From Nocardioides deserti (GTDB lineage Bacteria > Actinomycetota > Actinomycetes > Propionibacteriales > Nocardioidaceae), in contig NZ_JACMYC010000007.1 in assembly GCF_014266025.1 (NCBI RefSeq), positions 62,001 through 126,000 on the forward strand: a DNA stretch of 64,000 bases. Reading direction: 5' to 3'. The notes under the pieces are model-generated. The model had not been told where the DNA came from, ran no database searches, and was given only the letters and a program-made list of their open reading frames with translations. This document shows positions 1-64,000 of the stretch, in pieces (position 1 is the first letter of the stretch; every line of letters starts with the position of its first letter). The position numbers and the translations under genes are program-made.

Positions 1-2
1 AG

Positions 3-551
3 TCGACCGGCCGGTGGAAGCGCTCGATCGTCGTGGTGCTCGCCGACCACTCGATGGACTGGTCGCGACCGGACCGCGTGGTCTCGCTGACCGCGCCGCT
101 CGCCGACGACCCGTTCCTCGCGGGGAAGGTCGCCGTCGCGCAGAACGGGGGCGCCGACCTCCTCTACTGGACCGGACCTGCGAAGCAGCGCGAGCGCGGC
201 GTCGAGCGGATGCTGGCCGTCGCGCGGGCGACTCCCGGCGTCCTGTCCGCCCACGACCGGGCGCGCTCCCCGCGGCTGCGGCTCGGGCCGAACGCCGGCG
301 ACGTCGTGGCGTACTGCCGCGCCGGGTGGCGGTTCAGCGACCCGAACGTCGTCGCGAATCCCATCCCCGGCAACCACGGCCACCCCGCCACCCGCGCGAT
401 CCCGTTCTTCATCGGCGGCGGCCACCCGGCCGCGGCGAAGGCGGTCTCGTCGACCCTCGCCACGACCGTCGACGTCGCGCCGACGATCGCCGCGTTCTTC
501 GGGCTCCGTGGTGCGCCGCGGGGCGGGTGGGACGGCCGCTCGCGGATCTGA
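3..551 (+). CDS. Alkaline phosphatase / nucleotide pyrophosphatase family protein, C-terminal part (5' end outside window)
   Basis: The frame is open from base 3, and the residues before the first possible start codon (STGRWKRSIVVVLADHSMDW) continue a beta-strand into an Asp-His motif, so the gene begins before the window. ADHSMDW matches the metal-binding DHG/S-M motif of the alkaline phosphatase / phosphodiesterase superfamily, and GNHGHPATRAIPFFIGGGHP supplies the late metal-binding His region. Members hydrolyse phosphate mono- or diesters using two metal ions and are often secreted; the substrate cannot be read here. The gene converges on dinG, with a palindromic repeat between them. The family call is fairly safe, the reaction is not. 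Confidence 0.7.
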   Translation, partial: STGRWKRSIVVVLADHSMDWSRPDRVVSLTAPLADDPFLAGKVAVAQNGGADLLYWTGPAKQRERGVERMLAVARATPGVLSAHDRARSPRLRLGPNAGDVVAYCRAGWRFSDPNVVANPIPGNHGHPATRAIPFFIGGGHPAAAKAVSSTLATTVDVAPTIAAFFGLRGAPRGGWDGRSRI

Positions 552-579
552 GCTCCGCCGCTGGCCGCGGGCAGGGGGC

Positions 580-663
580 GTCGACGATCGTTCAATTGCG
601 CGGAAATGTCCCTGCGCAAGCGCTTGCACACCGCAACTTCCCAGCAATTGCGCGATTGTCGAC
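580..663. repeat. Intergenic palindromic repeat, family B copy 1
   Basis: An 84-base imperfect inverted repeat sits between two convergent gene ends. The left end (GTCGACGATCGTTCAATTGC) and the reverse complement of the right end (GTCGACAATCGCGCAATTGC) match at most positions. Bases 580-610 recur in opposite orientation at 41777-41807 with 30 of 31 bases identical. The central part contains a second small dyad, GCGCAAGCGC. It may act as a bidirectional terminator or be a non-autonomous repeat. Confidence 0.75.
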
Positions 664-712
664 CGCGCCCGAGCGACCCGCGCGGACCACCGGCGGGCGG
701 AGACCGCGCGGA

Positions 713-2734
713 TCAGGCCTTGGCGGAGGCGGAGAGCCGGGCGAGCGCCTTGCGGACGATGCCGGGGTCGGTGGTGGTCCACATCGGCGGGAGGCTGGCC
801 TTGAGGAAGCCGCCGTACCGCGCCGTGGCCAGCCGCGGGTCGAGCACGGCGACGACGCCGCGGTCGGTGGTGGTCCGGATCAGCCGGCCCGCGCCCTGGG
901 CCATCAGCAGCGCGGCGTGGGTGGCGGCGACCTGCATGAACCCGTTGCCGCCGGCCTGGTCGGCGGCCTTCTGCCGCGCCGACATCAGCGGGTCGTCGGG
1001 CCGCGGGAACGGGATGCGGTCGATCAGCACCAGCTGGCAGGTGTCACCGGGGACGTCGAGCCCCTGCCACAGCGACAGCGTCCCGAAGAGCACCGTGTGC
1101 GGGTCCTCGACGAACTGCTTGGCCAGCTCCGGCAGCTGCGCGTCGCCCTGGGCGAGCGTGGTCAGGTGCGGGAGGCGTTCTCGGACCGCCTCGGCCGCGG
1201 TCTCGGCGGCGCGGCGCGAGGAGAACAGCCCGAGCGCCCGCCCGTCGGCGGCGTCGATGAGCTCGACGATCTCGTCGAGCTGGGCGGCCACGAGGCCGTC
1301 GCGGCCCGGCGGGGGCAGGTGGCGGGCGACGTACAGGATCCCCTGCTGGCCGTAGTCGAACGGCGACCCGACGTCGATCCCCCGCCACGGCAGCACGGTG
1401 TCGGTGCGCTGCGCGTCGGCGCTCTCGTCGACGACGCGCTCGGACGGCTTGAGCCCGACGCTGGTCGCCACCGACCCGAAGTCGCCGCCGAGCATCAGCG
1501 TCGCCGAGGTGAACACGACGCTCTTCTCGCGCAGCAGCTTGTCGCGCATCGGGCCCCACACCTGCAGCGGCGCGACGCACAGTCGCGGCGGCATCCGGTC
1601 GCTGCCCTCGGTCATCCACAGCACGTCGGAGTCGAGGTCGGCGGCCATCCGCTCGGCGGTCGCGAAGACGTCCTGCACCGACCCCTTGGCCTGGGTCAGC
1701 CCGGCGTCGGCGGACTTGTCGCTCTTGTCGTCGCCCTTGGGGTACGCCGACAGGCAGGCGCGCGCCGCGTCGCGGACCAGCACGAGGGCGTCGCCGAGCT
1801 CCTGGGGGATCCGCTCGAAGCGGCCCGGCCGGGCGTCGGTCATCGCCGAGCGCAGCGCCTCCGCGGCGTCGGCCAGGTCGTCGGCCTGCGAGCCCTCGAC
1901 GTGGCGCTGGCTGCGCCGGGCGGCCCGCTCGACCTCGGCCGCCCACAGCTCGTCGGTCGCGGCCTGGGTGACCCGCGCGGTGAGCTCGTGGGCCTCGTCG
2001 ATGACGACCGCGTCGTACTCCGGGATCATCGGCACGCCCTCGATTGCGTCGATGGCGAGCAGGCTGTGGTTGGTGATGACCAGGTGCGAGCGCTGCGCCT
2101 TCTCCTTGGCCAGCTCCGCGAAGCACTCCTGCCCGAAGGGGCACTTGCTCGCCCCAAGGCACTCCCGGTGGCTGACCGAGACCTGGCGCCACTCGCGGTC
2201 GGTGTGCCGCGGGGCGTTGTCGCGCTCGCCGCTGCCGCTCTCCTCGGCCTGCTCCTCGGCCCAGGCGCGCAGCTCGAGCACCTTCTGGCCCATCGAGCCC
2301 TCGGGCATCTGCACCAGCGCGCCCTGGTCGTCGGGCACGCCCTCGCGGACGCGGTGGAGGCAGGCGTAGTTCGAGCGCCCCTTGAGCACGGCGTACGACG
2401 TGTCGACGTCGCGGGCGGACTCGTCCTTCGCGACCGCCTCGACGAGCCGCGGGAGGTCCCGCTCGACCAGCTGGTGCTGGAGCGCGAGCGTGGCCGTGGC
2501 GACCACCACCCGGTCGGGGTGGAGCAGCGCGGGCACCAGGTAGGCCAGCGACTTGCCGGTGCCGGTGCCGGCCTGGACGAGCAGGTGCTCCTCGTCGGCG
2601 AGCGCCCGCGAGACCGCCTCGGCCATCCGCACCTGACCGGCCCGCTCGGCACCTCCGAGCGCCTTCACCGCGCCGGCCAGCACCTCGCTCACGCGGGTCG
2701 TCGGCGCGGTCGGCGAGGCGGAGGTCGGTGGCAC
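713..2734 (-). CDS. dinG: DinG-family ATP-dependent DNA helicase (XPD-like)
   Basis: A 673-residue superfamily 2 helicase. Walker A is AGTGTGKS (about residues 55-62). Four cysteines at about 125, 192, 198 and 204 (YACLHR, ECLGASKCPFGQECF) fit the Fe-S cluster ligands of XPD/DinG enzymes. The DEAH box is at about 246-249, and a GAGRLIR motif lies near the C-terminus. DinG proteins unwind 5'-tailed DNA, D-loops and R-loops in repair. In many actinobacteria the gene lies near hflX and lexA, and hflX is downstream here. The start is the ATG at 2734; GTG and ATG codons a little further in are possible alternatives. Confidence 0.9.
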   Translation of the reverse strand: MPPTSASPTAPTTRVSEVLAGAVKALGGAERAGQVRMAEAVSRALADEEHLLVQAGTGTGKSLAYLVPALLHPDRVVVATATLALQHQLVERDLPRLVEAVAKDESARDVDTSYAVLKGRSNYACLHRVREGVPDDQGALVQMPEGSMGQKVLELRAWAEEQAEESGSGERDNAPRHTDREWRQVSVSHRECLGASKCPFGQECFAELAKEKAQRSHLVITNHSLLAIDAIEGVPMIPEYDAVVIDEAHELTARVTQAATDELWAAEVERAARRSQRHVEGSQADDLADAAEALRSAMTDARPGRFERIPQELGDALVLVRDAARACLSAYPKGDDKSDKSADAGLTQAKGSVQDVFATAERMAADLDSDVLWMTEGSDRMPPRLCVAPLQVWGPMRDKLLREKSVVFTSATLMLGGDFGSVATSVGLKPSERVVDESADAQRTDTVLPWRGIDVGSPFDYGQQGILYVARHLPPPGRDGLVAAQLDEIVELIDAADGRALGLFSSRRAAETAAEAVRERLPHLTTLAQGDAQLPELAKQFVEDPHTVLFGTLSLWQGLDVPGDTCQLVLIDRIPFPRPDDPLMSARQKAADQAGGNGFMQVAATHAALLMAQGAGRLIRTTTDRGVVAVLDPRLATARYGGFLKASLPPMWTTTDPGIVRKALARLSASAKA

Positions 2735-2831
2735 CCGAGCACCCTAACCGCGCCCGCCGACACCTCCGGCCGCCGTGCGGCGCGGCTGTGGACGAGGAGA
2801 CGAGCACCACGCCAGGGGCGGTCCGACGACC

Positions 2832-4028
2832 TCAGGCGCCCGCCGCGGCGAGCCGCTCGCCCGCGCGGTCGATGTGCTCGGGCGAGAGCACGTGGCCGAT
2901 GGCGAGGGCGGCGGCACCGATGACGCCGGCCCGCTCCCCGGCGCGGGAGGTGGTCACCGCGAGGTGCTGCGTGGCCAGCGGCAGCGAGCGCTGGTAGACG
3001 ACCTCGCGGATCCCCGCCAGGAGGCTCTCCCCGGCGTCGGCGAGCGAGCCGCCGATGACGATCGCGGAGGGGTTGATCATGTTGACCAGCGTCGCGAGCA
3101 CCTCCCCGATGTCGCGCCCCGCCTGGCGCACCGCCTGGACGGCACGCGGGTCACCGCTGCGGACCAGCGTCACGACGTCCGCGGAGCCGGCCGCCTCGAC
3201 GCCGGCCTCGCGGAGGGCTCGAGCGACGGCCGAACCGGCCGCCACCGCCTCGAGGCACCCCTGGTTGCCGCACCGGCACAGCACGTCCGCGGCCCGCGCG
3301 ACCGCGACGTGGCCGAGGTCGCCGGCGGTCCCCTGGGCGCCGCGCTGGAGCTGGCCCCCGGAGATCAGGCCCGCGCCGATGCCGGTGCTGACCTTGATGA
3401 ACACCAGGTCGTCGACGTCGGGCAGGTGCGCGTGCTGCTCGCCGAGCGCCATGATGTTGACGTCGTTGTCGACGAGCACCGGCACGTCGAACGCGCGCTG
3501 CACGTGGCCGGGCACGTCGTACCCGTCCCACCCCGGCATGATCGGCGGGTTGATCGCCCGGCCGCTCGAGTGCTCGACGGGCCCGGGCAGCCCCATGCCG
3601 ATCGCGGCCAGCTCCCGGACCTCGCGGCGCTGGTCGGCGAGCAGGTCGGCGACCACGTGCTCGACCCAGCCGAGCACGTGGTCGGGGCCGAGCGCGACGT
3701 CGAGGTCGGCCCGGCGCTCCACGAGGATCGTGCCGCTGAGGTCCGACAGCGCCGCGGTGGCGTGGCTCGCGCCGATGTCGACCCCGGCCACGACCCAGGC
3801 CATCGGGTTGAGCGCCAGCAGCGAGGGCGGGCGGCCGCCGGTCGAGACGCCGCCGCCGTACGGCGCCACGAGCCCCAGCCGCATGAGCGTGTCGATCCGC
3901 GACGCGATGGTCGAGCGGGCGAGCCCGGAGAGGTCGGCGAGCTGCGCGCGGGTGCGGGGCCGACCGTCCCGAAGGAGCTCGAAGACGTCGCTGGTCCGCA
4001 CGGCCGCAGTGTTCCACGCACCCTTCAT
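2832..4028 (-). CDS. ROK-family transcriptional regulator
   Basis: A 398-residue protein with an N-terminal winged helix-turn-helix (about residues 10-70; RAQLADLSGLARSTIASRID) followed by a ROK sugar-kinase-like fold. The zinc motif GH-x-CRCGNQGCLE is present, as is the VDNDVN catalytic-type Asp loop. ROK regulators (NagC, XylR, Mlc) repress sugar operons and are relieved by sugar or sugar phosphate. It is transcribed divergently from the sugar ABC transporter operon that begins 66 bases away, which makes it the likely local repressor. The ATG at 4028 starts the usual N-terminus; an upstream in-frame GTG is possible. Confidence 0.88.
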   Translation of the reverse strand: MKGAWNTAAVRTSDVFELLRDGRPRTRAQLADLSGLARSTIASRIDTLMRLGLVAPYGGGVSTGGRPPSLLALNPMAWVVAGVDIGASHATAALSDLSGTILVERRADLDVALGPDHVLGWVEHVVADLLADQRREVRELAAIGMGLPGPVEHSSGRAINPPIMPGWDGYDVPGHVQRAFDVPVLVDNDVNIMALGEQHAHLPDVDDLVFIKVSTGIGAGLISGGQLQRGAQGTAGDLGHVAVARAADVLCRCGNQGCLEAVAAGSAVARALREAGVEAAGSADVVTLVRSGDPRAVQAVRQAGRDIGEVLATLVNMINPSAIVIGGSLADAGESLLAGIREVVYQRSLPLATQHLAVTTSRAGERAGVIGAAALAIGHVLSPEHIDRAGERLAAAGA

Positions 4029-4094
4029 GACGTCCAGCAGTCGACTTTTGACGGACTCTCGACATAAGTGGGTGACGCGTGCCACAGTGCGTCC
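4029..4094. promoter_or_regulatory. Divergent promoter region between the ROK regulator and the sugar ABC operon
   Basis: The 66-base spacer holds a TTGACG hexamer (4048-4053) and a GTCGA...TCGAC half-site pair separated by about 14 bases (4040-4065), which could be a ROK operator. No convincing Shine-Dalgarno sequence precedes either start. The placement is suggestive only; there is no direct proof of binding. Confidence 0.35.
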
Positions 4095-5675
4095 GTGACC
4101 ACCACGTCGCACACCTCGACCGACGGGACCCCCGGGACCCCCGGCGCCCCGGCCGCGTCCGCCGGCGCCGTCGTGCTGCGCGCGTCGGGGCTGACGAAGT
4201 CCTTCGCGGGCCACACCGTGCTCGCCGACGTCGACCTCGAGCTCCGCGAGGGCCAGGTCCTCGGCCTCGTCGGCGAGAACGGCGCGGGCAAGTCGACGCT
4301 GATGAAGATCCTCGCCGGCGTGCACTCCCCCGACGCCGGGACCGTCGAGATCGGCGGCGAGACGGTGACCTTCAGCCACCCCGTGCAGGCCCAGCAGGCC
4401 GGCCTCTCGACGGTCTTCCAGGAGTTCAACCTCCTGCCCGAGCGCACGGTCGCCGAGAACGTCTACCTCGGCCGGGAGCCCCGCCGCCGCGGCCTCGTCG
4501 ACGTCGAGCGGATGCACCGCGACACCGACGAGCTGCTCGCCGGGCTCGGCGTGACCGGGCTCCGGGCCGGGCAGCGGGTCCGCACCCTCTCGGTCGCCGA
4601 GCAGCAGCTCGTCGAGATCGCCAAGGCCGTCAGCTACGACGCCCGCGTCATCCAGATGGACGAGCCCACCGCCGCCCTCGCCGAGCACGAGGTCGAGCTG
4701 CTCTACTCCGTCATCGCCCGGCTCACCGCCCGCGGCGTCGCGATCGTCTACGTCTCCCACCGGCTCAAGGAGATCTTCGACCTCTGCGACACCATCACCG
4801 TCCTCAAGGACGGCCGCCAGGTCACGACGCAACCGGCGACCGACCTCGACGACGCCGAGCTCGTCCGCCTCATGGTGGGCCGCTCGATCTCCTCCTTCTT
4901 CCCCGACCCGCTGCCCGGCACCGAGGTCGGCGAGCCGCTGCTGGAGCTGCGCGGCGCCGGCAACGGGTACGTCGACGGGGTCGACCTGACCCTGCGGGCG
5001 GGCGAGGTCGTCGGCATCGCCGGCCTCCAGGGCTCGGGCCGCACCGAGCTGCTCGAAGCGGTCTTCGGCGTCCGGCCGCTGACCCGCGGCACCATGCGCA
5101 TCGGCGGGCGCGACGGGGGGCGCGACGTACGTCCCCGCTCCCCGCGCGCGGCGATCCGGGCCGGCCTCGCCATGATCACCGAGGACCGCAAGGCCACGGG
5201 CCTGGCGCTCAACCAGACGATCCTCGACAACGCGCTCGGCGTCGTCCGCGCCGTCTTCCCCCGCCGCACGGGCGCCGCCCGGCGCGAGCTGCCCGGCCTG
5301 CTGTCCTCGCTCGAGGTCTCGGCCCGGGCGATGGACCAGGAGGTCCAGTACCTGTCCGGCGGCAACCAGCAGAAGGTCGTGCTGGCCCGCTGGCTGACCA
5401 CCGAGCCCCGCGTCGTGCTGATGGACGAGCCCACCCGCGGCATCGACGTCGGCGCGAAGCACTCCATCTACGAGCTGATGCGCGCGCTCGCGGCCCGGGG
5501 CGTCGCCGTCCTCATGGTCTCCAGCGAGCTGCCGGAGGTGATCGGCATGTCCGACCGCATCGTCGTCATGCGTGACGGCCGGGTGGCCGGCGAGCTGCCT
5601 GCCGGTTCGACCGAGGAGCAGGTGCTCCAGGTCGCGACCGGCGTCACCGGCGTCACTGGGGAGGCGGGCGCATGA
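4095..5675 (+). CDS. Sugar ABC transporter ATP-binding protein (RbsA/MglA type, two ABC domains)
   Basis: A 526-residue protein with tandem ATPase domains. Domain 1 has Walker A GENGAGKST, signature LSVAEQQ and Walker B VIQMDEPTAAL; domain 2 has the LSGGNQQK signature and VVLMDEPTRGIDVGAK. The second Walker A is degenerate (LQGSGRTE), as is usual in RbsA, MglA and XylG. It should energise the two downstream permeases from the cytoplasm. The GTG at 4095 gives a start just before the low-complexity VTTTSHTSTDGTPGTPG leader; a GTG at 4068 is an in-frame alternative. Its stop overlaps the first permease by four bases, so the operon is translationally coupled. Confidence 0.9.
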   Translation: MTTTSHTSTDGTPGTPGAPAASAGAVVLRASGLTKSFAGHTVLADVDLELREGQVLGLVGENGAGKSTLMKILAGVHSPDAGTVEIGGETVTFSHPVQAQQAGLSTVFQEFNLLPERTVAENVYLGREPRRRGLVDVERMHRDTDELLAGLGVTGLRAGQRVRTLSVAEQQLVEIAKAVSYDARVIQMDEPTAALAEHEVELLYSVIARLTARGVAIVYVSHRLKEIFDLCDTITVLKDGRQVTTQPATDLDDAELVRLMVGRSISSFFPDPLPGTEVGEPLLELRGAGNGYVDGVDLTLRAGEVVGIAGLQGSGRTELLEAVFGVRPLTRGTMRIGGRDGGRDVRPRSPRAAIRAGLAMITEDRKATGLALNQTILDNALGVVRAVFPRRTGAARRELPGLLSSLEVSARAMDQEVQYLSGGNQQKVVLARWLTTEPRVVLMDEPTRGIDVGAKHSIYELMRALAARGVAVLMVSSELPEVIGMSDRIVVMRDGRVAGELPAGSTEEQVLQVATGVTGVTGEAGA

Positions 5676-6694
5676 GCACGCTCCTCCGGCGCGGGACGCC
5701 GCTGACCTCCACCGGCATCGTGCTGGTGCTGCTGGTCCTCAGCCTGGTCGTCGGCTTCGTGCTCACCGCGGTCGAGGGCCGCAACTTCCTCAGCTCCGGC
5801 AACATCTCCGCGCTGCTGACCGGCATCAGCATCCTGGGCTTCATCGCGATCGGGCAGACGCTGGTGATCCTGGTCGGCAGCCTCGACCTGTCGGTGCCGT
5901 ACGTCGTCAGCCTGGTCAGCGTGCTGGCCGCCGGCACCATGGCCGGCGAGGACGGCAACGTGCTCCCCGCGGTCCTGCTCGCCCTCGCGGTCGCCGCGGC
6001 GATCGGGCTGGTCAACGGGGCGATCGTGGCCTACCTCGGCGTGCACGGGTTCATCGCGACGCTCGGCACCGGCCTGGTCATCAGCGGCTACCTCGCCACC
6101 AACTACCAGGGCAGCCACGGCTCCGCGCCGCGCTCCTTCCGCCTGGTCGGCGCCACGCAGGTCGGCCCGGTGCCGGTCTCCACGCTGATCCTGCTGGGCT
6201 GCGCGGTGCTCGTCGTGCTCATGCTCCGGCGCACCCGCACCGGTCACCACCTGTACGCCGTCGGCGGCAACCGCGAGGTCGCCCGCCTGTCCGGCATCCG
6301 CACGTCGGTGCCGGTCCTGGTCGCCCACACCCTCTCCTCGGTGCTGGCCGCGCTCGCCGGCCTGCTCCTGCTGGCCCGGCTCAGCGTCGGCAGCCCCACG
6401 ATCGGCAGCCAGGGCGACTACGACCTGATGTCGATCGCGGCCGTCGTGCTCGGCGGCACGGTGCTCGCCGGCGGCAAGGGCAACGTCGTCGGCACCCTCG
6501 CCGGCGTCGCGATCTTCTCGGTCCTCGACAACGTCATGGGCGTGATGGGCGTGAGCGCCTTCCTCCAGGACGTCGTCCGCGGGCTCGTCATCGTCGTCGC
6601 GGTCGCGGTCTACGCCCGCCGCGAGATCGACCGCCGCCCCGCCCGGTTCGAACGGCCCACCGGCCTCGACGCCGCCCTCCAGGAGGCGAAGTGA
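5672..6694 (+). CDS. Sugar ABC transporter permease 1 (RbsC/BPD_transp_2 family)
   Basis: A 340-residue integral membrane protein with about eight to ten hydrophobic segments. It carries the family's conserved blocks: IGQTLVILVGSLDLSVPYVV near residue 70, GHHLYAVGGNREVARLSGI near 190-210, and the C-terminal GGTVLAGGKGNVVGTLAG. These match the RbsC/XylH permease family. The ATG overlaps the ATPase stop (ATGA) and the 3' end overlaps the next permease (GTGA), so the genes are co-translated. Two different permeases imply a heterodimeric channel. Confidence 0.9.
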   Translation: MSTLLRRGTPLTSTGIVLVLLVLSLVVGFVLTAVEGRNFLSSGNISALLTGISILGFIAIGQTLVILVGSLDLSVPYVVSLVSVLAAGTMAGEDGNVLPAVLLALAVAAAIGLVNGAIVAYLGVHGFIATLGTGLVISGYLATNYQGSHGSAPRSFRLVGATQVGPVPVSTLILLGCAVLVVLMLRRTRTGHHLYAVGGNREVARLSGIRTSVPVLVAHTLSSVLAALAGLLLLARLSVGSPTIGSQGDYDLMSIAAVVLGGTVLAGGKGNVVGTLAGVAIFSVLDNVMGVMGVSAFLQDVVRGLVIVVAVAVYARREIDRRPARFERPTGLDAALQEAK

Positions 6695-7797
6695 CCACCT
6701 CGACCCAGCTCCTCGACCGGGCCGGTCGCGCCCCGCTGGCCGACCACCACCGCAGCCTGGGCGGGCGGGCCGCAGCGGCGCTCGCCACCCCCGGCGGCGC
6801 GGTCTACGTCCTGGTCCTGCTCCTGCTGGTGGCCACCATCGCGGCGAACCCGAACTTCGGCGACCCCGGCGTGGTCATCCGCTTCCTCGGTCGCACCGCG
6901 CCGATCGCGATCGCGGCGATCGGGCAGTACTACGTGATCGTCTCCGGCGAGTTCGACCTCTCCATGGGCGCGGTCGTCGCCGCGCAGGTGGTGATGGCCG
7001 GCAACCTGATCGGGCAGGACGACAGCCGGATCCTGCCGGTCATGGTGCTGATGCTCGCCGTCGGCGTGCTCATCGGCGTGCTGAACGGCCTGGGCACCAC
7101 CTTGCTGGGCGTCCCCAGCTTCATCGTGACGCTGGGGATGATGCTGGCGCTCGGCGGCCTGGTCGACCACCTCACCGGCGGCGCGGCCACCGGCAACCCC
7201 GCTGACACGTTCCGCGAGATCGGCCGCGGCGGCATCCAGGACGTGCCGGTCGTCGACGTCATCCCCTACCCGCTGCTGATCCTGCTCGTGCTCGGCGCGC
7301 TCGCCTCGTGGTCGATGCGCCGCCCCTTCGGCCGCAGCCTCGTCGCCGCCGGCGACAACGCCGACGCCGCCCGCGTCTCGGGCAGCTCGCTGTGGTGGCT
7401 GAAGACCCGCGCGTTCATCATCTCCTCGCTGTCGGCGACCGTCGCCGGGATCCTGCTCGTCGGGTACGCCGGCGTGCACCCCTCGGTCGGCCAGGGCTAC
7501 GAGTTCACCGCCATCACCGCGGTCGTCCTCGGCGGCGTGCTCCTCGGCGGTGGCCGCGGCTGGGTGCTCTCGGCCGCCGCCGGAGCCGTCGCGCTGGAGC
7601 TGCTGTTCGTCCTGCTGACGGCCCTCGGGGTGGAGTCCACGTGGCGCGCCACCGTGCAGGGCCTGATCATCATCGCCGCCGTCGCGGTGGCCGGCCGCGC
7701 CTGGCAGCGCGGCCGCCGCCCCCGACGTACCTCTCCCTCGTCTCGGCACCTCACCCACCACCAGCCCACCCCGGGCACAACCACAGGAGACAACTGA
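6691..7797 (+). CDS. Sugar ABC transporter permease 2 (RbsC/BPD_transp_2 family)
   Basis: A 368-residue permease starting at a GTG (6691) preceded by AGGAGG. The conserved blocks IGQYYVIVSGEFDLSMGAVV, GRSLVAAGDNADAARVSGSS and GGVLLGGGRGWVLS place it in the same family as its neighbour, from which it has clearly diverged. The C-terminal tail after the last helix is basic and then His/Pro/Thr-rich. Its stop shares one base with the start of the binding-protein gene. Confidence 0.9.
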   Translation: MTTSTQLLDRAGRAPLADHHRSLGGRAAAALATPGGAVYVLVLLLLVATIAANPNFGDPGVVIRFLGRTAPIAIAAIGQYYVIVSGEFDLSMGAVVAAQVVMAGNLIGQDDSRILPVMVLMLAVGVLIGVLNGLGTTLLGVPSFIVTLGMMLALGGLVDHLTGGAATGNPADTFREIGRGGIQDVPVVDVIPYPLLILLVLGALASWSMRRPFGRSLVAAGDNADAARVSGSSLWWLKTRAFIISSLSATVAGILLVGYAGVHPSVGQGYEFTAITAVVLGGVLLGGGRGWVLSAAAGAVALELLFVLLTALGVESTWRATVQGLIIIAAVAVAGRAWQRGRRPRRTSPSSRHLTHHQPTPGTTTGDN

Positions 7798-9035
7798 TGC
7801 GCACACCGTTGCGAAGCAGGTCGCTCAGGGGCGCCGTGGCGTCCGTCGCTGCCCTGGCCGTCCTGGCCGCGTGCAGCACCGACGAGTCCATCGACGATCC
7901 CGCCCCGCAGGCGGGCGAGGAGTCGGCCTCGGAGACCGAGGAGTCCGGCGGCGGGGAGGAGTGGTTCGTCCAGGCCGACTTCGACGAGCAGGACGAGCAG
8001 CGGTCGGCGACGTTCGAGGGCGACCCCGAGCAGCCGTGGCTGCAGTACATCGACGGCGAGATGACCGACACCGCCGACTACACGTCGAACAAGGCGCAGA
8101 AGGTCTGCTTCGCGAACGCCTCGATCTCCAACCCCTGGCGCCAGACCGGCTGGATCACGATGAACCAGCAGCTGAAGGTGCTCCAGGACGAGGGCGTCAT
8201 CTCCGAGATGGAGACCCGCGACGCCCAGGACGACGACAACACCCAGATCGCTGACATCGACTACTTCATCAGCGAGGGGAACTGCGACGTCTTCGTCATC
8301 TCCCCGAACTCCACGGCCGCGATGACCCCCGCCGTCGAGCGCGCCTGCGAGACCGGCAAGCCGGTCATCGTCTTCGACCGCGGCGTCGAGACCGACTGCT
8401 ACACGACGTTCATCCACCCCATCGGCGGCTACGCCTGGGGCATCGACACCGCCAACTTCCTCGTCGAGAACCTCGAGGAGGGCGACAAGGTCGTCGCGCT
8501 GCGGATCCTGCCGGGCGTCGACGTGCTCGAGACCCGCTGGGGCGCGGCCAAGAAGATCTTCGAGGAGAACGGCATCGAGGCGGTCGACTACTTCACCGGC
8601 GCCGACCCCACCAAGATCAAGGGCATCATCACCGACGAGCTCACCAAGGGCGACGTCGCAGGCGTGTGGATGGACGCCGGTGACGGCGCCGTCGCCGCCA
8701 TCGAGGCCTTCGAGGACCAGGGCGTCGACTACCCGGTCATGACCGGCGAGGACGAGATGAGCTTCCTGCGCAAGTGGGAGGAGACGGGGCTGACCGGGCT
8801 CGCGCCGGTCTACTCCAACTTCCAGTGGCGCACCCCGCTGCTGGCGGTTCAGAAGATCGTCGCCGGCGAGGAGGTCCCGAAGGAGTGGGTGCTCCCGCAG
8901 ACCCCGATCACCGAGGACGAGCGCGCCGACTTCCTCGAGGCCAACGAGGGCATGCCCGACGGCCACTACGCGAAGTTCGGTGGCGAGGACCTGCCCGGCT
9001 ACCCGCAGGTCTGGCAGGAGCGCCAGATCCCGTGA
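7797..9035 (+). CDS. Sugar ABC transporter substrate-binding lipoprotein (periplasmic-binding type 1)
   Basis: A 412-residue protein with a lipoprotein signal: basic start MRTPLRSRSLR, hydrophobic core, and lipobox LAVLAAC with the lipidated Cys near residue 24. A Ser/Glu/Gly-rich linker follows, then a type 1 periplasmic-binding fold (CFANASISNPWRQTGWITMN, FVISPNSTAAMTPAVERACETGKPVIVFDRG). It would capture the sugar outside the cell for the two permeases. It is longer than RbsB. The ligand cannot be assigned from sequence; the flanking isomerases and dehydrogenase point to a sugar, polyol or oxidised glycoside. Confidence 0.88.
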   Translation: MRTPLRSRSLRGAVASVAALAVLAACSTDESIDDPAPQAGEESASETEESGGGEEWFVQADFDEQDEQRSATFEGDPEQPWLQYIDGEMTDTADYTSNKAQKVCFANASISNPWRQTGWITMNQQLKVLQDEGVISEMETRDAQDDDNTQIADIDYFISEGNCDVFVISPNSTAAMTPAVERACETGKPVIVFDRGVETDCYTTFIHPIGGYAWGIDTANFLVENLEEGDKVVALRILPGVDVLETRWGAAKKIFEENGIEAVDYFTGADPTKIKGIITDELTKGDVAGVWMDAGDGAVAAIEAFEDQGVDYPVMTGEDEMSFLRKWEETGLTGLAPVYSNFQWRTPLLAVQKIVAGEEVPKEWVLPQTPITEDERADFLEANEGMPDGHYAKFGGEDLPGYPQVWQERQIP

Positions 9036-9058
9036 CCCCGCGCCCCTGACCCCGGCCC

Positions 9059-9088
9059 GGCCGGGGGTGGACGGACCCACCCCCGGCC
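9059..9088 (+). terminator. GC-rich hairpin between transport and catabolic genes (attenuator or partial terminator)
   Basis: A perfect 12-base-pair stem (GGCCGGGGGTGG with CCACCCCCGGCC) and a five-base loop lie 24 bases after the binding-protein stop. No T-run follows. It could stabilise the upstream mRNA or lower expression of the downstream enzymes. Confidence 0.55.
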
Positions 9089-9160
9089 GACACCCCGGTC
9101 CCCTCTCGACGAACGACCCCGCCCCGCCTCCCCGACTCCTTTCGACCGGAAGGTGTGCCC

Positions 9161-10057
9161 GTGCGCGCGCAACCCCGCCCCCTGGGCGTCAACACCTGGG
9201 TCTGGACCTCCCCGCTGACCGACGACGACCTCCGCCGGATGCTCGCGCTCGTCGCGGAGCTCGGCTTCGACGCGGTCGAGCTGCCCCTCGAGGAGCCGGG
9301 CCACCTCGACCCGGCCCGGACCGCCGCCGCCGTCCGCGACGCCGGCCTGGCGCCGTACGTCGTCGGCGCGATGGCCCCCGGCCGCGACCTCGTCGCCACC
9401 GACGCCGCGAGCGTCGCCCGCACCCAGGACTACCTGCGCAGCTGCGTCGACCTCGCCGCCGCGATCGGCGCGCCCAGCGTCTGCGGCCCGTTCTACGCCG
9501 CCACCGGCCGCGTGTGGCGGATGACGACCGCCGAGCGCACCGCGGCGTACGACGAGTGGTGCACGAACCTCGCGCCGGTGCTCGACCACGCCCGCGCCGC
9601 CGGCGTGGCGATCGGCATCGAGCCGCTGAACCGCTACGAGACCTCCCTGGTCAACACCGTCGACCAGGCGCTGGCCGCGCTGGCACCGCTCCTCGACGCG
9701 GCCGACCCGGGCATCGGCCTCGCGCTCGACACCTACCACCTCGGCATCGAGGAGCGCTCCAGCGCCGACGCCGTCCGGCGGGCCGGCCGCCACCTGGTGC
9801 ACGTGCAGGTCTGCGGCAACGACCGCGGCGCACCCGGCCACGACCAGACCGACTGGCCGGCGCTGCTCGATGCGCTCGACGACGTCGGCTATGCCGGCGC
9901 ACTGAACATCGAGAGCTTCACCCCCGACAACGCCTCGATCGCGGTGGCCGCCTCGATCTGGCGGCCGCTCGCCGCCTCGCCGGACGACCTGGCGCGCGAC
10001 GGCCTCACCTTCCTCCGGTCGCTGACCGGCTCCCACGCCCCAGGAGGCGCCGCATGA
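9161..10057 (+). CDS. Sugar phosphate isomerase/epimerase (TIM barrel, AP-endonuclease 2-like fold)
   Basis: A 298-residue protein. The order of motifs (GVNTWVWTSPL, FDAVELPLEEPG, IGIEPLNRYETSLVNT, GLALDTYHLGIEE, VHVQVCGNDRGAPGHD, GALNIESFTP) is that of the D-psicose/tagatose 3-epimerase and xylose-isomerase-like superfamily, with Glu, Asp, His and Glu metal ligands along the barrel. It probably epimerises or isomerises a ketose or keto-sugar. The start is chosen as the GTG at 9161 because the GGAAGG ribosome site (9148-9153) is well spaced from it; the GTG at 9155 is too close. It overlaps the next gene by four bases. Confidence 0.85.
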   Translation: MRAQPRPLGVNTWVWTSPLTDDDLRRMLALVAELGFDAVELPLEEPGHLDPARTAAAVRDAGLAPYVVGAMAPGRDLVATDAASVARTQDYLRSCVDLAAAIGAPSVCGPFYAATGRVWRMTTAERTAAYDEWCTNLAPVLDHARAAGVAIGIEPLNRYETSLVNTVDQALAALAPLLDAADPGIGLALDTYHLGIEERSSADAVRRAGRHLVHVQVCGNDRGAPGHDQTDWPALLDALDDVGYAGALNIESFTPDNASIAVAASIWRPLAASPDDLARDGLTFLRSLTGSHAPGGAA

Positions 10058-11229
10058 CCGAAGCGAACCCCACCGGCGCGCCCGGCCTGGGGGTGGCCGT
10101 GATCGGCTACTCCTTCATGGGCAAGGCGCACTCCAACGCCTGGCGCAACGTCTCCGCGTTCTTCCCCGACGCCCCGCGGGTGCGGCAGCAGGTGCTGGTC
10201 GGGCGGGACCCGGCGGCGCTGAAGACCGCCGCGGACCGCTACGGGTGGGCCGACACCGCCACCGACTGGCGCGACGTCGTGACCCGCGACGACGTCGACG
10301 TCGTCGACGTCTGCACCCCCGGGCACCTGCACGCGGAGGTCGCGCTCGCGGCGCTCGAGGCCGGCAAGCACGTCCTGGTCGAGAAGCCGCTCGCCAACAC
10401 CGTGGCCGAGTCCGAGGCCCTGGTCGCCGCCGCCGCGGCCGCCGCCGAGCGCGGTGTGGTCACGATGACCGGCTTCAACTACCGCCGGGTGCCGGCGCTC
10501 GCGCTCGCGCGGCGGATGATCGCCGAGGGCCGGATCGGCACCGTCCGCCAGGTCCGGGCCAGCTACCTCCAGGACTGGCTCGTCGACGAGTCCGCGCCGA
10601 TGACGTGGCGGCTGCGCCGCGAGTCGGCCGGGTCCGGCGTCCTCGGCGACCTCGGCTCGCACGTGGTCGACCAGCTGCACCACCTGCTCGGCGAGCCGGT
10701 CGTCTCCGCGAGCGGCCACCTGCGCACCTTCGTGCCGCAGCGGCCCGGCGACCACGGGCCCGAGGAGGTCACCGTCGACGACGCGGCCTGGGCGACGCTC
10801 GAGACCGCCTCCGGCGTGGTCGCCAGCCTCGAGGTCAGCCGGATGGCCACCAGCCGCAAGAACGCGCTGCAGATCGAGGTCTACGGCACGGCCGGTTCGC
10901 TGTCGTTCGACCTCGAGCGGCTCAACGAGCTCGGCGTCGACGACCACGGGCTCGACCCCGCCGGCGGCGTACGCCGGGTGCTCGTCACCGAGACCGACCA
11001 CCCCTACCTCGACGCCTGGTGGCCGCCCGGCCACGTGCTCGGCTGGGACAGCACGTTCACCTCGCAGGCCGCCGACTTCCTGGCCGCGGTCGCCAACGGG
11101 ACCAAGCCGGCGCCGTCGTTCGCCGACGGCCTGGCCGTCCAGCGGGTGCTGGCGGCCATCGAGGAGAGTGCGGGACGCTCGGGCGCCCGCGTCGCCGTAC
11201 CGACCGTCACCACCCAGCAGGAGGACTGA
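10054..11229 (+). CDS. Gfo/Idh/MocA-family oxidoreductase
   Basis: A 391-residue NAD(P)-dependent dehydrogenase. The N-terminal Rossmann fold begins VAVIGYSFMGKAHSNAW, and EKPLANT (lysine of the catalytic region) is followed by the C-terminal beta-sheet domain. DLGSHVVDQLHHLLGEP contains the D-x-G-S-H-x-x-D...H block. Family members oxidise or reduce a sugar or polyol ring hydroxyl, often giving a keto-sugar used by the neighbouring TIM-barrel enzymes. AGGAGG precedes the ATG. It lies between two isomerase genes in the same operon, which supports a joint oxidise-isomerise pathway. Confidence 0.88.
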   Translation: MTEANPTGAPGLGVAVIGYSFMGKAHSNAWRNVSAFFPDAPRVRQQVLVGRDPAALKTAADRYGWADTATDWRDVVTRDDVDVVDVCTPGHLHAEVALAALEAGKHVLVEKPLANTVAESEALVAAAAAAAERGVVTMTGFNYRRVPALALARRMIAEGRIGTVRQVRASYLQDWLVDESAPMTWRLRRESAGSGVLGDLGSHVVDQLHHLLGEPVVSASGHLRTFVPQRPGDHGPEEVTVDDAAWATLETASGVVASLEVSRMATSRKNALQIEVYGTAGSLSFDLERLNELGVDDHGLDPAGGVRRVLVTETDHPYLDAWWPPGHVLGWDSTFTSQAADFLAAVANGTKPAPSFADGLAVQRVLAAIEESAGRSGARVAVPTVTTQQED

Positions 11230-11230
11230 G

Positions 11231-12229
11231 ATGGGCAAGCGCTTCACCCTGTTCACCGGCCAGTGGGCCGACCTGCCGCTCGAGGAGGTCGCCCGGCTCG
11301 CCGCCGGCTGGGGGTACGACGGACTCGAGATCGCCGTCTCCGGCGAGCACCTCGACGCGTGGCGCTGGGACGAGCCCGGCTACGTCGAGGGGCGGCTGGA
11401 GATCCTCGAGCGGCACGGCCTCGGCTGCTGGGCGATCTCCAACCACCTCACCGGCCAGGCCGTCTGCGACGACCCGATCGACGAGCGGCACCGCGCGATC
11501 GTCCGGGACCGCGTGTGGGGCGACGGCGACCCCGAGGGCGTGCGCACCCGTGCCGCGGAGGAGCTGGCGCTGACCGCGCGGCTCGCTCAGCGGATGGGCG
11601 TCTCCACCGTCGTCGGCTTCACCGGCTCCTCGATCTGGCCGTACGTCGCGATGTTCCCGCCGGTGCCGGCCTCCCGGATCGAGGCGGGCTTCACCGACTT
11701 CGCCGACCGCTGGAACCCGATCCTCGACGTCTTCGACGAGTGCGGCGTCCGCTTCGCCCACGAGGTGCACCCCTCGGAGATCGCCTACGACTACTGGTCG
11801 ACGGTGCGCGCGCTCGAGGCGGTCGGCCACCGCGAGGCCTTCGGCCTGAACTGGGACCCCAGCCACATGATGTGGCAGGACCTCGACCCGGTCGCGTTCA
11901 TCACCGACTTCGCCGACCGGATCTACCACGTCGACTGCAAGGACACCCGCCTGCGCCTCGGCGGCGGCCGCAACGGCCGGCTCTCCTCGCACCTGCCCTG
12001 GGGCGACCCGCGCCGCGGCTGGGACTTCGTCTCCACCGGCCGCGGCCAGGTCCCGTGGGAGGACTGCTTCCGCGCGCTCGCCGCCATCGGCTACGCCGGA
12101 CCGATCTCCGTGGAGTGGGAGGACGCCGGCATGGACCGCCTGCACGGCGCCCCCGAGGCCCTCGCCTTCCTCAAGCAGTTCGACTACGACCCTCCCGCCG
12201 CCGCCTTCGACGCCGCGTTCAGCTCCTAG
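11231..12229 (+). CDS. Sugar phosphate isomerase/epimerase (second TIM-barrel enzyme)
   Basis: A 332-residue protein of the xylose-isomerase-like TIM-barrel superfamily, distinct from the one two genes upstream. Metal-ligand motifs in order are FAHEVHPSEIAYD (Glu), GLNWDPSHMMWQ (Asp, His), IYHVDCKDTRL (His, Asp) and GPISVEWEDAGMDR (Glu). Similar proteins accompany Gfo/Idh/MocA dehydrogenases in inositol, keto-glycoside and rare-sugar loci. It starts one base after the preceding stop. It is the last gene of the operon; the 74-base palindrome at 12260 follows. Confidence 0.85.
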   Translation: MGKRFTLFTGQWADLPLEEVARLAAGWGYDGLEIAVSGEHLDAWRWDEPGYVEGRLEILERHGLGCWAISNHLTGQAVCDDPIDERHRAIVRDRVWGDGDPEGVRTRAAEELALTARLAQRMGVSTVVGFTGSSIWPYVAMFPPVPASRIEAGFTDFADRWNPILDVFDECGVRFAHEVHPSEIAYDYWSTVRALEAVGHREAFGLNWDPSHMMWQDLDPVAFITDFADRIYHVDCKDTRLRLGGGRNGRLSSHLPWGDPRRGWDFVSTGRGQVPWEDCFRALAAIGYAGPISVEWEDAGMDRLHGAPEALAFLKQFDYDPPAAAFDAAFSS

Positions 12230-12259
12230 CCGCGTCCGCTCCGGGGCCGGCCCGCCGCC

Positions 12260-12333
12260 CTTGTAACGGAACGTTCGCTGCTCTACCTGTACGCTGCAGC
12301 GTGCAGACACAGTGGCGAACGCCGCGTTACATG
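12260..12333. repeat. 74-base intergenic palindromic repeat, family A copy 1
   Basis: An imperfect palindrome with ends CTTGTAACG and CGTTACATG, centred on CTGCAG. A second copy of exactly the same length is at 34347-34420, with 62 of 74 positions identical when aligned without gaps. The two halves can fold into one long hairpin. It lies between convergent genes, so a terminator role or a REP/MITE-like origin are both open. Confidence 0.8.
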
Positions 12334-12349
12334 CGACAGCCGGGACCGC

Positions 12350-13048
12350 TCAGACCCCGGCGGCGGCGATCGCGTCCGCGACGGCGTCGCCGAAGGCCCG
12401 GTGGCCCTCGAGGGTGAGGTGCAGCCGGTCGTCGAGGTAGGGCAGGTCCAGCCCGCTGGTGGGGACGTACGTCGCCGCGTGCCGCTCCGCGAGCCGGGCC
12501 AGCAGCCGGTCGATGCGGGCGACCCCGTCCCCGCGCGCGGGCGCGCTCGCCGGTCCGACCACGACGACGGCCGCGTCGCCGACCCGGCGCTCGAGGCCGG
12601 CCACCAGGCGCTCGAACCCGGCCCGCACGGCGGCGTCGCTCTGGTCGACGTCGTTCAACCCGCCCTCGACGACCACGAGGTCGGCGCCGCCGAGGACCGC
12701 ATCGGCGGCGCGGGCGGCGAAGGAGACCTCGGGCCCGCAGCCGCTCGCGCCGGCGCTGAAGCCCGACCCGGAGAAGCCCGCCACGCGCACCCGGCCCGCG
12801 AGCCGCGACGGCCACGACGTACCCACCTCGTCCAGACCGAGCCCGGCCGCCCACGAGTCGCCGATGACCACGACGTCGCGGCCCTCGCCGGTGACGATCC
12901 CCGCCCGCTCGGCCGAGCTCGCGGCGAACCGCTCGCAGCGGGTGCTGCCGGTGCCGCGCGCCCGGTCGGCCAGCTGGACGACGAGGACGCCGACGACCAC
13001 CAGCACGACCACGGCGAGGAGCACCGAACGGCGACGGGCGAGGAGCAC
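12350..13048 (-). CDS. Membrane-anchored SGNH/GDSL hydrolase
   Basis: A 232-residue protein with an N-terminal transmembrane anchor (about residues 7-27, LLAVVVLVVVGVLVVQLA). The extracytoplasmic SGNH domain has block I VVVIGDSWAAG (Ser near 65), block III EGGLNDVDQ (Asn) and block V DDRLHLT (Asp 207, His 210). Such enzymes are esterases, often acting on cell-wall or glycan acyl groups. It is cytoplasm-in, domain-out. It stands alone between a palindromic repeat and a small peptide gene; the substrate is unknown. Confidence 0.8.
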   Translation of the reverse strand: MLLARRRSVLLAVVVLVVVGVLVVQLADRARGTGSTRCERFAASSAERAGIVTGEGRDVVVIGDSWAAGLGLDEVGTSWPSRLAGRVRVAGFSGSGFSAGASGCGPEVSFAARAADAVLGGADLVVVEGGLNDVDQSDAAVRAGFERLVAGLERRVGDAAVVVVGPASAPARGDGVARIDRLLARLAERHAATYVPTSGLDLPYLDDRLHLTLEGHRAFGDAVADAIAAAGV

Positions 13049-13159
13049 CTGACGATGGTGCGCCGTTCCCGCCCGCCCACCGAGGGTTGTTGCAGGATCG
13101 TTGCCGACCGCAAGGAACTCCGGTCGAGCCGGTCGGCGCGATTCCTCGGGCGGTCCGCC

Positions 13160-13306
13160 TCAGGACTCCGTCGGCCGAGGCTCCGGGGGCTCCGCCACGC
13201 CGGGGTCCTCGCCCGGCGCGACGGGGTTCGGCGACTGCTCGGGGTCGCTGCCGGGCGGGGCGGTGCTCGGGTCGGTCGGGTCGGGCTCGAACGGTGCGGT
13301 GGCCAT
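13160..13306 (-). CDS. Small acidic proline-rich protein, 48 residues
   Basis: A short reading frame, MATAPFEPDP... ending ...EPRPTES, composed mostly of Pro, Glu, Asp, Ser and Ala, with no Cys or aromatic core; it is probably disordered. The evidence that it is real is its composition, which matches another small protein at 45850-45984, and a GGCT-N15-GGGTAC promoter-like motif placed nine bases before the ATG. The same arrangement and spacing precede the HVA1-type gene at 17435. There is no ribosome site, so the mRNA would be leaderless or nearly so. The function is unknown. Confidence 0.5.
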   Translation of the reverse strand: MATAPFEPDPTDPSTAPPGSDPEQSPNPVAPGEDPGVAEPPEPRPTES

Positions 13307-13315
13307 GGCGGCTCG

Positions 13316-13340
13316 GTACCCGGACGGCGCCCCACGAGCC
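13316..13340 (-). promoter_or_regulatory. Stress-sigma-type promoter (GGCT-N15-GGGTAC)
   Basis: On the minus strand GGCT and GGGTAC are separated by 15 bases, fitting the Streptomyces SigB consensus GNNT-N14-16-GGGTAC/T. The -10 element ends nine bases before the ATG at 13306. The assignment is by motif only. Confidence 0.45.
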
Positions 13341-13401
13341 GCTCGCGAGCCGCCCCGCGTGGGAGCCGACCCGGGTGGAGACGCGGCCCGACCCCGGCGG
13401 G

Positions 13402-14943
13402 TCAGACCAACGCGTACGCCGCCAGCTCGCCGGCGAGGTCCTCGTTGGCGCGGCCGTGGACGATCGTGCCGTCGGCGGTGTGCTCGACGGAGTCGATCTC
13501 GCCGTGCTGGTGCAGCCGGTTGATCAGGTCTCCGCGCTCGTAGGGCAGCAGCGCGGCGAACTCCACGCCGGGTCGGGGCAGCTCGCCCTCCACGACGGCG
13601 AGCGCGTCGGCGATGCCTTCACCGGTCTTGGCGCTGACGACCACGCAGTGCGGCTCGCGCTGGCGCAGGCGGGCGATGACCATCGGGTCGGCGGCGTCGG
13701 CCTTGTTGATGACGACGAGCTCGGGCACCTGGTCGGCACCGATCTCGGCGAACACCTCGCGCACTGCGGCGATCTGTCCCTCCGGGTCGGGGTGGGAGCC
13801 GTCGACGACGTGCAGCACGAGGTCGGCGTCGGCCACCTCCTCCAGGGTGGAGCGGAACGCCTCGACCAGCTGGTGCGGCAGGTGCCGCACGAAGCCGACC
13901 GTGTCCGACATCGTGTAGACGCGGCCGTCGGAGGTCGTCGTGCGCCGTGTCGTCGGGTCCAGCGTCGCGAACAGCGCGTCCTCGACCAGCACCCCGGCGT
14001 CGGTGAGCCGGTTGAGCAGCGAGGACTTGCCGGCGTTGGTGTAGCCGGCGATCGCGACCGCGGGGATCTGGTGGCGACGGCGCTCCTGGCGCTTGGTGTC
14101 GCGGGTCCCCTTCATCTCGCGCAGCTCGCGGCGGAGCTTGGCGATCCGGGTGTTGATCCGGCGCCGGTCGGTCTCGATCTTGGTCTCACCGGGACCACGG
14201 CCACCGATGCCGACACCGCCGGCGGCACGGCCGCCGACCTGGCGCGACAGGTTGCCACCCCAACCACGCAGGCGCTGCTTGAGGTAGGTCAGCTGCGCGA
14301 GCTCGACCTGCGCCTGGCCCTCCTTGGACTTCGCGTGCTGGGCGAAGATGTCGAGGATCAGCGCGGTCCGGTCGACGACCTTGACCTTGAGCCGGTCCTC
14401 GAGGTTCCTCAGCTGGCTGGGTGCGAGCTCGCCGTCGCAGATCACCGTGTCGGCGCCGGTGGCGGCGACGATCTCCTTGAGCCCCTCGACCTTGCCGCGG
14501 CCGATGTACGTCGCCGGGTCGGGCCGCTGCCGGCGCTGGTAGATCGCGTCGAGCACCTCGGAGCCGGCGGTCTCCGCGAGGAGCGCGAGCTCGGCCATGG
14601 AGTTCTCGGCGTCCTCGACGCTGCCCTCGGTCCACACGCCCACCAGGACCACGCGCTCGAGGCGCAGCTGGCGGTACTCGACCTCGGTGATGTCCTCGAG
14701 GTCGGTCCGCAGCGCGGCGACGCGGCGCAGCTCGTGGCGCTCGGCGAGGTCGAGCTCACCGGTGGTGAGCTCCTCCTCGGGGTCGGGCTCGTCGACGTAG
14801 CCGGACTCGAAGTCGTCGTCGGTGTCGTCCTGGATGTCGTCGGTGTCGTCCTCGACGGTGACCTCGAGGTCCTCGTCGTCCCAGGCGCGGGTCTCCTCCA
14901 GCTCGGAGTCGAGCGAGAAGTCCCGTGCGTTCGCGTTGGTCAT
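13402..14943 (-). CDS. hflX: GTPase HflX
   Basis: A 513-residue protein. An acidic N-terminal extension (about residues 1-65) precedes the HflX N-domain with GRGKVEGLKEIV, then the glycine-rich linker GGRAAGGVGIGGRGPGETK. The GTPase domain has G1 GYTNAGKSSLL, G3 DTVGFV and G4 NKAD. HflX binds the 50S subunit, splits stalled ribosomes and helps heat recovery. The start at 14943 is preceded by GGAGG; an upstream ATG lacks one. It belongs to the conserved miaB-miaA-dapF-hflX order. Confidence 0.95.
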   Translation of the reverse strand: MTNANARDFSLDSELEETRAWDDEDLEVTVEDDTDDIQDDTDDDFESGYVDEPDPEEELTTGELDLAERHELRRVAALRTDLEDITEVEYRQLRLERVVLVGVWTEGSVEDAENSMAELALLAETAGSEVLDAIYQRRQRPDPATYIGRGKVEGLKEIVAATGADTVICDGELAPSQLRNLEDRLKVKVVDRTALILDIFAQHAKSKEGQAQVELAQLTYLKQRLRGWGGNLSRQVGGRAAGGVGIGGRGPGETKIETDRRRINTRIAKLRRELREMKGTRDTKRQERRRHQIPAVAIAGYTNAGKSSLLNRLTDAGVLVEDALFATLDPTTRRTTTSDGRVYTMSDTVGFVRHLPHQLVEAFRSTLEEVADADLVLHVVDGSHPDPEGQIAAVREVFAEIGADQVPELVVINKADAADPMVIARLRQREPHCVVVSAKTGEGIADALAVVEGELPRPGVEFAALLPYERGDLINRLHQHGEIDSVEHTADGTIVHGRANEDLAGELAAYALV

Positions 14944-15047
14944 GTGCCTCCGTGTCTTGCCAGGTGTCGTGCCAGGTGTCGTGCTGAGCGTCATCTCGGA
15001 GAGCACAACGCCTCCGAGCCCTCCACTATGCCCGCTTGACTGGGGCT

Positions 15048-15647
15048 GTGGACAACCCCTTTCCCCCGGTGCCCGGCTCCTCCGCCGGCATCCGCCTGCT
15101 CGGCCTCACCGGCGCGCCCGGCGTCGGCAAGAGCACGTACGCCGCGGCGCTGGCCGCCGAGCACGGCCTCGCGGTGGTCCCGATGGACGGCTTCCACTAC
15201 GCCGACGTCGAGCTCGCTCGCCGCGGGCTGCTCGACCGCAAGGGCGCGCCGGACACCTTCGACGCCGAGGGGTACGCCGTGCTGCTGCGGCGGGTGCGCC
15301 GGTGCGAGCCGGCGGTGGTCGCCCCCGCGTTCGACCGCGACCTCGAGCAGGCCCTGGCCGGGGCGATCGCGGTGCCGGCGACCGGGACGGTGGTGACCGA
15401 GGGCAACTACCTGCTGCTCGACGAGCCGCGCTGGCGGGCGGTGCGCGCGGAGGTCGACGAGGTCTGGCACCTCCACGTCGACGACGACCTGCGCCGCGAG
15501 CGGTTGGTCGCCCGGCACGTGCGGCACGGCAAGTCGCCTGCGGAGGCGCGGGCCTGGGTGGCCCACGTGGACGAGCCGAACGCCCGGCTCGTCGAGACGG
15601 TCGCGGCCCGGGCCGACCGGGTGCTGGACCTCACCGCCCGGGCCTGA
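15048..15647 (+). CDS. P-loop nucleoside/nucleotide kinase family protein (uridine-kinase/PanK-like)
   Basis: A protein of about 199 residues with Walker A GAPGVGKST near residue 25, then PMDGFHYADVEL. This is the D-G-F-H motif typical of the uridine kinase / pantothenate kinase / FrcK-like group. EGNYLLLDEPRW and an R-x-x-R lid (RLVARHVRHGKS) follow. It likely phosphorylates a small sugar or nucleoside. The start is uncertain: the GTG at 15048 is preferred, with a TTG at 15036 in frame. It is divergent from hflX and upstream of the catalase. Confidence 0.75.
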   Translation: MDNPFPPVPGSSAGIRLLGLTGAPGVGKSTYAAALAAEHGLAVVPMDGFHYADVELARRGLLDRKGAPDTFDAEGYAVLLRRVRRCEPAVVAPAFDRDLEQALAGAIAVPATGTVVTEGNYLLLDEPRWRAVRAEVDEVWHLHVDDDLRRERLVARHVRHGKSPAEARAWVAHVDEPNARLVETVAARADRVLDLTARA

Positions 15648-15657
15648 CCGACCCGCT

Positions 15658-15683
15658 GGATCGCGCCCGACCGCGTCGGGTAC
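15658..15683 (+). promoter_or_regulatory. Stress-sigma-type promoter upstream of catalase (GGAT-N16-GGGTAC)
   Basis: GGAT and GGGTAC are separated by 16 bases, 46 bases before the catalase ATG. This matches the actinobacterial SigB-type consensus and fits an oxidative-stress gene. Confidence 0.45.
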
Positions 15684-15729
15684 CTGACGACGTCCGCCCA
15701 CTCACCCACCACGCTTTGGAGGCACGAGC

Positions 15730-17358
15730 ATGGCCGACGGCACCCGCTCGCTGACCACGCGGCAGGGCCACCCTGTCCCCGACAACCAGAACACCCGGAC
15801 GATCGGCGCCCGCGGACCGGCGACGCTGGAGAACTACCACTTCCTCGAGAAGATCAGCCACTTCGACCGCGAGCGCATCCCCGAGCGGGTCGTCCACGCC
15901 CGCGGCGCGGTCGCGTTCGGCGAGTTCGAGGCGACCGGCACGTGGGGCGACGAGCCGATCGCGGCGTACACGCGGGCCAAGATCTTCTCCGAAGCCGGCA
16001 AGAGGACGCCGCTCGCGATCCGGTTCTCCACCGTCATCGGTGGCCGGGACTCCTCCGAGGCGGCGCGCGACCCGCGCGGCTTCGCGGTGAAGTTCTACAC
16101 CGAGGACGGCAACTGGGACCTCGTCGGCAACAACCTCGGCGTCTTCTTCATCCGCGACGCCATCAAGTTCCCCGACGTCATCCACTCCCTCAAGCCCGAC
16201 CCGGTGACCTTCCGCCAGGAGCCGGCGCGGATCTTCGACTTCATGTCGCAGACCCCGGAGTCGATGCACATGCTGGTCAACCTGTTCAGCCCGCGCGGCA
16301 TCCCGGCCAGCTACCGGACCCAGCAGGGCTTCGGCGTCAACACCTACCGCTGGGTCAACGCCGAGGGCGTCTCCCACCTGGTGAAGTACCACTTCTACCC
16401 GCACGAGGGCGTGAAGTCGCTGACCGAGGAGGACGCCGCCAACATCCAGGCCGGCGACCTCGGGCACGCCTCGAAGGACCTCTACGAGGCGATCGAGCGC
16501 GGCGACTTCCCGAAGTGGGACCTCTACGTGCAGATGATGGAGGACCACGACCATCCCGAGCTCGACTTCGACCCGCTCGACGACACCAAGGTGTGGCCGG
16601 AGGAGCTCTTCGAGCCCAAGCTGGTCGGGACGATGACGCTCAACCGCAACGTCAGTGACCACCACAACGAGAACGAGCAGATCGCCTTCGGCACCGGCGT
16701 GCTCGTCGACGGCCTGGAGTTCTCCGACGACAAGATGCTGGTCGGGCGGACCTTCTCCTACAGCGACACCCAGCGCTACCGGGTCGGCCCGAACTACCTC
16801 CAGCTGCCGGTCAACGCCGCCAAGGTCGACGTCCACACCAACCAGCGCGGTGGCCAGATGTCGTACGGCGTGGACCTCGCCGATGGGCAGAACCCGCACG
16901 TCAACTACGAGCCCTCGACGATGGGCGGCCTGGCCGAGTCGGCCAAGCCCGGCCACGGCGAGGTCGGCCCGGAGATCAACGGCCGGCTGACCACCGCGCG
17001 GATCCCGCGCACGAACGACTACGCGCAGGCCGGCGAGCGGTTCCGGCTGATGGAGGACTGGGAGCGCGACGACCTGGTGAAGAACCTCGTCGCCAACATC
17101 TCCGAGGCCACCCGTGAGGTCCAGGAGCGGATGGTCTGGCACTTCTTCATGTGCGAGGACGAGCTCGGCCAGCGGGTCGGCGAGGGTCTCGGCATCACCG
17201 CCGACGACGTCCGGGGGCTCGAGCCGCTCGCGACGCAGACGCTGTCGGAGGAGGAGCTCGAGCGGGCCCGCAACCTCGGCAAGAACGGCCCTCGCGACGT
17301 CGAGGGCCACACGATGACCCACTGCGTCCCGAACGAGCGGGTGGTCGTCGAGCGCTGA
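15730..17358 (+). CDS. katA: Monofunctional haem catalase
   Basis: A 542-residue small-subunit-type catalase. The catalytic His is in RVVHARG, the catalytic Asn in the [10 protein letters not shown] region, and the proximal haem Tyr in [27 protein letters not shown] and GVNTYRWVN are family blocks. It dismutates hydrogen peroxide to water and oxygen in the cytoplasm. TTGGAGG precedes the ATG. A GGGTAC promoter-like motif lies 46 bases upstream, and a strong shared terminator follows. The C-terminal tail (about residue 470 on) is the helical extension seen in actinobacterial enzymes. Confidence 0.96.
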
Positions 17359-17385
17359 CGCGCGGCCACCGGCCCCGCACACGCG

Positions 17386-17422
17386 ACGAGGCCCGCTCCC
17401 CTGACCGGGGAGCGGGCCTCGT
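17386..17422. terminator. Bidirectional terminator between catalase and the HVA1-type gene
   Basis: A near-perfect 15-base-pair stem (ACGAGGCCCGCTCCC with GGGAGCGGGCCTCGT) and a seven-base loop lie between the 3' ends of two convergent genes. Confidence 0.85.
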
Positions 17423-17434
17423 GCCGTGCGGGTG

Positions 17435-17644
17435 CTAGCTCTTCTTCTTCAGTGCGCTCGGCTTGTGCACGGCTTCCCCGCCGGACTTCTCGCTCTTCAC
17501 GAGGTACTGCGGGTCGTCCTTGCTCGCCTTGACGTCACGCTTCGCGGCGTGGGTGTCGGAGGTGATCTTCTTCTCCACCACGCCCTCGGCGGTGCCGCCG
17601 TGGGACTTCCACTCGACCTTGTCGCCCTTCTTGAACTCCGTCAT
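17435..17644 (-). CDS. HVA1/DUF2945-type small protein (Tudor-like)
   Basis: A 69-residue basic protein, MTEFKKGDKVEWKSHGGTAE..., with the K-G-D-x-V-x-W-x-S-H-G pattern of the hypervirulence-associated/DUF2945 family. A Lys-rich tail (HKPSALKKKS) follows. The family is small and stress-associated, with no proven biochemical role. The start at 17644 gives the full domain; the upstream open frame is not conserved. The GGCT-N15-GGGTAC motif ends nine bases before the ATG, so the message is near leaderless. Confidence 0.8.
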   Translation of the reverse strand: MTEFKKGDKVEWKSHGGTAEGVVEKKITSDTHAAKRDVKASKDDPQYLVKSEKSGGEAVHKPSALKKKS

Positions 17645-17653
17645 GGGCGGCCG

Positions 17654-17678
17654 GTACCCCGACGCGTCGACCCGAGCC
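17654..17678 (-). promoter_or_regulatory. Stress-sigma-type promoter (GGCT-N15-GGGTAC)
   Basis: It has the same elements, spacer and distance to the ATG (nine bases) as the motif at 13316-13340. It directs leftward transcription of the HVA1-type gene. Confidence 0.5.
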
Positions 17679-17829
17679 GACTGGCGAGCCGCCTCCCGGC
17701 GGACGGGCAATCCGGGCGTAACCACGTCGAAACAGCCGGCCACCACGCGGTCCCTAGCGTCCTTCCGTCTCGGGTCCCGCCGACGCACGGACGTGCGGCG
17801 GCGCCCCTACGAAAGGACCACCACCTCTC

Positions 17830-19101
17830 ATGAATCGGCGCCTCGGTCGATCTCTCGGCCTCCTGCTCGCCACCAGCGTCCTCACCATCGCCCCCACCGC
17901 GCCCGGCACCGCGGCGCCAGCCCCGGAGAACCCCGGCGCCTGGCCCGCCCTGGCGCAGCGGCTCCAGCCGATCATCGACGACGCGAAGGACGAGGGCGTG
18001 GCCCTCGGCCTGTTCGTCTCCGACCTCAGCGGCGGGGCGCTCGGCGGGCAGACGCTCTACCTCGGCAAGCAGGACCGCTACACCACCGCTAGCACGATCA
18101 AGCTCTCGCTCGCCGCGACGGTGATGAGCCAGGTCGAGTCCGGGGCGCTGACCCTGGACGACGAGGCCACCATCACCGAGCCGGAGGTCGTCGGCGGGTC
18201 CGGCGTGCTGAAGGACCGGCCGCGGCCGATCACCACGACCGTCGGCGAGATGCTCGACCTGATGATCACCGTCAGCGACAACACCGCGACCAACAAGCTG
18301 GTCGACGTGGTCGGCGGGTTCGACCCCATCAACGCGCTCGCCGAGGGCGCCGGGATCGCGAAGGAGGACCTGCACTTCGGCCGCAAGATGTTCGGCGCCG
18401 TCGTCCTCCCCGACGGCGACCTGTGGGCCACGCCGTACGGCTACCAGCAGCTGCTCGACCTCTACTGGAGCTCCTACCAGGGCCGCCCGGCGGCCGGTTT
18501 CGTCGACCGTGGCAGCGCCCGCCACATCCTGGGGCTGATGCGCAAGCAGCAGGTCAAGACCAAGCTCGGCGCGGTGGTCCCCGGCCGGCTCCTCGCCCAC
18601 AAGACCGGCGAGAACGCGACCGTCAGCCACGACCTCGGGTTCCTCATGCTGTCCGGCCGCGAGGTGGGCATCGGCGTCTTCACTCAGAACGACGGCGGGT
18701 ACGTCGGGGACGCGTGGTACGACGCCGCGGACCCGTTCGTCCACCAGGTCGCCGCGGTCGTCTACGACCACGTGCTGCACGCCGAGACCCCGGCCGCACC
18801 GGAGGCCGCCCTGCCCACGACGGCGTCGCTCCACCTTCCGAGGACGCGGGTCGCCCACGGCCACAGCGACGTGCGGCTGACCGTGCGGGTGCGCGCCGCG
18901 GCGACCCCGCGCGGGGCGGTCGTCATCCGCGACGGCGGACGCGTGCTCGCCACGAAGCGGCTGGTGGCCGGCCGGGCGACGTACCGCCTGCCCAGCACGC
19001 TGGTGCGCGGACCGCACCGGCTGCGGGCCCGCTACGTGCCGGCCGACCCGGCGGCGTACACGCCCTCGACGTCCGCCGTGGTGGTGCTCCGGGTCCGCTG
19101 A
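17830..19101 (+). CDS. Secreted serine hydrolase of class A beta-lactamase fold with C-terminal Ig-like domain
   Basis: A 423-residue protein with a Sec signal peptide (cleavage near TAAPAP, about residue 30). The active-site motifs are in order: S88-T-I-K91, S149-D-N151 and K258-T-G260-E. The usual class A Glu166 loop (E-x-x-L-N) is not recognisable, so it may be a DD-peptidase-like or non-lactamase serine hydrolase. Residues from about 330 form a separate beta-rich domain (RTRVAHGHSDVRLTVRV to the end) resembling bacterial Ig-like repeats. It acts outside the membrane. It is preceded by a weak GAAAGGA ribosome site. Confidence 0.8.
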   Translation: MNRRLGRSLGLLLATSVLTIAPTAPGTAAPAPENPGAWPALAQRLQPIIDDAKDEGVALGLFVSDLSGGALGGQTLYLGKQDRYTTASTIKLSLAATVMSQVESGALTLDDEATITEPEVVGGSGVLKDRPRPITTTVGEMLDLMITVSDNTATNKLVDVVGGFDPINALAEGAGIAKEDLHFGRKMFGAVVLPDGDLWATPYGYQQLLDLYWSSYQGRPAAGFVDRGSARHILGLMRKQQVKTKLGAVVPGRLLAHKTGENATVSHDLGFLMLSGREVGIGVFTQNDGGYVGDAWYDAADPFVHQVAAVVYDHVLHAETPAAPEAALPTTASLHLPRTRVAHGHSDVRLTVRVRAAATPRGAVVIRDGGRVLATKRLVAGRATYRLPSTLVRGPHRLRARYVPADPAAYTPSTSAVVVLRVR

Positions 19102-19124
19102 GCTGGACGCCCCCGGACATGCAA

Positions 19125-19180
19125 GACGCCTCGTGCTGCCAGGAGTGCGCCGGAGCGCACGCTGGGCAGCACGAGGCGTC
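19125..19180. terminator. Bidirectional terminator between convergent genes
   Basis: The outer stem GACGCCTCGTGCTGCC pairs with GGCAGCACGAGGCGTC. The loop holds a second hairpin, GTGCGC-CGGA-GCGCAC. It lies between the serine hydrolase and the SDR gene. Confidence 0.8.
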
Positions 19181-19197
19181 GTCCGCGAGGCGTCAGG

Positions 19198-19974
19198 TCA
19201 CTTGGGAGGCATCCGGATGCCGCCGTCGACGCGGATGGTCTCGGCGTTCATGTAGGAGTTGGTCAGGCACTCCATGACCATGGAGGCCAGCTCGTCGGGG
19301 GTGCCGAGGCGCTTGGGGAACAGCACGCTCTCGCCCAGCTTGGCCTTGAACGCCTCCGCACCCTCGCCCTCGCCGTAGATCGGGGTCTCGATGAGGCCCG
19401 GGGCGACGGTGTTGAGGCGGATCGCGGCGGCGGAGAGGTCGCGGGCGACCGGGAGGGTCATGCCGACGACGCCGCCCTTGGAGGCGGAGTACGACGCCTG
19501 GCCGATCTGGCCGTCGAACGCTGCGACCGACGCGAGGTTGACGATCGCGCCGCGCTCGCCGGTCTCGGTCGGGTCCTGGGTGCTCATCACCGTCGCGGCC
19601 TGGCGGACCACGTCGAAGGTGCCGACCAGGTTGATCGCGACGACCTTCTTGAACGCGTCGAGGTCGTGGGCCGACTCGAGCGTGCCGTCACGGCCGATGG
19701 TGCGCGAGGCCCAGCCGATGCCGGCGGAGTTCACGACCGCGCGCAGCGGGGCGATCTCGGCGGCGGCGCGCACGGCGCCGGCGATCTGCTCGGTGTCGGT
19801 CACGTCGACGCGGGCGAAGACCCCGCCGATCTCCTGGGCGAGGGCCTCGCCCTTGTCGGCCTGGAGGTCGGCGACGACCACGACGGCACCGCGGGCGGCG
19901 AGCTGGCGGGCGCAGGCAGCGCCGATGCCCGACGCTCCGCCCGTGACGATGGCACTGGCTCCGTTGAGTTCCAT
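19198..19974 (-). CDS. SDR-family oxidoreductase (3-hydroxyacyl-CoA dehydrogenase-like)
   Basis: A 258-residue classical short-chain dehydrogenase. The cofactor motif TGGASGIG is at about residues 11-18, DLQADK after beta-2 suggests NAD preference, NSAGIG is present, and the catalytic Y-S-A-S-K is near residue 160. The C-terminal VDGGIRMPPK is typical. The pattern (LKGRGAIVNLASVAAFDGQIGQ-like) resembles type II 3-hydroxyacyl-CoA dehydrogenases. It sits alone between dapF and a terminator. Confidence 0.85.
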   Translation of the reverse strand: MELNGASAIVTGGASGIGAACARQLAARGAVVVVADLQADKGEALAQEIGGVFARVDVTDTEQIAGAVRAAAEIAPLRAVVNSAGIGWASRTIGRDGTLESAHDLDAFKKVVAINLVGTFDVVRQAATVMSTQDPTETGERGAIVNLASVAAFDGQIGQASYSASKGGVVGMTLPVARDLSAAAIRLNTVAPGLIETPIYGEGEGAEAFKAKLGESVLFPKRLGTPDELASMVMECLTNSYMNAETIRVDGGIRMPPK

Positions 19975-20002
19975 GCAGCGGACTGTAGTGGCCCGCCGTC
20001 CC

Positions 20003-20881
20003 TCACAGGGCGGTGGTTCCGCGGGCGACCACGACCGCCGGACCGGTCATCAGCACCCGGTCGTCGGCGGTCCAGCTGATCTCCAGCGTGCCGCCGGGGA
20101 GGTCGATGCGGTACGTCGCGTCGCCGGCCTCGCCGGTGTCGCTCGCGTCCGGGCGGCGTCCGTCGGCCAGCGCGGTGGCGACCGCGACCGCGCACGCACC
20201 CGTGCCGCACGACCGGGTCTCGCCGGACCCGCGCTCGTGGACCCGCATCGCGACGTGGCCGGCGCCGCGCCGCTGGACGAACTCCACGTTGACCCCGTGC
20301 GGGTAGACCGCCCGGTCGTACGCCGGCTCCTCCGCCAGCGCCCCCACCGGTCCGTCGGCCGCGAGCGACTCGCCGTCGCCGAGGAACGCCACCGCGTGCG
20401 GGTTGCCCATGTCGACGTGGGTCGCCGCCCAGCGGGCCGGCCCGACGGCCACCTCAGTGTCCCCGAGCAGCCGCGGGCGGCCCATGTCGACGGTGATCCG
20501 GTCGCCGTCGACCTCGATCACCTTGACGCCGGCGCGGGTGCCGACCGGGATCGGCCGGCCGGGCTCGACCAGGCCCTCCTCGAGCAGGTGCCGGGCGAAG
20601 ACGCGCACGCCGTTGCCGCACATCTCCGAGAGCGAGCCGTCGCTGTTGCGGTAGTCCATGAACCACTCGGCCTCGCGCGGGTCCGCGTGCTCGCGCGCCG
20701 CGGCGTACGCCTCGGTCCGCACGACGCGCAGGACCCCGTCGCCACCGATGCCGGCCCGCCGGTCGCACAGCCGGGCGACGCGGGCCGGGTCGAGGTCGCC
20801 GTGGACCGTGCCGTCGTGGTCGGGCAGGAGCACGAAGTCGTTCTCGGTGCCGTGCCCCTTGAGGAACGGGTACTCACTCAT
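20003..20881 (-). CDS. dapF: Diaminopimelate epimerase
   Basis: A 292-residue enzyme interconverting LL- and meso-diaminopimelate for lysine and peptidoglycan. Both catalytic cysteines are visible: SEMCGNGVRVFA and ETRSCGTGACAVA. The N-terminal FLKGHGTENDFVLLPD is the family signature. The 3' end of the upstream PPOX-family gene overlaps its start by eight bases. It is part of the conserved miaA-dapF-hflX order. Confidence 0.96.
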   Translation of the reverse strand: MSEYPFLKGHGTENDFVLLPDHDGTVHGDLDPARVARLCDRRAGIGGDGVLRVVRTEAYAAAREHADPREAEWFMDYRNSDGSLSEMCGNGVRVFARHLLEEGLVEPGRPIPVGTRAGVKVIEVDGDRITVDMGRPRLLGDTEVAVGPARWAATHVDMGNPHAVAFLGDGESLAADGPVGALAEEPAYDRAVYPHGVNVEFVQRRGAGHVAMRVHERGSGETRSCGTGACAVAVATALADGRRPDASDTGEAGDATYRIDLPGGTLEISWTADDRVLMTGPAVVVARGTTAL

Positions 20882-21560
20882 AGAGCGACTTCCCGTAGTT
20901 CTCGGGCTTGTAGTAGTCGTCGAGCTGCGCGACGTCCATGCCGTTGGCCTCGACCTCCTTGGCGATGAGCGCCCGGCGCGGCACCGTCGCCTCGGGGTCC
21001 CAGGTCTCAGGCTGCCACAGGCCGCTGCGCAGGAACGCCTTCGCGCAGTGGAAGAACAGGTCCTCGATGTCCACCACGACCGCGAGCAGCGGCCGGTGCC
21101 CCTTGACGACCAGCTCGTCGAACCACGGCGCGTCGCTGACCAGCCGTGCGCGGCCGTTGATGCGCAGCGTGTCGCCGCGGCCGGGGATGAAGAAGTTCAG
21201 CCCGACGTGCGGGTTGGTGAGGATGTTGCGGTAGCCGTCCGCCCGTCGGTTGCCCGGCCGCTCCGCAAGGGCGATCGTCCGGTCGTCGATGACGTGGACC
21301 AGCTGGCCGGCCGGGTCGCCCTTGGGCGAGGCGTCGCAGCGGCCGTCGGCGTCGCTGGTCGCCATCACGCAGAACGGCGTCGCCGCCAGCCAGGCCCGGT
21401 CGACCGGCAGCAGAGAGGGTCGCGCCTTGTTGACCGCCCGATCGTTCGGCTCGCCCAGCAGCGCGACGAGCTGCTCGACGGTGGTGATCTCAGCGGTGGT
21501 GATCTCAGCGGTGGTCTCGACTGGCGTCTCGGGGGCGCGTGCGGCGACGGTCTCGGTCAC
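20874..21560 (-). CDS. Pyridoxamine 5'-phosphate oxidase-family flavoprotein (MSMEG_1061-like)
   Basis: A 228-residue protein of the split-barrel flavin-binding fold. Blocks are FCVMATSDADGRCDASPKGDPAG, DDRTIALAERPGNRRADGYRNILTNPHVGLNFFIPGRGDTLRINGRA, and a C-terminal RSGLWQPETW. It probably binds FMN or F420 and reduces a small molecule. The N-terminus (VTETVAARAPETPVETTAEI) contains a five-residue tandem repeat from duplicated DNA. The GTG at 21560 is the best start; the longer upstream frame is antisense to ggt. It overlaps dapF. Confidence 0.8.
   Translation of the reverse strand: MTETVAARAPETPVETTAEITTAEITTVEQLVALLGEPNDRAVNKARPSLLPVDRAWLAATPFCVMATSDADGRCDASPKGDPAGQLVHVIDDRTIALAERPGNRRADGYRNILTNPHVGLNFFIPGRGDTLRINGRARLVSDAPWFDELVVKGHRPLLAVVVDIEDLFFHCAKAFLRSGLWQPETWDPEATVPRRALIAKEVEANGMDVAQLDDYYKPENYGKSLYE
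21480..21515. repeat. 15-base tandem repeat in the N-terminal coding region of the PPOX gene
   Basis: The unit GGTGGTGATCTCAGC occurs twice in full, followed by a partial third. In frame it encodes repeated TTAEI, so copy-number change would keep the frame. Confidence 0.7.
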
Positions 21561-21604
21561 GTGCCCACGGTAGTGCCCGCGACCGAGGCCGGGCGCCCGC
21601 GTTT

Positions 21605-23437
21605 TCAGGGCGTCCGCGGCCGGACCACGCCGGCGGAGCCCCCTCCCCGGCGCGCCGGCTCGGCTGCGGCGGTCAGCAGCCCGCCGGGGCCGATCTCGAT
21701 CGCGGCCGCCGCACCGATCTCCGCGGCACTGGTCAGCGCGTCGCCGGCCGGCGCGAGCTCGTGGCCGTACGCCTCGAGCAGTGGCCCGTAGGCGTCGATG
21801 AACTCCGGCTCGGCCGTCACCGCGGCGGTGTTGCGCTGCGAGGCGCGCGGCGCGGCCACCGCCTCGGCGATGCTCCGGCCCCGGTCGAAGCGCTCGACCA
21901 GGATCTGCAGCACGGTCGTGATGATCGTCGAGCCGCCGGGCGAACCGACCGCGAGCACAGGCTTCCCGTCGCGGAGCACGATCGTCGGCGACATCGAGCT
22001 GCGCGGCCGCTTGCCCGGCTGGATCCGGTTCGGGTCCTCGGGGTCGGGCACGGCGGTGAAGTCGGTCAGCTCGTTGTTGAGCAGGAAGCCGCGACCCGGC
22101 ACGACGATCCCCGAGCCACCGGTCTGCTCGATGGTCAGCGTGTACGACACGACGTCGCCCCAGCGGTCGACGACGCTCAGATGGGTGGTCTCGACGTTCT
22201 CGGTGTCGGGCGCCTCGACCGGCTCGGCCTCGTCGCCGGTGGCACACTCCCCGTCGTAGGACGTCACGTCGCCGGGCTCGACCGGCTTGGTGGCGGCCCG
22301 GGTCGGGTCGATCGTGCAGTCGCGCTCGGCGGCGAAGGTCGGCGAGAGCAGGTCGGCGAGCGGGACGTCGACGTACGCCGGGTCCCCGACGTACACCCCT
22401 CGGTCGGCGAAAGCCCGCGCGCTCGCCTCGAGGTAGAGGTGCAGCGCCTGGGCGTCGTCCATCGCGGCGAGGTCGTGGCGCTCGAGGATCTCCAGCGCCT
22501 CGCCGACGGTCGAGCCGCCGCTGGAGGACGGCGCCATGCCGTGGACGTCCAGCCCGCGGTAGCTCGTGCGGGTCGCGGCCTGGTTCTTGACGCGGTAGCC
22601 GCGCAGGTCCTTCTTGGTCAGGTAGCCGGTCGGCACGGGCAGGTCGGTCCGGCCGCTGAGCGGCGGCTTGCGGACCGCCTTGACGATCTCCGCGCCGATC
22701 GCGCCGCGGTAGAACGGCTTCAGGCCGTCCTTGCGGACGAGGTCGTAGGTGCGGGCGAGGTCGGGGTTGCGGAACCGCGTGCCGACGGTGGGCAGCTTCC
22801 CGCCGCGCAGGAACAGCCGCTTGGACGAGGTGAAGGTGCGGAACCGTTCCCGGTTGTCCTTCGTCTGCTGGCGGAACGTCTCGTCGACGACGAAGCCCCT
22901 GCGCGCCAGCGCGGCGGGCCGGCCGAGCACCTGCCTCAGCGATCGGCTACCCCACCGGTCGAGCGCACGCTTCCAGGTGGCGAGCGTGCCCGGCGTGCCG
23001 ACGCTGACGCCGCTGGTGACCAGGTCAGGGGTGAACGGGTAGGGCTCGCCGGTCGCCGGGTCAAGGAACGCGTCGGCCGGGATGCCGCGCGGGGCGGTCT
23101 CGCGGCCGTCGATGGTCGCGACCTTCCCGGTCGAGGCGTCGTAGTGGACGAAGTAGCCGCCCCCGCCGATGCCGGCGCTGTAGGGCTCGGTGACGCCGAG
23201 CGCGGCCGCCGTGGCGACCGCCGCGTCGACGGCGTTGCCGCCGGAGCGGAGCACCGCGAGCCCGATCCGGGTGGCGTCCGGGTCGACCGAGCTGACCGCC
23301 CCACCGGTGCCCGTCGCCACCGGCACCTTCGGGGGCACCGGCGCGGCTGCGGCGGGCGGGGCGCCCGGCAGCGCGACGAGGGCCGGCGCGACCAGGGCGA
23401 GGACGGGGACGGCTCGGACGATGGAGAGACGGCGCAT
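21605..23437 (-). CDS. ggt: Gamma-glutamyltransferase (secreted)
   Basis: A 610-residue Ntn-hydrolase with a signal peptide (MRRLSIVRAVPVLALVAPALV..., cleavage near AAAAP). The autoprocessing and catalytic Thr is in ENVETTHLSVVDRWGD, equivalent to Thr391 of the E. coli enzyme. The substrate loop RPRSSMSPTIVLRDGKP and oxyanion GSPGGSTI are present. It cleaves gamma-glutamyl bonds of glutathione-like peptides outside the membrane. The start at 23437 is chosen because it begins the signal peptide; the frame is open further upstream without such a signal. Confidence 0.93.
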   Translation of the reverse strand: MRRLSIVRAVPVLALVAPALVALPGAPPAAAAPVPPKVPVATGTGGAVSSVDPDATRIGLAVLRSGGNAVDAAVATAAALGVTEPYSAGIGGGGYFVHYDASTGKVATIDGRETAPRGIPADAFLDPATGEPYPFTPDLVTSGVSVGTPGTLATWKRALDRWGSRSLRQVLGRPAALARRGFVVDETFRQQTKDNRERFRTFTSSKRLFLRGGKLPTVGTRFRNPDLARTYDLVRKDGLKPFYRGAIGAEIVKAVRKPPLSGRTDLPVPTGYLTKKDLRGYRVKNQAATRTSYRGLDVHGMAPSSSGGSTVGEALEILERHDLAAMDDAQALHLYLEASARAFADRGVYVGDPAYVDVPLADLLSPTFAAERDCTIDPTRAATKPVEPGDVTSYDGECATGDEAEPVEAPDTENVETTHLSVVDRWGDVVSYTLTIEQTGGSGIVVPGRGFLLNNELTDFTAVPDPEDPNRIQPGKRPRSSMSPTIVLRDGKPVLAVGSPGGSTIITTVLQILVERFDRGRSIAEAVAAPRASQRNTAAVTAEPEFIDAYGPLLEAYGHELAPAGDALTSAAEIGAAAAIEIGPGGLLTAAAEPARRGGGSAGVVRPRTP

Positions 23438-23571
23438 GGGTTCCTCCCGAGAGATCCGCGGACGAGGCGGTCCGATCACTGTGGACCCGGCCGCCGACAG
23501 TTGTCGAGGTGCCCGCTCCAGCTCGTCCCAGGCAGGCGATCCCCGGCAGCCGTCCTCAGGCAGGCCGTCGT

Positions 23572-23639
23572 CGGGGTAGTAACGGACGTTCTTGACCTCC
23601 ACGAGGTCGGGACGGACGTTCCTGACCGTTACTACCCCG
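23572..23639. repeat. 68-base nested palindrome downstream of the DHFR-like gene
   Basis: The outer arms CGGGGTAGTAACGG and CCGTTACTACCCCG pair perfectly over 14 bases. Inside is a second perfect hairpin, GACCTC-CAC-GAGGTC (23594-23608), flanked by direct repeats GGACGTTC(T/C)TGACC. The GTAACGG(A)ACGTTC part resembles the ends of the family A repeats at 12260 and 34347. It lies five bases after the DHFR-like stop and may terminate that transcript. Confidence 0.7.
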
Positions 23640-23644
23640 GCCGG

Positions 23645-24187
23645 CTACGAGCGAGCACCCACGACGTCGTACGTCGCGCAGAGGAACGCACCGTTGCGCC
23701 CGTGCGAGGTGAGCCGCAGGTCGAGCCGTCGCGGGAGCAGCGGCCGGCCCGCGCCGAGGGTCACGGGCGCGATCGACACCAGCACCTCGTCGAGCAGCCC
23801 GGCGTCGGCCAGCTGGCCGGCGAGGTCGCCGCCGCCGACGACCCACACGTCCTTGCCGGCGGCCGCCTCGACCATCGCGGCGTGCACCTCGCGCACGTCG
23901 CCCGAGGCGATGGTGACGGTGTCGGCGACCGGGGCGAGGTCGCGGTGCGTCATCACCCAGGTCGGCTGCGTGTAGGACCACCGCTCGCCGGTCGCGGCGT
24001 TGTGGTCGAGCAACCACTGGTACGTCGTCGCGCCCATGAGCAGGGCACCGATGCCGCCGATGAACGCGCCGTAGTCGAGCATCCCGCCCTCCTCGAGCGG
24101 CTGGCTCAGCAGCCAGTCGAGCGAGTCGTGCTCGTCGGCCAGGAAACCGTCGAGCGTGGTGGCGGTGTAGTAGACGGTCCTCGTCAT
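23645..24187 (-). CDS. Dihydrofolate reductase-family protein (RibD C-terminal-like)
   Basis: A 180-residue protein of the DHFR/RibD reductase fold: VYYTATTLDGFLADE at the N-terminus, LLMGATTYQWLLDH, KDVWVVGGGDLAGQLADAGLLDEVLVSIAPVTLGAGRPLL. Such actinobacterial proteins bind NADPH, but their substrates are mostly unknown and they are not the housekeeping folate enzyme. The start at 24187 overlaps the stop of the upstream AraC-type gene (ATGA), indicating co-translation. Confidence 0.85.
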   Translation of the reverse strand: MTRTVYYTATTLDGFLADEHDSLDWLLSQPLEEGGMLDYGAFIGGIGALLMGATTYQWLLDHNAATGERWSYTQPTWVMTHRDLAPVADTVTIASGDVREVHAAMVEAAAGKDVWVVGGGDLAGQLADAGLLDEVLVSIAPVTLGAGRPLLPRRLDLRLTSHGRNGAFLCATYDVVGARS

Positions 24188-25113
24188 CGGTCGCTCCTCG
24201 TCCTGCTCCACATGATCGGGTCGCCGTGGTCCACCGCGGCGCCGAGCGTCCGCAGCAGCATCCGGGCGAGCTGGCGGCGGTGCGCGGCGTACGTCAGCAC
24301 GTGCCCGACGACCTCGCCCAGCAGGAAGCTCTCGGGCGGCTCGCAGAGCGCGTCGACCAGTCGGTCGCCCCACGCACCACGGCGGTCCACGTCGCGCACC
24401 ATCGCCAGCCACCGCGGCGCGACCGCGTCGTGCCGCTCCAGCAGCCGCGGCAGGTCGCCGTCGCCGCGGGCGGGGCTGTCGAGGCCCTCGATCGCGGCGA
24501 GCCAGACCTCCTTGGCGTGGACGTGGTTCTCCAGCACCGCCGCCAGCGACGCCTCCTCGCCGTCCCACGCGAGCACCCGGTTGCCGGGCAGCAGCACGCG
24601 CTCGCGCTCCTCGCGCGCCCGTCCCTTCGCCACGTCGAGCAACGCGCGGGTGTCGTCGAGGTCGTGCCGCACCAGCTGCTCGGTGACCGGGTCACCGGCG
24701 GGACCGCCCGCCTCGCCGGCGTCGACCCACAACGACGTCGGCGGGTGGAAGTGGATGCCGTTCGGGGCCGGCAGCCAGTGGTCGCGCGGCCCGCCCGCGC
24801 GCACGGCCGACGGCGGCTCGCCGTACGCCTTGGCGAAGGCCCGGCTGAACCCCTCGACGCTCTCGTAGCCCGCCGCGAACGCCGCCTCCGTCACGCTCGT
24901 CCCACGTCGCAGCCGCCAGGCCGCGCGCTCCAGCTCGACCCGTCGGCGCATCGCCACCGGCGGCTCGCCGGCGTCGCGGCGCAGCCGGTGGGCGAAGTGG
25001 TACGGCGAGGCGTAGGCGTCCTCGGCCATCTCGCCGAGCGTCCGGTTGTCCTCGTCGAGCACCGCGTCGAGGACCTCGCGCAACCGGTCGCGTCCGCTCA
25101 GGTTCTCCACCAT
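24184..25113 (-). CDS. AraC-type HTH regulator fused to a DinB-like domain
   Basis: A 309-residue protein. The N-terminal AraC/XylS double helix-turn-helix (about residues 10-105; YASPYHFAHRLRRDAGEPP and AFAAGYESVEGFSRAFAKAYGEPPS) is followed by a linker and a helical C-terminal region. That region (LENHVHAKEVWLAAIEGL..., LGEVVGHVLTYAAHRRQLARMLL) has the His spacing of DinB/DUF664 metal-binding bundles. The HTH being N-terminal is unusual for AraC. It probably senses a ligand or metal and regulates its coupled DHFR-like partner. The start at 25113 begins the HTH directly. Confidence 0.8.
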   Translation of the reverse strand: MVENLSGRDRLREVLDAVLDEDNRTLGEMAEDAYASPYHFAHRLRRDAGEPPVAMRRRVELERAAWRLRRGTSVTEAAFAAGYESVEGFSRAFAKAYGEPPSAVRAGGPRDHWLPAPNGIHFHPPTSLWVDAGEAGGPAGDPVTEQLVRHDLDDTRALLDVAKGRAREERERVLLPGNRVLAWDGEEASLAAVLENHVHAKEVWLAAIEGLDSPARGDGDLPRLLERHDAVAPRWLAMVRDVDRRGAWGDRLVDALCEPPESFLLGEVVGHVLTYAAHRRQLARMLLRTLGAAVDHGDPIMWSRTRSDR

Positions 25114-25166
25114 GCCGACCAGTCTGGCCGCGCGCGGCCGTCCTCCGCCCGACCGTTCTTGCGCAC

Positions 25167-26168
25167 CTACGGCTGGGCGGCGTCGACGGCCGCCCGGAGC
25201 AGCAGGATCCCGAACCCGGTCACCCCGCGGGCCCGGGCGGACAGCACGACCACGGAGACGCCGCGGTCGGGGCGGGAGCCGACGAAGGACCGGTAGCCGC
25301 CGGTGCCGCCGTCGTGGAACAGCATCCCGTCCGGCGCGAGCAGCCAGCCGAGCCCGACCGTCGCCGGGCCGACGCGCCCGGCGCGGTGCTGCGGGGCGCG
25401 CGCGTCGGCGGCGGCCGCCGCGAGCGGCCCGTCGTACGCCGTGTCGAACGCGCCGACGTAGCGCGTCAGGTCCGCGGCGGTCGAGACGACGCCGCCGGCG
25501 CCGGCGAGCAGCGCGAGGTCCCACCGCCCGGCGGGGCGGCCGCGCCAGCCGTGCCCGGGCGCGAGCCGGTGCTCCTGCCCGGCCGGCAGTGCGACGCCGG
25601 TGTCGGCGAGGCCGAGCGGTCCGGCGAGGCGGTCGGCGAGGAGCGTGGCGTAGTCGGTGCCGGCCGCGCGGGCGAGCGCCCAGCCCAGCAGGCCGCCGCC
25701 GAGGTTGGAGTAGCCGAACCGACGGCCGGGCTCGACGCGGGGCCGGGTCGCGAGCACCGCCGCGGACAGCGTCGCCTCGTCGTAGCGCGCGTAGGGGTCG
25801 TGCCGCTCGCTCGTCAGCCCGGGCCACAGCGACCCCTTCGGCAGCCGGGGCAGGCCGGAGTGGTGGGTGGCGAGGTCGCGCAGCGTGATCGGCCGGCCCT
25901 TCACCGGCGGCGCGACCGGCAGGTGGGCGGCGACGGGGTCGTCGAGCCCGACCACGCCGTCCCGCGCCAGGTCGGCGAGCAGCAGCGCGGTCATCGTCTT
26001 GGTGACCGAGCCGATCTCGAGGATCGACGCGGGACCGTCGGGCAGCTCGCCACGGGAGTGGTACGCCGTGCCCGCCGGCGTGCGGACGGCGACGACGAGG
26101 CCGGTGCCGTCGTCGGTCCGGCGGTCCAGCACCTCCTCGACGCTCGGGGTCGGACGCCTGCGGCTCAT
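25167..26168 (-). CDS. Serine hydrolase, class C beta-lactamase family
   Basis: A 333-residue protein. Catalytic S54-V-T-K57, the Tyr motif Y-S-N (RFGYSNLGGGLLGW) and the third motif HDGGTGGYRS in place of K-T-G are all present. No signal peptide is evident, so it is probably cytoplasmic. Family members are esterases, DD-peptidases or beta-lactamases; the substrate is unknown. Its start overlaps the miaA stop by four bases, so it is expressed with miaA. Confidence 0.85.
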   Translation of the reverse strand: MSRRRPTPSVEEVLDRRTDDGTGLVVAVRTPAGTAYHSRGELPDGPASILEIGSVTKTMTALLLADLARDGVVGLDDPVAAHLPVAPPVKGRPITLRDLATHHSGLPRLPKGSLWPGLTSERHDPYARYDEATLSAAVLATRPRVEPGRRFGYSNLGGGLLGWALARAAGTDYATLLADRLAGPLGLADTGVALPAGQEHRLAPGHGWRGRPAGRWDLALLAGAGGVVSTAADLTRYVGAFDTAYDGPLAAAAADARAPQHRAGRVGPATVGLGWLLAPDGMLFHDGGTGGYRSFVGSRPDRGVSVVVLSARARGVTGFGILLLRAAVDAAQP

Positions 26169-27124
26169 GTCCCCACCCTGCCGACCGCCGCCAGCGCCTG
26201 CTCCACCCGGTCCGGGTCGTCGTGGCGGACCCACACCACGCGCGGGTCCTTGCGGAACCACGCGTCCTGCCGCCGCGCGAAGCGGCGGGTGGCCACCACG
26301 GTCCGCTCGCGCGCCTCGTCGAGCGACAGCTCGCCGTCGAGGTGGGCCATCACCTCGACGTACCCGATCGCGCGGCCGGCCGTCCGACCGTCCGCCAGCC
26401 CCTCGTCGAGCAGCCGCGCGACCTCCTCGACCAGTCCGTCGGCGAACATCGCGTCCACGCGCAGCTCGATCCGCGCGTCCAGGGTGGGCCGGTCGATGTC
26501 GACGCCGACCTGGATCGTGGCGGGGTCGACGTACTCCGGCCGCGGCAGCGACGCGCTGAACGGGCGGCCGGTGATCTCGACGACCTCGAGCGCGCGGACG
26601 GTGCGCCGGCCGTTCTCGACCAGGATCCGGGCGGCCGCCTCGGGGTCGACCTCGGCCAGCCGCGCGTGCATCGCGGCCGGGCCGACCTCGGCGAGCTCCG
26701 CCTCCAGCCGGGCGCGGACGGCCTCGTCGGTGCCGGGGAACTCGAAGCGGTCCAGCACCGCCCGGGTGTAGAGCGCCGACCCGCCCACGAGCACCGGCAC
26801 CCGGCCGGCGTCGCGGAGGTCGGCGATCGTCGCGCGCGCCCAACCCTGGAACTCCGCCACGGTGGCCGGCTCGCGCACCGACAGCCGGTCGAGCAGGTGG
26901 TGCGGGATGCCGCGGCGTTCGGCGACGGGGAGCTTCGCGGTGCCGATGTCCATGCCGCGGTAGAGCTGCATCGCGTCGGTGTTGACCACCTCGCCGCCGA
27001 GCCGCTCGGCCAGGTCCAGCGACAGCGCGGTCTTGCCGCTGGCGGTCGCCCCGACCACCGCCACCACCGGCACTGCCGCCGGTGGCTCTGCCCGTCCCTG
27101 GCCGGGGATTGATGTCGGTGGCAT
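26165..27124 (-). CDS. miaA: tRNA dimethylallyltransferase
   Basis: A 319-residue enzyme that adds a dimethylallyl group to A37 of tRNAs reading UNN codons. The P-loop GATASGKT is at about residues 25-32, then NTDAMQLYRGMDIGTAK, LVGGSALYTRA, and the C-terminal RFARRQDAWFRKDPRV. The start is taken at 27124 (MPPTSIPGQG), two codons into the divergent spacer; an upstream in-frame ATG adds 16 unconserved residues. It works before MiaB, whose gene is 1.8 kb upstream. Confidence 0.95.
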   Translation of the reverse strand: MPPTSIPGQGRAEPPAAVPVVAVVGATASGKTALSLDLAERLGGEVVNTDAMQLYRGMDIGTAKLPVAERRGIPHHLLDRLSVREPATVAEFQGWARATIADLRDAGRVPVLVGGSALYTRAVLDRFEFPGTDEAVRARLEAELAEVGPAAMHARLAEVDPEAAARILVENGRRTVRALEVVEITGRPFSASLPRPEYVDPATIQVGVDIDRPTLDARIELRVDAMFADGLVEEVARLLDEGLADGRTAGRAIGYVEVMAHLDGELSLDEARERTVVATRRFARRQDAWFRKDPRVVWVRHDDPDRVEQALAAVGRVGT

Positions 27125-27170
27125 CTGGCTAGTGTTCCAAGGAACCGACGCCGAACGACCGGAGGGCACC

Positions 27171-27338
27171 ATGACCGCGCCGATTCCCGAGGGACGCGAC
27201 GAGCAGCCGCTCGACGTCGACCAGCAGGTCCCCGACGAGCACGGCAGCGAGCTGCCCGACGGCCACGACCCGTCGGCCGCCGAGGAGGCCGTCCGCGAGG
27301 AGAACGCCGAGACGTCGTTCCCCGAACCCAGTCAGTAG
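27171..27338 (+). CDS. Small acidic protein, 55 residues
   Basis: The frame starts MTAPIPEGRDEQPLDVDQQV at an ATG with GGAGGG seven bases upstream. It is rich in Glu, Asp and Pro and has no hydrophobic core, so it is probably disordered. It is first of a run of such proteins (27171-28910) around a Nudix hydrolase. The function is unknown. A 14-base tandem duplication covers its stop. Confidence 0.6.
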   Translation: MTAPIPEGRDEQPLDVDQQVPDEHGSELPDGHDPSAAEEAVREENAETSFPEPSQ

Positions 27339-27354
27339 AGCCCAGTCAGTAGAG
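27327..27354. repeat. 14-base tandem duplication
   Basis: CCCAGTCAGTAGAG occurs twice in direct succession and a third partial copy follows. The first copy spans the stop codon of the 55-residue protein. Confidence 0.8.
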
Positions 27355-27376
27355 CCCAGCCGGGAGAGGAGACCGC

Positions 27377-27535
27377 ATGAGCGAGCACAGGCCCGAGCAG
27401 GTCGAGAACGAGGCCGACGAGTACGCCCCCGACGAGCCGGAGTCCCCCGACACCGGCACCGTCTACGAGGGGGCGACCGGCGAGCCGGCCGTCACCCCGA
27501 ACGACACCACTGACGACGAGGAGGAGCAGCCATGA
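27377..27535 (+). CDS. Small acidic protein, 52 residues
   Basis: The frame MSEHRPEQVENEADEYAPDE... ends in a DDEEEQP tail. AGAGGAGA precedes the ATG. It is almost entirely acidic and polar, with no recognisable domain. Its stop overlaps the start of the next small gene (ATGA), which supports real translation. The function is unknown. Confidence 0.6.
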   Translation: MSEHRPEQVENEADEYAPDEPESPDTGTVYEGATGEPAVTPNDTTDDEEEQP

Positions 27536-27708
27536 CGGACCAGCCGACCGAGCAGCCGCAGGCACCCGGGACCCCGATGCGCGAGGACGAGCCGGCCGCC
27601 CCGACGGGCGCCGACCGCGTGCCGCGCGGCGAGGTCGACGAGTCCCACCTCGAGGAGCCGGTCGCCGGGTCCGAGGCCGACCACCGGCACGGTGACCGCC
27701 CTGAGTGA
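27532..27708 (+). CDS. Small acidic protein, 58 residues
   Basis: MTDQPTEQPQAPGTPMREDE... is polar and acidic with a His-rich end (ADHRHGDRPE). It starts within the stop of the previous gene and its 3' end overlaps the Nudix start by 17 bases in another frame. This chain of overlaps suggests one transcript with coupled translation. No domain is recognised. Confidence 0.55.
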   Translation: MTDQPTEQPQAPGTPMREDEPAAPTGADRVPRGEVDESHLEEPVAGSEADHRHGDRPE

Positions 27709-28252
27709 GGACGTCACCGGCGACCCGCTACACGGCCGGTTCGTGGTCGTGCCCGCGGCGTACGTCTTCCTGCTCCGCGACGCCCAGCGCCCGGGCAGCC
27801 CAGGTGACACAGGCAGCACCGGTGACACCGAGGTGCTCCTCCAGCTGCGGAGCGGGACCGGCTACATGGACGACCACTGGGCCGCTGCGGCCGCCGGCCA
27901 CGTCGAGCGCGGCGAGACGGCGTACGACGCGGCGCGGCGCGAGGCCCGCGAGGAGCTCGCGGTCGACGGGCTCGACCTGGCGTTCGTGACCGCGATGCAG
28001 CGCACCCGCGGCGGGGAGCCGATCGACGAGCGGATCGACTTCTTCTTCACCGCCCGCGCGTGGTCCGGCGAGCCCCGCATCGTCGAGCCCGACAAGGCCG
28101 CTGACCTGCGGTGGTGGCCGCTCGACGCGCTCCCCGACCCGGTCGTCCCGCACGAGGCGGCCGTGTTGGCCGGCATCCGGTCGGGTACCAGCACGCCGTA
28201 CTCGACCTTCGGCTTCGACGCCGCGGTCGACCAGCGCGACGAGGAGGACTGA
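27692..28252 (+). CDS. Nudix hydrolase
   Basis: A 186-residue protein. The Nudix box G-H-V-E-R-G-E-T-A-Y-D-A-A-R-R-E-A-R-E-E-L fits G-x5-E-x7-REUxEExGU at about residues 69-89. LRWWPLDALPDPVVPHE is the usual C-terminal block. It hydrolyses a nucleoside diphosphate linked to another moiety, perhaps as a sanitising enzyme. It lies in the middle of the acidic small-protein run, and its stop overlaps the next start (TGATG). Confidence 0.88.
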   Translation: MTALSEDVTGDPLHGRFVVVPAAYVFLLRDAQRPGSPGDTGSTGDTEVLLQLRSGTGYMDDHWAAAAAGHVERGETAYDAARREAREELAVDGLDLAFVTAMQRTRGGEPIDERIDFFFTARAWSGEPRIVEPDKAADLRWWPLDALPDPVVPHEAAVLAGIRSGTSTPYSTFGFDAAVDQRDEED

Positions 28253-28560
28253 TGTCCGAGGAGACCCGCACCGACACCGGCACGGGCGAGCTCGCAGCGA
28301 TGCCCGAGCCGCAGATCGACCCCGGGGAACCGAACCCCGGCGGGGCCGACGCGATCGAGGACGACGTCCCGGTCGGCGAGCAGCGGACCATCCCCGACCT
28401 CACGCCGGACGAGAACCCCGCCATCGACGACAGCACCCCCGACACGCTCCAGGAGCAGATGTCCGGCTCCGAGGACACCTCGACCGAGGCGACCGAGGCC
28501 TCCCCCGACGAGGCCGGCGAGCAGGACGAGGGCGCGGCCGAGCAGGGCAAGGCGGAGTGA
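28252..28560 (+). CDS. Acidic low-complexity protein, 102 residues
   Basis: MSEETRTDTGTGELAAMPEP... is a highly acidic, Thr/Ser/Pro/Glu-rich, probably disordered protein. It directly follows the Nudix gene with a one-base overlap, and its own stop overlaps the next start (GTGA). No family was recognised. Confidence 0.6.
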   Translation: MSEETRTDTGTGELAAMPEPQIDPGEPNPGGADAIEDDVPVGEQRTIPDLTPDENPAIDDSTPDTLQEQMSGSEDTSTEATEASPDEAGEQDEGAAEQGKAE

Positions 28561-28910
28561 GCGGCGAGGGCGGGAAGCCCGGCTTCCCCGAGGAGGTGCC
28601 GGTCGACGAGGACCTCTCCGAGCCGCTGCGCGCGTCGAACCCCAACGCCAACGGACCCGACGGCGCCGCCGGCGGCATGGGCGTCAGCTCCGAGCGGGTC
28701 GGCCACGCCGGCCCGGCCCAGACGAGCACCGACGGCGTGCGCGACAACTCGCTCGCCGAGGCGGGCGACCACGGGGACGCGGACGCCGTGCCGGAGCAGT
28801 CGGTCGGCGGGCCCGAGGACAACCCGGACGGCGTGGCGCCGAGGGCGGGCTACCCCAGCAAGGACCCGCGGTCGAAGGAGCACCCCTTCGACGCCAAGCC
28901 CGACCTCTGA
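28557..28910 (+). CDS. Acidic low-complexity protein, 117 residues
   Basis: [20 protein letters not shown]..., with a Gly/Asn-rich middle and the C-terminal [21 protein letters not shown]. It is the last of the small acidic proteins and converges on miaB with an 18-base gap. The GTG at 28557 overlaps the previous stop. It may be a stress-related hydrophilic protein by composition only. Confidence 0.6.
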
Positions 28911-28929
28911 CCCGCGCGCGGCGGCTCGT

Positions 28930-30408
28930 TCAGCCGCAGGCCGGCGCAGCCGGCAGCGGCGCGGGCACCCCGACGGCCGGCATGCCGAGCGAGACGCCCG
29001 ACGGCGCGACCGGCGCCGACGTACGCGCCTCCCAGGCGTCGCCGGAGCGGGTGCGCCGCACCGCCAGCACGCGGTCGGCGACCAGGTGGTGCGGGGCGGC
29101 GTAGGTGACCTCGGCGGTGACCATGTCGCCCGGCCGCGGGGTGCCCAGCGAGGCGTCCGGCGCGGCGAAGTGCACGAGCCGGTTGTCCGGCGCGCGACCC
29201 GAGAGCCGCAGCGTCTCGGCGTCCTTGCGCCCCTCGCCCTCGGCGACCATCAGCTCGACGGTGCGCCCGACGATCAACGTGTTCTCCTCCCAGGCGATCT
29301 CGTTGACCAGGTCGGCCAGGCGGCCGTACCGGTCCTTGACCACCTCGGGCGGGACCTGCTCGTCGAGGACGGCGGCCGGGGTGCCGGGGCGCTTGGAGTA
29401 CTGGAAGGTGAACGCGCTCGCGAACCGCGACTCCCGCACCACGCGCAGCGTCTCGAGGAAGTCCTCCTCGGTCTCGCCGGGGAAGCCGACGATGATGTCG
29501 GTGGTGATCGCGGCGTCCGGGATCGCGGCGCGGACCCGGTCGATGATCCCGAGGAACTTGCTGGACCGGTAGGAGCGGCGCATCGCCCGCAGCACCCGGT
29601 CCGAGCCGGACTGCAGCGGCATGTGCAGGCTCGGCATGACGTTCGGCGTCTCGGCCATCGCCTCGATGACGTCGTCGGTGAACTCCGCCGGGTGCGGGCT
29701 GGTGAACCGCACCCGCTCGAGGCCCTCGATGTCGCCGCAGGCGCGCAGCAGCTTGGAGAACGCCTGCCGGTCGCCGAACTCCACGCCGTAGGCGTTGACG
29801 TTCTGCCCCAGCAGCGTCACCTCGGTGACGCCCTCCGCGACGAGCGCGCGGACCTCGGCCAGGATGTCGCCGGGGCGGCGGTCCTTCTCCTTGCCGCGCA
29901 GCGCGGGGACGATGCAGAAGGTGCACGTGTTGTTGCACCCGACCGACACCGAGACCCACGCGGCGTACGCCGACTCCCGCTTGGTCGGCAGCGTGCTCGG
30001 GAAGACGTCGAGGCTCTCGAGGATCTCGACCTGCGCCTCCTGCTGCACCCTCGCCCGCTCCAGCAGCACCGGCAGCGAGCCGATGTTGTGCGTGCCGAAG
30101 ACGACGTCGACCCACGGCGCGCGCTCGGTGATCGTGGTGCGGTCCTTCTGCGCCAGGCAGCCGCCGACGGCGATCTGCATGCCGGGCTTCGCGGCCTTGA
30201 CCGGCGCGAGGTGGCCGAGGTTGCCGTAGAGCTTGTTGTCGGCGTTCTCGCGCACCGCGCAGGTGTTGAACACGACGACGTCGGCCTGCTCGCCGTTCGG
30301 CACGGCGGCGTACCCCGCACCCTCCAGCAGGCCCGTGAGCCGCTCGGAGTCGTGGACGTTCATCTGGCACCCGTAGGTGCGGACCTCGTAGGTGCGGGGC
30401 GTCGACAT
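28930..30408 (-). CDS. miaB: tRNA-2-methylthio-N6-dimethylallyladenosine synthase
   Basis: A 492-residue radical SAM methylthiotransferase. The N-terminal UPF0004 domain has three cysteines ([24 protein letters not shown]). The radical-SAM triad is [11 protein letters not shown] (C-x3-C-x2-C), and a C-terminal TRAM domain follows. It adds the 2-methylthio group to the MiaA product at A37. The start at 30408 gives the standard N-terminus; the long upstream frame is antisense to gluA. The last 40 residues are Ala/Pro-rich and unconserved. Confidence 0.96.
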
Positions 30409-30549
30409 AGCGCCTCCGAGGGTACGGCGCGGCGCGCGACGCCGCGGAATCGTGCGGGGCCGCGCTTTGGTCACGATCCGGCCGCGGTCCGCGCGACCCC
30501 AGGCTCGGACGTGGCCCGCGCGGGCCGGATGTGGATAGTGTCCGGCGGC

Positions 30550-31323
30550 ATGACGACGCACCGGACGGCCGAGGGCGGGGGGTCCGACGAGCCCCTGGTC
30601 GTGCTCGACCACGTGGACAAGTGGTTCGGCGAGCTGCACGTGCTGCGCGACATCGACCTGACGATCCACCGCGGCGAGGTCGTCGTCGTGATCGGCCCGT
30701 CGGGGTCCGGCAAGTCGACGCTGTGCCGCGCGATCAACCGGCTCGAGCCGATCGACAAGGGCACGATCACCCTCGACGGCGAGCCCCTGCCCGAGGAGGG
30801 CAAGGCGCTCGCCGCGCTCCGCGCCGAGGTCGGGATGGTCTTCCAGTCCTTCAACCTCTTCGCCCACAAGACGATCCTCGAGAACGTCACCCTCGGGCCG
30901 GTCAAGGTCCGGGGCATGAAGAAGGCCGACGCGGAGAAGCGCGCCGGCGAGCTTCTCGACCGCGTCGGCGTCGGGCACCAGGCCGCGAAGTACCCCGCCC
31001 AGCTCTCCGGCGGCCAGCAGCAGCGCGTCGCCATCGCGCGGGCGCTGGCGATGGAGCCGAAGGTGATGCTCTTCGACGAGCCGACGTCCGCGCTGGACCC
31101 CGAGATGATCTCGGAGGTCCTCGACGTCATGGTCTCGCTGGCCGAGCAGGGCATGACGATGGTCGTCGTCACCCACGAGATGGGCTTCGCCCGCACCGCC
31201 GCCGACCGGGTGGTCTTCATGGCCGACGGGGCGATCGTCGAGGAAGCCACCCCTGAGCAGTTCTTCACCAACCCGCAGAGCGATCGGGCCAAGGACTTCC
31301 TCGGCAAGATCCTCCAGCACTGA
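30550..31323 (+). CDS. gluA: Glutamate-type polar amino acid ABC transporter ATPase
   Basis: A 257-residue ATPase. Walker [11 protein letters not shown]-loop [12 protein letters not shown], signature LSGGQQQR, Walker [16 protein letters not shown] and H-loop VTHEMGF identify the PAAT family (GlnQ/GluA). The ATG at 30550 has no ribosome site but lies about 20 bases after a GATAGT box, so it may be leaderless. It heads a four-gene operon and is divergent from miaB, as in other actinobacteria. Confidence 0.93.
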
Positions 31324-31334
31324 AGGAGATCACC

Positions 31335-32216
31335 ATGCGATTCACCCGCACGAAGGCCGCCATCGCTGCGGCCGGGCTCACCCTCTCCCTCGCCGCCTGC
31401 GGCGGTGACGACGGCGGAGAGCAGGTGGAGGTCACCGAGGACGTCGAGTTCGAGGCCGGGACCACCATGGCCGAGATCGCCGAGCGGGGCACGATGACCA
31501 TCGGCACCAAGTTCGACCAGCCCGGTTTCGGCCTGCTCGGTCTGGACGACGTGCCCGAGGGCTTCGACGTCGAGGTCGCCAAGATCATCGCCGGCGCAAT
31601 GGGCATCGCCGAGGAGGACATCGAGTGGAAGGAGACGCCCTCCGAGGTCCGTGAGCAGGTGATCGAGGACGGCGACGTCGACCTGGTCGCCGCGACGTAC
31701 ACGATCAACGAGGAGCGCGCCCAGCGGATCAGCTTCGCGGGTCCCTACTACGTCGCCGGCCAGCAGCTGATGGTCGCCGCGGACAACGACACGATCTCCG
31801 GCCCCGAGGACCTGGCGGACAACCCGGACATGAAGGTCTGCACGGTCACCGGGTCGACGCCGTCGGAGAACATCCGCGAGTACCTCGCGAACAACAACCA
31901 GCTCGTCCTCTTCGACGTCTACGACAAGTGCGCCAACGCGCTCGGCAACGGCCAGGTCGACGTGGTCACCACCGACAACGTGATCCTGCTCGGCTTCGTC
32001 TCGGAGAGCGAGGGCGAGTTCAAGCTGGTGGGCGAGCAGTTCACCGAGGAGCCCTACGGGATCGGCATCGAGAAGGGCGACACCGAGTTCTGCGAGTTCA
32101 TCAACGAGACGCTCGCCGAGAACGAGGACGCCTACACCGAGGCCTGGGAGCGCACCGCGGGCGAGGTCGAGGGCACCGAGACCCCCGAGCTCCCCGAGCC
32201 GGCTCCCTGCGCCTGA
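31335..32216 (+). CDS. gluB: Glutamate-type ABC transporter substrate-binding lipoprotein
   Basis: A 293-residue lipoprotein with signal MRFTRTKAAIAAAGLTLSLAAC (lipidated Cys near 22). The mature SBP_bac_3 domain includes TMTIGTKFDQPGFGLLG, GFDVEVAKIIAGAMG and LVAATYTINEERAQRISFAGPYYVAGQQLMV. GluB of Corynebacterium binds glutamate; specificity here is inferred from context. GAAGGAG precedes the ATG. Confidence 0.92.
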   Translation: MRFTRTKAAIAAAGLTLSLAACGGDDGGEQVEVTEDVEFEAGTTMAEIAERGTMTIGTKFDQPGFGLLGLDDVPEGFDVEVAKIIAGAMGIAEEDIEWKETPSEVREQVIEDGDVDLVAATYTINEERAQRISFAGPYYVAGQQLMVAADNDTISGPEDLADNPDMKVCTVTGSTPSENIREYLANNNQLVLFDVYDKCANALGNGQVDVVTTDNVILLGFVSESEGEFKLVGEQFTEEPYGIGIEKGDTEFCEFINETLAENEDAYTEAWERTAGEVEGTETPELPEPAPCA

Positions 32217-32269
32217 CCGCACGCTCCGTTCCTGACCGCCCGCTGCTGACCCCCTGACGAGAGGGAGAC

Positions 32270-32920
32270 GTGGACCCCGTCCTGGACAACCTCGACCTGT
32301 ACTGGTCGGGATTCCTGAGGTCGCTGAGCATCATCGGCTGGAGCCTGCTCGGCTCCATGCTGCTCGGCACCGTCCTGGCGGCGTTTCGCGTCTCCCCCGT
32401 CGCGTCGCTGCGGGCGTTCGGCGCCGCCTGGGTCACGCTGGTGCGCAACTGCCCGCTGACCATCGTGCTGTTCTTCATGGCCTTCGGGCTGCCGGAGGTC
32501 GGCGTCAACACCAGCTACTACGTGTTCGGCATCTCCGGGCTGGTCATCTACACCTCGGCGTTCGTCTGCGAGGCGCTGCGGTCGGGCATCAACGCGGTCG
32601 ACCGCGGGCAGGCCGAGGCGGCCCGGGCCATCGGGCTCACCTTCACCCAGACGATGAGGCAGGTCGTGCTCCCCCAGGCCTTCCGCTCGGCGGTCCCGCC
32701 CCTGGGCAGCGTCCAGATCGCGATGTTCAAGAACTCCGCGGTTGTCGGCGCCTTCGGCGTGGGCGCCGACCTCTTCAGCGTCGGCGAGACCCTCACCAGC
32801 GCGCGCGGCCTCGAGTACATCCCGGTGCTCACCGGCGTCGCGATCGGCTACCTCGTCATCACCCTCACCGCCGGCGTTCTGCTCGGCGTCATCGAGCGGA
32901 AGGTGGCGATCGCGCGATGA
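32270..32920 (+). CDS. gluC: Glutamate-type ABC transporter permease 1
   Basis: A 216-residue permease starting at a GTG with GAGAGGGAGA upstream. The EAA loop EALRSGINAVDRGQAEAARAIGLTFTQTMRQVVLPQAFRSAVPPLG is clear near residues 105-150. About five transmembrane helices are present. It overlaps the next permease by four bases (ATGA). Confidence 0.93.
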   Translation: MDPVLDNLDLYWSGFLRSLSIIGWSLLGSMLLGTVLAAFRVSPVASLRAFGAAWVTLVRNCPLTIVLFFMAFGLPEVGVNTSYYVFGISGLVIYTSAFVCEALRSGINAVDRGQAEAARAIGLTFTQTMRQVVLPQAFRSAVPPLGSVQIAMFKNSAVVGAFGVGADLFSVGETLTSARGLEYIPVLTGVAIGYLVITLTAGVLLGVIERKVAIAR

Positions 32921-33801
32921 GCGCCGACTCCGTCCTCTACGACCTGCCCGGTCCCCGGGCGCGCCGCCGCGCCCGCATCGCCACCGTCATCGGTCTGGTC
33001 CTGATCGCGGCCCTCGTTGCCGTCGTCGTCCAGCGCCTCGCCGACCGCGGCCAGTTCGACGCCGAGCTCTGGGCGCCGTGGATCGACCCGTCGGACGAGC
33101 AGTTCGGCGCCGTCTGGGGCCTGGTCCGCCAGGGGGTGGTGGCGACGCTGATCGCGGCGGGGCTCGCCATCGGGTGCTCGCTCGTGGTCGGCGTGCTGCT
33201 CGGTGTCGCCCGGTTGATGCTCGGCCGGGTCCTGCGCGTGCCGGTCGTGCTGTTCATCGAGCTCTTCCGCGGGCTGCCGGTCGTCATCACGATCGTCTTC
33301 GTCTGGCGCGCGATGGTCGAGCTGAAGGTCGACCTCGGGTTCCTCCCCGGCGAGGCCGCGCTGTGGTACCTCGTCATCGGCCTCACGCTCTACAACTCGG
33401 TGATCATCGCCGAGATCCTCCGCGCCGGCGTCCTCTCGCTCCCCCGCGGCCAGGGCGAGGCCGCCCGCGCGATCGGCATGCGGGAGCGGCAGGTGATGTC
33501 GACGATCCTGCTGCCCCAGGCCTTCCGCATCATGCTGCCGGCGCTGATCAGCCAGCTGATCGTGATCCTCAAGGACACCTCGCTGGCCGCGGTCATCGGG
33601 CTCGGCTACCTCGAGCTGCTGCGCCGGGGCAACCAAATCTCGCAGGTGCTCGACAACCCGATCCAGAGCCTGTTCATGGTCGGGGCGATGTTCATCGTCA
33701 TCAACTTCGCCCTGTCCCGGCTGGCGACCTACGTCGAGCGGCGGCTCAGCCGGTCGACCGGCAGCGCCGCGGCGGCCGAGGCCGCCGTGCCGGCCACCTG
33801 A
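32917..33801 (+). CDS. gluD: Glutamate-type ABC transporter permease 2
   Basis: A 294-residue permease with the EAA loop AEILRAGVLSLPRGQGEAARAIGMRERQVMSTILLPQAFRIMLP near residues 165-210. It has a longer N-terminus than GluC and an Arg-rich start (GPRARRRARI) before the first helix. The two permeases should form the channel with two GluA subunits. The gene ends 13 bases before the convergent DUF4442 gene, with no visible terminator. Confidence 0.93.
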   Translation: MSADSVLYDLPGPRARRRARIATVIGLVLIAALVAVVVQRLADRGQFDAELWAPWIDPSDEQFGAVWGLVRQGVVATLIAAGLAIGCSLVVGVLLGVARLMLGRVLRVPVVLFIELFRGLPVVITIVFVWRAMVELKVDLGFLPGEAALWYLVIGLTLYNSVIIAEILRAGVLSLPRGQGEAARAIGMRERQVMSTILLPQAFRIMLPALISQLIVILKDTSLAAVIGLGYLELLRRGNQISQVLDNPIQSLFMVGAMFIVINFALSRLATYVERRLSRSTGSAAAAEAAVPAT

Positions 33802-33814
33802 GGCGCCTGACCGC

Positions 33815-34303
33815 TCAGCGCTTCTTCGGCGTCACCCAGAGCCGGATGACGCCCTCGACGACGACCGTGCCGTCGTCGCGGGTGCCGCTGACGCGCACGT
33901 GCAGGTCGGCGCCCTCGTCGGGCAGCCCGGTCCACTGCTCGGGGTCCGTCTCGGCGACGCAGGTGATGTCGCTGGTCGCCTTCGCGGTGTAGCTGACGTC
34001 CATCCCCTTCGGGATCCACCGCTTGTCCGCCGGCACGGTCGCCTCCGCCAGCGCGCCCATCGCTGCCTCGAGCCCGTTGCACAGCGCGATCGCGTGCACG
34101 GTGCCGAGGTGGTTGTGCACCTTGCGGCGCTTGGGGATCACCAGCGCGGCGCGGTTCGGCCGGATCTCGGTGAACCGCGGCTTGATCGTCGCGAAGTACG
34201 GCGCCTGGCGGCTGAACAGCAGCGAGAACGCCGTCGCTCCCAGTCGCGGACCCACCACCGGCAGGCCCGTCGTCGTACGCCACATCTGCAGGACTCGGCT
34301 CAT
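33815..34303 (-). CDS. DUF4442 hotdog-fold protein (thioesterase-like)
   Basis: A 162-residue protein of the DUF4442 family, with the hotdog-like segments RFTEIRPNRAALVIPKRRKVHNHLGTVHAIALCNGLEAAMGALAEAT. The HNHLGTVHA motif is the family hallmark and resembles PaaI-type thioesterase active sites. Activity is unproven for most members. A GTTACC-cgac-GGTAAC hairpin lies 10 bases upstream of the ATG. Confidence 0.82.
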   Translation of the reverse strand: MSRVLQMWRTTTGLPVVGPRLGATAFSLLFSRQAPYFATIKPRFTEIRPNRAALVIPKRRKVHNHLGTVHAIALCNGLEAAMGALAEATVPADKRWIPKGMDVSYTAKATSDITCVAETDPEQWTGLPDEGADLHVRVSGTRDDGTVVVEGVIRLWVTPKKR

Positions 34304-34313
34304 GCCAGCTGAC

Positions 34314-34329
34314 GTTACCCGACGGTAAC
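34314..34329. repeat. Short inverted repeat GTTACC-N4-GGTAAC upstream of the DUF4442 gene
   Basis: Perfect six-base arms lie 10 bases before the DUF4442 start and 17 bases from the family A repeat. It is a possible operator or a part of the repeat region. Confidence 0.45.
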
Positions 34330-34346
34330 CCCCGCGCGCGCGGTCG

Positions 34347-34420
34347 CTTGTAACGACAGGTTCGCTGCTCTATCTGCACGTTGCAGCGTGCAGGCAGAGC
34401 AGCGGACGTCGCGTTACATG
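34347..34420. repeat. 74-base intergenic palindromic repeat, family A copy 2
   Basis: It has the same length, ends (CTTGTAACG, CGTTACATG) and centre (TGCAGCGTGCAG) as the copy at 12260-12333, with 62 of 74 identical positions. The left arm and the reverse complement of the right arm agree at about 28 of 37 positions. It lies just after the 3' end of the CsoR-like gene. Confidence 0.8.
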
Positions 34421-34435
34421 CCCCGGACGCGCCGG

Positions 34436-34756
34436 TCAGGCGAGCGAGAGGAAGAACTTCTCCAGCTTGGCCAGCTCCGCCTCGCCGACGTCGGCGCCGT
34501 CGGCGACGGTCTGGCGCAGCTCGGCGGCGATCAACGCGAAGCCGGCCCGGTCGAGGGCCCGGGAGACGGCCTTGAGCTGGTGGACGACCGCCTCGAGGTC
34601 GCGACCCTCCTCGATCATCCGCAGCACGCCGCCGAGCTGGCCCTGGGCACGCTTGACGCGGTTGACGACGGCGGACATGTCCACCGCCTGCACCCCGGCC
34701 GCGTGCACCGCGGCGGCTGGCGCGGGTGCGTCGGGACGGGAGTCGAGGTCGGTCAC
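34436..34756 (-). CDS. CsoR/DUF156-family protein lacking the copper-ligand residues
   Basis: A 106-residue protein. The CsoR-type helical core NRVKRAQGQLGGVLRMIEEG is unmistakable. In alignment with M. tuberculosis CsoR, ligands Cys36, His61 and Cys65 correspond here to Leu54, Glu79 and Thr83, and the protein contains no cysteine at all. It therefore cannot bind Cu(I) in the known way, nor act as a persulfide sensor of the CstR type. It may be a constitutive DNA-binding or scaffold protein, or sense something else. The start is a GTG at 34756; an internal ATG at 34678 is possible. No copper-transport gene is adjacent. Confidence 0.8.
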   Translation of the reverse strand: MTDLDSRPDAPAPAAAVHAAGVQAVDMSAVVNRVKRAQGQLGGVLRMIEEGRDLEAVVHQLKAVSRALDRAGFALIAAELRQTVADGADVGEAELAKLEKFFLSLA

Positions 34757-34856
34757 GGGGAGCCCTTCTGGTGCGGCCTGTCGCGGGTCCCGAGCCCGCC
34801 CGCCGGCAGGCGGGGGCCCGGCCGGACGAGGTGACAACGCGGCACCCCGCTCCGCG

Positions 34857-35234
34857 TTACGCCGGGGCGAGCACCTCGACGCGGTTGCCGTGGGCGTCGC
34901 GGGTGTGGAAACGCTGGTACGCCGCGAACGTGTGCCGCTCGGACCAGTCCGCGGTGAAGCCGGCCGCCTCCAGCGAAGCGGCGAGCCGCTCCAGCTCCGC
35001 CGCGTCGCCGACCAGCAGCGCGGGGTGGGCCTTGCGCGCCGGGACGAACGGGTCCTCGACGCCGACGTGGATCTCCGCGCCGCCCTCCCCCGCCGTCCGG
35101 AACCAGCAGCCGCCGCGGCCGGCCAGGCCGGCCGGCTTGGGCACCTCGGTCATGCCGAGCCCGTCGCGCCAGAAGCGCCGGGCCTCGTCCTCGCCGCCGG
35201 GCGGGCAGGCGACCTGCACGTGGTGGAGCCGCAT
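34857..35234 (-). CDS. VOC-family (glyoxalase-like) protein
   Basis: A 125-residue single vicinal-oxygen-chelate domain, MRLHHVQVACPPGGEDEARRF... to DAHGNRVEVLAPA. It carries the N-terminal His, a central Glu/His (AEIHVGVED) and the C-terminal Glu typical of metal ligands. It may be an isomerase, lyase or resistance-like protein; the substrate is unknown. It overlaps the stop of the upstream methyltransferase gene (ATGA), so the two are coupled. Confidence 0.85.
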   Translation of the reverse strand: MRLHHVQVACPPGGEDEARRFWRDGLGMTEVPKPAGLAGRGGCWFRTAGEGGAEIHVGVEDPFVPARKAHPALLVGDAAELERLAASLEAAGFTADWSERHTFAAYQRFHTRDAHGNRVEVLAPA

Positions 35235-36025
35235 CACTCGCCCTCCCCCTCAGCCTTGCGGGCCACCACGAAGATCCGCCGGAAGGGCAGCACCACGCCG
35301 TGCCGCCCTTCGGGGTACGCCGCCCGCAGCCGCGCGCGGAACTCCTCCTCGAACCTCGTCCCCAGGTCCGGTGGCAGCGCCTGCAGCGTCGGCCGGGCCC
35401 CGGTGGCCGACACCCACGTGAACACCGGATCCGGTCCGGTGAGCACGTGGAGGTAGGTCGTCTCCCAGGCGTCGACCGAGCACCCGAGACCCGCCAGCAC
35501 GTCGAGGTACAGCCCCGGGTCGTGGCTGCTGGGCACCGCGACGTGGCGGGTGTGCGCGGCGTAGGGCTCCTCGGCGGCGAGGTCGCGCCGGATGGTGTGG
35601 CTCGGCTCCCCGAAGTTGCCCGGGACCTGGAGAGCCAGCCAGCCGCCCGGGGCGACGTGGCCGAGGAGCTGCGGCAGCAGGTCGAGGTGGTCGGGCACCC
35701 ACTGGAGCGTGGCGTTGGAGACGAGCACGTCCACGGGCGCGCCGGGCCGCCAGTCGCGCAGGTCGGCGACGTCGTACCGCACCCCGTCGCCGCGGTCGCG
35801 CGCCGCCGCGATCATCTCGGGACTGGAGTCCAGTCCGTGCACGTGTGCGTCCGGCCACCGCTCGCGCAGCAGCGCGGTGAGGTTTCCCGGGCCGCAGCCG
35901 AGGTCGACGACCGTGCGCGGGGCGGTGGCGCCCACCCGGCCGAGGAGCTCCACGAACGGCCGGCCGCGCTCGTCGGCGTAGGCGAGGTACCGGTCCGGGT
36001 CCCAGGTGTGCTGGCTGCGCGTCAC
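35234..36025 (-). CDS. tam: Trans-aconitate 2-methyltransferase-like SAM-dependent methyltransferase
   Basis: A 263-residue class I methyltransferase. SAM motif I is VVDLGCGPGNLTALL, then DSSPEMIAAAR, and LQWVPDHLDLLPQLLGHVAPGGWLALQVPGN. YLAYADERGRPFVELL at the N-terminus and VFTWVSATGARPTLQAL match Tam. Tam methylates trans-aconitate, an inhibitor formed from a TCA-cycle intermediate. The GTG at 36025 has GGAGAGG just upstream. It is divergent from the MarR gene and shares its operator. Confidence 0.88.
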   Translation of the reverse strand: MTRSQHTWDPDRYLAYADERGRPFVELLGRVGATAPRTVVDLGCGPGNLTALLRERWPDAHVHGLDSSPEMIAAARDRGDGVRYDVADLRDWRPGAPVDVLVSNATLQWVPDHLDLLPQLLGHVAPGGWLALQVPGNFGEPSHTIRRDLAAEEPYAAHTRHVAVPSSHDPGLYLDVLAGLGCSVDAWETTYLHVLTGPDPVFTWVSATGARPTLQALPPDLGTRFEEEFRARLRAAYPEGRHGVVLPFRRIFVVARKAEGEGE

Positions 36026-36047
36026 CTCTCCAGGGTGCGCCCGAACT

Positions 36048-36063
36048 ATCTTGATGTCAAGAT
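36048..36063. promoter_or_regulatory. MarR-type operator ATCTTGA-TG-TCAAGAT
   Basis: A 16-base inverted repeat with perfect seven-base arms and a two-base centre lies in the 67-base spacer between the divergent tam and marR genes. The ATCTTGA-N2-TCAAGAT pattern is a common MarR-family site, so autoregulation and control of tam-VOC are likely. Confidence 0.7.
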
Positions 36064-36092
36064 TCTCGACCGGTCCGCTAGAGTGCGGCGTC

Positions 36093-36578
36093 ATGCGGGA
36101 CGAGGTCGACGAGCTGGTCGAGGCGTGGGCGCGCGAACGCCCCGACCTCGACTTCGACGCGGTCTCGGTCTTCAGCCGGATCTCGCGGCTGGCCCGCCAC
36201 CTCGACCTCGCCCGGCGGCAGGCGTTCACCGAGCACGGCATCGAGACGTGGGAGTTCGACGTCCTGGCCGCACTGCGGCGAGCCGGCGCGCCGTACGAGC
36301 TCTCCCCCGGCCGGCTGCTGCGCGAGACGCTCGTGACGAGCGGGACGATGACCAACCGGGTCGACCGGTTGGCGGCGCGCGGCCTCGTCGAGCGCTACCC
36401 CGACCCCGACGACCGCCGGGGCGTGATCGTGCGGCTGACCGCCGAGGGCAAGAGCGCCGTCGACGGGGCGTTCACCGCGCTGCTGCGCGCCGAGCAGGAG
36501 CTCATCGCCGACCTGCCGCCGACCGAGCGCCACGAGCTGGCCGACCTGCTGCGCCGGCTGCTCGTGCCGTTCTCCTGA
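36093..36578 (+). CDS. MarR-family transcriptional regulator
   Basis: A 161-residue winged-helix protein: GIETWEFDVLAALRRAG, recognition region PGRLLRETLVTSGTMTNRVDRL, and the wing DPDDRRGVIVRLTAEGK. These are the standard MarR blocks. The ligand is unknown; control of the divergent tam and VOC genes is suggested by the operator between them. The ATG at 36093 is 30 bases after that operator. Confidence 0.9.
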   Translation: MRDEVDELVEAWARERPDLDFDAVSVFSRISRLARHLDLARRQAFTEHGIETWEFDVLAALRRAGAPYELSPGRLLRETLVTSGTMTNRVDRLAARGLVERYPDPDDRRGVIVRLTAEGKSAVDGAFTALLRAEQELIADLPPTERHELADLLRRLLVPFS

Positions 36579-36605
36579 CCCCGCGGACGTACGCCGCCGG
36601 GCCGG

Positions 36606-38423
<1,818 letters not shown>

Positions 38424-38428
38424 GAGGG

Positions 38429-39355
38429 CTACGCGTACTCCACCAGGTGGGCGCCGGCCACCGGTCCGTTGGCGACCAGGACCAGGGGGTGGTCCTGCTC
38501 GAGGGCGGCGGCCACCGACCGGGCGTGGTCGGCCGACTCGCAGAGGAACACGCACGTCGGGCCGGACCCCGACACGAGACCGCGCAGCGCTCCGACGCCC
38601 TGCCCGCGGTCGATGAGCTCGCCGAGGTCGGGACGCAGGTCGATCGCGGGCAGCTGGAGGTCGTTGTGGAGGACGTCGGCGAGCCGGTGCGGGTCGCGCG
38701 TGGCGAGCGCCGCGAGCAGCGACTCGGCCCCGCACGGCTCGAGCGCGGCGTCGGGGAACATCTCGTCGAAGTGGCGGTAGACCGCCGGCGTGGACAGCCC
38801 CTCGGTGGACGGGACGACCACCCACCACCAGGTGCCGTGGTCGGCCACCGGCTCGACGACCTCGCCGTGGCCGGTGCCGACGGCGGTGCCGCCGACCAGC
38901 GCGAACGGCACGTCGCTGCCCAGCTGCGCCGCGATCGCCAGCAGGTCCTCGTCGGTGGTGCCGAGGTCCCAGACCCGGTCGAGCGCGACCAGCGCGGCCG
39001 CGGCGTCCGCCGACCCACCGGCCATGCCGCCGGCGACCGGGATCGCCTTCGCGACCGAGACCAGGCCGGTGACCGGTACGCCGTGGTGCCCGGCCAGGAG
39101 CGTCGCAGCGCGGTCGACGAGGTTGTCGCCGTCGGCGGGCAGCACGTCGGCGTCGATCCAGTCGGGCACCGCCATCGTGACGCCCCAGGCGTCGGCCGGC
39201 GTCGCGGTGACGTCGTCGCACAGCCCGACCGCGTGGTAGACGGTCGTCAACGGGTGGAGGCCGTCGGCACGCGGTGCGCCGACCCCGAGGTGGAGGTTGA
39301 TCTTCGCGGGCGCGCGCACGGTCACCGCGCCGGTCACGGGCGCCAGCGGGCTCAT
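38429..39355 (-). CDS. ispE: 4-diphosphocytidyl-2-C-methyl-D-erythritol kinase
   Basis: A 308-residue GHMP kinase of the MEP isoprenoid pathway. [14 protein letters not shown] is the N-terminal motif, [20 protein letters not shown] the ATP-binding glycine loop, and [13 protein letters not shown] the third motif. It overlaps rsmA by four bases, as is common in actinobacteria. Confidence 0.96.
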
Positions 39356-40230
39356 GCGGGTGCTCCCGTGGCGGCCAGGCCCTCGGCGATCCGCGCGAAG
39401 TCCTCGACCCGCAGCGACTCCCCGCGCGCCAGCGGGTCGACCCCGGCGTGGGTGAGCGCGGCGTCGACCGCCTCGGCCGAGCCGGCCAGCCCGCGCAGCA
39501 CCCCGCGGAGCGCCTTGCGGCGCTGGGCGAAGGCGGCGTCGACGACCGCGAAGACCTGCTCGCGGGTCGCGGTCGTGGCCGGCGGCTCGCGGCGGTCCCA
39601 GGCGACCAGCCCGGAGTCGACGTTCGGCGCGGGCCAGAAGACGTTGCGGCCGATCGACCCCGCGCGGCGGACGTCGGCGTACCAGGCGGCCTTGACCGAC
39701 GGCACGCCGTACACCTTGGAGCCGGGGGTCGCAGCGAGCCGGTCGGCGACCTCGGCCTGCACCATCACCAGGCCGCGCTCGAGCGAGGGCAGCAGCTGGA
39801 GGAGGTGGAGGAGGACGGGCACGGAGACGTTGTACGGCAGGTTCGCCACCAGCGCGGTCGGCGGGGGGCCCGGCACCTCGGTCACGCGCATCGCGTCGCC
39901 GAGGACCACCTCGAACCGGGCGGCCTGTGCCGGCGCGTGCTCGGCGATCGTGGCCGGCAGGGCGGCGGCCAGCCGCTCGTCGAGCTCGATCGCCACGACC
40001 CGGCCGGCCACCTCGAGCAGGGCGAGCGTGAGCGACCCGAGCCCCGGGCCGACCTCGACCACGACGTCGTCGGCGGAGACGCGGGACTCGCGGACGATGC
40101 GGCGCACGGTGTTGGCGTCGATGACGAAGTTCTGCCCGCGCTGCTTGGTCGGACGGAGGTCGAGCGCTGCCGCGAGCGAACGCACCTCCGCCGGCCCGAG
40201 GAGCCTCGGACCGGCGGAGGTGTCAGACAT
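39352..40230 (-). CDS. rsmA: 16S rRNA (adenine1518-N6/adenine1519-N6)-dimethyltransferase
   Basis: A 292-residue KsgA-type enzyme: [10 protein letters not shown] at the start, SAM motif [14 protein letters not shown], and the catalytic motif [11 protein letters not shown]. It dimethylates two adjacent adenines near the 3' end of 16S rRNA during 30S maturation. It starts 10 bases after the rpfB stop, in the conserved rpfB-rsmA-ispE order. Confidence 0.96.
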
Positions 40231-40240
40231 GGACCTCAGG

Positions 40241-41395
40241 TTACTGAGGCAGCCCGAGCGACTGTGAGCAGTGGGGCCAGGAGCCGTACCCGCCCGTCGC
40301 CGCACGAAGCTTCTCGGCGATCGCGATCTGGGTCTCCCGCGACTGCTGGTGGGGGTAGCCGGGGCCGCCGTAGGCACGCCAGGTGCCCAGGTTGAACTGC
40401 AGGCCGCCGTAGTAGCCGTTGCCGGTGTTGATCGCCCAGTTGCCGCCGGACTCGCACTTGGCGAGCGCGTCCCAGACGGTGCCACCACCCGCGTAGTTCG
40501 GCGCCGCGGGCTCGGGAGCGGCCTCCTTGGTGCCGACGCGGACGACCGCGTCGACCGGGCGGCGGGTGACCTCGGCCTTCTTGACGACGCGACGGACGAG
40601 CTCGCCGTTGCGGTAGGTCAGGCGGTACGTCACGTTGCGCGCGCCCTCGCGACCGGCCCGCTCGGTGCTGGTCTCGCCCTCGAGCATCGAGTCGTCCTCG
40701 CGCTCGGTCGTGGTGAAGCCGATCGCCTCGCCGCGGACCTTCTTCGTCACGACGCGCACGTCGGTGAAGACGATCTCGTCGCCGTCGGTGATCTCGGCGT
40801 CCAGGCCCGGCTCGGTCTCGTCGCGCTCCTCGACGTCCACACCGAGCTCGTCGAGCGCGTCGGAGACGGTGAGCGCGGTGACCGTGCGCTTCTTCCAGGG
40901 CTTGTCGGCCAGCTTGACCCGCAGCGTCTTCGGCGTGACCACCTCGAGGGCCATGCCCTCGCGGTCGATCGAGCCACCACGGCTGACCGAGAGGTCCGCG
41001 CCGCGGTAGTCGTCACCGATCTGGCCGAGCGCGCCGGCCACCTCGGTGGCGGTCACCCAGTGCGTGGAGGTGTCCCCGTCGACGGTCAGCTCGACCGGGC
41101 GGGCGAAGCGGACCGAGATCTCCATCCCGTCGCTCACCTCCTCCTCGACGCCCGGCGCGACCTGGTCGCGGCCCGAGACCTCGACACCCTGGTCCTCCAG
41201 GACGTCGCCGACGGTCGAGGCCAGCGAACTGACGTCCGAGGACTCCCCGTCGAGGCTGAGGGTCACGGACTTGCTGAGGGCCGAGTAACCCAGGGTGCTG
41301 CCGGCCACGGCCAGCGCGACCACGGCGGCGAGCGCCACCATGACGGGTCGGCTGCGGCTGGACCGGGTGAGCCATTGAGCGAGCGTGCTGCGCAC
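40241..41395 (-). CDS. rpfB: Resuscitation-promoting factor RpfB-like, with DUF348 repeats and G5 domain
   Basis: A 384-residue protein. A transmembrane or uncleaved signal segment (about residues 17-40, [20 protein letters not shown]) leads to three ubiquitin-like DUF348 repeats, a G5 domain (about 215-295) and a C-terminal Rpf transglycosylase domain (residues 306-384). The catalytic Glu315 is in CESGGNW, and two Cys (314, 376) could form the Rpf disulfide. It cleaves peptidoglycan and wakes dormant cells. The GTG at 41395 has GGAGAA just upstream; the longer open frame lacks a plausible start. Confidence 0.94.
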
Positions 41396-41580
41396 GATTC
41401 TCCGAACGTCGTACTTCCCGGGTCTCGGGCACCAGGGCGCACCCTCCGGGCCGCACGGAGCGGCCCCTCGGCGGGCTCGAGGACGGCGTACCGAGGGCTT
41501 CCCCACCCGTGGTCGTCCGCTCCTCGCGCACTGGCGTGATCGTTCCCGATCCCGGCCATCAGTCATCCAGGACAACAGGC
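41396..41580 (-). promoter_or_regulatory. Candidate structured rpfB leader (possible c-di-AMP/ydaO-type riboswitch)
   Basis: The untranslated region upstream of rpfB, within a 464-base gap, is long and hairpin-rich. The minus strand carries a GGAGCGG...GGTGGGGAAGCC segment loosely like the conserved core of actinobacterial ydaO leaders, which often control rpf genes. The match was judged by eye and is weak. Several nested stems (for example around 41455-41500) are present. Confidence 0.3.
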
Positions 41581-41734
41581 CCGGGAGGTGAGCGCAAACC
41601 CTCGGACGCGGTTGTGGACGGTCTGTGGGCAGGCTCTCACCGGGTTGAGGTGGGCTCTCAGGGGGCCGCGGGCCCGTAGCGTCGGCTGGGCGAGAAGGGC
41701 GGGGTCGTACCTGTGGCGGGCCGGCGCTGCTTCC

Positions 41735-41807
41735 GCGCAATTGAACGGTTGTAGCGCTTTCCGAGGACCGATCCCCGACATTTCGGCGCAATTGAACGAT
41801 CGTCGAC
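41735..41807. repeat. Intergenic palindromic repeat, family B copy 2
   Basis: GCGCAATTGAACG occurs twice as a direct repeat (41735 and 41787). Bases 41777-41807 are the reverse complement of 580-610 with one mismatch in 31. It lies 52 bases beyond the tatD stop. Confidence 0.75.
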
Positions 41808-41859
41808 CAGCCCCAGCAGGCGGCGCCCGAGAACGCCATGCGGCGCGCCACCAGGAGGG

Positions 41860-42708
41860 TCACCAGGGGCCGCCGAAGGCCTCCTCGGTGGTGGCGTCGA
41901 GGGCGAGGCAGAGGGTCTCCAGGTCGTCGTCGCGGACCTCGGCCATCGCGCGGACGGTGAGCGGGACGAGGTAGGGGGCGTTCACCTGGCCGCGGTGCGG
42001 GTGGGGGGTGAGGTACGGCGCGTCGGTCTCGACCAGCAGCCGGTCGCGGGGCGCGACGAGCAGCGCGTCGCGCAGGGGCTGGGCGTTCTTGAACGTCACC
42101 GTGCCGGCGAAGGAGAGGTACGCGCCGCGGTCGAGACACGCCTTCGCGAAGTCCGCGTCGCCGGAGAAGCAGTGCATCACCCAGCGCTCGGGCGCGCCCT
42201 CCTCGTCGAGCACGCGCAGGACGTCGTCGTGGGCGTCGCGGTCGTGGATGACCAGCGTCTTGTCCAGCCGCTTGGCGAGGTCGATGTGCCGGCGGAACGA
42301 CTCGACCTGCACCGCGCGGCCCTCCTCGCCGGTGCGGAAGTGGTCGAGACCGGTCTCCCCGACCGCGCGGACCTTGTCGTGCGCGCCGGCGAGCGCCTCG
42401 ATCTCGGCCATCGCTGCGTCCAGGTCGGTGCCCTGCTCGGCCAGCCGCGGCGCCTCGTTGGGGTGCAGCGCGACGCCGGCGACGAGCGCGTCGTACGTCG
42501 CCGCCGCCTCGACCGCCCACCGCGCGCCGCGCAGGTCGCAGCCGATCTGGACGATCCGCGGCACGCCCACCGCGGCCGCCTCCGCGATCGCGCCGGCCGG
42601 GTCCACCGGGTCGGCGCCCCCGGGGCCGGCGTCGCGGGTGATGTCGAGGTGGCAGTGGTTGTCGACGACGGGCGCCGGCAGCGGGTCGGGGACGGGCGGG
42701 CGGCTCAC
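41860..42708 (-). CDS. tatD: TatD-family hydrolase (3'-5' DNase)
   Basis: A 282-residue metal-dependent hydrolase: VVDNHCHLDITRD (first metal His pair), AVGETGLDHFRTG (Glu), LVIHDRDAHDDVL (His), VMHCFSGDADFA (His) and LVETDAPYLTPHPHRG (Asp). The TatD family acts as an exonuclease in DNA repair and turnover. It starts at a GTG within the stop of the upstream hydrolase gene, so they are coupled. Confidence 0.93.
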   Translation of the reverse strand: MSRPPVPDPLPAPVVDNHCHLDITRDAGPGGADPVDPAGAIAEAAAVGVPRIVQIGCDLRGARWAVEAAATYDALVAGVALHPNEAPRLAEQGTDLDAAMAEIEALAGAHDKVRAVGETGLDHFRTGEEGRAVQVESFRRHIDLAKRLDKTLVIHDRDAHDDVLRVLDEEGAPERWVMHCFSGDADFAKACLDRGAYLSFAGTVTFKNAQPLRDALLVAPRDRLLVETDAPYLTPHPHRGQVNAPYLVPLTVRAMAEVRDDDLETLCLALDATTEEAFGGPW

Positions 42709-43547
42709 GTGCCGGCCACCCGCTCGAGGATCGCCTCGGCGAGCGCCTCGGGCGCGTGGGTGGGGATCCAGTGGGAGACGCCGTCCAGGACGACCAGCTC
42801 GTACGGCGCGTCCACGTGGTCGCCGGTCAGCTCGGCGCCGCGCCGGTCCAGCGCCGTGTCGCCGGTGCTCCACACCATCGTGGTGGGCACCCGGACGGTG
42901 CGCCCCATGACCGAGCGGTCCGAGAGCGGCAGCGCCCGGTAGTAGCCGATCGCGTGCGGCAGCGCGCCGTCGTCGACGACCTCGCGTTGGACGCGCGCGA
43001 CGTCCTCGGCCGTCATGCCGGCGGCAATCATCATCCTGTCGAGGAAGCGGCCGCCGGTGGAGGCGAGCAGCAGCTCGGGCAGGCGGGGCAGCTGGAAGAG
43101 GCCGATGTACCACGAGCGCAGCGCCTGCTTCGACGACGTCATCGCGCGCTTGAACGCGACCGGGTGCGGGACGGAGACGGCGGTCAGCGTGCGGACCAGG
43201 TCGGCGTGGACGCCGGCGACGGTCCACGCGACGATCGCCCCCCAGTCGTGCCCGACGAGGTGGACGGGCCGCCCGATCGTCCGGATCAGCGCGGCGACGT
43301 CGCCGGCGAGCAGCTCGGTCTTGTAGTGCGTGCGGCCCTCCGGCCGCGCGCCCGGCGAGTAGCCGCGCTGGTCGAGGGCGTAGGTGCGCAGGCCGGCCGC
43401 GTGCAGCAGCGGCTCGACGTGCCGCCACGACGTGGCGCGCTCGGGGAAGCCGTGCAGGAGGACGACCGGGTCGCCGTCCTCCGGGCCGCTGTCGTGGACG
43501 TCGAAGACCAGACCGTCGTGGTGGAACCGCTCCAGGCGCGTGCTCAT
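42705..43547 (-). CDS. Alpha/beta hydrolase (epoxide hydrolase / haloalkane dehalogenase-like)
   Basis: A 280-residue protein. The oxyanion motif is LLHGFPERATSW and the nucleophile elbow is VGHDWGAIVAW with Asp as nucleophile, which separates it from Ser esterases. The C-terminal His is in GVSHWIPTHAPE. Tyr residues in the lid (SWYIGLF) fit epoxide hydrolases. It sits between rsmI and tatD, where many actinobacteria have metG, and overlaps both neighbours by four bases. Confidence 0.87.
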   Translation of the reverse strand: MSTRLERFHHDGLVFDVHDSGPEDGDPVVLLHGFPERATSWRHVEPLLHAAGLRTYALDQRGYSPGARPEGRTHYKTELLAGDVAALIRTIGRPVHLVGHDWGAIVAWTVAGVHADLVRTLTAVSVPHPVAFKRAMTSSKQALRSWYIGLFQLPRLPELLLASTGGRFLDRMMIAAGMTAEDVARVQREVVDDGALPHAIGYYRALPLSDRSVMGRTVRVPTTMVWSTGDTALDRRGAELTGDHVDAPYELVVLDGVSHWIPTHAPEALAEAILERVAGT

Positions 43548-44401
43548 GCCTTCCCCTCTCCCCGGTGGACCAGGTCGTACACCTCCCGCTTCGGCACCCC
43601 GGCCAGCCGGGCCACCTCCACGATCGCCTCCTTGCGACTCGTGCCCGCCGCCTCCCGATCCGCGACCGCCGCCCGCAGGCTCGCCGGGTCGTCGCCGACG
43701 AGCGCCACCGGCACCGCCCCTGCGACCACGACGGTCACCTCGCCGCGCACGCCCTCGGCCGCCCACGCGACGAGGTCGGCGAGCGGGCCGCGACGCACCT
43801 CCTCGTGGGTCTTGGTCAGCTCGCGGCACACCGCGGCGGGGCGGTCGTCGCCGAACGCCTCAGCCATCGCGGCCAGCGCCGCCTCGGTGCGGTGCGGCGC
43901 CTCGAAGAACACCATCGTCCGCTCCTCGGCCGCGAGCCCCGCCAGCCGGCGCGCGCGCTCGCCGGCCTTGCGCGGCAGGAAGCCCTCGAAGCAGAACCGG
44001 TCGACCGGCAGCCCCGACACCGCGAGCGCGGTCAGCACCGCCGACGGCCCTGGCACGGCGGTGACGTGGACGTCGTGCTCGACCGCGGCGACGACCAGGC
44101 GGTAGCCGGGGTCGGAGACGCTCGGCATGCCGGCGTCGGTCACCAGCAGCACCCGCTCGCCGGCCAGCAGCGCGTCGAGCAGCTGCGGGGTGCGGGCGGT
44201 CTCGTTGCCCTCGAAGTACGACACGACGCGGCCGCCGACGGTCACGCCGAGGTCGGTGGTGAGCCGCTTGAGCCGCCGAGTGTCCTCGGCGGCGACCACG
44301 TCGGCGGTGGCCAGCTCGTCGGCGAGCCGAGGCGGCGCGTCCGCCACGCGTCCGATCGGGGTGGCGGCGAGGACGAGCACGCCGGTCGAGGGGCCGGTCA
44401 T
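43544..44401 (-). CDS. rsmI: 16S rRNA (cytidine1402-2'-O)-methyltransferase
   Basis: A 285-residue tetrapyrrole-methylase-fold enzyme: GVLVLAATPIGRVADAPPR, EDTRRLKRL, VTDAGMPSVSDPGYRLV and VPGPSAVLTALAVSGLP. FCFEGFLPRK and FFEAPHR are RsmI-specific. It methylates C1402 of 16S rRNA. The start at 44401 matches the family N-terminus. Confidence 0.95.
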   Translation of the reverse strand: MTGPSTGVLVLAATPIGRVADAPPRLADELATADVVAAEDTRRLKRLTTDLGVTVGGRVVSYFEGNETARTPQLLDALLAGERVLLVTDAGMPSVSDPGYRLVVAAVEHDVHVTAVPGPSAVLTALAVSGLPVDRFCFEGFLPRKAGERARRLAGLAAEERTMVFFEAPHRTEAALAAMAEAFGDDRPAAVCRELTKTHEEVRRGPLADLVAWAAEGVRGEVTVVVAGAVPVALVGDDPASLRAAVADREAAGTSRKEAIVEVARLAGVPKREVYDLVHRGEGKA

Positions 44402-44517
44402 GCGCTGATCATGGCAGGACGGTGCGGCGGGGTACCGGCCAGGCGTCACCACCTCGGACACCTCGACCTCCGCCCCCACCCGCACCGCACCCACCCGGAC
44501 CCGACCTGGTCCGCCGC

Positions 44518-44904
44518 GTGACCGTGGCCGTCGACGGGACCTTCGGGCTCTACCTCGGCTGGGTCGCCGTCGCGACCTGCGCGAACGTCGCCGCGGCGCT
44601 CGCCTCCGACGACATCACGCTGTCCACGGTGCCGTCGGCGCTGGTCGTCGTGCTGGTGGCGGCCGCCGGTGTGGGCATGTCCTGGGCGTTCGGCGGCCGG
44701 TGGGCCGTGGCGGCCGCGATCGCGTGGGGCCTGGGCTGGCTGGCCTACGGCCGCGTGGCGGAGGAGCCGGACTCCACGACCGTGGCCGTCGTGGCTACCG
44801 TCGTGGCCGTGGTCGTCGTCCTCGCCGCTGTCGCGCTGCACCGTCGCTCCCCTGCCGCGTCGTCCGGCCCCCTGTCCGGCACGTCTGCGGCAGGCACGCG
44901 GTGA
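44518..44904 (+). CDS. TspO/tryptophan-rich sensory protein-like membrane protein, C-terminal half only
   Basis: A 128-residue protein with four hydrophobic segments. GTFGLYLGWVAVATCANVAAAL matches the middle helix of TspO-related membrane proteins of about 260 residues; the first three or four helices of such proteins are absent. The intact divergent rsmI gene lies directly upstream, so the missing part is not nearby. It could be a truncated relic or a short family. The start is the GTG at 44518; an upstream extension is only Pro/Arg-rich. It is coupled to the next gene (GTGA). Confidence 0.55.
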   Translation: MTVAVDGTFGLYLGWVAVATCANVAAALASDDITLSTVPSALVVVLVAAAGVGMSWAFGGRWAVAAAIAWGLGWLAYGRVAEEPDSTTVAVVATVVAVVVVLAAVALHRRSPAASSGPLSGTSAAGTR

Positions 44905-45320
44905 CCAGCTGGTCGCCGGTCTCGTCCGGCCTGGCGGAGATGCCCGAGGCGCTCGCCGCGATGTGGGCCGAGCGCCACCTGTGCTCGCTGACCACGCTGC
45001 GCCCCGACGGGCGCCCGCACGTCGTGCCGGTCGGCTGCGCGCTCGATCTCGAGCAGGACTGCGCCTGGGTCATCACCGGGCCGGACTCCCGCAAGGCGCG
45101 CAACCTGCTCGCCGCGCCCGGCCCGGTCGCCGTCTGCCAGGTCGACGGCGCCCGGTGGTCGACGCTGGAGGGGACCGCCGAGGTCACCGACCGCCCCGAC
45201 GACGTGGTGCGCGCCGTCGAGCGGTATGCCGCCCGCTACCGCCAGCCGCGCGAGAACCCCGAGCGCGTGGCGCTGCGGATCTCCGTCGACCGGTTCCTGG
45301 GGTCACGCGGGCTGTTCTGA
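44901..45320 (+). CDS. PPOX-class F420-dependent protein (Rv1155-like)
   Basis: A 139-residue split-barrel protein: AAMWAERHLCSLTTLRPDGRPHVVPVGCALD, AWVITGPDSRKARNLLAAPGPVAVCQVDG, and the C-terminal LRISVDRFLGSRG. This matches the TIGR03668/Rv1155 group binding F420 or flavin. Its GTG overlaps the stop of the TspO-like gene. Its last 137 bases overlap the 3' end of the convergent membrane-protein gene. Confidence 0.8.
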   Translation: MTSWSPVSSGLAEMPEALAAMWAERHLCSLTTLRPDGRPHVVPVGCALDLEQDCAWVITGPDSRKARNLLAAPGPVAVCQVDGARWSTLEGTAEVTDRPDDVVRAVERYAARYRQPRENPERVALRISVDRFLGSRGLF

Positions 45321-45831
45321 CCGGCAGGTCGGTGCCCGTGCTCGACCAGCGCGGGTCGAACCGGACCAGCCCCACCACCGCCAGCGCCCCGAGCAGCAGC
45401 CCGGCGACGGAGACGTACGGCGACACGAGCGCCCACCGCAGCAGCACGCCCTGGTAGCCGGTGAACGCCAGCCCCTCCTCGACCACGCGCGCCTCGACGG
45501 CGGCACCGGGCTCGGGCGCCGGACCGCCGTACCGGTCGCTCACCTCGCCCTCCATCTCGACCGTCAGCGTCGAGGAGTCGGTGGCGCTGCTGAGGTCGGG
45601 GTCGGCCCACGTCCCGTCGCAGGTCTGCGGCCGGCCCGGCGGCGGTCCGGTGCGGCACTCGGCGTCGGCCGGCACCCGGACCGTCACGACCCGCTCGTCG
45701 GTCCACGCCGACGCGGTCCCGTGCATGAAGAACCACACCGGCGCGCCGAGCACCACCAGCGAGACGGCCACGACCAGCGACCAGAGGAGGGCGCGCACCA
45801 GGCGCGGGTGCTCGGGCGGGCGGCGGGTCAC
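45184..45831 (-). CDS. Two-helix membrane protein of unknown function
   Basis: A 215-residue protein not recognised as a family. The first helix is at about 15-36 (LLWSLVVAVSLVVLGAPVWFF) and the second at about 136-156 (PYVSVAGLLLGALAVVGLV). The stretch between them contains two Cys in CRTG...QTCDG and looks extracytoplasmic. From about residue 170 the tail is Arg/Gly-rich and runs 137 bases antisense into the PPOX gene; this tail may be an artefact of a lost stop. It begins near the 44-residue peptide gene. Confidence 0.6.
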   Translation of the reverse strand: MTRRPPEHPRLVRALLWSLVVAVSLVVLGAPVWFFMHGTASAWTDERVVTVRVPADAECRTGPPPGRPQTCDGTWADPDLSSATDSSTLTVEMEGEVSDRYGGPAPEPGAAVEARVVEEGLAFTGYQGVLLRWALVSPYVSVAGLLLGALAVVGLVRFDPRWSSTGTDLPVRTARVTPGTGRRRSAAPRARGSRAAGGSGRHTARRRAPRRRGGR

Positions 45832-45849
45832 GCCCGCATGGTGGCAGGC

Positions 45850-45984
45850 CTAGACGCCCGCGGGGGCCGGTTCGGTCGGCGGGGCGTCCGGGGTCGGCAC
45901 CGGGTTCGTCGCGGGATCGGTGCTCGGCACGATGTCGGGATCGGGGTCGGTGAGCGGTTCGGGGATCAGCGGCTCGGTGGTCAT
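45850..45984 (-). CDS. Small acidic proline-rich protein, 44 residues
   Basis: MTTEPLIPEPLTDPDPDIVP... contains repeated D-P, T-D-P and P-T-P units and no hydrophobic core. The composition is close to the 48-residue protein at 13160. A promoter-like GAGT-N15-GGTTAC ends 10 bases before the ATG. It probably follows the YbdK-type gene on its own short transcript. The function is unknown. Confidence 0.5.
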   Translation of the reverse strand: MTTEPLIPEPLTDPDPDIVPSTDPATNPVPTPDAPPTEPAPAGV

Positions 45985-45994
45985 GGCAGGTCCG

Positions 45995-46019
45995 GTAACC
46001 GCCGACGGGCGGGTCACTC
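45995..46019 (-). promoter_or_regulatory. Stress-sigma-type promoter-like motif (GAGT-N15-GGTTAC)
   Basis: It is one base off the GGGTAC -10 but has the same spacer as the motifs at 13316 and 17654. It lies 10 bases before the 44-residue gene and overlaps the YbdK-type stop codon. Confidence 0.35.
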
Positions 46020-47138
46020 CCGCCAGCAGGCGTTGGTGCGGTCGACCAGGTCGTCGACGACGGCGGCGAACTCCCCGCCGTTGCGCTCGTACGCCGCCCG
46101 CTGCCGCGGCGCGCCGCCGGCGGCCAGCACCCGCTCGACGCCGTCGCGCACGAGTCCGAGGTCGCCGGCGGCCTCCAGCTGCTCCCGCACGGTCGCCACC
46201 AGTGTCCCCAGCACCTCGCCGGCGGGCACCGGCTCGGCGCTGCACGGGTCGAGCAGCCGGTCGGCCAGGCCGTAGCGCGCTGCGCGCCACTGAGCCGCCC
46301 GCACCAGCTCGACGCGCCACAGGTCGTCGGCCGGCCAGCCGGGCAGCCGGCCCTCGGCGCCGGCGTCGTGCCAGGCGGCCACGTGGGTGACGAGCGCCCG
46401 CGCGAGCGCCGCGAGCAGCACCGCGTCGTCGGGGTCGGTGCACACATCGGCGACGCGGACCTCGACGGTCGGGTGGTCGGCGGAGAGCCGGGCGTCGAAG
46501 TACAGCATCGCGTCGTCGCGGGCGGCGCCGGACGCGACGAGCATCCGGCCGACCTCGCGGTAGCGCTCGACGGTGCCGAAGCGCTCCGTCGGGCCGGCGC
46601 TCGGCCAGTGCGACCAGAGCTGCGAGCGCCACGAGGCGTGGCGGGTGTCGCGGCCGGAGTGGTACGGCGAGTTCGTGCTGATCGCCAGCAGCGCGGGTAG
46701 CCACGGCACCAGCTGGTCGAGGACCGCGACGCCCTGCTCGGGCGAGTCGATCGCGACGTGGACGTGCATGCCGCACGTGCCCTCGGGCCGCGCCACCTCG
46801 CCGTACCGCTCGCGCATGTCGAGGTAGCGGTCGTCGCGGGTGACCTCCGGCTCGCCGCCGCGCAGCGGGCTGGTGCCCGTCGCAGCCGTGCGCAGCCCCG
46901 CCCGCTCCGCCGCCTCGCCGGCCAGCCGCCGGGCGCGCACCAGGTGCTCGCGCAGCTCGCCGAGGTCGGTGACCGGCGGGGTCTGCACCTCCACCTGGTG
47001 GCGGAAGAGCTCGCGGTCGAGCTCGTCGGAGCCGTGCGCCAGCACCTGCTGGGCGCGCGGCGCGGGCTCACGGGTCTCGGGGTCGACGAGGAGCAGCTCC
47101 TCCTCCACCCCCACGGTCCGCGGCTCCAAGGGGGCCAC
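46014..47138 (-). CDS. Glutamate-cysteine ligase type 2 (YbdK family)
   Basis: A 374-residue GCS2-family ligase: RTVGVEEELLLVDPETREP at the start, GTSPLRG, TCGMHVHVAIDSPEQGV, AISTNSPYHSGRDTRHASWRSQLW, and VEVRVADVCTDPDDAVLLAAL. YbdK-type enzymes are weak glutamate-cysteine ligases; actinobacteria use mycothiol, so the true substrate may differ. It starts at a GTG with GCGAGG nearby. A GGGTAT box lies about 33 bases upstream. Confidence 0.9.
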   Translation of the reverse strand: MAPLEPRTVGVEEELLLVDPETREPAPRAQQVLAHGSDELDRELFRHQVEVQTPPVTDLGELREHLVRARRLAGEAAERAGLRTAATGTSPLRGGEPEVTRDDRYLDMRERYGEVARPEGTCGMHVHVAIDSPEQGVAVLDQLVPWLPALLAISTNSPYHSGRDTRHASWRSQLWSHWPSAGPTERFGTVERYREVGRMLVASGAARDDAMLYFDARLSADHPTVEVRVADVCTDPDDAVLLAALARALVTHVAAWHDAGAEGRLPGWPADDLWRVELVRAAQWRAARYGLADRLLDPCSAEPVPAGEVLGTLVATVREQLEAAGDLGLVRDGVERVLAAGGAPRQRAAYERNGGEFAAVVDDLVDRTNACWRE

Positions 47139-47189
47139 CTCGCTGTCCGGTCGACGTCAGTGGCCGACCGATACCCGTGCGGGCCCGGC

Positions 47190-47665
47190 TCAGTAGTCGG
47201 CCAGCACCCCGCACACGGGACCGGTCGGGCCGGCCAGCAGCAGCGCGGCACCGTCGGCGAGGTCGGCGAGCGGCACGTCGACGGTCGTGTCGAGCAGCCC
47301 GCGGCCGTCGTCCTCGACGGTCAGGTCGGGAACGTCGGAGACATCGGCACCCTCGGTGCCGTCCTCGCAGGTGCTGCCCGGCGAGACGCGCACCGCCCAG
47401 CTGCCCGGCTCGGCGTCGAGCAGCCGGACCTCGAGGCGTACGCCGTCCCCGGCCGCCTGCGCGCGAGCGGAGCCGACGGCCGGACCGCCGGGACCGTCCG
47501 CGGGGTCGACCCCCGCAGCGTGGCGGTCACCCTGGTCTCGCGGTCGAAGACGCCCGAGCCGTCCGCGCCCTGCACGACCGGCTCCTCCGAGGAGCAGCCG
47601 CTGAGCGCGAGCGCGCCGACGACGGCGAACAGCGCCGGGAGGGCACGTCGCGTGCGGGCCCGCAT
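47190..47665 (-). pseudogene. Frameshifted lipoprotein with superoxide-dismutase-like C-terminal half
   Basis: The N-terminal frame starts at 47665 with a lipoprotein signal (ALPALFAVVGALALSGC). It continues sensibly to VTATLRG, then becomes Arg/Pro-rich nonsense. From about 47514 the -1 frame continues a plausible protein: VDPADGPGGPAVGSARAQAA, DLTVEDDGRGLLDTTVDVPL and PTGPVCGVLADY. The switch is at a run of five G on the coding strand (47510-47514); one extra G would restore a 158-residue protein. The latter half resembles Cu/Zn-SOD C-terminal segments, without metal-binding His. It may be a true mutation, a phase switch or a sequencing error. Confidence 0.6.
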
Positions 47666-49812
47666 CAGGCGGCGTCCCCGCGGCGTACCAGCGCGTCGGT
47701 GAGCATCGAGACGAGCGCCTCGAGCTGCACGTCGGCGCTGTTGGGCAGCTCCTCGTCGGACCCGTCGAGCGCCCGGGCGGCGAGGCCGGCCTTGCTGTCG
47801 ATGAGCTCGGCGATCCGGGTGTCGAGGGTCTGCGCGGCGATGATCCGCCACGCGGTGACCGGCTCCTCCTGGCCGATGCGGTGGATGCGGTCGATCGCCT
47901 GGGTCTGCTCGGCGTCGGTCCAGGAGAGCTCGGCGAGGACGAGGTTCGAGGCGACCTGCAGGTTGAGGCCGACGCCCGCCGCGGTGAGCGAGCAGACGAC
48001 GACCGCGACCTCGGGGTCGTTGACGAACTCGTCGATGTTGCGCTGGCGCGCCTTCGACGTCTGGTCCCCACGGATCGAGGAGTAGCGGATGCCGCGCCGC
48101 GCGAAGGTCTCCTCCGCGACGTCCATGACGTCGACGTGCTTGGCGAAGAACACGACCTTGCCGACGTTGCGCGCCAGCTGGGCGGCGTAGTCGGCGGCGA
48201 GCCCGGCCTTGGCCTGGCCGATGCGGCGCATCATGCCGAAGACGTTCTCGCCCGAGGTGTTGTCGGTGGTGTCCTCGCGCTCCCACGTCGCCACCCGGCG
48301 GACGAGCTCGTGGTCGATGCCCTCGACCGTCTGACCCGACGTGCGGGTGGCCAGCGCGGTGTCGTACCGCTCGACCAGGCGGCGCGCGAGCTCGCGCTCG
48401 GCGGCGCGGATCGAGCGGCCGGCCTCGTCGTCCAGCTCGACCGGCAGGTCGGCGACCCGGCGGGCGGGGATGTCGGCGGCGACGTCGACCTTGCGGCGGC
48501 GCACGATGCCCATGTCGATGACGCAGCGGCGGGCGGCGGGGTAGAACGGCGGGTCGGCCGGGGTGAGGCCGGTGTCCTCGAGCGCGTCCATGAGCTTCCC
48601 GAGCGGCCGCTTGTCGTCGATCCAGCCGAGGAACTGCCAGATCGCGCGGAAGTCCTCGATGTCGTTGATGAGCGGGGTGCCGGTCAGCGCCATCATCAGC
48701 GGGCGGCCGATGCGCTGGCGGATCCGGTCGGAGAGCTGGAGGACGTGCTGGGAGCGCTGGGAGGTCTTGTTCTTGATGAAGTGCGCCTCGTCGACGACCA
48801 TCCCGCGGAAGCCGAAGTCGCCGAGCCAGCCGACGTGGCGGTCGAGCACCTCGTAGTTGACGACCACGATGTCGGCGAAGCCGTCGACGTTCTCGCCGTC
48901 GCCGTGGATGACCGTGACCGGGCGGTTCGGCACCCACAGGCCGGCCTCGCGCGCCCAGTTGGTCTTGACGACGTTCGGCACGACGACGAGCAGCGGGAAC
49001 GCCTCGGCGGCCTGCGCGGCGAGCAGCGCCTGCGCGGTCTTGCCCAGGCCCGGCTCGTCGGCCAGCAGGAACGTGCGGTGGCCGCGGGCGGCGGACGCGA
49101 CGAGCTGCGCCTGGTGCGGCATCAGCTCGCGGTCGCCGGGGACCTTCACGTCGGCCGCGGCGTCCTCGACGTCGGGCAGCGGCATGCAGGAGACGGCGCC
49201 GCCGCCGGCGTACTCGAAGGACCGGAAGAGCGGGCCGAGCAGCTCCCACGTCGCCAGGCGGCGCGGGCGGGAGACCCGGGCCTCGGCGACGCTGAAGTCC
49301 GGCGGCAGGAAGGGGTTGGCCAGCTGGCGGGCGATGACCGACTGCGGGACCCGGCGCTCGGGGACCGGGGCGGGCGCCAGGGGGTCCTCCTCGGGCTCGG
49401 GCTCCGGCTCGGGCTCCAGGCCGGCGGCGCGGAGCATCCGCAGCTTCAGCTCCTGGGCGGACTCCGAGACGTGGGCGTCCTCGGCCAGCAGCGAGAGCAA
49501 CGAGGTGTCGCGGGCGGTGGTCTTGGCGAGGATCGTGCCGATGCCGTCGAGCCGCTTGAGCTGCTCGGCGCGCTGCGCCTCGGTCGCCTCGGTGTCGGTC
49601 TTGACCCGGGCGCGCTCCTCGCGCGCCAGGAGGGCGACGACCTGGAACTTCGTGCGCGCCGACGGGCTCACCGTGCCGCGCTGGGCGCTCGCCTCGACCT
49701 CGCGCACCGCGCGGGCGAGGACCGGGATCAGTCCCTCGTTGTCGAGCTCGCGCGCACGACGGCGCGGGGCGTTGCGGGGCGCGCCGGTCCGGCGCTGGCC
49801 TCCTCGAGCCAA
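47665..49812 (-). CDS. SNF2-family DEAD/DEAH helicase
   Basis: A 715-residue Swi2/Snf2 ATPase. An N-terminal helical region of about 200 residues contains an EPEPEPEPEE run. The helicase core has Walker A DEPGLGKTAQAL, motif II DEAHFIKN, motif III LTGTPLIND, and the C-terminal lobe motifs CSLTAAGVGLNLQ and QAIDRIHRIGQ. It translocates on duplex DNA and may remodel or repair it. The start is assigned to TTG at 49812 because GGGAGGAG lies eight bases before it and no ATG or GTG fits. The stop overlaps the lipoprotein start. Confidence 0.88.
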   Translation of the reverse strand: MARGGQRRTGAPRNAPRRRARELDNEGLIPVLARAVREVEASAQRGTVSPSARTKFQVVALLAREERARVKTDTEATEAQRAEQLKRLDGIGTILAKTTARDTSLLSLLAEDAHVSESAQELKLRMLRAAGLEPEPEPEPEEDPLAPAPVPERRVPQSVIARQLANPFLPPDFSVAEARVSRPRRLATWELLGPLFRSFEYAGGGAVSCMPLPDVEDAAADVKVPGDRELMPHQAQLVASAARGHRTFLLADEPGLGKTAQALLAAQAAEAFPLLVVVPNVVKTNWAREAGLWVPNRPVTVIHGDGENVDGFADIVVVNYEVLDRHVGWLGDFGFRGMVVDEAHFIKNKTSQRSQHVLQLSDRIRQRIGRPLMMALTGTPLINDIEDFRAIWQFLGWIDDKRPLGKLMDALEDTGLTPADPPFYPAARRCVIDMGIVRRRKVDVAADIPARRVADLPVELDDEAGRSIRAAERELARRLVERYDTALATRTSGQTVEGIDHELVRRVATWEREDTTDNTSGENVFGMMRRIGQAKAGLAADYAAQLARNVGKVVFFAKHVDVMDVAEETFARRGIRYSSIRGDQTSKARQRNIDEFVNDPEVAVVVCSLTAAGVGLNLQVASNLVLAELSWTDAEQTQAIDRIHRIGQEEPVTAWRIIAAQTLDTRIAELIDSKAGLAARALDGSDEELPNSADVQLEALVSMLTDALVRRGDAA

Positions 49813-50106
49813 AGCCTTCTCCTCCCGGTGCCGTGCAGCGCACGGCGGGACACCGACACCGCACGCGCTGCCGGCCGCTGCTGCGGGGGCGAGGCGACGC
49901 CTGGCGAGGCAGACGTCCGCACGCGGTGTGGATCGGGCGACCACCGGTCGGTGGCCGCGAGGCCGGTCGCGACGACGAGACGTACGTCGCGGTCCGGCCC
50001 GTCCACTGTACCGCGCCGCGCCGCCGTGCGTGGGATCGGTGGACGACGTGCCCCACGTTGGGTACCGGGTCGGCTGACCGCTTCTCGACGCACGTAGGAG
50101 GCGACC

Positions 50107-50511
50107 ATGCCCGCCAAGGAAGAACTGCCCTCGACCATCCAGCGCTCCCCGAAGAAGGCCCAGCGCACCTGGTCCAAGGCGCACGACAACGCCGTCGACG
50201 AGTACGGCGAGGGCGAGCGCGCCCACCGCACGGCGTTCTCCGCCCTCAAGCACTCCTTCGAGAAGGTCGGCGACCACTGGGAGGCCAAGGGCGAGAAGGG
50301 CCCCTCGGACCAGCAGGCCGAGAAGACCGGCGCGGCGGCCCGCAAGGGCGGGAAGACCGCCGAGGGCGTCGACGCCAACGCGAGCAAGAAGCACCTGATG
50401 GAGGTCGCCCGCAAGCTCGACATCTCCGGCCGCTCGACGATGAGGAAGGACGAGCTGGTCGAGGCGATCAAGAAGGAGAACCGCAAGGAGACGCGGAAGA
50501 GCCGGTCGTAG
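50107..50511 (+). CDS. ChaB-domain protein with C-terminal Rho-N/SAP-like motif
   Basis: A 134-residue, highly basic protein. The ChaB domain (about residues 5-65: ELPSTIQRSPKKAQRTWSKAHDNAVDEYG...AHRTAFSALKHSFEKVGDHWEAKG) is followed by a Lys/Ala linker. A C-terminal SAP/Rho-N-like helix pair (SKKHLMEVARKLDISGRSTMRKDELVEAIKK) may bind nucleic acid. ChaB's role is unclear; related proteins are stress-induced. GTAGGAGG precedes the ATG, and a GGGTAC box lies about 42 bases before it. Its end overlaps the convergent kinase gene by 44 bases. Confidence 0.85.
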   Translation: MPAKEELPSTIQRSPKKAQRTWSKAHDNAVDEYGEGERAHRTAFSALKHSFEKVGDHWEAKGEKGPSDQQAEKTGAAARKGGKTAEGVDANASKKHLMEVARKLDISGRSTMRKDELVEAIKKENRKETRKSRS

Positions 50512-53068
50512 CCGCGTCCTCGAGGCGTACGCCGGCGAGCGCGTCGGCCGCGCGCGACCGGGCGAGGTTCCACTCCCAGAGATCGCTCCCGGCTCCGGTC
50601 CCCGTGCGGCCGGCGAGCACACACGACCGCTCGTCGGGAGTGAGGTCCGCGGAGCCGTCGACCAGCGTGGGGACCGCGTCGTCGGAGAGCCCCTGCAGGT
50701 AGGTCCAGTCGACGCGGCCGGTGTCGGCGTACCGCTCCAGGTTGTGGTCGGCCACCCACGCCTCGGGGTTCACCGCGGCCAGCCCGAGCAGCGCGACGAC
50801 ACCGCTGACGAGCGCGAACCGCGGGAACCACGTCGACCGCAGCACGACCACGGCTGCGAAGGAGGCCAGCACCAGCAGCCCGAGCCAGCCCTCCACCACG
50901 TCGACGAGCAGCCGCAGCGTCGTGAACCCGTAGGCCTCCTGGTAGAGGTGCATCCGGTGCAGCGCCGAGCCGACGACGACGAGCGTCTCGAGGCACAGCA
51001 CCCCGAGCGCGCCGCGCAGCCAGGCCCGGTCGGCGGCGGTCGCCCGCGGCGCCTTGCGGGCCGCCGCCCACACGACGAGCAGCGTGAGCGCGGTGGCGAC
51101 GGTGAGCTGGCCGAAGCCTTGGTGGACGTACTCCGCGTAGGTCAGCCCCGTCGTCCGCCGCAGGTGGTCGTGGCCCGCGAGCACCACCGTGGCCTGCGCG
51201 ACCAGGAACACCGCGAACACCCCGACCACGACCAGCACCGGCGCCAGCCACTCGAACCGGCGTCCCACCGGGCGCGGGTCGCCGGTCCCGCGGTCGACGC
51301 GCGGCGCGTCGAGGGCGAGGTACGCCGCCGCCAGCACCACCCCGCCGACCGCGACGGTCACGAACACCCGCGCCACCAGCAGGTCGGTCGTCAGGTCCGG
51401 GACCGCCGCGTCGACCCACTCGGCGAGCAGCGCGTCCGCGGAGACGAGCAGCGCCCCGAAGACGACCAGCCCGAGCACCGACCACACCAGCGTGCGCAGC
51501 ACCGCCGCCCCCTGGCCCCGACCCGTCAGCCTCGCGACGGTCCGGCCCAGCCACGGCAGCCCGCGCAGGCCCGCCAGCGGCCAGGCCAGCCCGGTCAGCA
51601 CGATCCCCGCTGCCGTCCGCGGCCGGGTCACCCCGCACAGCGCGGTCGCGACCCCGGCCAGCAGGCACAGCACGACGAGCCACTCCGCGTCCCGGACGAC
51701 CGTCGTCACGGCCAGCAGCACGCAGAGTCCCGCGCAGCCCAGCGTCCACGGGTCCCGGCGGCGCGGTGTCGCCGCGAGCAGCACCCCGCCGGCCGCGAGC
51801 AGGACGAGCAGCGTCCCGAGCCCCAGGTCCCGCTCCACCAGGAGCGTCGCCGCGAGCGCCCCGGTCGCGAGCGCCCCGCCCAGCAGGCCCAGCCGCGGCG
51901 GCACCGGCCGCGCCGGCCAGAACCCGCCGAAGAGGTCGTCCAGCACGCCGGGCGCAGCCACGCCGGCTGCTCGCACGTCGGCTGGTCGAGGAGGTTGGGC
52001 AGCAACCGTCTCCGAACCCGCCGACCCGACCGGCTCATCGGCCACCCGCTCCGGCGGCGACAACGGCAGCACGACGCGCACCCGCGCCCCGCCCGGACCG
52101 TCCGGCCCGCCCTCGGGCTCGACGAAGCCGATCGTCCCGCCGTGCAGGTCGCTGACCCAGCGGGCGATGGCGAGCCCGAGACCGGTCCCGCCGCCGGTGG
52201 CGTCGCCGGCGGCCAGCGTGCCGAACGGCTCGAAGACCCTCTCCCGATCGGCCGGGGCGATCCCCGGCCCGGCGTCGTGGACCTCGACGACGTACCGCTC
52301 TCCCTCCTGCCCCGCCTCCACCCGCACCGTGCTGCCGGCGGGGCTGTGCCGCGAGGCGTTGTCGAGCAGGTTCGCGACGAGCTGGTGCAGGCGGGCGGGG
52401 TCGGCGGCGACGACGAGGTCCGGCGGCGAGACGCGCACGTCGTACGTCACCGGGCGGCCGAGCACCTCGGCCTCGGCGACCGCGTCGGCGAGCAGCGCCG
52501 CGAGCCGGACGGGCTCGGGGACCAGCGGTGCGCGGCCGGCGTCGACGCGGGCCAGGTCGAGCAGGTCCTCGACGAGCCGGCTGGTCCGCTCCGCCTGGCC
52601 GAGTGCCACCTGGAGCGCGGCGGGGTCGGCAGGGCCGACGCCGTCGGCGAGGTTCTCCAGCAGCGCGCGCATGCCGGTGAGGGGGGTGCGCAGCTCGTGG
52701 CTGACGTTCGCGACGAGCTCGCGCCGCTGGCGGTCGACGGCGGCGAGGTCCGCGGCCATCGTGTTGAAGGCGCGGGCCAGCTCGCCGACCTCGTCGCGGG
52801 ACGTCTCCGGCACGCGCACGCCGTGGTCGCCGGTCGCCATCCGTCGCGCGGCCGCGGTCATCTGGCGCAGCGGCGAGGTCATCCCGGCCGCGAGCAGCTG
52901 CGTGACGGCGAGCGCGAGGGCGACGGTGACGGGCACCCCGAGCCAGGGAGGTACGCCGCCGGCCCGGCCGAGCGTGGCGACCGCGGTCGCGACCAGGACG
53001 CTCGCGGCGACCAGCAGCCCGAGCTTGACCTTGATCGAGCGGACCGCCGCGAGCGGCTGCGGGGTCAC
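50468..53068 (-). CDS. Sensor histidine kinase fused to a DUF4173-like multi-helix membrane domain
   Basis: An 866-residue protein. An N-terminal membrane pair (about 13-62) leads to HAMP (about 62-115), HisKA with phospho-acceptor His124 in LVANVSHELRTPL, and a HATPase ending GGGTGLGLAIARWVSDLHGG (about 325). After a linker rich in Pro/Ala (about 355-400), a second part begins with DDLFGGFWPARPVPPRLGLL. It contains about twelve helices up to residue 790 and resembles DUF4153/DUF4173 membrane proteins, usually a separate gene. A final soluble tail follows. The kinase core is cytoplasmic. The GTG start overlaps the response regulator stop. Confidence 0.85.
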   Translation of the reverse strand: MTPQPLAAVRSIKVKLGLLVAASVLVATAVATLGRAGGVPPWLGVPVTVALALAVTQLLAAGMTSPLRQMTAAARRMATGDHGVRVPETSRDEVGELARAFNTMAADLAAVDRQRRELVANVSHELRTPLTGMRALLENLADGVGPADPAALQVALGQAERTSRLVEDLLDLARVDAGRAPLVPEPVRLAALLADAVAEAEVLGRPVTYDVRVSPPDLVVAADPARLHQLVANLLDNASRHSPAGSTVRVEAGQEGERYVVEVHDAGPGIAPADRERVFEPFGTLAAGDATGGGTGLGLAIARWVSDLHGGTIGFVEPEGGPDGPGGARVRVVLPLSPPERVADEPVGSAGSETVAAQPPRPADVRAAGVAAPGVLDDLFGGFWPARPVPPRLGLLGGALATGALAATLLVERDLGLGTLLVLLAAGGVLLAATPRRRDPWTLGCAGLCVLLAVTTVVRDAEWLVVLCLLAGVATALCGVTRPRTAAGIVLTGLAWPLAGLRGLPWLGRTVARLTGRGQGAAVLRTLVWSVLGLVVFGALLVSADALLAEWVDAAVPDLTTDLLVARVFVTVAVGGVVLAAAYLALDAPRVDRGTGDPRPVGRRFEWLAPVLVVVGVFAVFLVAQATVVLAGHDHLRRTTGLTYAEYVHQGFGQLTVATALTLLVVWAAARKAPRATAADRAWLRGALGVLCLETLVVVGSALHRMHLYQEAYGFTTLRLLVDVVEGWLGLLVLASFAAVVVLRSTWFPRFALVSGVVALLGLAAVNPEAWVADHNLERYADTGRVDWTYLQGLSDDAVPTLVDGSADLTPDERSCVLAGRTGTGAGSDLWEWNLARSRAADALAGVRLEDAATTGSSASPCGSPS

Positions 53069-53766
53069 GAGGCGCCCCCGGCCGTCGGCACCTCGAGCGC
53101 GTAGCCGACCCCGTGCACGGTCCGCACCAGCTCGGCACCGATCTTCGCGCGCAGCCCCTTGACGTGGCTGTCGACCGTGCGCGTGCCGGACGCGCCGGCC
53201 CACCCCCACACCTCGGCCATCAGCCGCTCGCGGGTCACCACCGCGCCGGGCGAGGACGCCAGGCACAGCAGCAGGTCGAACTCGGTCGGCGTCAGCCGCA
53301 CCTCCTCCTCCCCGCGCCAGACCCGCCGCGCGGGCGGGTCGACCCGGAGGTCGCCCAGCTCGAGGGCCCGCCGGCCGGCCATCTCGGCGGCCCGGTCGAC
53401 CCGGCGCAGCAGCGCGGCGACCCGAGCCACGAGCTCCTTCATCCGGAACGGCTTGGTCAGGTAGTCGTCGGCCCCCACGGCGAGCCCCACCAGCACGTCG
53501 GCCTCGTCCGCACGCGCGGTCAGCATCAGCACGGGCACCGGCCGGTCGGCCTGGATGCGCCGGCACACCTCGTGCCCGTCGTACCCGGGCAGCATCAGGT
53601 CGAGCACCACCACGTCCGGCCGGTGCTCGGCGTGCGCCGCGACCGCGGCCGGCCCGTCGACGGCCCGCACGACGTCGTACCCCTCCGCCACCAGCCGGTC
53701 GGACACCGCCTGGTTGATGACCGGGTCGTCCTCGACGACGAGGACCGTGCGACGCGCGCTGCTCAT
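53065..53766 (-). CDS. OmpR/PhoB-family response regulator
   Basis: A 233-residue protein. The receiver domain has VVEDD (12-14) and phospho-acceptor Asp56 (VVVLDLMLPG), then Thr/Lys switch residues MLTARAD and YLTKPF. The C-terminal winged helix includes RLTPTEFDLLLCLASSPG and RTVDSHVKGLRAKIG. It is the partner of the fused kinase, to which it is translationally coupled (overlap of four bases). The start at 53766 matches the family. Confidence 0.94.
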   Translation of the reverse strand: MSSARRTVLVVEDDPVINQAVSDRLVAEGYDVVRAVDGPAAVAAHAEHRPDVVVLDLMLPGYDGHEVCRRIQADRPVPVLMLTARADEADVLVGLAVGADDYLTKPFRMKELVARVAALLRRVDRAAEMAGRRALELGDLRVDPPARRVWRGEEEVRLTPTEFDLLLCLASSPGAVVTRERLMAEVWGWAGASGTRTVDSHVKGLRAKIGAELVRTVHGVGYALEVPTAGGAS

Positions 53767-53849
53767 GCCGCGAGCGTAGGAGCGCGGGGCAGCAGGAGCC
53801 GCGGATGAGGTGTGGAGATCCTGTGCAGGTCGCTCCCGGGCCTGCAACG

Positions 53850-53889
53850 GCACGAGACCGCCCGCCCCAGAGGGCGAACGGCCTCGTGC
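53850..53889 (-). terminator. Terminator-like hairpin downstream of the BMP transporter operon
   Basis: The arms GCACGAG and CTCGTGC enclose a second stem (CGCCC-CAGA-GGGCG). It follows the last permease stop on the minus strand by about 30 bases. Confidence 0.6.
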
Positions 53890-53920
53890 TCTCGGCGCCG
53901 GTCCGCAGGACCGCCGACGT

Positions 53921-54844
53921 TCAGCCCGCGAGTCGCGACTCGCGGTCGTAGTTGGAGCCCAGGTGGGCGGGCTGACGGGCCCACCGGAACGCGAACACCA
54001 TCACCAGCAGCGTCGCGACGTACGGCAGCATCTCGATGAACTGGTGCGGGACACCGAGCCCGATGACCTGCGCCTTCTGGCCGAGCACGTCCATGCCAGC
54101 GAAGAAGGCAGCACCGGCGACGACGTACAGCGGGCGCCAGCCGCCGAGGAACGCCAGCGCGATGACCAGCCACCCGCGGCCGGCGATCATGCCGTCGGTG
54201 TAGATCCCGGTGAAGTGCAGCGGGAAGTAGGCACCGGCCACGGCCACCAGGCCGGAGCCGACGATCGTCGACCACGTGCGCGCCAGGTTGACGTTGATGC
54301 CGAGGCTGTCGGCGGCCTTGGGATTCTCGCCCACCGAGCGGAAGTTCAGCCCGGCCCCGGTGCGCTGCATGAACCAGTACAACCCGACCGAGAGCAGCAC
54401 CACGAAGAAGAACACGTAGTCCTGCCGGAAGAGCGGCTCGCCGATCACTGGGATGTCGGAGAGCAGTGGGATCTCGTGCTTGGTGAGCGTGTCGATCTTC
54501 GGCGGCGTCATCGTGACGCCGATGACCTCGCGGTAGAGCAGGCCCGCCGCGCCGGTGGCGGCGAAGAAGAGGGCCAGGCCGACCACGAACTGGTCCAGCC
54601 GGAGCTGGGTCGTCATGACCGTGAGGATCAGGCCGACGAGCGCACCGACGGCGAAGGCGATGAGCAGGCCGCCGAGGTTGGACCCCATCTTGTAGGCGAC
54701 CACGAAGCCCACGGACGCGCCGAGGGCCATCACGCCCTCCTGCGTCACGTTGAAGACGCCGGTGCGACCGCTGAGGATCGTGCCCTGGGCGGCGAGGGTG
54801 AAGACCACCCACATCGGGACCACGAGGGTCAGGAACTCGCTCAT
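53921..54844 (-). CDS. BMP-type ABC transporter permease 2 (nucleoside-type)
   Basis: A 307-residue permease of the BPD_transp_2 family, with the group's motif ILSGRTGVFNVTQEGVMALGA near residue 25, GLNFRSVGENPKAADSLGINV near 170, and GRGWLVIALAFLGGWRP. It is the second permease in the YufPQ/NupBC-like arrangement. It overlaps the preceding permease by four bases. It is the last gene of the operon. Confidence 0.9.
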   Translation of the reverse strand: MSEFLTLVVPMWVVFTLAAQGTILSGRTGVFNVTQEGVMALGASVGFVVAYKMGSNLGGLLIAFAVGALVGLILTVMTTQLRLDQFVVGLALFFAATGAAGLLYREVIGVTMTPPKIDTLTKHEIPLLSDIPVIGEPLFRQDYVFFFVVLLSVGLYWFMQRTGAGLNFRSVGENPKAADSLGINVNLARTWSTIVGSGLVAVAGAYFPLHFTGIYTDGMIAGRGWLVIALAFLGGWRPLYVVAGAAFFAGMDVLGQKAQVIGLGVPHQFIEMLPYVATLLVMVFAFRWARQPAHLGSNYDRESRLAG

Positions 54845-55953
54845 GCTGCACCCCTCAGGCGGTTGCGGACGATGTCACTGAGCAGCAAGAAGAGCAGGAT
54901 GAGCGCCTCGATCACGAGGACCATCTCCACCGGGACCGACGCGACCAGCTGCATGGTCCCGGCGCCGAACTCCAGCACCGCGATGCCGAAGGCGATGAAC
55001 GGCAGGGCGAGCATCGAGCCGCGCGCCATGAGGCCGACGATGATGCCGAGGATCAGGAAGTTCGACTGCATCCCCTCGAGCATCCGGCCCTGGACCCCGG
55101 CGACGTCGATCGCGCCAGCGAGACCAGCGGCACCGCCACCGATCACGAGACCGGCACCCGCCAGCCGGGACGTCTTCACGCCGTTGATGAGCGAGGCGCG
55201 CGGGTTGTCGCCGACCGCCCGCATCTCGAAGCCGGTCGGGGTGAAGCGCATCCCGACGGCGATGAAGACGGCGAGCGCGAGCACGAGGAGGACGCCGCTG
55301 TGCAGGCCCGGCGCCTCGCCGATGAGTGGGAGCCGCGCGCCGTCCCCGACCGGGGTGGTCGCGGGGTGGCCGGCACCCGCGTCGGGCCAGACCGACGTCG
55401 CGACCCAGTCGATGAGCCGGAAGGAGACGAAGTTCAGCAGCACGGTGCTGAGGACCTCGTTGACCCGGAAGCGCACCAGCAGCACCGCCGCGATGCCGGC
55501 CCACAGTGCACCCGCGAGGACACCGGCGACGAGCATCGCCGGGAGGAGCAGGATCGCCGGCAGGTCGGAGAACGTGATGCCGATGGCCGCTCCGCCCGTC
55601 GCCCCGAGGAGCAGCTGCCCCTCCGCTCCGATGTTGAACTTGCCGGTGGCCAGCGGGATGGCGAAGGCGTAGGCACACAGCACGATCGGCACCCACTTGT
55701 GGAGCGTCTCGACCATGCCGAAGCGGGAGTCGAAGGAGCTGGTCAGGACCGCCTCGAGGGCGTCCACGGCGGAGTAGCCCATGGCCTGGATCAGCAGGCC
55801 GCCGACGAGGAACGCCAGCACGACCGACGCGACGTACGGCAGGACCGTCCACGCGACGCCGGTGACCGCTCCCGACCCGTGTTCGCGCGGGGCCGGGGCG
55901 GACGGCGGACCGCCGCTCCCCGGGGTCGGAGGAGTCTGCTCGACGGTGCTCAT
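54841..55953 (-). CDS. BMP-type ABC transporter permease 1 (nucleoside-type)
   Basis: A 370-residue permease. A Pro/Gly-rich cytosolic N-terminus of 30 residues precedes eight to ten helices. KFNIGAEGQLLLGATGGAAIG, GFEMRAVGDNPRASLINGVKTSR and NEVLSTVLLNFVSFRLIDW are the typical NupB/YufP blocks. It overlaps the ATPase gene by four bases. Confidence 0.9.
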   Translation of the reverse strand: MSTVEQTPPTPGSGGPPSAPAPREHGSGAVTGVAWTVLPYVASVVLAFLVGGLLIQAMGYSAVDALEAVLTSSFDSRFGMVETLHKWVPIVLCAYAFAIPLATGKFNIGAEGQLLLGATGGAAIGITFSDLPAILLLPAMLVAGVLAGALWAGIAAVLLVRFRVNEVLSTVLLNFVSFRLIDWVATSVWPDAGAGHPATTPVGDGARLPLIGEAPGLHSGVLLVLALAVFIAVGMRFTPTGFEMRAVGDNPRASLINGVKTSRLAGAGLVIGGGAAGLAGAIDVAGVQGRMLEGMQSNFLILGIIVGLMARGSMLALPFIAFGIAVLEFGAGTMQLVASVPVEMVLVIEALILLFLLLSDIVRNRLRGAA

Positions 55954-57542
55954 GCGGCGCCTCCGACGCTCGTGCCGAGGCCGGTCATCCGGCGCCCGAT
56001 CTCGTAGGGGTCGACTCGGTCGCTGCGCCACTCGCCGGCGTGCGAGCCCTGGTAGAGCGCGATGACCCGGTCGGCGATGGCGATGACCTCGTCGAGGTCC
56101 TCGGAGATCACCACCACCGAGCAGCCGGCGGCCGTGACCTCGCGGATCTGCTCGTAGACGAACCGGGTCGACCCGATGTCCAGACCCCGGGTGGGGTTGT
56201 GCAGGACCAGCAGCCGGGGCCGGTGCGCGAAGGCGCGCGCGAGGATGACGCGCTGGATGTTGCCGCCGGACAGGTCGCCGGCGCGGGTCGCCGGGGAGTC
56301 TGCCCGGATGGCGAACTTCTCGATCGCCTCTTGCGCCCGCTGCCGGGCCGCACGCCAGTCGATCAGCCCGTTCTTGCGGACCCGCGCGCTGCGGTGGGAG
56401 CCGAGCAGGAGGTTCTCGGTGATCCCGGAGGTGGGCAGGATGCCGTCGCGGTGCCGGTCCTCGGGCACGTAGGCGACGCCCGCGTCGAGCCACTGTGCGG
56501 TCGCCCGGTCGGACAGCACGAGGTCGTCGATGGTGATGGAGCCGCTCTGCAGCGGGCGCACGCCCGCGAGCGCCTCGGCCAGCTCGACCTGGCCGTTGCC
56601 GGCCACGCCGGCGAACCCGACGATCTCGCCCTTCCCGACCTCGAGGTCGAAGCCGGAGATCAGCTCGACGTCGTGGTCGTTGCGGACGGTCATCCCCCGG
56701 ACCGAGACGCCGGGCTCGAAGGTGGTCTCCGGCACGTCCCCGACCACGGTGCCCTGCGGTGCGGTCCCGAGGGCGACGGCCTCCGTCACGGTCGGGGCCT
56801 GGTAGGTGCCGTGGCTCTCGCCGACCATGATCGCGGCGAGGTGGTCGGCGTCGGTCTCGGCCCGGTCGAGGGTCTGGACGCGGGCGCCGTCCCGCATGAC
56901 CGTCATCTTGTCGCAGACGGCCAGCGTCTCCCGGATCTTGTGGGTGATCAGGATGACGCTCATCCCCTCCGCCACCATCGTGCGTAGGGACGTGAAGAGC
57001 GCGTCGACCTCCTGGGGCGTCAGGTTGGTGGTCGGCTCGTCGAGGATGAGCACGCTGGCGCCGCGGTAGAGCGCCTTGATGATCTCCACGCGCTGGCGGA
57101 TGCCGACCGGGAGCTCCTCCATCACGGCGTCGGGGTCGACGTGGAGACCGAAGCGCTCGCTGATGTCCGCGATGCGCGCCCGCGCTGCGCTGAGGCCCGC
57201 GCCGTGCGAGCCGCCCTCGAGGGTCGTGCCGAGCACGACGTTCTCGACCACGGTGTAGGTGTCGACCTGGAGGAAGGTCTGGTGCACCATGCCGACGCCG
57301 AGCTCGATGGCGTCCCGCGGGGACGTGATCGTGACCTCACGGCCGTCGATGCGCACGGCCCCGGAGTCGGCCCGGTAGAGCCCGAACAGCACGTTCATCA
57401 GGGTCGTCTTGCCGGCGCCGTTGCCACCGAGCAGCCCGTGCACCTCCCGCGCGCCGACCTGGAGCGAGACCGCGTCGAGCGCCCGCACCGGACCGAACGT
57501 CTTCACCACCTCGGTCATCTCGAGGCGAGGTGCGGTGGTCAC
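55950..57542 (-). CDS. BMP-type ABC transporter ATP-binding protein (two ABC domains)
   Basis: A 530-residue tandem ATPase: Walker A GGNGAGKTTLMNVLFG, VEIIKALYRGASVLILDEPTTNLTPQEVD in domain 1; degenerate GVAGNGQVELAEAL and LSGGNIQRVILARAFAHRPRLLVLHNPTRGLDIGS in domain 2. The switch of Asp-Glu to His-Asn in the second Walker B is common in this family. It energises the two following permeases. The GTG start lies one base before the bmp stop region. Confidence 0.9.
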   Translation of the reverse strand: MTTAPRLEMTEVVKTFGPVRALDAVSLQVGAREVHGLLGGNGAGKTTLMNVLFGLYRADSGAVRIDGREVTITSPRDAIELGVGMVHQTFLQVDTYTVVENVVLGTTLEGGSHGAGLSAARARIADISERFGLHVDPDAVMEELPVGIRQRVEIIKALYRGASVLILDEPTTNLTPQEVDALFTSLRTMVAEGMSVILITHKIRETLAVCDKMTVMRDGARVQTLDRAETDADHLAAIMVGESHGTYQAPTVTEAVALGTAPQGTVVGDVPETTFEPGVSVRGMTVRNDHDVELISGFDLEVGKGEIVGFAGVAGNGQVELAEALAGVRPLQSGSITIDDLVLSDRATAQWLDAGVAYVPEDRHRDGILPTSGITENLLLGSHRSARVRKNGLIDWRAARQRAQEAIEKFAIRADSPATRAGDLSGGNIQRVILARAFAHRPRLLVLHNPTRGLDIGSTRFVYEQIREVTAAGCSVVVISEDLDEVIAIADRVIALYQGSHAGEWRSDRVDPYEIGRRMTGLGTSVGGAA

Positions 57543-57543
57543 G

Positions 57544-58545
57544 TCACTTCACCTCGGACTGGTCGAGCTCGACCTCGGTGGCACCGCTCTCGACGTCCGC
57601 GACGGCCTGCTCCGCGGCCTTCTTGGCCTCGGCCGGCACGTTGTCGCCGATGGAGACGTCCGCGCCCTTGCCGAAGCCCATGACGTAGACGCCGGTCCGG
57701 GTGCCGGCCTCGATCTCGTCCAGGATCGCCTGGAGCGGCTTCGCGAAGTCGTAGAGGACGGTGGCCGCGTAGTGCTCCGGGTCGTTGGCGGACTTGTCGG
57801 TGTACTTCACCGTGATCCAGTTCTTGCCGGCCGGGGTGCCCTTCATCGCCTCGAACGCGCCGACGACGCCGAGGTTGAGCGACGTCACGATGACGTCGTT
57901 GCCGCCGCTGAGGAGCTGCGAGGTGAACTGGGTGGCCTTGACGGTGTCGTTGAAGTCGCCCGTCCACACCGGCTTGAGGTCAGCGTCCTTGCCCGAGTCC
58001 TCGATGCCCTGCTCGAGCGCGTGGACCTCGGCGTAGGAGAACGGCAGCGACAGCCCACCCAGGTAGCCGACCTTGCCGGAGCTCGACAGGTTCGCCGCAA
58101 GCACGCCGAGCGGGTAGAAGACGGTGTGGAAGTTGCGGTCGATCACCCACAGGTTCTCCGGCTGGTCCTCCGGCACCCCGTCGAACTCCGCGATGAAGTT
58201 CACGTCGGGGTTCTCGGCGGCAACCTTCGCGGTGGCGTCGTAGAACTGCGAGCCGTGCGTCCAGACGACCGAGTAGCCGCCCGACACGTACTGCCGGAGC
58301 TTGCCCTCGATGTCGGGGACCGCGACGCTCTCGGCGTAGGAGATCTCCGCACCGTCCTTCTCCGCGGCCTTGAGGGCGTCGAGGCCCAGCGCGTTCAGGT
58401 CGGCGTCGGTCACGGGACCGGAGAAGATGCCGGCGACCTTGTCGCCGCCTCCGCCCGCACTCTCGTCGGATCCTCCACAGGCGGTCAGTGCCAGGCCCAG
58501 GCTCAGGGCTGCTGCGACGGCAGCAAGTCGGCGAACAGGACGCAT
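57544..58545 (-). CDS. BMP-family substrate-binding lipoprotein (Med/BmpA-like)
   Basis: A 333-residue lipoprotein with signal MRPVRRLAAVAAALSLGLALTAC (Cys near 23) and a Gly/Ser linker. The mature domain includes IFSGPVTDADLNALGLDALK, HGSQFYDATAKVAAENPDVNFI, GVLAANLSSSGKVGYLGGL and DVIVTSLNLGVVGAFEAMKGT. The family binds purine nucleosides in several species, but the ligand here is unproven. It is first of the operon; the leader to the tRNA remnant is about 290 bases. Confidence 0.88.
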   Translation of the reverse strand: MRPVRRLAAVAAALSLGLALTACGGSDESAGGGGDKVAGIFSGPVTDADLNALGLDALKAAEKDGAEISYAESVAVPDIEGKLRQYVSGGYSVVWTHGSQFYDATAKVAAENPDVNFIAEFDGVPEDQPENLWVIDRNFHTVFYPLGVLAANLSSSGKVGYLGGLSLPFSYAEVHALEQGIEDSGKDADLKPVWTGDFNDTVKATQFTSQLLSGGNDVIVTSLNLGVVGAFEAMKGTPAGKNWITVKYTDKSANDPEHYAATVLYDFAKPLQAILDEIEAGTRTGVYVMGFGKGADVSIGDNVPAEAKKAAEQAVADVESGATEVELDQSEVK

Positions 58546-58756
58546 CGGCGTCTCCTTCAGATCATCGGCAGGGCAGCCGTCCCCACAGACGAGCAGCTCA
58601 GGATCTGCTCCGGGCCCTGCGGTGTGATCCACAACATAAGGAGAAAAGGACCCCTCTGAAGTGGGCCGAAGGTGCCAAAGGGTCCACCGGGTTGTTGTGA
58701 GGTCCGGAGGTGGCGAGCAGGCGGATCACCAGTGGATGACCATCCGGTAACAGTCC

Positions 58757-58794
58757 GTTCGGGCGCCCCGCAGAGGGACACAGAGCGCCCGAAC
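58757..58794. repeat. Inverted repeat next to the element boundary
   Basis: GTTCGGGCGC pairs with GCGCCCGAAC around an 18-base loop. It lies directly beside the tRNA terminator, on the chromosome side. Confidence 0.6.
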
Positions 58795-58797
58795 GAC

Positions 58798-58830
58798 GAA
58801 GGGCCCGGCAGCGCTGCTGCCGGGCCCTTC
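58798..58830 (-). terminator. Terminator of the original tRNA-Ala gene
   Basis: A 15-base-pair perfect stem (GAAGGGCCCGGCAGC with GCTGCCGGGCCCTTC) and a three-base loop begin seven bases beyond the tRNA CCA end, in the direction of tRNA transcription. Confidence 0.85.
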
Positions 58831-58836
58831 GGGTGG

Positions 58837-58883
<47 letters not shown>

Positions 58884-58962
58884 TGAAATCGGGCCCCTCG
58901 TGGCTCCCGCCGCTGACCGCGTACTCAGCGAAACTCCAGGTCAAGCACGAGATTGGCATCTT

Positions 58963-59022
58963 GCTGGAGTTGGCTGGAGTTGGCTGCTGAGCGCTGGGCT
59001 ACTGCACCCCAACTGCACCCCG
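58963..59022. repeat. Direct repeats near the attachment site (candidate integrase arm sites)
   Basis: GCTGGAGTTG occurs twice in tandem plus a partial copy (58963-58986), with an inverted AACTCCAG at 58932-58939. ACTGCACCCC(A/G) occurs twice in tandem at 59001-59022. Short repeats this close to a tRNA attachment core are typical of integrase arm-binding sites. The 297-base interval 58884-59180 holds no supported gene. Confidence 0.5.
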
Positions 59023-59180
59023 GGCAGCGATCCGCGACGGCGAAACGCGGCTGGCTCGGATCGGCGTAGCGTTGATCATTGACAGGCCAGGAGGCCACCG
59101 TCCGCGACAGCGGGGTGCCCTCTTGGTCTTCCTCATGTTCGGCGCGGTGGCTTCCTCATCACTCCGAGAGAGGAATCACC

Positions 59181-59378
59181 ATGAAGACCCACACGGTCGA
59201 TGACCCCGTGCTTACCCGGCACGAGGCAGCCGCCTACTGCGGCGTTCACGTCGCGACGGTGGATCGCGCCAGGAAGGCCGGCGAGCTCCGAGCCATCGTC
59301 AAGGACCGACTCATCCGACATCGCCGTAGCCACCTTGACGCTTGGCTCGGCAGTCACGAGGTCGGAGGCGATGAGTGA
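59181..59378 (+). CDS. Excisionase-like helix-turn-helix protein
   Basis: A 65-residue MerR/excisionase-type HTH_17 protein: LTRHEAAAYCGVHVATVDRARKAGELRAIVKDRLIRHRRSHLDAWL. The helix-turn-helix (about residues 10-30) and the wing with R-x-S-x-L-D-x-W are standard. It is the first gene after the attachment site, where Xis is expected. GAGAGAGGAA precedes the ATG. It could also regulate the element. Confidence 0.85.
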   Translation: MKTHTVDDPVLTRHEAAAYCGVHVATVDRARKAGELRAIVKDRLIRHRRSHLDAWLGSHEVGGDE

Positions 59379-59572
59379 TGGACAGCATCATCCTCTCACT
59401 ACCAGCAGAGGACGTCTCGCCCCTAGCAAACTTCGCCCGGGAGCACGGTGCCGTGAGCGTTTTGGACCTTATCGCCGTGATCGTTCGGCACTCCGACGAT
59501 CTCAAAGCACTCCGCAAGGCGGATCGGGTAGCGGGGCGTCTGATGAACGGCCTGCTGTCTGGCGGCCTCTGA
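59378..59572 (+). CDS. Small element protein, 64 residues
   Basis: MDSIILSLPAEDVSPLANFA... is a predicted all-helical protein with an amphipathic middle (VLDLIAVIVRHSDDLKALRKADRVAGRLMNGLL). It was not recognised. It starts in the stop of the HTH gene (TGATG), so they are coupled. A strong hairpin follows, ending this small operon. Confidence 0.6.
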   Translation: MDSIILSLPAEDVSPLANFAREHGAVSVLDLIAVIVRHSDDLKALRKADRVAGRLMNGLLSGGL

Positions 59573-59591
59573 CCTGCGGTTGTCCGCTTCT

Positions 59592-59615
59592 CCGCCTCTC
59601 ACTCACGAGAGGCGG
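59592..59615. terminator. Hairpin after the excisionase operon
   Basis: A perfect nine-base-pair stem (CCGCCTCTC with GAGAGGCGG) and a six-base loop start 20 bases after the 64-residue gene. Confidence 0.7.
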
Positions 59616-59738
59616 GGTTGCGAGCACCTTCAGCGAGCGTCTGGATATTGACAACCCAGTAGCGAAACTTGCTCTCGCAGATACTCGAGGGAGCGTTCCT
59701 GTCGGACAACCCCAGATCGGCCCGAGCATTCCCTAGGC

Positions 59739-59777
59739 TTATTGCACGGCAACAAACCTCGTGCCGCGTTGCAATAA
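59739..59777. promoter_or_regulatory. Inverted-repeat operator upstream of the second element operon
   Basis: TTATTGCACGGCA pairs with TGCCGCGTTGCAATAA apart from a bulge. It lies in an A/T-rich stretch 22 bases before the ATG at 59800, overlapping the expected promoter. The product of that gene is a candidate ligand. Confidence 0.5.
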
Positions 59778-59799
59778 CAATATGGAAGGAGTGCGAGAT

Positions 59800-60051
59800 A
59801 TGCCCAAGAGCCATTCGGATTACCCGATCAACCTGACATTCCGGATTTCCGTCGCGCAGCGGGACTACCTCAACGACGTGGCGTCCATGCACGACGTCAC
59901 CCCGAGCGACTACCTGCGAGCACTGCTCGACGCCGCGCTGGCAGCGGAAGCCAAGGCCACTCTCGGGGTGGCCGGTGCAGATGACGACACCGCCATGGCC
60001 CGCGCCCGAGAGGTCGTCGGCGCCAGCACGGAAGGGGGCAGCGATGACTGA
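59800..60051 (+). CDS. Small ribbon-helix-helix-like protein
   Basis: An 83-residue protein: YPINLTFRISVAQRDYLNDVASMHDVTPSDYLRALLDAAL reads as strand-helix-helix, as in MetJ/Arc or CopG-type regulators. An Ala/Glu-rich acidic tail follows. GGAAGGAG precedes the ATG. It may bind the inverted repeat at 59739-59777. It overlaps the next gene by eight bases. Confidence 0.65.
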   Translation: MPKSHSDYPINLTFRISVAQRDYLNDVASMHDVTPSDYLRALLDAALAAEAKATLGVAGADDDTAMARAREVVGASTEGGSDD

Positions 60052-60211
60052 CCTCAAGAAGCTCCGCGAGGAGCTCGACCGGACCTACGACTACCAGCTC
60101 AAGGCCGAGGACGCGGTGCTCGCACAACGTCGGCGCACCAAGGAGCTAGAGGCCGTCTACAACGAGGAGCGAGCCAGCAACAACGCGCTCCCCCACCACC
60201 TGCGGGGCTGA
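60044..60211 (+). CDS. Small coiled-coil-like element protein, 55 residues
   Basis: MTDLKKLREELDRTYDYQLK... is charged with heptad-like hydrophobics over most of its length. It was not recognised. It has AAGGGGG upstream, overlaps the previous gene and is followed three bases later by the next. Confidence 0.6.
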   Translation: MTDLKKLREELDRTYDYQLKAEDAVLAQRRRTKELEAVYNEERASNNALPHHLRG

Positions 60212-60214
60212 GTC

Positions 60215-60694
60215 ATGGACTACTACGCACAGCAGGTGTTCCAGATGCGCAACGTGCCGAACCTGAGCATCGCCGATAACCAGTTCATGGATCACTGGGA
60301 GGAGCGCGCCAGGTCGGACGATCGGCACTACGTGAAGAAGCAGGCCGCCGAGCGTAGGGAGCGCGACAGGGCCAAGGCCGCAGACGTCCTGCGGCGCATC
60401 GACGGGTTGCAGGAGGCGTTCGTTGATCTTCGCCGTAAGGCGGAGCGGAACGAGGTGTCCTGGACCGACCTGGCGAAGGCGCAGCGGCGGCTCGTCCGGG
60501 AGCGCATCACGCTGGAGAAGGTGCTCGAGTCTCTGCAGTCCAGCGAGGCTGGGATCGCGCGCATGGAGGCCGACCCCACTGCCTACTTGAGCGACTTCTA
60601 CCAGCGGTTCCCGGCACTCAAGGATCGCCGGCCGAACCTCGCTGTCGACCTCGCCGAGGACCAGCGCAAGCGGGGCGTCGAGTCCCTGATGTGA
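60215..60694 (+). CDS. Coiled-coil element protein, 159 residues
   Basis: MDYYAQQVFQMRNVPNLSIA... is followed by a long charged helical region (VKKQAAERRERDRAKAADVL...QRRLVRERITLEKVLESL, about residues 45-115). A C-terminal segment with YQRFPALKDRRPNLAVDL follows. There is no known domain. It may be structural or regulatory. It ends the second element operon. Confidence 0.65.
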   Translation: MDYYAQQVFQMRNVPNLSIADNQFMDHWEERARSDDRHYVKKQAAERRERDRAKAADVLRRIDGLQEAFVDLRRKAERNEVSWTDLAKAQRRLVRERITLEKVLESLQSSEAGIARMEADPTAYLSDFYQRFPALKDRRPNLAVDLAEDQRKRGVESLM

Positions 60695-60752
60695 ACTATG
60701 CCGTCGTTCCGAGGCTAGGCGGGACGGCTGCCTCCATCCACGTACCGGGTGT

Positions 60753-60786
60753 CCCCGCGAGGCGCGCGCCAACGAATCTCGCGGGG
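60753..60786. terminator. Hairpin between element genes
   Basis: CCCCGCGAG pairs with CTCGCGGGG around a 16-base loop, 31 bases before the ATG at 60817. It may terminate the upstream operon or occlude the downstream leader. Confidence 0.6.
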
Positions 60787-60816
60787 CACCACAACACACC
60801 GAAGGAGTGTGTGGCA

Positions 60817-61152
60817 ATGCCCAACCCTAGCCGTCCGGCACCCGTCACCTGGGCCGACCTGGTCCACATCCAAGCCACCCACGGCATCCGACCCACCGGC
60901 ACCGACCCCGCCAAGCCCGCTCGCGTCCTGCACGCCGTCTACGCCGCGTGGGAGGCAGCGGAGGGCGTCGCGCCGGGTCGTGGCAATCTGATGCCGGTGC
61001 ATCTGTTGACCGGTCACGTTCGTCAGCACCTGCGTGCCGAAGGCCGAGTCCTCGACACCGGCAGCCTGCGAGCGCTCATCGTCAACGCGCTCAACGACCC
61101 CGCCAGCGGCTTGGAGATCGAACTCCGGCCGTACCACCGCAAGGCGGCCTGA
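60817..61152 (+). CDS. Unrecognised element protein, 111 residues
   Basis: MPNPSRPAPVTWADLVHIQA... to EIELRPYHRKAA. It is mostly helical, with a basic end. GAAGGAG precedes the ATG. It is the last gene before the hairpin-rich noncoding region. No domain was recognised; a DNA-binding or accessory replication role is a guess from position only. Confidence 0.6.
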   Translation: MPNPSRPAPVTWADLVHIQATHGIRPTGTDPAKPARVLHAVYAAWEAAEGVAPGRGNLMPVHLLTGHVRQHLRAEGRVLDTGSLRALIVNALNDPASGLEIELRPYHRKAA

Positions 61153-61155
61153 ACT

Positions 61156-61303
61156 CCGAGCAGGCGGGGTGCTCTGCCCTAGCGCGCCAGCCCCGCCCGC
61201 TCGGTCTTCACCGAAGACGGCGACTCAGTCGCCAAGGGGACCTAACCAGCCTACGGAGCTCCCGGCCCCCGCCGTTGGTTCGAGGCAACGACGGGGGCCG
61301 GAG
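61156..61303. repeat. Series of four hairpins in the noncoding region before the replication gene
   Basis: In order: CCGAGCAGGCGGGGT with GCCCCGCCCGCTCGG (61156-61204); GTCTTC-ACC-GAAGAC (61204-61218); GGCGAC-TCA-GTCGCC (61219-61233); and a long stem CTCCCGGCCCCCG...CGGGGGCCGGAG (61259-61303). The gap 61153-61498 (346 bases) has no supported gene. Its second half is A/T-rich. The last hairpin is a likely terminator; the set could also be part of an origin. Confidence 0.6.
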
Positions 61304-61364
61304 TTCGCGGCTAGTCAGGCCGCAGGTTGGTCAGCGAAAGGAAGCGATAAGTGACCGATAGCAA

Positions 61365-61375
61365 TTGTGTCACAA
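61365..61375. promoter_or_regulatory. Palindrome TTGTGTCACAA upstream of the replication gene
   Basis: An 11-base palindrome around a central T lies in the A/T-rich leader, 124 bases before the replication-protein ATG. It is a possible repressor site. Confidence 0.4.
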
Positions 61376-61498
61376 AAGAAGCTCGTCTCAATGGCTCGAA
61401 ATGAATGAGAAAGCCAGACGCCCAGATCGAGGCGCATTTCTGGGACAATAGGTAACGCGGCTGGTCACCGCATAAAAAAGCTGCAAGGAAGCGAACAC

Positions 61499-63511
61499 AT
61501 GGCAAAGACAAACAACCCGGAAGTCGGGTTGAAGAAAGCCCTGCAATACGCGGAGCGTGGCTGGCATGTCTTCCCAATGCACTTCAACAAGCAGGCCGGC
61601 GACGTTGTGAAGATGCCGCTGACGAAGTGGGCGAAAGGTGACGACAGTCAGCGCGCGACCACGGACCCAGCCGTCATCCGTCGGTGGTGGAGACGCTGGC
61701 CTCACGCGGGCGTCGGCATCGCCTGCGGGCCGAGTGAGTTGCTGGTCATCGACGTGGACGGCGACTACGGCGCTGCTTCCCTGGCCCGCCTTGAGGAGAC
61801 TCTCGGGCCTCTGCCGACTACGCGCACGGTGCTCACGAGTCGCGGTCGACACCTGTACTTCAAGACGTCCGAGGACCTGCCGACTTCGGCTGGGTCACTC
61901 GGCGAAGGCGTCGACACCCGGGGCGTCGGAGGCTATGTCGTTGCTCCGCCTTCCTTGAACCAGTACACCGGCGTCAAGTACCGCTGGGCGGACAAGAACG
62001 CAGGGTTGGCCCCACTGCCCGACCCGTGGGCTTCTGCGCTCCTAGCGGCCAAGGGGCGCGGCGCTGGCACGGGGCTAGGGTCGGTCACCCGGCGCATCAG
62101 CACTACGCCCGGCGCCTACGCCCTCGCGGTTCTCGAGGACGAGCTAGACAACGTCCGTCAGGCGCATCCCGGCGAGCGGAACGACGCTCTCAACTCGGCG
62201 GCGTACTACCTCGGCCGATTCGTCGGAGGCGGCTACCTCACGGTCGATGAGGTCACGGACGCACTCGTGCGCGTTGCCGAGATGAAGGGTCTTGCGGCGG
62301 GCGAGGCCGGAGCGACTGTCGCCAGCGGGCTGGATGCGGGCAGCCAAGAGGCTCTCATCCTCCTGCAGGAGTCGAGCGCCACCGCTATGGAACGAGACAT
62401 CGAGGACGCGGTCCGCAAATTGCGCATCCGAGACGCGGCCGCGCGTGCCTTCCAGGCTGAGAAGATCGCTGAGAGGCACGCCCGTTCCCGCAACGCCCGC
62501 AAGATGAGCGGTAGCGAGTTCTTCCTGGACCTCCCAGCCGAGACGCCGACGCTGTGGGGCGACGGCAAGCGCATCCTCTGGATTGACGGCGAGCCGCTGT
62601 TGATCTGCGGTGACGACGGCACCGGCAAGTCCACGATCGACCATCAGTTAATGGCCGCCCGCCTCGGCTTCCGAGACGAGCTGCTGGGCTACTCGGTCAC
62701 GCCCGCCGAAGGCATCGTGCTCTACCTCGCGATGGACCGCCCCGAGCAGGCTCGTCGTGCAGGCAACCGGCTCTATCCGGACTCGGTTGATATCGACTTC
62801 CGCAGCAACCTCGCGGCAAACCTCGCGGTCTGGCGTGGCCCCTTGCCCGTTGACGTGCTGGCTGGGCCGGAGGTGCTGGCCGACTGGATTCACTCCGAGT
62901 TCGGCCCGGTCGCGGAGGTTCACGCGGACAGCCTCAAGGACGTCGCGTCGAAGCTCAGCGACGACGCCGTTGGTAGCGGCATCAACAGCGCCATTCAGGA
63001 GGTCGTGAGTCGAGGCATTAACTGGGTTGGCCTCCACCACCAGCGGAAGGCGAGCGGCGAGAACCGCAGGCCGGACTCCCTCAGCGACGTCTACGGCAGC
63101 CGTTGGCTCACGGCGGGCCAAGGGAGCGTGCTGATGCTCGTCAAGGCCGGCGAGTTCGACAAGGACCAGGTCGAGATGCGGCAGCTCAAGGAGCCGTCAG
63201 ACCGGGTGCCCGCCTTGCTGCTGGAACACGACCGCAGCCGTGGCCGCACTCGGGTCGTAGAGGCCAGTCAGGACCCTGAGCAGATTCTCCGAGCAGCGGG
63301 AGAGGCAGGCGCGACCGCGCTCGACGTCGCAGCCGCGATGTACGCGAAGGACAAGAGCGAGGTCACGGGTGCTGAGAAGAAGAAGGCTGACCGGCTGCTG
63401 GCTCGGCTGGTCAAGAGTGAGGAGGCAGTCAAGCGCGCGGGTCGGAAGGGCGGCGAGGGCGGCACAGAGCCCACCCGATTCTTCCCGGTCGAGGACGAGG
63501 GCGCGCCGTGA
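61499..63511 (+). CDS. Bifunctional primase-polymerase / helicase-type replication protein
   Basis: A 670-residue protein. The N-terminal archaeo-eukaryotic primase (PrimPol) domain, about residues 8-180, has WHVFPMH, D85-V-D87 in VIDVDGDYG, RGRHLYFKT (His118) and GVDTRGVGGYVVAPPS. The C-terminal RepA-like RecA ATPase has Walker A GDDGTGKST at 371-379, the Walker-B-like AEVHADSLKD and WVGLHHQRK. It should prime and unwind element DNA. AAGGAAG precedes the ATG. Its GTG overlap with the next gene suggests coupling. A/T-rich leader and hairpins lie upstream, iterons downstream. Confidence 0.88.
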   Translation: MAKTNNPEVGLKKALQYAERGWHVFPMHFNKQAGDVVKMPLTKWAKGDDSQRATTDPAVIRRWWRRWPHAGVGIACGPSELLVIDVDGDYGAASLARLEETLGPLPTTRTVLTSRGRHLYFKTSEDLPTSAGSLGEGVDTRGVGGYVVAPPSLNQYTGVKYRWADKNAGLAPLPDPWASALLAAKGRGAGTGLGSVTRRISTTPGAYALAVLEDELDNVRQAHPGERNDALNSAAYYLGRFVGGGYLTVDEVTDALVRVAEMKGLAAGEAGATVASGLDAGSQEALILLQESSATAMERDIEDAVRKLRIRDAAARAFQAEKIAERHARSRNARKMSGSEFFLDLPAETPTLWGDGKRILWIDGEPLLICGDDGTGKSTIDHQLMAARLGFRDELLGYSVTPAEGIVLYLAMDRPEQARRAGNRLYPDSVDIDFRSNLAANLAVWRGPLPVDVLAGPEVLADWIHSEFGPVAEVHADSLKDVASKLSDDAVGSGINSAIQEVVSRGINWVGLHHQRKASGENRRPDSLSDVYGSRWLTAGQGSVLMLVKAGEFDKDQVEMRQLKEPSDRVPALLLEHDRSRGRTRVVEASQDPEQILRAAGEAGATALDVAAAMYAKDKSEVTGAEKKKADRLLARLVKSEEAVKRAGRKGGEGGTEPTRFFPVEDEGAP

Positions 63512-63729
63512 ATAGCAACAGACAGGGCAACAGACACGCGTCCTTTGGCCGGGGCAACAGACAAGCACCGGACAGCAACGGACACATTCAGCGTTTCCCC
63601 AGGCCAGGGCAACAGACAGGGCAACAGACACGGTGTCCGGTGCCAAGCAACGGACAAACCTGCGCCCCCCTAATGGGGCGCGGTGTCCGTTGGTGCCGGG
63701 TGGGCGACCGACAGAAAGGAATGTCATGA
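63508..63729 (+). CDS. Possible 73-residue Gln/Asn/Gly/Arg-rich protein encoded through the iteron array
   Basis: The frame starts at GTG 63508 inside the replication-gene stop and ends exactly over the next start (ATGA at 63726). The translation MNSNRQGNRHASFGRGNRQA... repeats GNRQ- and NGQ-type units because the DNA is repetitive. Coupling at both ends argues for translation; composition argues for a noncoding origin that happens to be open. Both could be true. Confidence 0.4.
   Translation: MNSNRQGNRHASFGRGNRQAPDSNGHIQRFPRPGQQTGQQTRCPVPSNGQTCAPLMGRGVRWCRVGDRQKGMS
63515..63692. repeat. Iteron-like array with terminal hairpin (candidate replication origin)
   Basis: GCAACAGACA occurs at 63515, 63527, 63554, 63609 and 63621; GCAACGGACA at 63575 and 63647; and the variant GCACCGGACA at 63565. 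The array ends in a dyad in which CAACGGACA (63648) pairs with TGTCCGTTG (63684) around an inner stem GCGCCCC/GGGGCGC. Direct repeats plus a hairpin directly after a replication gene is the classic layout of an iteron origin. Confidence 0.6.
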
Positions 63730-63977
63730 AGGAAGACAAGGTGCTGGCGTGGCTGCGCCGTCACGACTCGACGCCGCTGTTGTTCAGCGACGTCAGCCGA
63801 GCACTCATCACGAACAACAAGAAGCAGCGGGCGAGGTCGCATGAGGCGAGGAGCGAGCTGCGCTCCATCTTGGCCGACCTGGAGATGGACGGCGTCGTGT
63901 CGCTGACCGAGAGGGAAGGCCGGGAAGGGCGCGGTCTCTCTATCGCCATGCTCGGCAGGGATGGTGGCGCGCCGTGA
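63726..63977 (+). CDS. Small winged-helix-like element protein, 83 residues
   Basis: MKEDKVLAWLRRHDSTPLLF... with SHEARSELRSILADLEMDGVVSLTEREGREGRGLSIAML reads as helices followed by a beta-hairpin wing. AAAGGAATGTC precedes the ATG. It overlaps the next start (GTGA). A regulatory role is plausible but unproven. Confidence 0.6.
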   Translation: MKEDKVLAWLRRHDSTPLLFSDVSRALITNNKKQRARSHEARSELRSILADLEMDGVVSLTEREGREGRGLSIAMLGRDGGAP

Positions 63978-64000
63978 CCGAGAAGCGAGTCCGCAACCCC
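63974..64000 (+). CDS. Start of a further element gene, cut by the window end
   Basis: A GTG at 63974 overlaps the preceding stop and opens VTEKRVRNP before the window ends. A basic N-terminus in this position would suit an integrase, but nine residues cannot show it. Confidence 0.4.

Follow-up and report, generated by a model that had tools for sequence, protein, structure and literature searches.

The repeat array directly behind the primase-helicase gene, together with the hairpin that follows it (63515-63693), is in all likelihood the replication origin of a 13.3-kb element integrated at a tRNA gene of Nocardioides deserti, and it would be read by the adjacent helicase's own winged helix. 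The window, that is, the whole stretch of 64,000 nucleotides analysed here, corresponds to bases 62001-126000 of a 219-kb contig from a draft genome of 4.2 Mb. Computation yielded the array, the order of its parts, their recurrence in relatives, the tie to the helicase, the joint variation of recognition helix and repeat unit, the prediction of a winged helix and a motor fold of the DnaB/RepA type.

The array contains seven exact copies of GCAACRGACA, all on the + strand (starting at 63515, 63527, 63554, 63575, 63609, 63621 and 63647), and one + strand variant, GCACCGGACA, at 63565. All of them lie within 142 bases (63515-63656), as a preliminary description of this DNA had stated. Inverted copies with one mismatch are found at 63634 and 63684. 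The same description placed several repeats 12 bases, or about two helical turns, apart; the start-to-start gaps among the seven exact iterons are 12, 27, 21, 34, 12 and 26, which bears out the 12 bases for two gaps and the helical phasing only roughly. Outside 63515-63656, not a single exact copy was found in the 98 kb of contig scanned. With up to one mismatch on the + strand, eight copies fall within one 200-bp stretch at the array, against a maximum of three in 200 dinucleotide shuffles and of four in 317 other 200-bp windows from positions 1-63400, a clustering of direct repeats next to a putative initiator gene that goes beyond chance. The parts of the candidate origin are as follows.

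63515..63524, + strand: iteron 1, GCAACAGACA, exact repeat
63527..63536, + strand: iteron 2, GCAACAGACA, exact repeat
63554..63563, + strand: iteron 3, GCAACAGACA, exact repeat
63565..63574, + strand: degenerate iteron, GCACCGGACA, variant of the repeat
63575..63584, + strand: iteron 4, GCAACGGACA, exact repeat
63597..63606, + strand: conserved box, here CCCCAGGCCA (CCGCAGGTCA in the family), two mismatches to the family box
63609..63618, + strand: iteron 5, GCAACAGACA, exact repeat
63621..63630, + strand: iteron 6, GCAACAGACA, exact repeat
63634..63643, - strand: inverted degenerate iteron, one mismatch
63647..63656, + strand: iteron 7, GCAACGGACA, exact repeat and outer left arm of the dyad
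63662..63681, no strand: GC-rich hairpin with a 7-bp stem and the loop CCTAAT, from folding, with counterparts in relatives
63684..63693, - strand: inverted iteron, one mismatch, outer right arm of the dyad

A terminal dyad with the inverted repeat as its outer arms had also been proposed, and we recovered it: the arms at 63647-63656 and 63684-63693 pair at nine of ten bases around the inner stem at 63662-63681 (7 bp, loop CCTAAT), and folding of the dyad as DNA gave a z of -4.95, with none of 200 shuffles equally stable. The GC content of the array is 61-67%, and no AT-rich opening region is present. Neither a DnaA-box-like match with up to one mismatch within the array nor any Rfam family at 63400-64000 was found.

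The gene in front of the array encodes a protein with a PrimPol domain (aa 14-175), a helicase of modelled DnaB/RepA fold (about aa 345-590) and, at its C-terminal end, a predicted winged helix (about aa 593-663).

61499..63511, + strand: primase-helicase gene, encoding the putative initiator (PF09250, E 2.2e-44; phrog_6012 DNA helicase, E 3.3e-75)
63368..63415, + strand: part of the gene coding for aa 624-639, the predicted recognition helix (from the model; co-variation peak at aa 618-639)

The model of the full protein (pLDDT 75, pTM 0.50) shows the helicase core and the C-terminal winged helix, the latter with helices at 593-603, 607-614 and 624-639 plus a wing, 624-639 being the third helix. 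Modelled alone with 42 relatives, the C-terminal domain reached a pLDDT of 83 and a pTM of 0.72. Structure searches with the winged helix returned generic winged-helix matches (best Z 8.9); the DNA-binding domains of P4, SaPI and SCCmec are absent among the matches listed, which excludes nothing. For aa 330-620, structure comparison gave matches to DnaB (7t22, Z 21.6, 223 residues, rmsd 3.0), T7 gp4 (5ikn, Z 20.8, 226 residues, rmsd 3.0) and RSF1010 RepA (1olo, Z 20.6, 233 residues, rmsd 3.5; 1g8y, Z 20.4), and therefore the motor looks like a DnaB/RepA-type ring by its modelled fold. This match to DnaB/RepA (SF4) is strong, and no SF3 chain is found among the matches listed for the helicase, an absence that alone excludes nothing. 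The P4 helicase belongs to SF3, unlike the DnaB/RepA fold of the window helicase. Searches by sequence for relatives of solved structure gave marginal matches only.

Distant relatives of the PrimPol half of the protein are numerous in phages, plasmids and genomes, and the helicase half is rarer; gp43 of BFK20 is presumably a similar PrimPol-helicase. Exact peptide patterns of the window protein retrieved no close relatives from the genome or viral contig sets, and the helicase half had no match in PLSDB plasmids at E <= 1e-5. A search with an alignment of helicase halves yielded 61 loci in named genomes, 45 in viral contigs and five in further genomes of the order. With our own locus and earlier hits included, the helicase loci number 120, or 107 distinct ones once those with identical last 150 residues are merged, and 104 of these were used for the array count, L125, L131 and L176 having been dropped for too little DNA 3' of the gene. 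Copies of one 10-mer were counted in a 400-bp window at the stop codon, the other windows of the same loci serving as controls.

At least five copies follow the helicase stop in 60 of the 104 loci (our own included), compared with 79 of 3865 other windows, and at least seven copies in 31 of the 104, compared with 6 of 3865. Among the loci hit solely by the PrimPol part of the protein (PrimPol-only loci, 52 tried), an array was present in 1 of 49, the control windows giving 10 of 271; none of the 52 has a helicase match within the 3.3-4.0 kb examined per locus. Because of this difference between the two sets, we conclude that the array accompanies the helicase and not the primase. Fewer than five copies were counted in 44 of the 104 helicase loci, including mycobacteriophages of the Gaia and Redno2 types, and the Gaia helicase retains its C-terminal domain despite its low count; some of the losses in low-count loci may be broken genes or diverged repeats. 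PF03354 was uninformative as a phage marker (4 of 37 records matched, one of them over the cut-off). In three loci from viral contigs (L137, L138 and L151), a 10-mer recurs up to 16, 12 and 11 times, respectively, within other 400-bp windows.

The closest relative, from Paractinoplanes ovalisporus (L071), shares 58% identity over the helicase half. The simple count gives four copies in this locus, a number equalled by 4 of its 49 control windows, and refinement gives six. Its gene order is that of the window: primase-helicase, array, hairpin, small ORF, HGG protein, serine recombinase and tyrosine integrase. As its primase, L071 has a Toprim enzyme (PF13155, E 8.9e-7), the kind also found in P4, whereas that of the window is a PrimPol. 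Since L071 keeps the motor, the array and the hairpin with a Toprim primase, the primase is, judging from the sequences compared, an exchangeable part (PrimPol or Toprim) of a set in which the other three persist. The following genes and boundaries accompany the array in our element.

58834..58886, no strand: 53-nt left attachment repeat, corresponding to the 3' half of tRNA-Ala(CGC)
59181..59378, + strand: small helix-turn-helix (excisionase-like) gene (PF12728, E 1.1e-8; phrog_66 excisionase/regulator, E 1.1e-8)
63726..63977, + strand: small ORF of 83 aa, 3' of the candidate origin, with no Pfam match
63974..64000, + strand: start of the gene for a HGGxSTG-like protein of 170 aa (end at window-equivalent 64486; NF041373), with a relative in L071
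Window-equivalent 72141-72193 (L002:14141-14193), beyond the window, no strand: right attachment repeat, partner of the left 53-nt copy

A clustered-repeat search in related elements had been proposed as a check on the conservation of the array, and what it revealed is that position and much of the spacing recur while the unit differs. In the 72 loci with at least four seed copies and at least three refined copies, the unit varies from GCAACRGACA in the window to AGCAATCACG, CCACCCACGC, CCCCTTCACG, GAAAGTCACG, CGAGAATCA, GACCTGTACG and AAACCGGACA in others, and the recurring order is repeat, box (of the CCGCAGGTCA type), repeat, hairpin. A core with a spacing of about 0, 12 or 21, and 38 bp is present in 51 of the 72 loci; shuffling the order of gaps within loci gave a mean of 29.3 (sd 3.5, maximum 40 in 500 shuffles) and random placement a mean of 24.9 (sd 4.3, maximum 38 in 200). 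In the window the core consists of the iterons at 63609, 63621 and 63647, that is, 0, 12 and 38. The exact box CCGCAGGTCA occurs in 25 of 72 loci and in 1 of 2522 control windows; with up to one mismatch the figures are 35 of 72 versus 66 of 2561, and with up to two, 50 of 72 loci versus 601 of 2559 windows. A box with up to two mismatches stops short of an iteron by fewer than 12 bp in 44 loci, and the iteron that follows the box is frequently the first one of the core; the window box, CCCCAGGCCA, with two changes relative to CCGCAGGTCA, ends 2 bp before iteron 5. Box and core spacing were first spotted by eye and then counted, and for this reason their counts describe more than they test. 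In L096, L098, L134, L175 and L073 there are two boxes (up to two mismatches), each beside an iteron of its own, suggesting a duplicated box-iteron module.

In 35 of 51 loci, the final iteron of the core is immediately followed by a stem of at least 7 bp, compared with 42 of 2305 random anchors, and by a looser rule a GC-rich hairpin is present in 67 of the 72. Hairpins behind genes are common. According to the part of PMC4234260 cited, pRN1 has a dispensable terminator hairpin beside its essential stem-loop. The hairpin could then be only the transcription terminator of the primase-helicase gene, with no role in replication. We consider this unlikely, given that a T-tract (at least five T in 9 nt) follows none of the 67 hairpins and that TA occupies the centre in 64 of them, compared with 80 of the 712 stems taken from other places in 40 loci of the set. 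Moreover, the hairpin has a fixed place behind the last iteron and is then followed by an inverted copy of the locus' own unit in 25 of 58 cases (61 of 1160 tests with foreign units), and no terminator-like site was found at 63300-64000.

The repeat unit changes in step with one part of the adjacent protein. Among 61 loci with at least five refined copies, unit similarity was correlated with C-terminal identity when the helicase core was held fixed (Mantel test, partial rho 0.32, 0 of 1000 permutations), whereas the correlation with the helicase core, the C-terminus being fixed, was small (partial rho 0.066, 123 of 1000 permutations). A scan of the protein in 54 windows of 16 residues (45 representatives, 990 pairs) placed the best windows at aa 618-633 (partial 0.33) and 624-639 (0.26), while the best non-overlapping window reached 0.146. 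Helices of the form E[KR][AT]RR are paired with units containing CACG (26/0 and 2/19 in 47 representatives, p = 3e-11); our element has the helix KKADR and the unit GACA. The E[KR][AT]RR pattern was chosen by eye before counting, and the Mantel test and the protein scan are independent of the choices of box, spacing and pattern made by eye. A quick tree built on the helicase core shows eight changes of helix type and seven of unit type; fully supported branches hold four independent switches, of which 3.8 on average are in step and none opposite (p = 0.125, underpowered).

We read this co-variation at aa 618-639 as direct recognition by the helicase tail; on such sequence comparisons, the iterons are very probably recognised by the helicase's own C-terminal winged helix. 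The architecture of an iteron-controlled origin, which had been proposed for this DNA, gains support from the recurrence of the place of the array, the box and the hairpin in relatives, and from a unit that changes with the recognition helix of the neighbouring protein.

Another protein of the element, such as the 83-aa or the helix-turn-helix product, might instead read the iterons, much as RSF1010 employs a separate iteron binder in the account cited (PMC4234260). The peak of unit similarity at the helicase's own predicted recognition helix makes this very unlikely. In addition, the 83-aa ORF, the helix-turn-helix gene and three left-hand ORFs had no tblastn match (E <= 1e-4) in the 119 other loci, many of which have little flank and in which short, fast-changing proteins are easily missed. 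We also regard as highly improbable that the array is an operator for the genes from 63726 on, bound by the helicase or by a small regulator, with replication starting elsewhere. The array does lie between two same-strand genes, the element does carry a helix-turn-helix gene, and the iterons of known replicons often regulate copy number too; however, the array is tied to the helicase and absent as a trend in PrimPol-only loci, its unit co-varies with the helicase C-terminal helix, and a scan limited to promoters of the sigma-70-like type found none at 63300-64000.

If the array is an origin read by the helicase, PrimPol-helicase molecules would bind the GCAACRGACA iterons via their C-terminal winged helix and assemble a DnaB/RepA-type ring on the array. 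The duplex would open by the conserved box and the hairpin, the primase domain would begin a strand at or near the exposed hairpin, and a host polymerase would copy the excised circle. All of these steps are inferred: that the protein binds, that a ring is loaded, that the DNA opens and a strand is primed at the hairpin, and that the element is excised and copied autonomously. How a DnaB-family ring is loaded onto closed duplex DNA is a long-standing question, and the known solutions involve loaders or, in RSF1010, a separate iteron binder. With a winged helix of the helicase itself reading the iterons, no separate loader or iteron binder would be needed; no candidate for a RepC-like separate binder was found in the element, in which the winged helix is fused to the helicase.

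We lean, if only slightly, towards a broader reading, in which the family represents widespread actinobacterial self-loading initiators of DnaB/RepA fold with a swappable primase. In all members, the box would then serve for melting or for a host factor and the hairpin for priming, and recognition helix and unit would follow a readable code, exemplified by E[KR][AT]RR with CACG. If true, a single protein would carry out origin reading, unwinding and priming at a short DNA target just behind its own gene, and dozens of natural helix/iteron pairs would allow a direct test of recognition. Array, CCGCAGGTCA box and TA-loop hairpin would also provide a sequence signature for origins in actinobacterial prophages and satellites, and arrays of the primase-helicase type might furnish new vector origins.

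Iteron origins behind self-loading primase-helicases are already known. The domain plan of primase, ATPase and winged helix is already published, as the section cited shows (PMC5862659). P4 alpha combines its primase and helicase with a winged helix for the repeats of its origin in one polypeptide, as described in part of PMC4234260, and the same plan is predicted for the window protein. RSF1010 resembles our element in its RepA helicase fold, its iterons with short hairpins (ssi stem-loops) and its dedicated primase. In the same section (PMC4234260), RSF1010 initiates via RepC, RepA and RepB' at iterons and ssi stem-loops, with helicase (RepA), primase (RepB') and iteron binder (RepC) as separate proteins, in contrast with the window, where one protein comprises primase, motor and probable iteron reader. 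SaPI Rep and SCCmec Cch2, in the portion of PMC7581432 cited, have a helicase C-terminal domain that reads repeats directly downstream of the gene, as is probable for the window, and SCCmec also has inverted repeats near its origin and in-vitro priming that maps to the iteron region. These helicases nevertheless differ in belonging to the DUF927 and Primase_Cterm-D5 families and to another host phylum, Cch2 moving 3'-to-5', and the SCCmec iterons, three in number and short (AAGTG), are unlike those of the window (same portion of PMC7581432). By these analogies, the window family combines the motor of RSF1010, the single polypeptide of P4 and the gene-origin order of SaPI.

ORF904 of the archaeal plasmid pRN1 is likewise a single protein in which a PrimPol and a helicase are joined to a winged helix at the C-terminus, and its origin lies downstream of its own gene and contains a stem-loop; yet, as far as the section cited describes it, the helicase is SF3 and the stem-loop of about 100 nt comes without iterons (PMC4234260). 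PrimQH proteins have a primase, a P-loop ATPase (some of RepA or DnaB type) and, at the C-terminus, a winged helix that was suggested to take part in recognising the origin, no DNA site being described in the section cited (PMC5862659). The window primase is likened to PrimQH by domain plan; its own assignment is PF09250. AICEs, in the part of PMC3218068 cited, also possess an integrase, a Prim-Pol replication protein and an actinobacterial host, but they carry an FtsK/SpoIIIE transfer protein, whereas none is found among the 16 element proteins scanned. In the full-text literature searched, which excluded subscription journals and preprints, we found no description of an array behind a DnaB/RepA-fold helicase with the box, the TA-loop hairpin and the helix-repeat pairing. 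Candidate satellites with helicases have been described in mycobacteria, in a main text that, in the part cited, contains neither "iteron" nor "origin of replication" (PMC10654092).

The host element, 13.3 kb long, is flanked by 53-nt direct repeats that match the 3' half of tRNA-Ala, are 96% identical (51/53) and lie 13307 bp apart, the right copy belonging, as its 3' half, to an intact tRNA-Ala(CGC) gene. Between them are found the helix-turn-helix gene, the PrimPol-helicase gene, the array, the 83-aa ORF and the genes for the HGGxSTG-like protein, a serine recombinase and a tyrosine integrase; the combination of tyrosine integrase gene and tRNA attachment repeats is as in PICI. Excision is plausible because of the direct repeat at tRNA-Ala and the integrase gene. 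The right flank has a match in 59 of 59 genus genomes tried (our own included). In the six genus genomes from which about 3 kb each were fetched, tRNA-Ala and the right flank are conserved but the left flank does not adjoin within about 3 kb, and therefore no clean empty site was found among them.

Repeat arrays also mark sites of the cos, oriT and parS types, and the element encodes the HGGxSTG-like protein, to which no role is assigned (NF041373, E 1.9e-6, 27.5 bits, just below the 29-bit cut-off) and which, next to PHROG matches of no assigned function, was all that turned up with regard to PICI-type packaging genes (TerS or capsid redirecting). A role of the array in packaging, transfer or partition is, all the same, extremely unlikely: its place right behind an initiator helicase fits known origins, and the Pfam scan of 16 element proteins, with a few small ORFs outside it, revealed no FtsK/SpoIIIE, relaxase, ParA/ParB or virion protein, although one protein weakly matched a ParB-like family in PHROG (E 0.042). 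The same Pfam scan of these 16 proteins, again with a few small ORFs outside it, gave no match to a Rep_3 initiator (PF01051).

Some further observations concern the element and its surroundings. The serine recombinase gene (L002:6870-8902) directly precedes the tyrosine integrase gene, a pair also present in L071. The right part of the element contains an IS4/5-type transposase gene (PF13340) at L002:11717-12562 (window-equivalent 69717-70562), in a wider stretch that is bordered by an inverted 19-nt pair seen by eye (L002:10981-10999 and 12577-12595), and a predicted tRNA-Val(AAC) gene at L002:12686-12758. A 27-nt inverted repeat, 81% complementary, has one arm just outside the left attachment repeat (58763-58789) and the other behind the HGG gene (window-equivalent 64552-64578). 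Finally, a genome of the same genus (G039) holds five PrimPol matches with identical scores, four on C3 (6037, 37978, 51462 and 66567) and one on C1 (5842927).
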